Made by a program: the position numbers and the translations under genes. A DNA stretch of 26,208 bases, from IMG/VR virus record IMGVR_UViG_3300049629_000047, positions 1 through 26,208 of that record; one strand, written 5' to 3'. Shown one piece after another: positions 1 through 26,208 of this stretch (within the stretch, counting starts at the first letter, position 1; every line of letters begins with the position of its first letter). The stretch is from a virus. The notes beneath the pieces are model-generated. The model saw only the letters and a list, made by a program, of their open reading frames with translations, was not told the origin of the DNA and searched no databases.

Positions 1-196
1 CGCATATTGACGCGTCCGCGCCGGTTTGCAGCGCGGCCATGGGCGCGATATCGGAGCGGATAATAAAGGTTTGCACAATCGCGCCGGTCTTATCGTTTTT
101 AGAATCGCCGTTGATTTTGTTGACAATAACAACTATCGGCGCGCCGTCGATTTTGGACGGGCCTTCATATGCGATATATCCTAGAATTTTTGACAT
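1..196 (-). CDS. Conserved phage protein, N-terminal part (cut by the window edge)
   Basis: The leftward ORF starts at ATG 196, seven bases after a GAAAGT ribosome-binding sequence, and runs off the left edge after 65 codons. The N-terminus MSKILGYIAYEGPSKIDGAP, followed by a SKNDKTGAIVQTFIIRSDI segment and ending at GADASIC, matches my memory of a widespread phage family of unknown function in which the next residues usually form a cysteine motif (CGDCPHR-like). That would make it a probable metal-binding protein, but the ligands lie outside the window. It is the second gene of the leftward unit behind the 511-539 promoter and is separated from gene 255-461 by a strong hairpin. Recognition of the family is from memory; function unknown. 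Confidence 0.72.
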   Translation of the reverse strand, partial: MSKILGYIAYEGPSKIDGAPIVVIVNKINGDSKNDKTGAIVQTFIIRSDIAPMAALQTGADASIC

Positions 197-203
197 GGTT
201 TTT

Positions 204-221
204 ACTTTCGTTTAGTTGATT
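204..221 (-). repeat. 18-bp repeated translation leader, copy 1
   Basis: The plus-strand bases ACTTTCGTTTAGTTGATT are identical to those at 465-482. Read leftward they give AATCAACTAAACGAAAGT, ending in a GAAAG Shine-Dalgarno-like core 7-8 bases before the start at 196. The exact copy in front of both leftward genes suggests a duplicated leader with a shared translational or regulatory role. Confidence 0.8.
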
Positions 222-224
222 GAC

Positions 225-245
225 GCGCGGCCGGTGTGGCCGCGC
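225..245 (-). promoter_or_regulatory. Strong intercistronic hairpin
   Basis: GCGCGGCC (225-232) and GGCCGCGC (238-245) are perfect complements around a 5-base loop, lying between the stop of the 255-461 gene and the leader of the 1-196 gene. No T-run follows on either strand, so an intrinsic terminator is unlikely. An mRNA-stabilising or processing hairpin between two cistrons is the simplest reading, which is inference. Confidence 0.6.
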
Positions 246-254
246 TGGATTTGA

Positions 255-461
255 TTAACGACGGCCGGTGATAAATTCAGGATTTGACGCAACTTTGTAA
301 ATAATGGCCAGCCCGAGAATTGTATTTTGCTGGCTGGTTTTTAACGCGCTGCGATAGAGCGCGGACAATCCACGCGCGATATAGTCGTCGCCGAGAGTTG
401 CGCCGTTAACGATAATTTTCGCGATGTCGCGTTGTTGGGCTTTGTTTAGTGTGTTCATCAT
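255..461 (-). CDS. Small hypothetical phage protein (about 68 aa)
   Basis: The open frame extends further upstream, to 542, but that stretch contains the -35 and -10 of a promoter. I therefore place the start at ATG 461 or the adjacent ATG 458, the latter 6 bases after the GAAAGT of the 18-bp leader. The protein begins MMNTLNKAQQRDIAKIIVNG and ends EFITGRR. It is mostly helical in appearance, soluble, with no signal peptide or cysteines. I do not recognise the family. It is the first gene of the leftward transcription unit and so a likely early gene; the same leader precedes its downstream neighbour. Confidence 0.65.
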   Translation of the reverse strand: MMNTLNKAQQRDIAKIIVNGATLGDDYIARGLSALYRSALKTSQQNTILGLAIIYKVASNPEFITGRR

Positions 462-464
462 GTG

Positions 465-482
465 ACTTTCGTTTAGTTGATT
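465..482 (-). repeat. 18-bp repeated translation leader, copy 2
   Basis: Identical to 204-221. It sits directly upstream of the start at 461/458 and supplies its GAAAG ribosome-binding core. A related but degenerate string (TTCGTTTAGCAGATT) occurs near 689-703 in the control region without an obvious gene behind it. Confidence 0.8.
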
Positions 483-510
483 ATGTGGCGCAAAATCGCG
501 CGCACAAATT

Positions 511-539
511 AATGTAAGGGATTCACTTGCATTTGTCAA
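511..539 (-). promoter_or_regulatory. Leftward sigma70-type promoter for the early-side genes
   Basis: On the minus strand a perfect TTGACA (539-534) is followed by a 17-base spacer and TACATT (516-511), four of six matches to TATAAT. Transcription would begin near 504, giving a leader of roughly 40 bases that contains the 18-bp repeat before the start at 461/458. The perfect -35 and ideal spacing suggest recognition by host RNA polymerase straight after infection; that timing is inference. Confidence 0.7.
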
Positions 540-826
540 CAACTATTTTCTAGGTGTTTACCCTATTTTTTGTGGGCATTGTGGGTTATTTGTAGGCATG
601 CGCGGCATGACCTGAATTGCCTACATAAAAGGCCCGTAGTTGCTGGGTTTTTTGTTGCTTGTAGGTCATATTGTCAATTATTTGTATATTCGTTTAGCAG
701 ATTAAAAAGTAGTACTATATAGTTATAGGTTGTGTACGGGTACGCCGTTTGGCCAGCGACTAAAAACATATGACAACATTGCCCACATTGCCTACATTAT
801 GCTTTTGATAAGTATATGGCCACGAT

Positions 827-1032
827 GTTAGTGGCCACTAACTTAGGTCAAATGGCCATCGGCCCCAGCCCGATGTTAGTAAGCACTCACTTTGCCTGGC
901 TAAGTTAGTAAGCACTCACTTCGCTAAGTTAGCGAGCACTAACATATAGATTTGACAAGTTAGTAGACACTAACTTAGCGGCTGTAAGTAAGTGCTCACT
1001 AACCAGGCTGCTGTAAGTAAGTGCTCACTAAC
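827..1032. repeat. Array of seven 16-bp palindromic sites (GTTAGT-N4-ACTAAC)
   Basis: Sites start at 827, 875, 904, 928, 959, 988 and 1017. The first, GTTAGTGGCCACTAAC, is a perfect palindrome; 959 is perfect outside its 4-base centre; the others have one or two half-site changes (GTTAGTAAGCACTCAC at 875 and 904, GTAAGTGCTCACTAAC at 988 and 1017). Spacing is 29 bases for three of six steps and 24-48 otherwise. The 875/904 copies extend to an identical 18 bp and the 988/1017 copies to an identical 23 bp (981-1003, 1010-1032); the two pairs face opposite directions, so the array is roughly two-fold symmetric. Length and symmetry fit a homodimeric helix-turn-helix protein (TetR-like operators have this form), or iterons for an initiator. 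No candidate binding protein is visible in the window. Confidence 0.8.
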
Positions 1033-1035
1033 ATA

Positions 1036-1064
1036 GGGGGTGGGGGTAGGGCCGACGGCCAGGG
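1036..1064 (+). other. G-tract cluster (possible G-quadruplex)
   Basis: Runs of G at 1036-1040, 1042-1046, 1049-1051 and 1062-1064 give four tracts with loops of 1, 2 and 10 bases, immediately after the last palindrome. The long third loop makes quadruplex folding plausible but not compelling. Confidence 0.35.
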
Positions 1065-1142
1065 CCATACGGTGACGGAGGGTTCACAAACAATTTTTTT
1101 TATTTTTAAAAAATGGCTACACGACTTCAAAGCCAAAAATAA

Positions 1143-1171
1143 TTGCCCACATGACCCACGTTTGGTATATT
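1143..1171 (+). promoter_or_regulatory. Rightward extended -10 promoter abutting terS
   Basis: TTGCCC (1143-1148), a 17-base spacer and TATATT (1166-1171) preceded by TGG make an extended -10 promoter, five of six in the -10. The predicted transcription start (about 1178) falls one base before the terS ATG at 1179, so the mRNA would have almost no leader. The same TGN-TATATTCG string recurs at 8719-8729. Confidence 0.5.
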
Positions 1172-1178
1172 CGGGCAC

Positions 1179-1625
1179 ATGTTTCACAGTCTTCCATTTG
1201 AGCCGCGCAAGATCGTTGCGACCGAAGCGCGGCTAAACAAAATCTACGAAGCCGCCAAGCTGGGCTTGAAGGGCGACGCATTGGCGCTGGCGTCAGGCAT
1301 GCTGCCCACCGAGTACCGGCAACTGTGCGAGTTGGATCCAATAGCGGACATGGCTGCGCTCAAGGGCAAAGCCGACGGCGAGTTGGAGATGTCTAAGTGT
1401 CTGCACAAGGCCGCGACCGAAGGCGACGCCAAAGCGGCGTTGGCGATCCTCCAGCACTCACACGGCTGGGTGGCCAAGCAGTCCATCAGCATTGATGTCG
1501 ACCAGCGCATCAGCATCGTCGGCGCGCTACGCCAAGCCGAGTCACGGGTCATTGATGTGATCGCCAACGAACCAAGTCCAACACTGGAACACAAGGTAAA
1601 TGCAGAACACCATCTACAGCGCTGA
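1179..1625 (+). CDS. terS: Terminase small subunit
   Basis: A 148-aa protein directly before terL, overlapping it by 26 bases. Residues about 20-50 (KIYEAAKLGLKGDALALASG and following) look like the helix-turn-helix DNA-recognition part of podoviral small terminases. The centre is helical (LEMSKCLHKAATEGDAKAAL), as expected for the oligomerisation core, and residues 95 onward (HGWVAKQSISIDVDQRISI) form the segment typically seen before the portal/TerL contact. Its role would be to recognise the phage packaging site and load TerL. There is no Shine-Dalgarno before ATG 1179 and no earlier start in frame after the TGA at 1152-1154, so initiation on a leaderless or near-leaderless mRNA is likely if the promoter just upstream is real. 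Confidence 0.82.
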   Translation: MFHSLPFEPRKIVATEARLNKIYEAAKLGLKGDALALASGMLPTEYRQLCELDPIADMAALKGKADGELEMSKCLHKAATEGDAKAALAILQHSHGWVAKQSISIDVDQRISIVGALRQAESRVIDVIANEPSPTLEHKVNAEHHLQR

Positions 1626-3123
1626 AGACGAACAGGAATTGATGGCCAGGCTTTGGAGTCCGGCGATCAGGGACAACCCGCTGGCGTTTGTAATGTTTGC
1701 GTTTCCTTGGGGTGTCAAGGGCACACCATTGGAAAACTTCCAAGGCCCGCGCAAATGGCAGCGCGAGGTGCTGCTGGATGTGGCCGAACATATAAAGATA
1801 AATCAGGGCAAGCTGGACTTTGACGTATTGCAAGAGGCAATATCGTCAGGCCGTGGTATTGGTAAGTCGGCGTTGGTCAGTTGGCTAACTATTTGGATGG
1901 TGGCCACACGAATTGGCTCGACGACCATCATTTCGGCCAACTCGGAAAGCCAGCTCAGATCAATCACTTGGGCCGAGATCACAAAATGGCTGGCGATGTC
2001 AATCAACAGCCACTGGTTTGAGGTGTCAGCCACCAGAGTGATGCCCGCCAAGTGGCTGACCGAACTGGTTGAGCGGGATTTGAAGAAGGGCACACGCTAC
2101 TGGGGCGTCGAAGGGCGCTTATGGTCAGCGGAAAACCCCGACGCGTACGCTGGTGTGCACAATTTTGACGGTGTTTTGGTGATTTTTGACGAGGCCAGTG
2201 GTATTGACGACTCCATTTGGGCAGTTACTAGCGGTTTTTTTACAGAAAACACACCAAATCGTTTCTGGATGGCTTTTTCCAACCCACGGCGCAACACTGG
2301 GTACTTTTACGAGGCGTTTAACAGTAAGCGCGAGTTCTGGCGCACAAAAGTGGTGGATGCGCGCACGGTCGAGGGTACCGACAAGGCGGTTTATCAGCGG
2401 ATTATTGATGAGTATGGGCCAGACTCGGCGCAGGCGCACGTTGAGGTGTACGGTCAGTTTCCCAACGCGGGGGATGACCAGTTCATTGGGGCCGACATCG
2501 TGGACGACGCGATGAAACGGACGAAATACCAGGATCAGTCAGCACCGATTGTGATCGGGGTAGACCCCGCACGGTTCGGGGCGGACGCCACGGTCATCGC
2601 GGTGCGCCAAGGTCGGGACATTGTGAAGATCATGCGCCACAGGGGCGACGACACCATGACGGTGGTCGGGCATGTGATCGAAGCGATTGAAGAATTCAAG
2701 CCGACGCTGACCGTGATCGACGAAGGTGGCCTAGGGGCTGGCATCGTGGATCGGCTGAAGGAGCAACGGTACAAGATCAAGGGTGTGAACTTCGGAAATA
2801 AGGCGAAGAACCCGATCATGTACGGCAATATGCGCGCGCAGATGTGGGGTGACATGCGCGAGTGGCTGAAGACGGCGGCGATTCCAAACGACAGGTTCTT
2901 GAAGACGGACTTGATTTCGCCTATGATGAAGCCTGACTCAAAAGGGACGATTTTCTTGGAAAGCAAAAAAGACATGAAGTCGCGTGGGTTGGCGTCACCT
3001 GACGCAGCCGATGCGATTGCTGTTACATTTGCATTTCCTGTAGCACATCGGCAATATGTTGAACCAAGCCGCCGCGTGAACGCGCAAGGCAGTGGGGTCA
3101 ACGCATCATGGATGGGGAGTTAA
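1600..3123 (+). CDS. terL: Terminase large subunit (packaging ATPase-nuclease)
   Basis: The 507-aa protein has the normal length for the family. The ATPase domain shows a Walker A SGRGIGKS at residues 83-90 and a Walker B VLVIFDEAS at 192-200 with catalytic D197-E198. A coupling-type motif (SNPRRNTG) follows near 227-234. The RNase H-like nuclease has GVDPARFG at 320-327 (D322), VIDEGGLG at 372-379 (D374) and SPDAADA at 466-472, the expected acidic triad. It would cut concatemers and drive DNA through the portal encoded downstream. The start at 1600 lies inside terS (26-base overlap) and is preceded by AAGGTAA, suggesting translational coupling. Confidence 0.96.
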   Translation: MQNTIYSAEDEQELMARLWSPAIRDNPLAFVMFAFPWGVKGTPLENFQGPRKWQREVLLDVAEHIKINQGKLDFDVLQEAISSGRGIGKSALVSWLTIWMVATRIGSTTIISANSESQLRSITWAEITKWLAMSINSHWFEVSATRVMPAKWLTELVERDLKKGTRYWGVEGRLWSAENPDAYAGVHNFDGVLVIFDEASGIDDSIWAVTSGFFTENTPNRFWMAFSNPRRNTGYFYEAFNSKREFWRTKVVDARTVEGTDKAVYQRIIDEYGPDSAQAHVEVYGQFPNAGDDQFIGADIVDDAMKRTKYQDQSAPIVIGVDPARFGADATVIAVRQGRDIVKIMRHRGDDTMTVVGHVIEAIEEFKPTLTVIDEGGLGAGIVDRLKEQRYKIKGVNFGNKAKNPIMYGNMRAQMWGDMREWLKTAAIPNDRFLKTDLISPMMKPDSKGTIFLESKKDMKSRGLASPDAADAIAVTFAFPVAHRQYVEPSRRVNAQGSGVNASWMGS

Positions 3124-3378
3124 ATGAAGAAGACGGTATCTCTGTCAGTAGGTCGAGGCGAGAAACTCCCTACATCTAAGGGCGCTGGTTTGACGGCCAA
3201 AGGGCGCGAGAAGTACAATCGTGAAACTGGCTCTAACCTTAAAGCGCCAGCACCAAACCCTAAGACCAAGGCAGACCAAGGCCGCAAGGATTCATTTTGT
3301 GCAAGAATGGGCGCGGTAGCGGCCAACGCCAAAGACGGCGAACGCGCTAAAGCAGCCCTTAAACGATGGAAGTGTTAA
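3124..3378 (+). CDS. Small basic phage protein (84 aa)
   Basis: It starts immediately after the terL stop, with GGGGAG as ribosome-binding site. The protein is strongly basic, with a SKGAGLTAKGREKYNRETGS block (residues 18-37) and a later DSFCARM segment (56-62). This combination is a recognisable small family in many phages (I believe a DUF, possibly DUF6321; the number is from memory). Its function is unknown. The position between terminase and portal and the high Lys/Arg content suggest nucleic-acid contact or a minor packaging or head role, which is inference. Confidence 0.8.
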   Translation: MKKTVSLSVGRGEKLPTSKGAGLTAKGREKYNRETGSNLKAPAPNPKTKADQGRKDSFCARMGAVAANAKDGERAKAALKRWKC

Positions 3379-3380
3379 TC

Positions 3381-3533
3381 ATGGCTACAAAACCTGGACT
3401 CTACGCAAACATCCACGCAAAACAGGCTCGTATCAAAGCGGGCTCTGGCGAGAAGATGAACAAGCCTGGCAGCAAGAATGCGCCAACGGCTAAAGATTTC
3501 AAAGAGTCAGCTAAAACTGCGAAGAAAAAATAA
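3381..3533 (+). CDS. Small basic phage protein (50 aa)
   Basis: ATG 3381 opens a 50-aa frame, MATKPGLYANIHAKQARIKA onward, ending in KTAKKK; its TAA shares an A with the next ATG (TAATG). The pattern KPGLYANIHAKxxRIxxGSGEKMxKPG is one I recognise from many uncultured and marine phages next to terminase and portal genes. The protein is almost entirely polar and basic with no hydrophobic core, so it is probably disordered until bound to DNA, RNA or a partner. It lies in a run with 3124-3378 and 3940-4077, which share its character. Confidence 0.82.
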   Translation: MATKPGLYANIHAKQARIKAGSGEKMNKPGSKNAPTAKDFKESAKTAKKK

Positions 3534-3937
3534 TGGCAAACACCAAAGCAACCGGCGTTGCATACCTAGACCCAGAGTTCACCACTTGTTATGCCAGTGA
3601 AGAAATTGGCTACGCCCTTGCCGGACAAGGCGCGGTAACTCAAGGCTCAAGCAAGTCAACTGGCGTTACGCTTAACACAAGCATGGGCCGGATCACAACA
3701 GACAGCGCAACGCTTAACACGTTGACCAATGTAACTTTTACGTTGACCAACAGCTTGATCAGCGTAAAAGATGTGATTATTTTGAACGTAAGTTCCAACG
3801 CTACATCAGGTGCGTATAACTGCTGGATCAGCAGCATGAGCGCGGGCACTTGTACGATTACACTGCGAAACATCAGCGGCGGCAATTTATCCGAAGCTGT
3901 TGTAATCAACTTTGCAATTATTCATGGAGCGTCTTAA
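3533..3937 (+). CDS. Beta-rich virion protein, probably decoration or fibre-like (134 aa)
   Basis: The N-terminus MANTKATGVAYLDPEF is shared in pattern with the protein at 11322 (MPNTKPVGVAFSDPEL). After a short linker, residues about 32-134 form a Ser/Thr/Asn-rich beta domain (VTQGSSKSTGVTLN, TFTLTNS, CTITLRNISGGNLSEAVVIN) that I recognise from phage structural proteins and prophage fibre-type proteins. There are no catalytic motifs, signal peptide or membrane segment. It begins one base inside the preceding stop and is followed by the 45-aa basic protein, so it belongs to the packaging/head operon. Role inferred: capsid surface decoration or a small fibre. Confidence 0.72.
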   Translation: MANTKATGVAYLDPEFTTCYASEEIGYALAGQGAVTQGSSKSTGVTLNTSMGRITTDSATLNTLTNVTFTLTNSLISVKDVIILNVSSNATSGAYNCWISSMSAGTCTITLRNISGGNLSEAVVINFAIIHGAS

Positions 3938-3939
3938 CC

Positions 3940-4077
3940 ATGCCGCTGGTAAAATCAAAGTCACCCGAAGCCTTCCGCAAAAACATTAAAGCGGAAGTTA
4001 AAGCTGGCAAGCCTGTCAAGCAGGCCGTGGCTATTGCGTATGCAGTTAAACGTGCGGCACCAAAAGGTAAGAAATAA
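3940..4077 (+). CDS. Small basic phage protein (45 aa)
   Basis: The start is ATG 3940 (MPLVKSKSPEAFRKNIKAEV); the open frame reaches further upstream, but that part overlaps the 3533-3937 gene. The protein has 45 residues, is rich in lysine and carries GKPVKQAVAIAYAVKRAAPK, a pattern common in short phage proteins near portal genes. Its TAA overlaps the portal ATG by one base (TAATG), so the two are probably translationally coupled. No function is known; a nucleic-acid or portal-assembly helper is possible. Confidence 0.8.
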   Translation: MPLVKSKSPEAFRKNIKAEVKAGKPVKQAVAIAYAVKRAAPKGKK

Positions 4078-6293
4078 TGGCAGATTACACAGGCATCGCC
4101 GCAGCCGGTGCTGTGGCCAACGGCGGCAAAAAGAAGACTGAGTCTGGTATTCTGGCGACCGCCCGCGACCGCCTCAACATGGCGATTGGGGCGTTGTCTG
4201 AATCCCGTGAAGATGAGATTGACGATTTAAAGTTCTACGCTGGCTCACCCGACAATCGTTGGCAGTGGCCAGCGGACGTGTTGGCCACCCGTGGTTCTGT
4301 GCAAGGCCAAACGATCAACGCCAGACCGTGTCTGACGATCAATAAGTTACCCCAGCACGTAAGGCAGGTGACCAATGACCAAAGGCAGAACCGCCCAAGT
4401 GGCAAGGTTATTCCAGCCGACGACCACGCAGACATCGAAGTCGCCGAAATCTTCAACGGCATGGTCAGACACATCGAATACATCAGCGATGCTGACGTCG
4501 CGTACGATACAGCGTGTGAAAACCAAGTCTCCTACGGCGAAGGTTACATCCGCATCCTGACCGAATACTGCGACGAAAACACGTTTGACCAAGACATCAA
4601 GATTGGCCGTGTACGCAACTCATTCAGCGTCTACATGGATCCAACAATCCAAGACCCAACCGGCGCAGATGCCAAGTGGTGCTTCGTTACTGAAGACATC
4701 ACCAAAGAAGAATATGCGCGGATGTATCCTGATTCTGCGCCCATCACCACCTTGCAAACGCTGGGTGTGGGTGACCAAAATTTGAGTCAGTGGCTCATGG
4801 AAGACACTGTCCGCATTGCTGACTACTACTACGTAGACTACGACAGAGCAACGCTTAACCTGTACCCTGGGAACGTGACCGCATTTGACGGCACCTTAGA
4901 GGACAAACAACTGAAAGAAATCTATGGAAAACCTAAAAAATCTCGTGAATCTGATCGTGTCAAAGTTAAATACTGCAAGATTAACGGCTATGAAATTCTT
5001 GAAGAACGCGATTGGGCGGGGAAATACATCCCCGTAGTTCGCATCGTCGGCAATGAATTTGAAGTTGATGGGCGCTTGTACGTGTCTGGCCTTGTGCGTA
5101 ACGCCAAGGATGCCCAGCGCATGTACAACTACTGGGTAAGCCAAGAAGCAGAAATGCTTGCCCTTGCACCGAAAGCGCCATTTATTGGCTACGGCGGCCA
5201 GTTTGAAGGCTACGAAAACCAGTGGAAGACTGCAAACACGACCAACTGGCCGTATTTGGAAGTCAACCCAGACGTCACAGACGGTCAAGGTGCGGTGTTG
5301 CCGTTGCCTGCCCGTGCCCAACCGCCAATGGCGTCGAGCGGTCTGTTGCAAGCCAAAGCTGGCGCATCTGAGGACATCAAAGCGTCTACTGGCCAATACA
5401 ACGCATCTTTGGGCATGTCATCCAATGAACGCTCAGGCAAAGCCATTTTGGCTCGCCAGCGCGAGGGCGATGTGGGCACTTACCACTACGGCGACAACTT
5501 GGCCCGTGGTGTGCGACACATTGTGCGTCAGTTAGTGGACTTGATCCCCAAGGTGTACGACACCCAGCGCGTGGCCCGCATCATTGGTGTGGACGGTGAA
5601 ACCGATATGGTCAAGTTAAACCCTGACCAGCCGGAAGCTGTTCGCAAGATTACCGATCAGAACAACCCTGACATCGTAATTGACAAAATCTACAACCCCA
5701 ACGTCGGCAAGTACGATGTGGTGGTGGCCACCGGCCCAGGCTACGCGACCAAGCGCCAAGAAGCCTTGGAAGCAATGGCTCAACTGTTGCAAGGCAACCC
5801 ACAACTGTGGACTGTTGCCGGTGACCTGTTTGTGAAGAACATGGACTGGCCAGGTGCCCAAGAAATGGCCAAACGGTTTGCCAAGACCATTGATCCTAAG
5901 CTCATGGAAGACGGCGACAAGTCACCAGAGTTGCAAGCAGCGGAACAGCAAATGCAAGCAATGGGTCAAGAGATGGAACAGATGCACCAGATGATCCAAA
6001 ATGTCGGCAAATCCATCGAAGCGCAAGATATGCAACGCAAAGATTTTGAAGCTGAAGTTAAGATGTACGAAGCCGAAACCAAGCGGATCGCTGCGGTGCA
6101 GGCTGGCATGACTGAGCAACAGATTCAAGATATTGCAATGGGCGTGGTTGCTGCGGCAATGGAGTCGCAAAATATGCTCAATGAAATGCCTGAGATGCGC
6201 GAAGAGTCCATGCCTATGGAAATGACGCCACCGGAAGGTGAAATGATGCCACCAGAGCAAGAAATGATGCCACCACAAGGAATGCCACAATGA
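4077..6293 (+). CDS. P22-like portal protein (738 aa)
   Basis: The portal is the dodecameric ring at the packaging vertex through which DNA enters and leaves. Length, order and motifs match the P22 gp1 type: an N-terminal region with DDLKFYAGSPDNRWQWP and LTINKLPQHVRQVTNDQRQN, a central stem/wing region with QVSYGEGYIRILTEY and SFSVYMDPTIQDPTGADAKW, and VSGLVRNAKDAQRMYNYWVS further on. The C-terminus (about 615-690) is a long glutamine/methionine-rich helix like the barrel of P22 portal. It ends in an unusual Met/Pro/Glu tail with repeated EMMPPE/Q units (about 700-738), probably flexible. It is coupled at both ends (TAATG upstream, ATGA downstream). Confidence 0.93.
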   Translation: MADYTGIAAAGAVANGGKKKTESGILATARDRLNMAIGALSESREDEIDDLKFYAGSPDNRWQWPADVLATRGSVQGQTINARPCLTINKLPQHVRQVTNDQRQNRPSGKVIPADDHADIEVAEIFNGMVRHIEYISDADVAYDTACENQVSYGEGYIRILTEYCDENTFDQDIKIGRVRNSFSVYMDPTIQDPTGADAKWCFVTEDITKEEYARMYPDSAPITTLQTLGVGDQNLSQWLMEDTVRIADYYYVDYDRATLNLYPGNVTAFDGTLEDKQLKEIYGKPKKSRESDRVKVKYCKINGYEILEERDWAGKYIPVVRIVGNEFEVDGRLYVSGLVRNAKDAQRMYNYWVSQEAEMLALAPKAPFIGYGGQFEGYENQWKTANTTNWPYLEVNPDVTDGQGAVLPLPARAQPPMASSGLLQAKAGASEDIKASTGQYNASLGMSSNERSGKAILARQREGDVGTYHYGDNLARGVRHIVRQLVDLIPKVYDTQRVARIIGVDGETDMVKLNPDQPEAVRKITDQNNPDIVIDKIYNPNVGKYDVVVATGPGYATKRQEALEAMAQLLQGNPQLWTVAGDLFVKNMDWPGAQEMAKRFAKTIDPKLMEDGDKSPELQAAEQQMQAMGQEMEQMHQMIQNVGKSIEAQDMQRKDFEAEVKMYEAETKRIAAVQAGMTEQQIQDIAMGVVAAAMESQNMLNEMPEMREESMPMEMTPPEGEMMPPEQEMMPPQGMPQ

Positions 6294-6652
6294 AAGCCGC
6301 TGATTTTTTAGGCTTGCTGTTTCTAGCACGGGACGTGACGCACAGCGTTCACTTGAACACCCGCAGCTTCAGCAAGCACGAAGCACTTAACATTTTCTAT
6401 GATCGCATTGTTGGCGCGGCGGATGATTTTGCTGAAGCCTACCAAGGCCGTCATGGTTTAATTGGCCCCATCACTTTGCATTCGGCAAAGAAAACCAGCA
6501 ACATCATTGAGTTTTTAGAAAGCTCGTTGGCTGAAATTGAAGAGGCTCGGTATAAAGTTGCAGACAAAACGGATTCTTCGTTGCAACAGTTGATAGATAA
6601 TATTGTTGAAATCTATCTTCGCACTTTGTACAAATTGAAATACTTAGCATAA
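6290..6652 (+). CDS. All-helical ferritin/Dps-like phage protein (120 aa)
   Basis: The start overlaps the portal stop (ATGA). The protein is predicted entirely helical and reads like a four-helix bundle: FLGLLFLARDVTHSVHLNTR, then SFSKHEALNIFYDRIVGAAD, DFAEAYQGRHGLIG, and two C-terminal helices. The pattern of short-chain helix, histidine, SFxxHxALxxFYD and AEAYQG resembles a phage family I associate with ferritin-like or Dps-like folds (DUF5856-like, from memory). H18, H21, H30 and acidic residues could be ligands, but a complete diiron set is not obvious. It is odd to find it between portal and head/tail genes; possible roles are a virion-internal DNA protector or an assembly factor. Confidence 0.6.
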   Translation: MKAADFLGLLFLARDVTHSVHLNTRSFSKHEALNIFYDRIVGAADDFAEAYQGRHGLIGPITLHSAKKTSNIIEFLESSLAEIEEARYKVADKTDSSLQQLIDNIVEIYLRTLYKLKYLA

Positions 6653-6661
6653 GGAAACATC

Positions 6662-6964
6662 ATGGAACTCTTAAACCCTTTGGCAGATGCTGATTTTCCA
6701 GCTAAGTCTATCTCTTACACCGGCACTGCTGGTGTAACTGGCACATGGCCTGCTGGCCCTCAAGGCGTTGTGGTTTGGTCTGACCAAGCCTGCTATGTCT
6801 TGGTTGGTGAAGGCGTTACTGCCACCACATCTAGCACTCCAGTTCCACCATTTACGCCCATTCCGTTTAAGGTGCCACAAGGCACTGGCGGTCAATGGCG
6901 CGTGAGCGCAATTAGAGTGTCTGCTGATGGCACGGTGTACGCTAAACCAATGAACTCACAATGA
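6662..6964 (+). CDS. Small beta-structured virion protein (100 aa)
   Basis: A clear AAGGAAAC ribosome-binding sequence precedes ATG 6662. The protein is a compact beta domain (ISYTGTAGVTGTWPAGPQGV, CYVLVGEGVTAT, IPFKVPQGTGGQWRVSAIRV, GTVYAKP) without charged clusters. I recognise this type as a frequent small protein beside head or fibre genes in uncultured podoviruses. The motifs recall proteins reporting a scalar surface value (decoration/adaptor folds), but function is not established. It ends with an ATGA overlap to the next small gene, opening a five-gene block of surface-protein type. Confidence 0.7.
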   Translation: MELLNPLADADFPAKSISYTGTAGVTGTWPAGPQGVVVWSDQACYVLVGEGVTATTSSTPVPPFTPIPFKVPQGTGGQWRVSAIRVSADGTVYAKPMNSQ

Positions 6965-7125
6965 GTTACTTTGGCATCCCTATTCGGAACGGTGTTGCCA
7001 TCGGTATTGGCAACATTATTTCCCTTTTGTCTGGGTATGCCAGTGCAACGGTGCAGGGCAATCTTTTGACCGAAATTGGCGACAATCTTGTGCAAGAAGA
7101 TGGCGGCTTAATTCTTTTGGAGTGA
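6961..7125 (+). CDS. Small conserved phage protein (54 aa)
   Basis: ATG 6961 overlaps the TGA of the previous gene (ATGA). The product starts MSYFGIPIRNGVAIGIGNII and ends TEIGDNLVQEDGGLILLE. The N-terminal half is hydrophobic and glycine-rich. The C-terminal DNLLTE/DNLVQED-type repeat is commonly seen in short phage proteins lying among fibre genes. It has no clear signal peptide; residues 11-27 could form a short amphipathic or membrane-associated stretch. Function unknown; probably a small structural subunit. Four bases separate its stop from the next ATG. Confidence 0.7.
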   Translation: MSYFGIPIRNGVAIGIGNIISLLSGYASATVQGNLLTEIGDNLVQEDGGLILLE

Positions 7126-7128
7126 TAA

Positions 7129-7590
7129 ATGGCTGATAAAAAAATCTCCGCTCTATCGAGCGCGTCTGTCCCCCTTGCAGGCACTGAGGTATTGCCAATT
7201 GTGCAAAGCAGCGCAACTGTCAAGGTGAGCGTTAACGGCCTGTTCAACAATCCAACAGTGACCAACTATGTTGAAGCTGTTGTTGCCATTGGCACAGTGA
7301 CCACCACAAACACTATTGCTTTGACCAACGGCACGGTGCAGACTGCAACCCTAACAGCATCAACGGCTTGCACGTTTACCATGCCCACAGCAACCGCTGG
7401 TAAATCGTTTGTTCTTTTGCTCAAACAAGCAGCAGCTACAGGTAACGGCACAGCAACATTCACAGGTGTGAAATGGGGTACTTCTGGCGCACCAACTATC
7501 ACAGCAACTGCGGGCAAGATGGACATTTTGACCTTTATTGCTGATGGCACAAACTGGTACGGTTCAATTGCACAAGGTTACACACCCTAA
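7129..7590 (+). CDS. Fibre-like structural protein (153 aa)
   Basis: The N-terminus MADKKISALSSASVPLAGTE followed by VLPIVQSSATVKVSV is the standard opening of many phage fibre and side-tail proteins, where it serves as an attachment segment. The rest is Thr/Ala/Gly-rich beta sequence, with TASTACTFTMPTATAGKSFV and a closing GTNWYGSIAQG that recurs in the final strands of phage surface domains. No enzyme motifs are present. The stop overlaps the start of the glycine-rich gene (TAATG), so the two are probably made together and may form one surface appendage. Confidence 0.7.
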   Translation: MADKKISALSSASVPLAGTEVLPIVQSSATVKVSVNGLFNNPTVTNYVEAVVAIGTVTTTNTIALTNGTVQTATLTASTACTFTMPTATAGKSFVLLLKQAAATGNGTATFTGVKWGTSGAPTITATAGKMDILTFIADGTNWYGSIAQGYTP

Positions 7591-8378
7591 TGTTTGCCGC
7601 TAAAAACTTCTTTTTAGCTGGTGGTTCAAAACCACCATATTCAGCAACTTATTTAGTTATTGCTGGTGGTGGTGGCGGTGGAGATGGTGGTGACCTTGGC
7701 GGTGGCGGCGGTGCTGGGGGCTATTTAACTGGAACATCTACTTTAACCCCCACTACTTCGTACACAATTACTGTGGGTGGTGGCGGCCCTCCAGATACGA
7801 ATGGCGTTAATTCTGTTTTTAGCACAGTCACCGCAACTGGCGGGGGTAAAGGTGGTACTAACGGTGGCGCTTCACCAAGTGCTACTGGCGGCAGTGGTGG
7901 CGGTGGTGGTGCTACAAATGGTTCTGGTAGTGCTGGTACATCAGGCCAAGGATTTGCTGGCGGTAATGGTGATGCTGTTAATGGCGGTGGCGGTGGCGGC
8001 GCGTCTGAGGCTGGAAATACAGACGGACAAGGACATGGCGGCGATGGAACAGCATCAAGCATAACCGGCTCAAGCGTTACTTATGCTGGGGGCGGTGGCG
8101 GCAGCGCTTTCTCAGCGGCTGATGGTTATCCAGGCGGCGATGGTGGCGGCGGAAAAGGGGGCGGCACAAGTGTTGCACCTACCGATGGAACAGCAAATAC
8201 TGGCGGCGGTGGCGGTGGAGTTAGAAGTGGCGCAGGCAAATCTGGCGGCTCTGGCGTAGTCATTTTGTCCATTCCAACAGTTAGTTACTCAGGCACAACC
8301 ACAGGCTCACCAACAGTCACGACAAGCGGTTCAAACACAATTTTGACTTACAACGCCTCTGGTACATATACAGGGTAA
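7590..8378 (+). CDS. Glycine-rich adhesin-like tail/fibre protein (262 aa)
   Basis: After a short leader (MFAAKNFFLAGGSKPPYSAT), the hydrophobic strand YLVIAGGGGGG starts a long domain of glycine runs of 4-6 residues (about 26-230) alternating with serine, alanine and asparagine. It closes with GSGVVILSIPTVSYSG and a Thr-rich tail. YLVIAGGGGGG ... GAGGYLTGT ... SYTITVGGGG is the hallmark of glycine-rich phage domains. In T-even gp38-type adhesins such glycine-rich motifs pack as a polyglycine-II sandwich that displays host-range loops; by analogy this could be the receptor-binding part. The glycine-rich stretch is repetitive at DNA level and likely to vary by slippage or recombination. Confidence 0.72.
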   Translation: MFAAKNFFLAGGSKPPYSATYLVIAGGGGGGDGGDLGGGGGAGGYLTGTSTLTPTTSYTITVGGGGPPDTNGVNSVFSTVTATGGGKGGTNGGASPSATGGSGGGGGATNGSGSAGTSGQGFAGGNGDAVNGGGGGGASEAGNTDGQGHGGDGTASSITGSSVTYAGGGGGSAFSAADGYPGGDGGGGKGGGTSVAPTDGTANTGGGGGGVRSGAGKSGGSGVVILSIPTVSYSGTTTGSPTVTTSGSNTILTYNASGTYTG

Positions 8379-8382
8379 AAAA

Positions 8383-8721
8383 ATGTCACACTTTGCAAAA
8401 ATTGAAAATGGAATAGTTACTCAGGTAATCGTTGCCGAACAAGATGTAATCGACTCTGGCATCTTTGGCCACGGTTGGGTACAAACCTCATACAACACGC
8501 ATGGTGGTCAACACCCAGAGGGCAGACCTTTGCGTAAGAACTATGCTGGTGTTGGGTACACATATGACGAACAGCGGGATGCGTTTATTTCCCCCCAACC
8601 ATTTCCAAGCTGGGTAATGAGCGAGGAAACTTGCCAATGGTCTGCGCCTGTTGCAAAGCCAACGGATGGTATGTATTCTTGGGATGAATCAACAACATCT
8701 TGGATTAAACAAAATATCTGA
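8383..8721 (+). CDS. Small conserved phage protein following a fibre gene (112 aa)
   Basis: The protein starts MSHFAKIENGIVTQVIVAEQ and contains GWVQTSYNTHGGQHPEGRPL, LRKNYAGVGYTYDEQRDAFI, then repeated tryptophan/proline segments ending MYSWDESTTSWIKQNI. This architecture is frequent in marine and freshwater phages of several morphotypes, usually close to fibre genes; function is unproven. Repeated W-containing tail segments (CQWSAPVAKP, YSWDE, SWIK) suggest a small repeat-based beta domain. Its TGA is also the TG-A of the extended -10 promoter for the scaffold/coat unit. Confidence 0.75.
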   Translation: MSHFAKIENGIVTQVIVAEQDVIDSGIFGHGWVQTSYNTHGGQHPEGRPLRKNYAGVGYTYDEQRDAFISPQPFPSWVMSEETCQWSAPVAKPTDGMYSWDESTTSWIKQNI

Positions 8722-8727
8722 TATATT
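8700..8727 (+). promoter_or_regulatory. Promoter-like site upstream of scaffold and coat
   Basis: TTGGAT (8700-8705), a 16-base spacer and TATATT (8722-8727) with a TGA extension give an extended -10 promoter sharing TGN-TATATTCG with the terS promoter. The -35 is weak (three of six), as is usual with extended -10 promoters. It would boost the two most abundant head proteins. Confidence 0.45.
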
Positions 8728-8740
8728 CGTAAAAACCGTA

Positions 8741-8756
8741 CTGGTGCGTTCACCAG
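8741..8756 (+). promoter_or_regulatory. 5' leader hairpin before the scaffold gene
   Basis: CTGGTG (8741-8746) pairs perfectly with CACCAG (8751-8756) around a CGTT loop. It lies just downstream of the predicted transcription start, with no T-run after it, and ahead of the AGGA ribosome-binding site. A 5' stabilising hairpin for highly expressed mRNA fits better than a terminator. Confidence 0.45.
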
Positions 8757-8775
8757 GGAGTCTTAGGATTCAAAA

Positions 8776-9561
8776 ATGACTGAAGAAGTCCAACAACCCT
8801 TAGCGGAAGTAGACTCCGCGCCAGCTCCACAAGTGACGGCCACTCAGGAAGCTACACAAACGCCGGAAGTCGCTGATGAACCAAAAGAGTCAAGGGTTTT
8901 TACCCAAGACGAACTTGATGCAGCAATTGGCAAAAGGCTTGCAAGAGAACAACGTAAGTGGGAAAGAGAGCAGACTCAACGTCAAGCGGAAGCACAGACG
9001 CTGAGAGCGCCAGCAACGATCCCGCCGGTCGATCAGTTCGACAGCCCTGAAGACTATGCAGACGCATTGGCCTATCAGAAAGCTGAACAACTGTTAGCCC
9101 AGCGAGAACAAGCAAGGCAGCAATCTGCAATTCTTGAGTCTTATCACGAACGCGAAGAAGAAGCTCGGAGTAAGTACGACGACTTTGAACAAGTCGCCTA
9201 CAACCCGAAACTTCCAATTACTGACGTGATGGCTGAGTCGATCCGAGCCTCGGACATAGGCCCTGAAGTAGCTTACTACCTCGGTGCTAACCCCAAGGAA
9301 GCAGATCGAATCTCTCGTCTTGCGCCTATCGTGCAGGCTAAAGAAATTGGGAGAATTGAGGCCAAGATGGCCAACGATCCTCCCGTGAAACGAACCACGT
9401 CTGCGCCAGCACCGATTTCGCCTGTCACTGCTCGCTCCTCTGGGGGCCCAGCCTATGACACTACTGATCCACGGTCTACCAAGACCATGACGGATTCGCA
9501 GTGGATTGAAGCTGAAAGAGCAAGGCAGATGAAAAAATGGCAAGCGCAAGCCAACCGCTAA
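8776..9561 (+). CDS. Scaffolding protein (261 aa)
   Basis: It lies directly upstream of the coat gene, as scaffolds do. The N-terminal 40 residues are acidic and Pro/Ala/Thr-rich. Residues 43-75 (TQDELDAAIGKRLAREQRKW and following) form the charged helix typical of phage scaffold proteins. A long helical, coiled-coil-prone centre follows (about 85-165, YQKAEQLLAQREQARQQ), and the C-terminus is basic (IEAERARQMKKWQAQANR), matching the coat-binding end of P22 gp8. It would direct procapsid assembly and leave before packaging. RBS AGGATT before ATG 8776. Confidence 0.85.
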   Translation: MTEEVQQPLAEVDSAPAPQVTATQEATQTPEVADEPKESRVFTQDELDAAIGKRLAREQRKWEREQTQRQAEAQTLRAPATIPPVDQFDSPEDYADALAYQKAEQLLAQREQARQQSAILESYHEREEEARSKYDDFEQVAYNPKLPITDVMAESIRASDIGPEVAYYLGANPKEADRISRLAPIVQAKEIGRIEAKMANDPPVKRTTSAPAPISPVTARSSGGPAYDTTDPRSTKTMTDSQWIEAERARQMKKWQAQANR

Positions 9562-9584
9562 ACAATTTTTGAAGGATTTTTTCC

Positions 9585-10796
9585 ATGTCTAATAGTATCT
9601 TAACGATCGACATGATCACCCGCAAAGCTCTCGAAATTCTCGAGAACAACCTGGTGCTCACCCGTAACGTGAACCGTCAGTACGACGACAGCTTTGCTGT
9701 TGAAGGTGCCAAGATTGGTTCTACACTGCGTATCCGTTTACCCGACCGCGCTTTGGTAACTGACGGTGCCGCCCTGCAAGTTCAGGACGACAACGAACAG
9801 TTCACCACTTTGACTGTTGCTTCACAAAAGCACATTGGCGTGAACTTCACATCTGCTGAATTGACCATGCAATTGGACGACTTTGCAGAACGTGTGTTAA
9901 AGCCTCGTATCAGCCAGTTGGCTTCCAGCATTGATGCTGACGTTGCCAATGCGTACAAAACCATCGGTAACACTGTTGGCACCCCAGGCACCACTCCTTC
10001 TACTTCTTTGGTCTTGTTGCAAGCCCAACAGAAGCTGAACGAAAACGCTGCCGTGATGTCACCACGTTACGCTACCGTCAACCCAGCCGCTAACGCTGGT
10101 TTGGTCGAAGGCATGAAAGGTTTGTTCAACCCCACCGACACCATCAGCAAGCAGTTCAAGAACGGCATGATGGGCACTGGCGTGTTGGGCTTTGATGAGA
10201 TCAACATGTCTCAGTCAATCAAGCAGCACACCACTGGCTCACGTAGCGCAAGCGCGTCTACATTGGTCAAGACACCTGGTGTTACTTCTGAAGGTTCATC
10301 AACCATTTTGTTGGAACAAGGTTCTGTGTCAACAACAATCAATGCTGGTGACGTGTTCACTATCAGTGGTTGCAATGCTGTTAACCCACAGACTCGTGAA
10401 ACCACTGGGTCACTGTTCCAATTTGTGGCTTTGACTACCGTTACTGCCTCATCTGGTACTTGGACTGTGACTGTTGCTCCTATGTATTCAGCTGCTCACG
10501 CACTGGCTACTATGGATGTGTTGCCTGCAACTGGCGGCGTCGTGACTTTCGTGGGCGCTGCTTCTACTGCCTACGCTCAGAACTTGATCTACCACAAAGA
10601 CGCGATCACTTTTGCGACCGCCGATTTGTTGTTGCCACAAGGCGTCGATATGGCTGCTCGCGCAGTTCATAACGGTATCAGCTTGCGCGTTGTTCGTCAG
10701 TACGACATCAACAACGACCGTATGCCTTGCCGTATTGACGTTCTGTATGGCTTCAGCACAATCCGTCCACAAATGGCCTGCCGCATGTGGGGCTAA
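9585..10796 (+). CDS. Major capsid protein, P22 coat type (403 aa)
   Basis: The shell-forming protein. The sequence follows the P22 gp5-family pattern: an N-terminal arm (TIDMITRKALEILENNLVLT), RIRLPDRALVTDGAALQVQD as in the P-loop/E-loop region, VNFTSAELTMQLDDFAERVL with the long spine-type helix following, a central PRYATVNPAANAGLVEGMKG segment, an inserted beta domain (about 225-310, telokin/I-domain position) and a C-terminal DAADLLLP/RVVRQYDINNDRMPCRID-like end with IRPQMACRMWG. It is flanked by scaffold upstream and a hairpin terminator downstream. RBS AAGGA precedes ATG 9585. Confidence 0.9.
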   Translation: MSNSILTIDMITRKALEILENNLVLTRNVNRQYDDSFAVEGAKIGSTLRIRLPDRALVTDGAALQVQDDNEQFTTLTVASQKHIGVNFTSAELTMQLDDFAERVLKPRISQLASSIDADVANAYKTIGNTVGTPGTTPSTSLVLLQAQQKLNENAAVMSPRYATVNPAANAGLVEGMKGLFNPTDTISKQFKNGMMGTGVLGFDEINMSQSIKQHTTGSRSASASTLVKTPGVTSEGSSTILLEQGSVSTTINAGDVFTISGCNAVNPQTRETTGSLFQFVALTTVTASSGTWTVTVAPMYSAAHALATMDVLPATGGVVTFVGAASTAYAQNLIYHKDAITFATADLLLPQGVDMAARAVHNGISLRVVRQYDINNDRMPCRIDVLYGFSTIRPQMACRMWG

Positions 10797-10802
10797 TCAA
10801 AT

Positions 10803-10821
10803 GGGGCTTCGGCCCCGTTTT
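10803..10821 (+). terminator. Hairpin terminator after the coat gene
   Basis: GGGGC (10803-10807), TTCG loop, GCCCC (10812-10816), then GTTTT. A stable tetraloop hairpin with a short T-run, seven bases after the coat stop, giving partial or full termination. Confidence 0.75.
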
Positions 10822-10846
10822 CTAAATCTTTTCAAAGGAATAAATC

Positions 10847-11278
10847 ATGGCTACATTACCTAACGGCGCAAGCGGTTACCAAGTTGGTGACGGCAATCTT
10901 GGCGAAATCAGTTTTTACAACACTAGCGCACCTGTCGCATTGACTGGCGCGTCTGTCACTATCACCGCAGACAATTTGGCTGCCGGTGTGTGCACTATGG
11001 ACTCCGGCGGCACAGACGCAGGTACCTATGTGTTTCCAACAGGTGCATTGCTTGACGCTGCATTCTCTAGCCTTAAAGTTGGCTCGACATTTGATTGCTC
11101 TTTCATCAACATTGGTGATAACGCAGCAAATGACGTGACCTTTACTGCTGGCACGGGCAACACCCTAGTCGGTAACGACGTGATCCAAGATGCGCTGACC
11201 AAAACCAGCAACACATCTGGCACGTTCCGTTTCCGCAAAACAGGTGACGCAGCGTATTCAATCTATCGCATCGGCTAA
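10847..11278 (+). CDS. Beta-rich head-associated protein (143 aa)
   Basis: The start MATLPNGASGYQVGDGNLGE is typical of small proteins placed after the coat gene in uncultured podoviruses. The body is Thr/Ala/Gly-rich with beta-strand periodicity (VALTGASVTITADNLAAGVC, AANDVTFTAGTGNTLV) and closes with GTFRFRKTGDAAYSIYRIG, a common last-strand pattern of phage decoration-like domains. It lies between two terminators, so its dose would be a fraction of the coat's. Capsid decoration is the likely role (inference from position and composition). Confidence 0.7.
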   Translation: MATLPNGASGYQVGDGNLGEISFYNTSAPVALTGASVTITADNLAAGVCTMDSGGTDAGTYVFPTGALLDAAFSSLKVGSTFDCSFINIGDNAANDVTFTAGTGNTLVGNDVIQDALTKTSNTSGTFRFRKTGDAAYSIYRIG

Positions 11279-11284
11279 ACCTGA

Positions 11285-11308
11285 ATAGGGGCTTCGGCCC
11301 CTATTTTT
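11285..11308 (+). terminator. Hairpin terminator after the 143-aa gene
   Basis: ATAGGGGC (11285-11292) pairs with GCCCCTAT (11297-11304) around TTCG and ends in five Ts. This is the strongest of three terminators in a row. Confidence 0.8.
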
Positions 11309-11321
11309 AAAGGAAAAAATC

Positions 11322-11840
11322 ATGCCAAATACAAAACCTGTCGGTGTTGCTTTTAGCGATCCCGAATTAACTGCGGGCACTACAATTACCGGCGCACTTA
11401 TTGATTCAACATCAAAAATTGCGTCTAATATTGCAAATGGTTTTTCTACGTCTATTCAGGGCGCAACCATTGCAACCACTGGAAACAGCGATGCTTACGT
11501 TATTGCTCAAACTGCCGGAACAATTACATCCGCAATTTTTTCGGGTGTAGATGCTCTTACAGCAAACGACACTAACTACATCACATTTTCAATTACCAAC
11601 CTTGGTCAAGCTGGTTCTGGCTCCGCTGCTTTATTGGCTGCTACAGATGCAAACACCACTAAAGCAACAGGTGGAACTGCATTGGCTGCTAATACCGCAC
11701 GGTCTTTGACCCTTAACGGCACAGCGGCTAACTTAGTTGTGGCTTCTGGGGATCGTTTGCGTATTCGGGCGGCTGCTTCTGGAACACTTGCCAACACGGT
11801 AACATTTCCAACTTATCGTTTGAATTTTACGGTTGTTTAA
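11322..11840 (+). CDS. Beta-rich virion protein with a shared N-terminal tag (172 aa)
   Basis: The first 16 residues (MPNTKPVGVAFSDPEL) match the pattern of the 3533-3937 protein (MANTKATGVAYLDPEF), although the rest differs. The body is Ser/Thr/Ala-rich beta sequence (AYVIAQTAGTITSAIFSGVD, NYITFSITNLGQAGSGSAAL) ending in TFPTYRLNFTVV. The middle strand pattern is like that of capsid or fibre surface domains in which each subunit supplies an oriented beta-sandwich. It lies between the second and third terminators of the coat cluster. Likely a second decoration protein or a head fibre; no enzyme motifs. Confidence 0.7.
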   Translation: MPNTKPVGVAFSDPELTAGTTITGALIDSTSKIASNIANGFSTSIQGATIATTGNSDAYVIAQTAGTITSAIFSGVDALTANDTNYITFSITNLGQAGSGSAALLAATDANTTKATGGTALAANTARSLTLNGTAANLVVASGDRLRIRAAASGTLANTVTFPTYRLNFTVV

Positions 11841-11846
11841 TTAACT

Positions 11847-11869
11847 AGGGGCCTAAACAGCCCCTTCTT
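11847..11869 (+). terminator. Hairpin terminator overlapping the start of the next gene
   Basis: AGGGGC (11847-11852) pairs with GCCCCT (11860-11865) around a 7-base loop and is followed by TCTTC. The T-run is broken, so termination is probably leaky. It also fills the space where a ribosome-binding site for ATG 11873 would lie. Confidence 0.6.
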
Positions 11870-11872
11870 CAT

Positions 11873-12064
11873 ATGATTTATCTTCAGCATGAAATTCACG
11901 GTCGAAAAATAGCTTACATGGAAATGGAAGCTGAGTTTGATGAAAAAAATGGCTGGGTGCGATATACTTTAGACACGCCTGTTGAGGCGGCTCCTGTCGT
12001 CAACGAACTGGAAGTCAAACGTCGTCGTAGCCGACCCACAGAGGTGGTCGAACAAGGAGCATAA
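11873..12064 (+). CDS. Small head-completion-type phage protein (63 aa)
   Basis: MIYLQHEIHGRKIAYMEMEA opens a short polar protein with an acidic N-terminal half (EFDEKNGWVRYTLDT) and a basic cluster (VKRRRSRPTEVVEQ) near the end. Short proteins of exactly this type sit between coat-associated genes and the neck genes in many uncultured phages; the role is not known. No Shine-Dalgarno is visible, since the terminator hairpin occupies the space upstream, so translation may depend on readthrough and structural melting. An internal ATG in the MEMEA segment is an alternative start. Confidence 0.65.
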   Translation: MIYLQHEIHGRKIAYMEMEAEFDEKNGWVRYTLDTPVEAAPVVNELEVKRRRSRPTEVVEQGA

Positions 12065-12066
12065 AC

Positions 12067-12783
12067 ATGGCCATCTATACCGCTGGCGATCAAATCAATA
12101 GAGCATTGCGATTGCTTGGCGTGTTGGCTGAAGGTGAAACACCTTCTGCGTCCGTGTCTCAAGATTCGCTGATGGCGTTGAATCAAATGATTGATTCATG
12201 GAACACTGAGCGCCTATCGGTTTTTAGTACCCAAGATCAGACGTTTACTTGGCCTGCGGGTCAAATTACGCGCACTCTTGGCCCCACAGGTAATTTTGTA
12301 GGCAACCGTCCCGTACTGTTGGACGATGCTACCTACTACCGCGATGCAGGCACCAATGTGTCTTATGGCATCAAGTTTATCAACCAACAGCAGTACGACG
12401 GCATTGCTGTTAAAACTGTGACGTCCACGTACCCACAGGTCATTTTTGTCAACATGACCTACCCTGACGTTACGATGACCATTTACCCGCGTCCTACACG
12501 GGACTTGGAATGGCACTTTATTTCAGTTCAAGAATTGAGTCAGCCCGCAAATTTAGTGACCAATATCTTGTTTCCGCCAGGCTATCTGCGGGCATTCACC
12601 TACAACTTGGCAATGGAAATCGCACCTGAGTTTGGCGTGGAGCCAAGCCCTCAAGTGCAACGCATTGCCATGACCAGCAAGCGCAATCTGAAGCGCATCA
12701 ACAATCCTGACGACATCATGTCAATGCCTTACGCCATTGTGTCATCACGTCAGCGGTTCAACATTTTTGCTGGCAACTACTGA
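12067..12783 (+). CDS. Neck/head-completion adaptor, P22 gp4-like (238 aa)
   Basis: It has a clear AAGGAG ribosome-binding site and MAIYTAGDQINRALRLLGVL, a helix-leading N-terminus like that of P22 tail accessory factor gp4, followed by QDSLMALNQMIDSWNTERLS, the hallmark second helix. A beta insertion (about 50-165, ARPT/YPRPTRDLEWHF) precedes a helical C-terminal part (LRAFTYNLAMEIAPEFGVEP, PQVQRIAMTSKRNLKRIN). In P22, gp4 binds the portal ring and starts the tail; this gene lies directly before the gp10-like gene, as in P22. P22 gp4 has muramidase activity, but no catalytic residue can be asserted here. Confidence 0.85.
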   Translation: MAIYTAGDQINRALRLLGVLAEGETPSASVSQDSLMALNQMIDSWNTERLSVFSTQDQTFTWPAGQITRTLGPTGNFVGNRPVLLDDATYYRDAGTNVSYGIKFINQQQYDGIAVKTVTSTYPQVIFVNMTYPDVTMTIYPRPTRDLEWHFISVQELSQPANLVTNILFPPGYLRAFTYNLAMEIAPEFGVEPSPQVQRIAMTSKRNLKRINNPDDIMSMPYAIVSSRQRFNIFAGNY

Positions 12784-14231
12784 TGAAGACGCCGATCCTT
12801 GGCTCCAGCTACGTTGCCCGCAGCATCAACGCTGCGGACAACCGCATGGTCAACCTGTTTCCTGAAATTATTCCCGAGGGCGGCAAAGAACCTGGGTTTC
12901 TTAACCGCGCCCCTGGTCTTCAGTTTCAGCAAACCATAGGCACTGGCCCAATTCGAGCACTGTGGGCGCACCAAACCAATGGCTCAGACTTCTTTGTGGT
13001 GTCCGGCACCGAGTTCTACAAAGTTACAGGATTGACCGCCACGCCCACCAAGCTAGGTGATGTGACCGGAACTGGCCCAGTGTCCATTGCTGACAATGGC
13101 ACACAAATCTTTTTGGCTTGCAATCCTGACGGGTTTATCTATAACGAAGCCACCAATGTATTTGCCAAGATCACCGACCCTGACTTTACGGGCGCTGTGA
13201 CTGTAGGCTACTTGGATGGGTATTTTGTTTACAACGAACCAGACTCTCAAAAAGTGTGGGTGACTCAATTGCTTGACGGCACCTCGGTTGACCCGCTTGA
13301 TTTTGCGTCTGCTGAAGGCTCACCAGACGGGCTAGTCGCCATCAATGTAGACCACCGAGAAGCATGGCTGTTTGGCACTGACTCAATTGAAGTTTGGTAC
13401 AACGCTGGGCAGGCTGACTTTCCTTTAACGCGCATTCAAGGCGCTTTTAACGAAATTGGGTGCGTAGCGGCGTTCTCTGTTGCAAAGCTCGACAACGGCC
13501 TGTTTTGGTTAGGCACAGATGCCCGTGGCCAAGGTATTGTCTACCGCGCCAATGGATACACTGGCGTCCGCGTTTCTACTCATGCCATTGAGTACGCTAT
13601 TGCCCAGTACGGCAACATTTCAAACGCTGTGGCTTACACCTACCAACAAGAAGGCCATGCCTTCTATGTGCTGACGTTTCCAACTGCCAACGCAACTTGG
13701 GTCTACGATGTGTCTACCCAAGCGTGGCACGAACGCGCTGGCTGGAATACTTCATTAGGTGAATTTACCCGCCACCGCAGCAACTGCCAATGTAATTTTG
13801 GCGGCAACACGGTAGTAGGCGATTTTGAAAATGGCAACATTTATACACTTAGCCTGAATGTGTACGCGGACAATGGCGGCATCCAAAAGTGGCTGCGGTC
13901 GTGGAGAGCGTTGCCAACGGGCCAAAACAACCTCAAGCGCACGGCGCAGCACAGTCTTCAATTAGACTGTGAGTCGGGCACTGGTTTGGTTACCGGCCAA
14001 GGCAGCAATCCTGAGCTTATGTTGCGCTGGTCGGATGATGGTGGCCACACATGGTCGAATGAACACTTAAGCCAAATGGGTAAGATCGGCGAGTATTACC
14101 GCCGTGTCTTTTGGCGTAGGCTTGGTATGACGCTTAAGCTACGTGACCGTGTTTACGAGGTGTCAATGACTGACCCCGTAAAGGTTGCAATTATGGGTGC
14201 TGAACTATTGATTAGCCCCACAAACGCATAA
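12783..14231 (+). CDS. Packaged-DNA stabilisation protein, P22 gp10-like (482 aa)
   Basis: TGATG coupling joins it to the gp4-like gene. In P22, gp10 plugs the portal-gp4 channel and carries the tailspikes. Recognisable features are the N-terminal MKTPILGSSYVARSINAADN, a repeated beta-propeller/beta-barrel rhythm (GSDFFVVSGTEFYKVTGLT, GPVSIADNGTQIFLACN, VGYLDGYFVYNEPDSQKVWV) and DHREAWLFGTDSIEVWYNAG, which is characteristic of the family. Length is close to the expected value. There is no signal peptide or membrane segment. The C-terminus overlaps the next gene by one base (TAATG). Confidence 0.9.
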   Translation: MKTPILGSSYVARSINAADNRMVNLFPEIIPEGGKEPGFLNRAPGLQFQQTIGTGPIRALWAHQTNGSDFFVVSGTEFYKVTGLTATPTKLGDVTGTGPVSIADNGTQIFLACNPDGFIYNEATNVFAKITDPDFTGAVTVGYLDGYFVYNEPDSQKVWVTQLLDGTSVDPLDFASAEGSPDGLVAINVDHREAWLFGTDSIEVWYNAGQADFPLTRIQGAFNEIGCVAAFSVAKLDNGLFWLGTDARGQGIVYRANGYTGVRVSTHAIEYAIAQYGNISNAVAYTYQQEGHAFYVLTFPTANATWVYDVSTQAWHERAGWNTSLGEFTRHRSNCQCNFGGNTVVGDFENGNIYTLSLNVYADNGGIQKWLRSWRALPTGQNNLKRTAQHSLQLDCESGTGLVTGQGSNPELMLRWSDDGGHTWSNEHLSQMGKIGEYYRRVFWRRLGMTLKLRDRVYEVSMTDPVKVAIMGAELLISPTNA

Positions 14232-14848
14232 TGGCTACAACGTCCAATGTCACCCAAATCACGGCCCCCCGTGTTGAACTTATTGATCCACGAACAGGTT
14301 TGGTGTCGCGGGAATGGTATCGGTTTTTCTATAACCTGTACACAATTACGGGCGAAGGTACTGGAGTAACACTTGCAATCAATGGTGGTACGGGTATTTC
14401 GTCTTACTTGGTAGGCGACTTACTGTACGCCAATACCACAACTACTTTGGCAAAACTCCACCCTGGGTCGGCTGGCCAAGTGCTTACTACCCAAGGTGCT
14501 AATGCGCCGCCAGAATGGTCAACTTCGACTGGTACGGCTCCAGTTACTAAAACTGCCGATTTCACTTTAGCAGATACTGAGTCTTGGGTTATCAACAACA
14601 AGTCAGGATCAACCTGTACGGTTACCTTGCCCGCGCCATCTTCTTACAACGGGCGACAGGTTACATTTAAGAATATGCAAGCGCAGTTTTTGGTGTCCGC
14701 ATCAAGTAATGTTGTGCCACTCGACAGCATTTCGGCTGGAACCTTAATTCTCTTGGATGTTATTGGAAATTGGGCGACAATGGTGTCTGATGGCACGAAC
14801 TGGGTCATCATGCAAGCCGCGTCCAACAACAACCTGCTTTTGGAATGA
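14231..14848 (+). CDS. Fibre-like tail/head protein (205 aa)
   Basis: The N-terminal 40 residues (ITAPRVELIDPRTGLVSREW, then YRFFYNLYTITGEG) are a conserved attachment segment of podoviral accessory proteins. Residues about 55-95 (GDLLYANTTTTLAKLHPGSA and then GQVLTTQGANAPPEWS) form a module repeated in many phage fibres that trimerises and carries distal domains. The remainder is a beta domain (TWVINNKSGSTCTVTLPAPS and following) with a last-strand GTNWVIMQA, similar to that of the 7129 protein. Probably a small trimeric fibre attached at the tail-neck. The ATGA overlap couples it to the cupin gene. Confidence 0.7.
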   Translation: MATTSNVTQITAPRVELIDPRTGLVSREWYRFFYNLYTITGEGTGVTLAINGGTGISSYLVGDLLYANTTTTLAKLHPGSAGQVLTTQGANAPPEWSTSTGTAPVTKTADFTLADTESWVINNKSGSTCTVTLPAPSSYNGRQVTFKNMQAQFLVSASSNVVPLDSISAGTLILLDVIGNWATMVSDGTNWVIMQAASNNNLLLE

Positions 14849-15420
14849 CTACGATTATGAACAGTATTGCCGTTGAGTCAAATCTTAAAGAACGCGTTGA
14901 GGCGCGGCAAACAGAGTTGTCTTCAGATTTAGTTGATAAGGTTAAATTTCGTCAAAACGTCTTGACTGTTCAAGCCGGATTAGATGCCATGATTGCCAAC
15001 GGCGAAGTAGAATCTATTGCTGAAGAATGCACGTTGAAACATTATTTTTCACCTAAAGATGAAAAGTATGGGTGCTGCACTTACGCCAGAGAGATAAAGC
15101 TCCCTAAAGGGTCAATAGTAATCGGAAAAATACACCGGCATCAGCATCTTAATTTCATCACGCAAGGTGAAGTTATCGTATACACCGAGTTTGGCGAAAA
15201 GCATTTAAAAGCACCTTGCACGTTTATCTCAGAGGTTGGCTTGAAACGTGTGGTTCGCGCGCTAGAAGACACAATATGGACGACTGTCCATTTGACTGAA
15301 TTTGAGTCTGAAACTGAGCTAGATAAAATTGAACATGAAGTTATCGCCCCGTCATACGACGATTTGGGACTGATTGCATCTGTTGAAGCATTGCCGCAAA
15401 TACCGGCGCAAGGAGTTTGA
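14845..15420 (+). CDS. Cupin-fold protein in the neck module (191 aa)
   Basis: After a helical N-terminal region (about 10-60), residues about 85-151 show a cupin/RmlC-like double-stranded beta-helix: KGSIVIGKIHRHQHLNFITQ with H97, H99 and H101, then GEVIVYTEFGEKHLKAPCTF and VHLTEFES with H149. The histidine cluster and the second motif near P124-H149 are compatible with a metal-binding cupin, but a complete standard ligand set cannot be assigned by eye. It is placed between the gp10-like/fibre genes and the ejection proteins, an unusual place for an enzyme-type cupin; a structural use of the fold, or modification of surface sugars, is possible. Start by ATGA overlap; a second ATG at 14857 is an alternative. 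Confidence 0.62.
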   Translation: MTTIMNSIAVESNLKERVEARQTELSSDLVDKVKFRQNVLTVQAGLDAMIANGEVESIAEECTLKHYFSPKDEKYGCCTYAREIKLPKGSIVIGKIHRHQHLNFITQGEVIVYTEFGEKHLKAPCTFISEVGLKRVVRALEDTIWTTVHLTEFESETELDKIEHEVIAPSYDDLGLIASVEALPQIPAQGV

Positions 15421-15421
15421 T

Positions 15422-16108
15422 ATGACATGGGTAGCAACAGCAGTTGTAGGTAGTGCAGCCGTAGGCGCGTACTCAGCTAATAGAGCCGCAAAAGAGCAAG
15501 CTGGCGCAATGGATCGTGCTTCGGAATTGCAATACCGGCAATACCAAGAAGACGTTGCAAGACAAAAACCGTTCTACGATGTAGGCGTCAACGCGTTACC
15601 AGAACTGGTCGCCGCGTCAAAATACACGCCTTTTGGTATGGAGCAATTTCAAGCCGACCCTGGGTATGCTTTTCGTTTGAAAGAAGGCCAACAAGCCCTT
15701 GACCGTCAAGCGGCGGCGCGCGGCGGATTGATCTCTGGCGGGGCGCTGAAGGCTGCGACACGATATGGCCAAGAGATGGGTAGCCAAGAGTACACCAACG
15801 CATTCAATCGCTATCAGGCCGAACGCACCGCGCGTCTGCAACCTTTACAAGCATTGACAGGCATGGGCCAAAGTACAGGCCAACAAATTAGCCAAGCGGG
15901 GCAAACTATGGCGTCAAATGTTGGCAACAACATGGGCAGCGCGGCTGCGGCCAGAGCATCAGGCTATGTAGGTGGGGCCAATGCTTTGACAAGCGGTTTA
16001 GGCACATATTTAAACTACAGCCAAGGTCAAAATACGCTTGCGGCTTTGCGTGATAGGGGTCAATATACACCTGGGTCGTATAATTTCCGTGGCCCAATGG
16101 AAACGTAA
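15422..16108 (+). CDS. Internal virion/DNA-ejection protein with N-terminal hydrophobic segment (228 aa)
   Basis: ATG 15422 has a strong AAGGAG seven bases upstream. MTWVATAVVGSAAVGAYSAN is a hydrophobic N-terminal stretch; a polar coiled region follows (YRQYQEDVARQKPFYDVGVN). Later come RLKEGQQALDRQAAARGGLI and repeated Gln/Gly/Ala/Ser helices (about 150-200). This order is typical of proteins often annotated as DNA transfer protein in podoviruses, which are packed in the head and inserted into the host envelope at ejection. Compared with P22 gp7/gp16/gp20 it would be the smallest of the three internal proteins here. Function inferred from resemblance and order. Confidence 0.75.
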   Translation: MTWVATAVVGSAAVGAYSANRAAKEQAGAMDRASELQYRQYQEDVARQKPFYDVGVNALPELVAASKYTPFGMEQFQADPGYAFRLKEGQQALDRQAAARGGLISGGALKAATRYGQEMGSQEYTNAFNRYQAERTARLQPLQALTGMGQSTGQQISQAGQTMASNVGNNMGSAAAARASGYVGGANALTSGLGTYLNYSQGQNTLAALRDRGQYTPGSYNFRGPMET

Positions 16109-16118
16109 GGAATAAAAT

Positions 16119-17780
16119 ATGCCTATCGATCCTAGAATTTCCCTTGGTGTTCAGCCGCTTCAAATAGCTGATCCAGTAGCTCAATACGGCCAAGTGCAAA
16201 ACATTTTGGCTGCTCAAGATCAAAGAAGAGCTGCGGGTACTCAAAACGAATTGGCGCAAGCACAGTTGGGCCAAACTCGGATGGCGATTAAAGAAGCGCA
16301 AGAAGCGCAAGATTACGTAGCGCAAGTTATGGACGCAGCCAAGAAAAACGGCGCGCCTACTGACGACCCTATGGATGCCGCTATGCAAATGTTGCGGCAT
16401 CCAAACGCAAAAGTCCGAGCAGCGGGCCAAAATTTGCTTGACGCAAACGAAAAAGTTTTGGCGTATCAACAGCAAGCTACGTTCTTAAAAGATCAAGCCC
16501 CAGCACCAGTAGCGGCTCAACCTGATATAGAAAACAAACTTGCGCCTGCGCCTGCTGCGTCAGTCAACGCTATGGCTGCGCCAGCAGACGCCAAACAACA
16601 ACTTGCGTTAAAAATAAATGACGGCGACAGAAAATACGGCAGCGCACCTGGGTGGATAAAGCAGCGTGATTTGTTGGTTGAAGAATACAAACAACTGCTT
16701 AAACCTGAGTTTGAGTTTAAAGAAATCACCAACCCAGACGGCACAATCGGTGTTCAAGCTATCAACAAGCGTACTGCGGTAGCCCAGCCAGTTATGAGCG
16801 CCGGTCAAATTTTAACTAGCCCCAACATCCCCGCGCAACGTCTTCAGTTTGACAAAGACAAACTTGATTGGGAGAAAGCAAACCCAGGCAAAGAAATTAA
16901 AGAAGTCAACAACGCAGATGGCACAACCAGCTATTTTGGAATTGATAAACGTACTGGTGAAGCAACTCCAATTACGATGGGCGCGGGGGCAACCGCACCA
17001 AACCAACCTTTGACTGGCGCAAAAACAAGCAGCCCACCTCCAAGCATGGTGGCTGAGTACACTTTTGCCAAAACACCTGAAGGCGGCAGTTTTAAAGGCT
17101 CTTACCAAGACTTTGTAACCGCCCGCGCAGCGGCTGGTCGAGCACCACAGCAACCACCGCAACCTCAACCACCAGTTGCGGTTGTTGACCCAAAAACTGG
17201 AAAACAAATTTACGTTACCAGAGAGCAAGCGTTGTCTGGACAAATGACACCTGCTAACGCAATGGAAGGCTTGGCACCAAAAGAAATTCAAGCGCGTGAA
17301 GCTAAGTTCCCCGCCGCTACATCTGCGGTCAAGACATTTGAGTCAAGCGCAGATAAATTGGCGGCGGATTTGGAAAGGTTGGCCAAGCACCCTGGCCTAT
17401 CTGGAATTTCAGGTTTGATTTATGGCCGCACACCGGCGCTTACCAAAGACGCCCGTGCAGCGCAAGCGTTGTACGACAGCATTGTTGCTCGCGGCGGCTT
17501 TCAAGAGTTGCAAAACATGCGAGCATCGTCCCCGACTGGCGGCGCGTTGGGCAACGTATCAAACCAAGAAGGTCAATACTTGCGTGATGCGTTTGCACCT
17601 ATCAACCGTACGCAAGACACCGCTGATTTGAGTAGGTCGTTAACGGAAGCGGCTAACGCAACTAGGGTGTCCAAACAACGTGTGCGTGAAGCGTATGATC
17701 TGACTTATGATTACAAGAATCAAGGTAAAGCACCCGCAGGCGCTGTCGACGCCAACAACCCCTTGTTGAAGGGAAAATAA
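16119..17780 (+). CDS. Large internal virion protein with duplicated motif (553 aa)
   Basis: The N-terminal half is a long, polar, mostly helical region (MPIDPRISLGVQPLQIADPV, then QNILAAQDQRRAAGTQNELA) with Pro/Ala-rich linkers. Two imperfect copies of an about 32-residue unit sit near 197-230 and 257-290: EFKEITNPDGTIGVQAINKR and EIKEVNNADGTTSYFGIDKR, each followed by an Ala-Pro-Met-Gly segment. The C-terminal 130 residues are helical (SGLIYGRTPALTKDARAAQA, then GGFQELQNMRASSPTGGALG) with a conserved GNVSNQEGQYLRDAF block. It lies between two probable ejection proteins, so an ejectosome component is most likely. No lytic motif is recognised. Confidence 0.72.
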   Translation: MPIDPRISLGVQPLQIADPVAQYGQVQNILAAQDQRRAAGTQNELAQAQLGQTRMAIKEAQEAQDYVAQVMDAAKKNGAPTDDPMDAAMQMLRHPNAKVRAAGQNLLDANEKVLAYQQQATFLKDQAPAPVAAQPDIENKLAPAPAASVNAMAAPADAKQQLALKINDGDRKYGSAPGWIKQRDLLVEEYKQLLKPEFEFKEITNPDGTIGVQAINKRTAVAQPVMSAGQILTSPNIPAQRLQFDKDKLDWEKANPGKEIKEVNNADGTTSYFGIDKRTGEATPITMGAGATAPNQPLTGAKTSSPPPSMVAEYTFAKTPEGGSFKGSYQDFVTARAAAGRAPQQPPQPQPPVAVVDPKTGKQIYVTREQALSGQMTPANAMEGLAPKEIQAREAKFPAATSAVKTFESSADKLAADLERLAKHPGLSGISGLIYGRTPALTKDARAAQALYDSIVARGGFQELQNMRASSPTGGALGNVSNQEGQYLRDAFAPINRTQDTADLSRSLTEAANATRVSKQRVREAYDLTYDYKNQGKAPAGAVDANNPLLKGK

Positions 17781-19898
17781 ATGGCCGATTTAGCCACGAT
17801 CCTTAATGATCCTAACTATGTCAACGCAAACGAGGCGACAAAGGCGGCTATTTTTTTAAAGTACGCACCTGAAGACCCAAACTACGTCAACGCAAACGAA
17901 GCCACCAAGCAAGCTATCCATGAAAAATTTGGTGTGCAAGGTGTTGCCAAACAAATTAGCGAAAGCATCGCCACTGCAATGGGCTCGGCAGACGCGCCGT
18001 CTGAGATACCTGCGGCCCGCGCAGAGCCCACAACCTATGAAACAGTTCGTGAGTTTGTCGCCCCAACCGTAAGCATGTTGGGCGCAGCGGGGGGTGCATA
18101 CGCTGGTATCCCGTTTGGCCCTCCAGGCATAGTCAGCGGCGCTGGATTAGGCTATGGCATGGCGCAAGAAGCGCTTAACTTGGCTGATATTTATATCGGT
18201 GGCAAAGCCCCGCGTGAAGGCGCGGCTATGGTTACTGAGCCGGTTAAGAATGTGTTGGAAGGCTCAACATACGAAGTTGGCGGTCGTGTTGTGGCTCCGT
18301 ACGTTGGTAAAGTAATTGGCGCTGCAATGGACTTGCGTCAAATACCAGCACAAAAAGCCGCAAAGATTGCCCGTGATGCGTTGGGTGACGATTTGCCTCA
18401 AGTGCTTAACGCGCTTCGCACTGCACCACCAAACCTTAGCGCAGCACAAGCCACGGCCAACATTACCAACCCCACATGGCAGGCTTTGATCGAACGCCGT
18501 TTGGCCAGCGACCCCAAGTTTGTGTTGAACCTTAAAAACATGAACGAGGCCGATGGTGTCAACGCGTTGGCCAAATTAGCAGGCGGCTCTACTGCGACTG
18601 AAACACGCGCTACGCTTGAATCCGCCAAAAACAATTTGAATGCCATGACAGGCCCACAACGTGAGGCCGCGCTCAACCGCGCCAATTTGGGTAAAGATGT
18701 GGCGGCGTACGAGGCTCAGGCAGGCAAGTTAAGCGCTGAAGCTGCTGCTGAAGTTCAGAAAGTGCGTGACTTGATTAAAGCGGGCAACGCCGCGGAGGCA
18801 TGGGCCAGACTTGACTTGATTAAACGCGGTTTACCCGTTGGCGCAACCCCGTACACTAATTTTGGCCAGCTTTCTAATAAAGCGTTGAACGAATGGTCAT
18901 CTAAAGCGGCTGACGCTTCTCTTGACCTTGGTCAAGGCGCTCGGTTTGCTCAAGGCGCTGCCGACGCTTTAAGGTCTGTGGGCGTCAAACCTTTGGAGAC
19001 AGCACCGCTTATTGAAAGTATCAGGTCTGTAACCAACAGACCTGAATTTGCAGGCAACGACCTATTGGCTGGTGCGGCAAAAAATGTTGCTGACGATATT
19101 GCCAAATGGACGGCCAGCAACGGCGTGATTGACGCTGTTGCTTTGGAAGCCATCCGCAAAAATTCAGTCAACGCCGCAATTCAACAGTTGCGCCCAGGGG
19201 TTGACGCAACCACTCAACGCAATCTTGCTGCGTCGGTAATGGCCAAAATCAAACCCTTGATTGATGACGCCATTGAAGGTGCTGGTGGTTCTGGCTGGCG
19301 CAATTATTTGACAAACCACGCCAAGGGTATGCAACAAATTGCGGAGAAGAAACTCTCAGGCGAGGCGCTCAAACTGTACAAGACCAACAAAGATGAATTT
19401 GTGCGGTTGGTGCAAGGCGAATCGCCTGAAGCAGTTGAAAAGATTTTGGGCCCTGGCAGTTACGACATTGCCAAAGAAGTAAGCGAAAACACTTTGAACG
19501 TGTTACGCGATCAAGCTGCCAAAACTATCCGCGAAGTCAACATCAAGACTCAAGTAGCGGGCGGCCAAGAGGCGCTTAAAGAACTGATGCTGCAAAACTT
19601 GTCCAAGTTCCGCTTGCCGTCGTACATTACTGCTGTGGCCGCAACAACCAACAAGGCCATGCAAATTCTTGAAAACAAGATCGGCGCAAAAACGCTGGGT
19701 ACGTTGACCGAAGCGTTTAAGACACCTGGCGCAACCGCAGACTTGTTGGAAAGTTTGCCTGGGCCTGAACGTAATCGAGTGGCAAAATTGCTATCTGATC
19801 CTAAAAGCTGGGTGCAAAAAGCAGCAGCGCCAGCAACCATTGGCGTAACAAATGCGTTAGCGCCCCCACAACAAAACCAAAACGCGTTGGCTCCGTAA
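17781..19898 (+). CDS. Largest internal/ejection-type virion protein (705 aa)
   Basis: It begins two tandem 22-residue repeats, DPNYVNANEATKAAIFLKYA (about 10-31) and DPNYVNANEATKQAIHEKFG (about 32-51), nearly identical in protein but divergent in codons. A glycine-zipper-like hydrophobic region at about 92-130 (TVSMLGAAGGAYAGIPFGPP, GIVSGAGLGYGMAQEA) could cross a membrane. The remaining 570 residues are helical and Ala-rich, as in ejection proteins that form a channel across the host envelope. It follows the other two internal proteins without a gap. No lysozyme, transglycosylase or protease motif is seen. Role by position and composition. Confidence 0.75.
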   Translation: MADLATILNDPNYVNANEATKAAIFLKYAPEDPNYVNANEATKQAIHEKFGVQGVAKQISESIATAMGSADAPSEIPAARAEPTTYETVREFVAPTVSMLGAAGGAYAGIPFGPPGIVSGAGLGYGMAQEALNLADIYIGGKAPREGAAMVTEPVKNVLEGSTYEVGGRVVAPYVGKVIGAAMDLRQIPAQKAAKIARDALGDDLPQVLNALRTAPPNLSAAQATANITNPTWQALIERRLASDPKFVLNLKNMNEADGVNALAKLAGGSTATETRATLESAKNNLNAMTGPQREAALNRANLGKDVAAYEAQAGKLSAEAAAEVQKVRDLIKAGNAAEAWARLDLIKRGLPVGATPYTNFGQLSNKALNEWSSKAADASLDLGQGARFAQGAADALRSVGVKPLETAPLIESIRSVTNRPEFAGNDLLAGAAKNVADDIAKWTASNGVIDAVALEAIRKNSVNAAIQQLRPGVDATTQRNLAASVMAKIKPLIDDAIEGAGGSGWRNYLTNHAKGMQQIAEKKLSGEALKLYKTNKDEFVRLVQGESPEAVEKILGPGSYDIAKEVSENTLNVLRDQAAKTIREVNIKTQVAGGQEALKELMLQNLSKFRLPSYITAVAATTNKAMQILENKIGAKTLGTLTEAFKTPGATADLLESLPGPERNRVAKLLSDPKSWVQKAAAPATIGVTNALAPPQQNQNALAP

Positions 19899-19916
19899 TA
19901 CCCTTAAGGAAAACAC

Positions 19917-21149
19917 ATGGCTAGCTTAACCCCCACCCCCAAACAACAGATTTTCGGATCGGATGGCTTGCCTCTTGTCGGCGGCAAAATCTACACTTAC
20001 GCTGCGGGTACAACAACGCCGCTTGCAACTTATACCGATTCAGGTGCTGGTACAGCTAACACCAACCCAATTATTTTGAATTCGCTGGGGCAAGCTAACA
20101 TTTGGTTGGCTTCCGCATCATCGTACAAGTTCAGCGTGTACACATCTGCCGATGTGTTGCTGTACACCGTGGACAACATCGCCACGCCCATTGATTACAT
20201 ATCTTTGGTCACCTCGCTTGCCTCACCACCACCTATCGGTAGCACTGCGCCTAACACTGGCGCGTTTACCACGCTGACTGCAACTACGGGCAATATCACT
20301 ACTGTCAATGCAACTACAGTTAACGCAGCCACTATGACTGCAACTGGCACAATTACCGCTGAAACTTTGACTTTTGAGGGCGGCGGGTCAATGACTAGAC
20401 CGCCGGAACCAAGCATTAAGCCAATCACTGCTACTGTAGCTGCTAACGCCCTTACGGTCACATTAAACCCAACTATTTTGGAGTTTAGGTCTGCCACTTT
20501 AACTAGCGGTACTGTAGTGTCTCGCATAATTTCATCGGCTATATCTGTAACCGTTTCGTCAGGGTCAACATTAGGTACTGTTTCAGCAGTGCAGAGCCGT
20601 ATTGTTGTATTGGCTCTTGACAATGCTGGCACAGTAGAACTAGCGGTTGTCAACATCTCGGGCGGTAATGACCTAACTGAGACAGGCCTTATCAGCACCA
20701 CTGCGGAAGGCGGCGCAGGCGCTGCCGATAGTGCATCGACCGTCTACTCCACCACTGCGCGTACAAACTTGGCTTACCGTGTTGTTGGTTACATTGAGAG
20801 CACACAAGCCACGGCAGGTACATGGGCTACTACACCAAGCACTATCCAAGGATGTGGTGGCCAAGCTCTGACTGCTATGAGTAGCTTGGGGTATAGCCAA
20901 ACTTGGCAAACAACTTTAACAAGAACATCGGGTACAACATACTACAACACCACTGGAAAACCTATTATGTTTTCGAGTACGGTAAATTTAACATCGGGTT
21001 GCACAGTTTCTGTAAATGGCGTAACTATTATCAATACAGGTTCAATTGCAGGTTTAAGTTGCATAACATTTGTTGTTCCTCCTAGTGGGTCTTATGTAAT
21101 AACAGTTGGATCGGGATTTAGCAGTGCAGCAATTTCAGAACTTCGTTAA
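19917..21149 (+). CDS. Tail fibre/spike with P22-like head-binding N-terminus (410 aa)
   Basis: Residues 1-95 form a head-binding domain recalling P22 tailspike: KQQIFGSDGLPLVGGKIYTY, AGTTTPLATYTDSGAGTANT, NPIILNSLGQANIWL. Residues about 120-155 are a low-complexity Thr/Ala/Asn beta-stem (TTGNITTVNATTVNAATMTA), suitable for a trimeric shaft. The middle is a beta domain. The C-terminus (about 335-410), TTYYNTTGKPIMFSSTVNLT ... VPPSGSYVITVGSG ... ISELR, is a tip domain frequent in phage and R-type pyocin-like fibres. It lacks the large depolymerase beta-helix, so binding rather than cleavage is expected. RBS AAGGA precedes the start. Confidence 0.82.
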   Translation: MASLTPTPKQQIFGSDGLPLVGGKIYTYAAGTTTPLATYTDSGAGTANTNPIILNSLGQANIWLASASSYKFSVYTSADVLLYTVDNIATPIDYISLVTSLASPPPIGSTAPNTGAFTTLTATTGNITTVNATTVNAATMTATGTITAETLTFEGGGSMTRPPEPSIKPITATVAANALTVTLNPTILEFRSATLTSGTVVSRIISSAISVTVSSGSTLGTVSAVQSRIVVLALDNAGTVELAVVNISGGNDLTETGLISTTAEGGAGAADSASTVYSTTARTNLAYRVVGYIESTQATAGTWATTPSTIQGCGGQALTAMSSLGYSQTWQTTLTRTSGTTYYNTTGKPIMFSSTVNLTSGCTVSVNGVTIINTGSIAGLSCITFVVPPSGSYVITVGSGFSSAAISELR

Positions 21150-21158
21150 GGATTAAAA

Positions 21159-21425
21159 ATGTCACATTACAAAGACACTCAAAACAAGCTGCACTTCCTT
21201 GATGACGATTCATTCGCCTATCTCTTACCTGCTGGCTCAGTGCCAATCAGTGACGCAGAAGCCGAGGCGCTGCGCCCAAAAACAACGCTCACCTACGCGC
21301 AAAAACGTGCGGCTGAGTATCCTCCTATGGCTGACTACCTTGATGGTGTAGTCAAGGGTGATCAAGCGCAAATTGACAAGTACATTGCAGACTGCCAAGC
21401 AATTAAGGCTAAGTATCCAAAATGA
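21159..21425 (+). CDS. Small protein after the tail fibre (88 aa)
   Basis: MSHYKDTQNKLHFLDDDSFA followed by YLLPAGSVPISDAEAEAL matches a common small family that follows fibre genes in phages, sometimes annotated as fibre-assembly related; evidence for a chaperone role is weak. The C-terminal half is helical (YAQKRAAEYPPMADYLDGVV, DQAQIDKYIADCQAIKAKYP). It occupies the same position relative to a fibre as the MSHF protein at 8383 does to the glycine-rich protein. The stop overlaps the next gene by four bases. Confidence 0.75.
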   Translation: MSHYKDTQNKLHFLDDDSFAYLLPAGSVPISDAEAEALRPKTTLTYAQKRAAEYPPMADYLDGVVKGDQAQIDKYIADCQAIKAKYPK

Positions 21426-21616
21426 GCGAAATAGAAAAAGACCACGCCGTTCATGTTGCGGTATGCAGCGAACGATACGCCGCCATTGAAAAAGCCTTTA
21501 CCGAAGGCGACAAGCGCATGACGCGCATTGAGTATCTGCTCTACGTCGTGATCGGCGCGGTGTTGCTGGGCCCAGGCTTTGTTGGCACGATAGTCAACAA
21601 ACTTATAGGCGGGTGA
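21422..21616 (+). CDS. Small single-TM protein, holin/haemolysin XhlA-like (64 aa)
   Basis: A charged N-terminal half (MSEIEKDHAVHVAVCSERYA and then KAFTEGDKRMTRIE) precedes one C-terminal membrane segment, YLLYVVIGAVLLGPGFVGTI (about residues 38-57). A short helical cytoplasmic region followed by a terminal TM is the pattern of XhlA-type and similar phage lysis accessory proteins, often encoded with holin and endolysin. It opens the lysis-region chain of overlapping membrane-protein genes. The 3' end supplies the AGG ribosome-binding sequence of the following gene. Confidence 0.65.
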   Translation: MSEIEKDHAVHVAVCSERYAAIEKAFTEGDKRMTRIEYLLYVVIGAVLLGPGFVGTIVNKLIGG

Positions 21617-21617
21617 A

Positions 21618-22148
21618 ATTGAACCTATCACATTGGCATTGGCTGCAATTGCTGGAATTAAGCAAGGTGTGGCTATGTATAAAGATGCCAAAGCTGCGGG
21701 TACAGACCTTTATAAGATAACCAAAGAGATTTCTGGTTTCATTGGGCAATTCTTTGACGCGCATGAAGAAGTAAAAAAAGACGTTAAGCGCCAAGAGCTT
21801 GACCCGCCCAAAACCAAATCGATGAAAGCGCAGGCGCTTGAGAACGTGTTTCACCAGATCGAGTTGGAGCGCCAGTCGGTAGAATTGCGTGAGTTTTTGG
21901 TCTACCACACAGACCCTGCGTTGGGTGCCGTCTGGTCACGGTTCGAAGAAGAATATAAAAAACTGAACGAGGAAAACGAACAGCAGATTGAATTGGAACG
22001 CCAATTGGAGATTCAACGTAAATGGCAACGCAGAAAAAACCTCAACAATCTGCAAGACAAGGCGCTAATAATCGCAGCAGTTCTGACAGTTACTATATAC
22101 CTCCACCTGCTCCTATGGTCGATAAAACAAATGACAACGGACAAGTAG
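21618..22148 (+). CDS. Coiled-coil protein with C-terminal TM, probable ATT start (176 aa)
   Basis: The frame is open from 21609 and has no ATG before residue Met 19-20 of the product. An AGGCGG sequence at 21607-21612 is correctly spaced to ATT 21618, which gives MEPITLALAAIAGIKQGVAM, the same opening (M-x-PIT-x-A-x-AA) as relatives I recall. TTG 21633 lacks a ribosome-binding site. The middle is a highly charged helix (VKRQELDPPKTKSMKAQALE, KLNEENEQQIELERQLEIQR); the end holds one TM (ALIIAAVLTVTIYLHLLLWS). N-in/C-out or hairpin topology cannot be decided. Part of the lysis block; its last 127 bases are shared with the next gene. Confidence 0.6.
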   Translation: MEPITLALAAIAGIKQGVAMYKDAKAAGTDLYKITKEISGFIGQFFDAHEEVKKDVKRQELDPPKTKSMKAQALENVFHQIELERQSVELREFLVYHTDPALGAVWSRFEEEYKKLNEENEQQIELERQLEIQRKWQRRKNLNNLQDKALIIAAVLTVTIYLHLLLWSIKQMTTDK

Positions 22149-22306
22149 TTTTTTTGATCGCCCTGATTGCGGTGATGCTAATTCTGCCGCTGTTCCTGTA
22201 CGTGATGGCGTCAATGTATTTTGATATGCTCCTTGTGCAACAAGAAAACAAACAGCAGGCAGCGATCATTCGCCGCCTTATCATTCAATTGGAGGATAAA
22301 AAATGA
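22022..22306 (+). CDS. Single-TM protein overlapping its neighbour by 127 bases (94 aa)
   Basis: GGAG at 22007-22010 lies 11 bases before ATG 22022, which supports this start although it lies well within the preceding gene. The first 40 residues are polar and disorder-prone (MATQKKPQQSARQGANNRSS). One TM at about 43-65 (VVFLIALIAVMLILPLFLYV) follows, and a charged helical tail (VQQENKQQAAIIRRLIIQLE). A second start at ATG 22115 would shorten it to 63 aa with little overlap but lacks an RBS. The nested arrangement recalls overlapping phage lysis genes such as Rz/Rz1, although the features do not match those of spanins. The ATG of the holin gene lies in its last codons. Confidence 0.62.
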   Translation: MATQKKPQQSARQGANNRSSSDSYYIPPPAPMVDKTNDNGQVVFLIALIAVMLILPLFLYVMASMYFDMLLVQQENKQQAAIIRRLIIQLEDKK

Positions 22307-22815
22307 TTCCCATAGTCGCATCGTTGCTCGGCACATTGGCCCAAAACGGTCTTGGCCTGCTCTCCAGCGCCATCCAAGCCAAGGGTAAGCAAGTGGTCGA
22401 GAACACGCTTGGCGTAAAGATCCCCGACGCACCCACGCCAGAAGATGTTGGCAAGCTGCGCCAGCTTCAGTTTGAACACGAAGAACGTCTGATGGAGTTG
22501 GGCATTGAGAAGGCCAAGATGGAATTGGCCGAGCTTGACCTGTTGGCCAAGGCCGCGCAAAGCGACGCTGACAATGTCACAGACCGCTGGCAGGCAGACA
22601 TGTCCAGCGATTCATGGTTGTCCAAGAACATACGCCCTATGAGCTTGATAGCCATCTTTCTGGGCTACTTCTTGTTTGCCATGATGTCTGCCTACGGGTA
22701 CAACGCAAACGAGTCCTACGTCACGTTGCTGGGCAACTGGGGTATGCTGATCATGGGTGCGTATTTTGGTGGGCGCACGATTGAAAAACTTGCTGATATG
22801 CGAGGCAAAAAATGA
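22303..22815 (+). CDS. Holin of the 3-TM / GTA-holin type (170 aa)
   Basis: MIPIVASLLGTLAQNGLGLL starts with an amphipathic hydrophobic segment. A long charged helix follows (about 45-90), then SSDSWLSKNIRPMSLIAIFL, the signature of the GTA_holin_3TM family, and two further hydrophobic segments (GYFLFAMMSAYG and YVTLLGNWGMLIMGAYFGGR). It would permeabilise the inner membrane to release the endolysin encoded immediately downstream. The ATGA-type overlaps on both sides place it in the lysis operon. The N-terminal segment could act as a regulator (inference). Confidence 0.85.
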   Translation: MIPIVASLLGTLAQNGLGLLSSAIQAKGKQVVENTLGVKIPDAPTPEDVGKLRQLQFEHEERLMELGIEKAKMELAELDLLAKAAQSDADNVTDRWQADMSSDSWLSKNIRPMSLIAIFLGYFLFAMMSAYGYNANESYVTLLGNWGMLIMGAYFGGRTIEKLADMRGKK

Positions 22816-23150
22816 GCTTATCCGACGAACAAGCCGCATTCCTTTTGGATGCCTGCAAACTGATTCAATACGCAACCGACCAAGGTTTTAAGGTCACTGG
22901 CGGTGAGTTGGCCAGAACGCCTGAACAGCAAGCGATCTACTTTAAGACAGGCCGCTCCAAGACCATGAAGTCGATCCACTTGAAGCGTTGCGCCATTGAT
23001 TTGAACTTCTTCAAAGACGGCAAGATTATTTGGGACAAAGACACCATCGCGCCGTTGGGCGTTTACTGGGAGTCGTTGCACCCTAAGAATCGTTGGGGTG
23101 GTCACTTCAGTAACCTAGTGGACTGCCCGCACTTTGAGCGCAACGCTTAA
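22812..23150 (+). CDS. Endolysin, M15-type (VanY/T5-like) peptidoglycan peptidase (112 aa)
   Basis: A short zinc peptidase of the M15 class that cleaves peptide cross-bridges. The motifs are present: TPEQQAIYFKTGRSK, then SIHLKRCAIDLNFF with zinc ligands H56 and D63, RWGGHFSNLVDCPHFE with H107 and a basic/acidic pair near the end. No signal peptide and no cell-wall binding domain, so export depends on the holin. It overlaps the holin by four bases. Its TAA (23148-23150) interlocks with the antisense TAA of the 31-aa gene (23147-23149): the bases TTAA serve both convergent genes. Confidence 0.9.
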   Translation: MSLSDEQAAFLLDACKLIQYATDQGFKVTGGELARTPEQQAIYFKTGRSKTMKSIHLKRCAIDLNFFKDGKIIWDKDTIAPLGVYWESLHPKNRWGGHFSNLVDCPHFERNA

Positions 23151-23242
23151 TCAGCGAAGAAATGCAGCAGGGCAACGATTGCGCCGATGCCAACGATTGC
23201 GCCGATGAACAAGACTCCGATGGTAATTAGAAGTTCACTCAC
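23147..23242 (-). CDS. 31-aa single-TM peptide
   Basis: GTG 23242 has a perfect AAGGAG five bases upstream and overlaps the stop of the 210-aa gene (GTGA). It encodes MSELLITIGVLFIGAIVGIG followed by AIVALLHFFAD: one membrane helix with a tandem IGAIVG unit. Its stop codon interlocks with that of the endolysin. It is too short for standard gene callers. It is the last gene of the leftward block as far as can be seen. Small one-TM phage peptides are often lysis inhibitors, superinfection-exclusion or membrane-modulating factors; none can be assigned. Confidence 0.7.
   Translation of the reverse strand: MSELLITIGVLFIGAIVGIGAIVALLHFFAD
23173..23207. repeat. 18-bp tandem duplication inside the 31-aa gene
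   Basis: CAACGATTGCGCCGATG occurs at 23173-23189 and 23191-23207, separated by one C, so the period is 18 bp. It encodes the repeated Ile-Gly-Ala-Ile-Val-Gly in frame, lengthening the membrane helix by six residues. Confidence 0.85.
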
Positions 23243-23871
23243 GTCTTCTCCTTGATGTCGTAAAACCAATCATCGCCTGCGCTCCACTTGCGTGTGCCGT
23301 CAACAGTATAAAACTCCTTGGCTGCTTGAAAGTCAGGAAACTTTGTCTCCGCAGGTATTAGGCTTTGGTCATACCACAGGCACCTGTTGTTGGGCTGACA
23401 AGCAAACTGTCCGTTGTCCAACATGATCCAGTTAAAGGATTTGTGTTCTTCAGCCTGTTCGGTAAAGCCTGTGTCAAGCGTCAATTCATCAGCGCAAAAG
23501 TCCACAGTAAACATGTACCGCCCAAAGTGCCATTGTTTATCTTTGCCCAAAAACTTTACGCCCAAATTGCGTAAGCCGATCTTTTCAATGACGGTGAACC
23601 GATAACCCATGCAGTCCCACAACTGAAGCGTGTCGATTGACAACGTGCCGCTGTAATCCTCATGCCACACATACGCATGAATTGGTAGCTTGTCATACAG
23701 CGCGCCGTATGCGGGCAACAATGACTCAATGCGAAACACTTGGCCACGCAACGCTTTAAGGCTCACCCAAATGGCTGGCTCCAACTCACCGTGACCTTTG
23801 TGATGGTTGTACAAAAACTCACGCTTGACAAAGCATTTGATGGGCGGCAGCGATGCCACGATGTAACTCAT
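23239..23871 (-). CDS. Conserved phage protein of unknown function (210 aa)
   Basis: The protein starts MSYIVASLPPIKCFVKREFL and continues HGELEPAIWVSLKALRGQVF, RIESLLPAYGALYDKLPIHA, FLGKDKQWHFGRYMFTVDFC. It is rich in aromatic residues and has mixed alpha/beta character with no visible catalytic motif. I recognise the pattern (PIKCFVKREFLYNHHKGHGE) from conserved but uncharacterised phage proteins. The later part (FNWIMLDNGQFACQPNNRCL ... GTRKWSAGDDWFYDIKEKT) might be a beta-hairpin module. It overlaps its upstream neighbour by four bases and the 31-aa gene by four, so it belongs to the leftward operon. Confidence 0.75.
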   Translation of the reverse strand: MSYIVASLPPIKCFVKREFLYNHHKGHGELEPAIWVSLKALRGQVFRIESLLPAYGALYDKLPIHAYVWHEDYSGTLSIDTLQLWDCMGYRFTVIEKIGLRNLGVKFLGKDKQWHFGRYMFTVDFCADELTLDTGFTEQAEEHKSFNWIMLDNGQFACQPNNRCLWYDQSLIPAETKFPDFQAAKEFYTVDGTRKWSAGDDWFYDIKEKT

Positions 23872-24566
23872 GTGTTATTCTCCTTCAGCTTTGATTCAAT
23901 GGCATGGGCAAACCGCATAGATTGCCAACTACTGTCCCATCCGTTTTCCACACAAATTGTTTTAATTTCTTCAACCGTCAGCCCTACCCATGTGCGCTGT
24001 GGTGGGGTGGCTCTAACCATGTGTTTTAACCAATCAGCCTGAAACCACTCATCTTGCCCGTTAATCCTGACGCATAAGTCTGTGTGATGTGCGTGTTTTA
24101 AACGGTCAATTAAAAGTTGAATGGAATCTACTTGAAGCGAATTTATGTTTTTTTCAGTCAACAACCACGCCACAGGCTCTTGCTCTGTGCGCTGTGGTGG
24201 GTGTAATCGTGGGGTATGGTGATCGTAGACTTTAAGTGCTGTGTCCAAAGCAGTCAAAAAAGGTAAGCCATTATTGACCATTTCCTCAATATTGTTGCCA
24301 AGAATTGCACTTTTCTTTCGCCCTTGTTCTGATAAATCTTGCTCTGTGCACTGTGGTGGTGTACAAGTGTGAATGTCGTTTGTGCGTTTGCCGCATCGTG
24401 GGCAGAAGTTTTGTTCTTGGCTTTCCAACTCTGCAATGGCTTGCTTCCCTGCTTGGTAAGCCGCATACCCTTTGTTGAGCATTGATTGATTGGGCAAGCC
24501 AGCGTCAATTGTGTAGTAGTGATACTTCTTTAACGCTTCTTGCATCTGTTTCAATACTTCAATCAT
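23868..24566 (-). CDS. Mosaic zinc-ribbon protein with PPQRT seams (232 aa)
   Basis: Order of parts: N-terminal helical module (MIEVLKQMQEALKKYHYYTI, about 1-50); zinc-ribbon-like CPRCGKRTNDIHTC (C55, C58, H66, C68); seam TPPQCTEQ (69-76); a helical module; seam HPPQRTEQEPVAW (122-134); a middle module; seam TPPQRTWVGLTVEEIK (187-202); C-terminal helix. Each PPQxT seam is coded by nearly identical DNA (see repeats), which looks like module shuffling. Such EPVAW and WVGLTxEE modules recur in other phage proteins of my recollection. Function unknown; a nucleic-acid or host-modulating adaptor is possible. Overlaps neighbours at both ends. Confidence 0.72.
   Translation of the reverse strand: MIEVLKQMQEALKKYHYYTIDAGLPNQSMLNKGYAAYQAGKQAIAELESQEQNFCPRCGKRTNDIHTCTPPQCTEQDLSEQGRKKSAILGNNIEEMVNNGLPFLTALDTALKVYDHHTPRLHPPQRTEQEPVAWLLTEKNINSLQVDSIQLLIDRLKHAHHTDLCVRINGQDEWFQADWLKHMVRATPPQRTWVGLTVEEIKTICVENGWDSSWQSMRFAHAIESKLKENNT
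24179..24359. repeat. Seam repeats in the 232-aa gene
   Basis: Bases 24179-24200 and 24338-24359 are identical over 22 bp except one (CTTGCTCTGTGCRCTGTGGTGG); a third copy of the core TGTGCGCTGTGGTGGGG lies at 23991-24007. On the minus strand they encode PPQRTEQ or PPQRT at each module boundary. Confidence 0.8.
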
Positions 24567-24712
24567 TTATTTAACTCCCTGTACGCCTTAATGGCGTCTT
24601 TCAATTCGTTCTGCAATTGTTCAATGCGTTCTTGTTGCTCTTGCATCTTGGCGTAGGCTTCTTTGGCAAACTTGGCCAAGTTAGCTTGGCTCCACAAATC
24701 AAAGTTCGGCAT
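24563..24712 (-). CDS. Small coiled-coil protein (49 aa)
   Basis: ATG 24712 has a perfect AAGGAG seven bases upstream (24725-24720), which decides the start although the frame is open further. The product, MPNFDLWSQANLAKFAKEAY and onward, has a continuous heptad-like helix (KMQEQQERIEQLQNELKDAI) suited to a parallel dimer. No known family; short coiled-coil proteins of this kind are common in early phage regions. It overlaps the next gene by one turn (stop TAA against ATG 24566) and its upstream neighbour by 14 bases. Confidence 0.7.
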   Translation of the reverse strand: MPNFDLWSQANLAKFAKEAYAKMQEQQERIEQLQNELKDAIKAYRELNK

Positions 24713-24857
24713 TTCGTTTCTCCTTGATACTTTGCGACAACATTTGGCGCAACCACTTGGCACCACCTAAACGCTTCCACTCTGCATGGTGCGCCGGTAT
24801 CAACCGCACACCTACATATTTGTCCACGCCAGTCAATTCACTCTTGGGTCTTGGCAT
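24699..24857 (-). CDS. Small RHH-like protein (52 aa)
   Basis: ATG 24857 follows GGAG (24871-24868) by ten bases. The protein, MPRPKSELTGVDKYVGVRLI, then PAHHAEWKRLGGAKWLRQML and SQSIKEKRNAEL, has a short beta strand (KYVGVRLI) and two helices: the layout of ribbon-helix-helix DNA-binding proteins such as Arc. Phage proteins starting MPRPKSELTG with a following VRL strand and GGxKWLR helix occur widely as presumed transcription regulators. Candidate autoregulator of this operon, by fold only. It is nested in a chain of overlapping microgenes. Confidence 0.66.
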   Translation of the reverse strand: MPRPKSELTGVDKYVGVRLIPAHHAEWKRLGGAKWLRQMLSQSIKEKRNAEL

Positions 24858-24991
24858 TTGTGCTCATCTCCGGCTGATTTGGTTAGAAAAATAAGGTAGC
24901 AATTACTGCATCGCCAGACAAGACCTTCTTGCATGACCGTCCTACCGCGCTCGCGTCGTTTGCCGAAAAATGTTCTGATTGCTTCAATCAT
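24833..24991 (-). CDS. Small zinc-finger protein (52 aa)
   Basis: ATG 24991 lies close behind a GAGGA sequence. It encodes MIEAIRTFFGKRRERGRTVM and QEGLVWRCSNCYLIFLTKSA, then GDEHKCQDPRVN: a basic N-terminal helix (KRRERGR) followed by a C-x2-C-x12-H-x-C zinc motif (C28, C31, H44, C46). A CxxC...HxC set also occurs in the 232-aa protein downstream. Likely nucleic-acid binding or protein-contact; the family is not recognised. It overlaps the genes on both sides (24 and 8 bases), so strong translational coupling is expected. Confidence 0.62.
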   Translation of the reverse strand: MIEAIRTFFGKRRERGRTVMQEGLVWRCSNCYLIFLTKSAGDEHKCQDPRVN

Positions 24992-25190
24992 GCTTCCTCG
25001 CTTTCAGCATTGCGTCTGCTATTGCGTAAGCCTGTGTTGGTATCTCTGAAAATAAACTATCATTGTCAATTAACGCCTGCATAGCCTTGGCAGCCATGTA
25101 GTCACGAAGGGTCATTCCACTGTGACCATTGCTTCTCAAATTGCCAAACGTTACTTCGTTACCACTTGGAAATGCTGGTGAGTTGTTCAT
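24984..25190 (-). CDS. Conserved small phage protein with GMTLRDYMAAKAMQA motif (68 aa)
   Basis: After a short variable N-terminus (MNNSPAFPSGNEVTFGNLRS), the segment GHSGMTLRDYMAAKAMQALI and the closing YAIADAMLKARKHD are the signature of a very widespread small phage protein. It is predicted to be two helices. Function is unknown in all relatives I recall. It lies two bases from the upstream lipoprotein gene and overlaps the zinc-finger gene by eight bases. Confidence 0.85.
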   Translation of the reverse strand: MNNSPAFPSGNEVTFGNLRSNGHSGMTLRDYMAAKAMQALIDNDSLFSEIPTQAYAIADAMLKARKHD

Positions 25191-25192
25191 AT

Positions 25193-25450
25193 TCAGTACC
25201 TGTATTTAGGAGCACACGTCACGTCAGCCACGACGTCAGCGGTGTAGTTGTTGATCTTGCGTTTGCCAAACACCATCACCGCGCGTAGGCCAGAGCTTTC
25301 ACACTCTTGCACGGCCAAGATGACTTCGTTGCGGCTCATGGCTTGGATGTTCTTGTCCAGCACCATCTTCTGCTCGGCGGTGCCGTTGCTGTCGAACATG
25401 GGCGCGCTGCCCGCGCAGCCGCTCATCAATAAAAGTAAAAGGTACTTCAT
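25193..25450 (-). CDS. Phage lipoprotein (85 aa)
   Basis: MKYLLLLLMSGCAGSAPMFD is a short lipoprotein signal with lipobox LMSGC; the mature protein would start at Cys 12. The rest (AMSRNEVILAVQECESSGLR, then AVMVFGKRKINNYTADVVAD, VTCAPKYRY) resembles a phage lipoprotein family in which SRNEVI..CE....A.VxYxKRKIN is conserved. Two further cysteines may form a disulfide in the periplasm. Possible roles are superinfection exclusion or envelope protection. It is not proline-rich like Rz1, so an outer-membrane spanin role is unlikely. ATG 25450 overlaps the stop of the upstream gene. Confidence 0.82.
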   Translation of the reverse strand: MKYLLLLLMSGCAGSAPMFDSNGTAEQKMVLDKNIQAMSRNEVILAVQECESSGLRAVMVFGKRKINNYTADVVADVTCAPKYRY

Positions 25451-25638
25451 GGTTGTTTTGCCTCATGTAAAAGTTCAATACGTTCACGCGACGCTCTGAG
25501 CGTGGTGTAGCGTTGGTGCAGTCGCTCCAGCACCACCACACGCTTGGCGTTCGCGCGCTCATGGGTCAGCATCTCCAACACCTTGGCTTCGTCAAAAGTC
25601 TTGAGTTCTTCATTTAATTTTCGCCATGTGAGTTGCAA
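25447..25638 (-). CDS. Conserved small helical phage protein (63 aa)
   Basis: MQLTWRKLNEELKTFDEAKV, LEMLTHERANAKRVVVLERL and HQRYTTLRASRERIELLHEA form a single charged helical protein. The WRKLNEELKTFDExKVLEML pattern is one I recognise from many phage early regions; function unknown. It overlaps the lipoprotein gene by 4 bases and the upstream 55-aa gene by 29, both consistent with one operon. The high Arg/Glu content suggests RNA- or protein-binding, without direct support. Confidence 0.75.
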   Translation of the reverse strand: MQLTWRKLNEELKTFDEAKVLEMLTHERANAKRVVVLERLHQRYTTLRASRERIELLHEAKQP

Positions 25639-25777
25639 TTTTGTCCTCCAGTTTTTTAGTTAACGCCATGCTCTTGCTCAACTTACGCCAAGCAGCGTTA
25701 TGGTCGCGCCGATAAATTTTTTGAATAGACTTCTCAGCCTTAAGCTGGGTCTTCCAATTGTTCAAACGTACACTCAT
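25610..25777 (-). CDS. Small basic helical protein (55 aa)
   Basis: ATG 25777 is chosen over an earlier in-frame position because it follows a GGAG (25787-25784) and overlaps the helicase stop (ATGA). The product, MSVRLNNWKTQLKAEKSIQK followed by IYRRDHNAAWRKLSKSMALT, is strongly basic and helical with no recognised domain. Its place between a helicase and a run of early-type small genes fits an accessory factor for DNA metabolism, which is inference only. A second basic WRKL segment (AAWRKL) recalls the WRKLNEEL of the gene that follows. Confidence 0.7.
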   Translation of the reverse strand: MSVRLNNWKTQLKAEKSIQKIYRRDHNAAWRKLSKSMALTKKLEDKIATHMAKIK

Positions 25778-26208
25778 TTCAACTCCTCCATTGCAATATC
25801 CGATATGGCGCGCTTGTCGTGTAGCGCACCCCAAATTTTTTCATCTATGGTTTTGTTTGTGAGCATGACGTAGCACCAGACGTCGTGCTTTTGTCCTGAT
25901 CTGTGCAGACGCCCAACGGTCTGTTCGTACAGTTCCAACGACCAAGGCAAGGACAGGAAAATGATTTTGCACCCGCCAAATTGAAGGTTGAGTCCGTGAC
26001 CCGCCGATTTCGGATGCACCAGTAAGAGCTCAATTTTTCCTTCGTTCCAACGTTGAATGGCGCTCTTGTCGTCAAGGGTTTGGGCGTGGGGGTAACGACG
26101 CTTAAGCTCTGCCAACTCCTCTTGATACGTGTAAGCAATGATCGTATTGGCTCTTTGATTTTCATTTATCAACTCCTCAAGCCGGTCAAATTTATGTGCG
26201 CTAAACCA
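25774..26208 (-). CDS. SNF2-type helicase, C-terminal part (cut by the window edge)
   Basis: The frame is open to the right edge (144 residues visible) and carries the RecA-like second domain of a superfamily 2 SNF2-like helicase: NTIIAYTYQEELAELKRRYP (motif IV region), LLLVHPKSAGHGLNLQFGGC with motif V SAGHGLNLQ (68-76), and YEQTVGRLHRSGQKHDVWCY with motif VI QTVGRLHRSGQ (96-106). Motifs I-III lie outside the window. In phages such proteins act in DNA replication or recombination, with dsDNA translocation. It is the first visible gene of the right leftward block. A TTG at 26172 is not a real start, since the frame continues. Confidence 0.92.
   Translation of the reverse strand, partial: WFSAHKFDRLEELINENQRANTIIAYTYQEELAELKRRYPHAQTLDDKSAIQRWNEGKIELLLVHPKSAGHGLNLQFGGCKIIFLSLPWSLELYEQTVGRLHRSGQKHDVWCYVMLTNKTIDEKIWGALHDKRAISDIAMEELK

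Follow-up and report, generated by a model that had tools for sequence, protein, structure and literature searches.

The locus examined here raises a simple question: why does a phage carry seven similar palindromes in front of its terminase genes, and which protein would recognize them? The window, the whole stretch of DNA that was analysed, is an IMG/VR record of 26,208 bases and belongs to a freshwater phage that resembles podoviruses. SlmA is a bacterial nucleoid-occlusion protein, a TetR-family dimer and an antagonist of FtsZ that blocks Z-ring assembly when bound to DNA. We consider it probable, at roughly two chances in three, that recruitment of host SlmA is the working principle of the array.

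Layout of the window and anatomy of the array

Early genes on the minus strand occupy the left part of the window (255–542 and leftwards), and the late genes lie on the right, starting with terS at 1179 and terL at 1600. The region between them is thus divergent, as the first-pass annotation had described it, and contains or adjoins the following features.

255–542, minus strand: left-hand early gene, ORF of 95 aa, function not assigned
511–539, minus strand: predicted early promoter TTGACA-17-TACATT, a consensus match only, separated from the left edge of the array by about 288 bp
827–1032, no strand: the array, made up of seven palindromes of 16 bp that match the motif of SlmA sites and are predicted to bind SlmA
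827–842, no strand: site 1, GTTAGTGGCCACTAAC, exact match to GTTAGT-N4-ACTAAC
875–890, no strand: site 2, GTTAGTAAGCACTCAC, one mismatch
904–919, no strand: site 3, GTTAGTAAGCACTCAC, one mismatch, identical to site 2
928–943, no strand: site 4, GTTAGCGAGCACTAAC, one mismatch
959–974, no strand: site 5, GTTAGTAGACACTAAC, exact match to GTTAGT-N4-ACTAAC
984–1003, no strand: site 6, nested 20-mer GTAAGTAAGTGCTCACTAAC, its 16-mer at 988 with one mismatch
1013–1032, no strand: site 7, the same nested 20-mer as site 6, its 16-mer at 1017 with one mismatch
1035–1108, plus strand: conserved GC-rich block and T-tract, GGGGGNGGGGGTAGGGCCG...GGAGGGTTCACAAACAATTTTTT, between array and terS; candidate packaging or origin element
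1143–1171, plus strand: predicted late promoter TTGCCC-17-TATATT, a consensus match only, with the -35 inside a 9-mer repeat, separated from the right edge of the array by about 111 bp
1179–1625, plus strand: terS, terminase small subunit, 148 aa, recognized by its position before terL; 61–96% identity among the TerS of the group
1600–3123, plus strand: terL, terminase large subunit, 507 aa, PHROG 2 and 5902

The TerS of the window gave no hit in PHROG. The first-pass annotation had placed the palindromes correctly at 827, 875, 904, 928, 959, 988 and 1017, and its common pattern GTTAGT-N4-ACTAAC holds for all of them, exactly at 827 and 959 and with one mismatch at the other five. The 29-base spacing that it saw at three steps is evident in the measured start-to-start distances (48, 29, 24, 31, 29 and 29), and the perfect 23-bp repeat GCTGTAAGTAAGTGCTCACTAAC is present at 981–1003 and 1010–1032. 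The two-fold symmetry that it proposed holds, albeit approximately: sites 875 and 904 are identical and have a weak half-site opposite to that of 988 and 1017, and the inverted arms 875–921 and 957–1003 are 72% complementary.

The window has seven sites with at most one mismatch, every one of them in the 206-bp array, against 0.035 expected in the whole window (200 dinucleotide shuffles). The same shuffles gave a maximum of one such site per 206 bp, as did 2000 local shuffles. A scan allowing up to three mismatches (11 matches versus 8 expected) is too loose to reveal the significance of the array.

Conservation among relatives

Sixty-four relatives were picked by TerL alone and were hence not selected for the array. 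At least three sites (4–11) lie just upstream of terS in 21 of them, and none in the other 43, save one with two. The first-pass annotation had named absence of the array from close relatives with the flanking genes as grounds for refutation. The outcome is mixed: the array was found in all 13 relatives with a TerL identity of at least 93% and sufficient upstream sequence, but below that identity it is an all-or-none feature. Each array-bearing relative has one compact array, with no sites elsewhere in its genome.

Compared with the window, the palindrome arms diverge by 1–7% in six of eight relatives, and by 12% and 17% in the two where the alignment lost or shifted a site. The spacers diverge by 35–55% in the six more distant of these eight, and in aligned orthologues the central N4 is less constrained than the arms. 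Judged from sequence comparison, the array is conserved as putative protein-binding DNA. The 1035–1108 block is kept in nearly all relatives, array-bearing or not, and in many of them a -10 sequence upstream of terS resembles that of the predicted late promoter of the window.

No array was found in the Methylophilales phage Venkman, DSL-LC05 or MW202545 (partial sequence); MW202483 has one lone site, and the stretch of MW202697 that was read has a nested site and a single one. Sites 4 and 5 are separated by the spacer ATATAGATTTGACAAG (window 944–958), which is inverted in L014, L015 and L016, as if it had been flipped between the flanking palindromes. The array-less L039, L044 and L226 have repeats of about 24 bp, similar to ATGCTTGCCATTTTGACTAGTAT, at the same place upstream of terS, which are perhaps the sites of another factor.

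Recurrence in unrelated phages

Among the matches listed from a scan of IMG/VR for paired sites, at least 69 array loci, partly overlapping, have at least four sites in 300 bp, and 59 of these 69 have a terminase-region gene within 2.5 kb. At least five terminase lineages, unrelated to one another, have arrays, mostly of 4–11 sites, next to their terminase genes; the terminase groups are given below.

Window type: array beside terS and terL
L093: PHROG 38
L127, L150, L159, L167 and L198: a Hint-like gene in between
L176
L133, L145 and L112: small subunit of PHROG 51, smaller arrays of about two sites
L090 and L178: TerL 31% identical to that of the window

PHROG 1482, PHROG 51 and window-type TerS are all found beside the same motif, and the distance and side of the array relative to terS differ between lineages. 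In L127, L150, L159, L167, L189 and L198 the gene between the array and terL encodes about 330 aa and resembles, by eye, a Hint/intein domain. The motif is common to phages with unrelated small terminases and gene sets, which makes a phage-specific protein unlikely as its ligand and indicates a host factor.

An array bound by TerS at a cos or pac site was considered and rejected, since unrelated TerS families have the motif while close TerS relatives occur without the array. Arrays of the GTTAGTTATGACTAAC type in some large contigs (L137, L114 and L165) were excluded because their motif is a different one. These contigs and L107 carry many palindromes of the GTTAGT-TATG-ACTAAC type, with a different centre, and apparently represent another repeat family.

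The first-pass annotation had also offered a phage repressor switch and an initiator iteron set. That the array serves a repressor or initiator encoded by the phage itself now seems very improbable. Its position in the sole large divergent intergenic region would suit such a role, as would a weak cumulative GC-skew minimum nearby in several genomes, although GC skew gave a weak and inconsistent signal as a locator of the phage origin. A small HTH-like ORF in G002, G003 and G012 is a conceivable source of the protein; however, G012 is array-less and the ORF was not detected in the other array genomes. The TetR_N domain was found in none of 27 array-bearing records, several of them 35–40 kb and near complete, a result that excludes other repressor folds less fully. 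The array is also dispensable for 43 of the 64 relatives, which have the same flanking genes but lack it. An operator would have sites overlapping promoters, whereas the array overlaps neither of the two predicted here, which are themselves consensus matches only. An iteron origin would have direct repeats for its own initiator, whereas the repeats found here are palindromes, and phages whose terminases are unrelated have them in common.

A better candidate for an initiator target is a separate family of 8–9-mers, TTGCCCACA/TTGCCTACA, located in the window at 571–600, 616–627, 776–798 and 1142–1162, so that direct and inverted copies flank the array on both sides. The versions of relatives change together within each genome (TGTCCACA, TGCCAACA, TGCCGACA, TGACCCAA, TGACTCAC), with up to 14 copies. 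This joint change, in repeats that are DnaA-box-like in form, suggests a co-evolving phage initiator or regulator. No phage-encoded TetR or DnaA-type protein was found in the array phages searched; MW202483 codes for a 98-aa protein with DnaA domain IV (L201 31423–31719; Bac_DnaA_C, 64 bits), which is absent from the other 14 records searched.

Match to SlmA-binding sites

For comparison with known binding sites we used a matrix derived from phages only, built on 461 distinct sites in 82 arrays; the sites were chosen by pattern, and its arm positions are consequently sharpened by selection. Three E. coli SlmA sites have measured affinities, SBScons (Kd 25 nM), SBS17 (190 nM) and SBS12 (270 nM), with a fit of two dimers per site (PMC4423959). 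The phage nested 20-mer matrix scores them at 30.0, 16.7 and 5.5 bits, respectively, which is their order of affinity. With this matrix, the share of random or bacterial positions that reach the same score is 0 for SBScons, at most 3.4e-6 for SBS17 and at most 2.4e-5 for SBS12; with the 16-bp matrix it is at most 4e-5 for all three tested sites. The published consensus of SlmA, GTGAGTACTCAC (PMC3116907), is part of the nested consensus of the phage sites, GTTAGTGAGTACTCACTAAC, and the array sequence fits the tested sites in having GTGAGTACTCAC within a 20-bp palindrome. In the window, sites 6 and 7 agree at 17 of 20 bases with GTAAGTGAGCGCTCACTTAC, the consensus SlmA site of E. coli, and each nested 20-mer is expected, from the published site and its stoichiometry, to take two dimers. 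We found no paper in the literature searched that connects SlmA sites with phages.

These comparisons support a TetR-type dimer as the dimeric DNA-binding protein predicted by the first-pass annotation. Its further proposal, a sink for a host TetR-like regulator, stands in part: a host TetR-like protein is favoured, most likely SlmA, but titration is kept only as a rival use of the sites. Binding of SlmA to the array in the real host is likely, and more so than the reading as a whole.

SlmA in Burkholderiales, the presumed order of the host

Binning had placed related phage contigs in two MAGs, one of Rhodoferax and one of Burkholderiales, and the host order is inferred from these two. SlmA (NCBIfam NF007015 over the cut-off) is present in 85 of the 120 genomes of this order, Burkholderiales. 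The E. coli SlmA sequence used for comparison agreed with NCBIfam and with PDB entries 3nxc, 4gck and 5k58. Its recognition helix, SEAALYRHF, is the same in 30 of 30 Burkholderiales SlmA proteins examined. It speaks against SlmA recruitment that the Rhodoferax MAG with related phage contigs has no SlmA over the cut-off, although this genome is possibly incomplete and its phage contigs have no array either, one lone site only. Array-less contigs in an SlmA-negative genome, if it is one, fit the SlmA reading.

The terminus region of the E. coli chromosome is devoid of SlmA sites (PMC3116907). The corresponding distribution was analysed in G275, an SlmA-positive Burkholderiales chromosome (1.71 Mb, 46.5% GC) whose origin and terminus were placed by GC skew. 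The best 30 matches to the phage matrix comprise 28 in the origin half and 2 in the terminus half (p=4e-7), and none of 1467 permuted palindromic matrices put fewer than 6 of its best 30 in the terminus half. In this one genome the motif avoids the terminus half. With a matrix of E. coli sites only, the top 7 matches all lie in the origin half, but the terminus half has 5 of the top 15 (p=0.15), and the origin bias is weak further down the ranking (p=0.02–0.15). Given the weakness of this bias, the distribution result rests on the phage matrix.

In G275, 23 matches reach at least 12 bits, modestly more than the 13.5 simulated and no more than the reversed-matrix control gave (43). Counts of strict consensus and 20-mer patterns are not raised in SlmA-positive genomes relative to the control, and the scan of candidate hosts for the exact 16-mer, proposed in the first-pass annotation, showed no excess, with matches in 2 of the 61 genomes of the family, in one case within a phage contig. 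The strict counts lend no support to SlmA recruitment, so that the chromosomal support consists of the distribution in one genome.

Operators similar to GTnAGTnnnnACTnAC lie 45–50 bp upstream of SlmA-like TetR genes in L268 (G213), L269 (G169) and L273 (G100); in G213 the operator is GTGAGTGACCACTCAC, about 50 bp upstream. This suggests that a SlmA paralogue autoregulates via such operators.

The existence of these paralogues weakens the case for SlmA itself, as another host TetR of SlmA-type specificity, for example an SlmA-like paralogue, could be the ligand of the array. Operators GTGAGTGACCACTCAC (-50), GTTAGCTATTACTTAC (-45) and GTAATTAATTACTCAC (-50) at SlmA-like TetR genes are what such a protein would be expected to bind. 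However, the paralogues examined have single operators rather than arrays, and a gene-specific repressor is not expected to have sites across the origin half that are missing around the terminus. We regard this alternative as improbable.

Possible use of SlmA by the phage

If SlmA binds, the phage would supply DNA sites only, the cognate protein being that of the host. Multiplying phage genomes would each add seven sites, two of them nested with room for two dimers, and SlmA–DNA complexes spread through the cell could prevent formation of the Z-ring, so that the infected cell would stop dividing during phage maturation. Tandem SlmA sites on a multicopy plasmid cause a lethal block of division in E. 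coli when SlmA is functional, via dispersed active SlmA–DNA complexes (PMC3573117); a replicating seven-site phage is expected to act alike. The location of both predicted promoters outside the array and the variable distance between array and terS make a plain operator less likely and favour a function for which the presence of the sites on phage DNA is enough. Division arrest is the likeliest use of the array; granted binding, the chances are about even that the phage gains from this and not from titration, shielding or gene control.

Titration is another conceivable use of the same binding. By soaking up SlmA, the array could act as a copy-number timer that frees an SlmA-controlled promoter or disables nucleoid occlusion. 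There are about 500 SlmA dimers per nucleoid in E. coli (PMC3573117), and at 7–14 dimers per phage genome some 35–70 genomes would exhaust them. In Vibrio cholerae, SlmA is able to control transcription when bound 167 bp away from the start (PMC5519180), and the array sits between the predicted early and late promoters. However, gaps of about 288 and 111 bp separate it from these promoters, its distance and side relative to terS are not constant among lineages, and SlmA sites upstream of a promoter left expression unchanged in E. coli (PMC3573117). We therefore hold titration to be unlikely, if the strongest of the alternatives.

Alternatively, through its contacts with membrane and FtsZ, SlmA might prevent the septum from closing on the mass of phage DNA, or might tether that DNA. 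Complexes of SlmA, its site and FtsZ gather at membranes in vitro (PMC7468209), and a single compact array per genome is in keeping with such a role, but the DNA mass of a lytic phage would need shielding only if division went on. Protection is as improbable as the recruitment of another host TetR.

Division arrest through recruited SlmA, if true, would mean that phages turn nucleoid occlusion to their own use by bringing in the DNA signal for it, a takeover without a gene product that gene-based annotation would miss. The reach of SlmA biology would then include freshwater Burkholderiales. The SlmA reading offers a testable reason for the occurrence of the same palindromes at the same place in unrelated phages. 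A broader proposal, that several unrelated aquatic phage lineages independently acquired arrays of SlmA sites as a DNA-only, protein-free inhibitor of division, is tentative and falls somewhat short of even odds. The arrays would also provide natural high-density SlmA sites for the study of SlmA action on FtsZ.

Comparison with known systems

Temperate phages possess operator and stoperator arrays, in which many short repressor-type sites in control regions are bound by a phage-encoded repressor. The present arrays are similar in the number, kind and placement of their sites, but no repressor of that type was found for the array phages. The chromosomal SlmA sites of E. coli and Vibrio have the same palindromic motif and the same nested 20-bp form taking two dimers, and avoidance of the terminus half by the motif recurs in the one SlmA-positive chromosome tested. 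They are, however, scattered singly (24–52 in E. coli) and mostly within genes, whereas the phages concentrate 4–11 sites in about 200 bp of an intergenic control region. Kil of phage lambda, an inhibitor of FtsZ (PMC3961180), is comparable in that host division may be blocked in infection in both cases; Kil is a protein, whereas the array would offer sites for a host protein and none would be made by the phage. A further likeness is to the pUC-2xSBS plasmids (PMC3573117), which also present clustered SlmA sites on high-copy DNA. Those plasmids are laboratory constructs, whereas the phage array would be their natural, viral and conserved counterpart.
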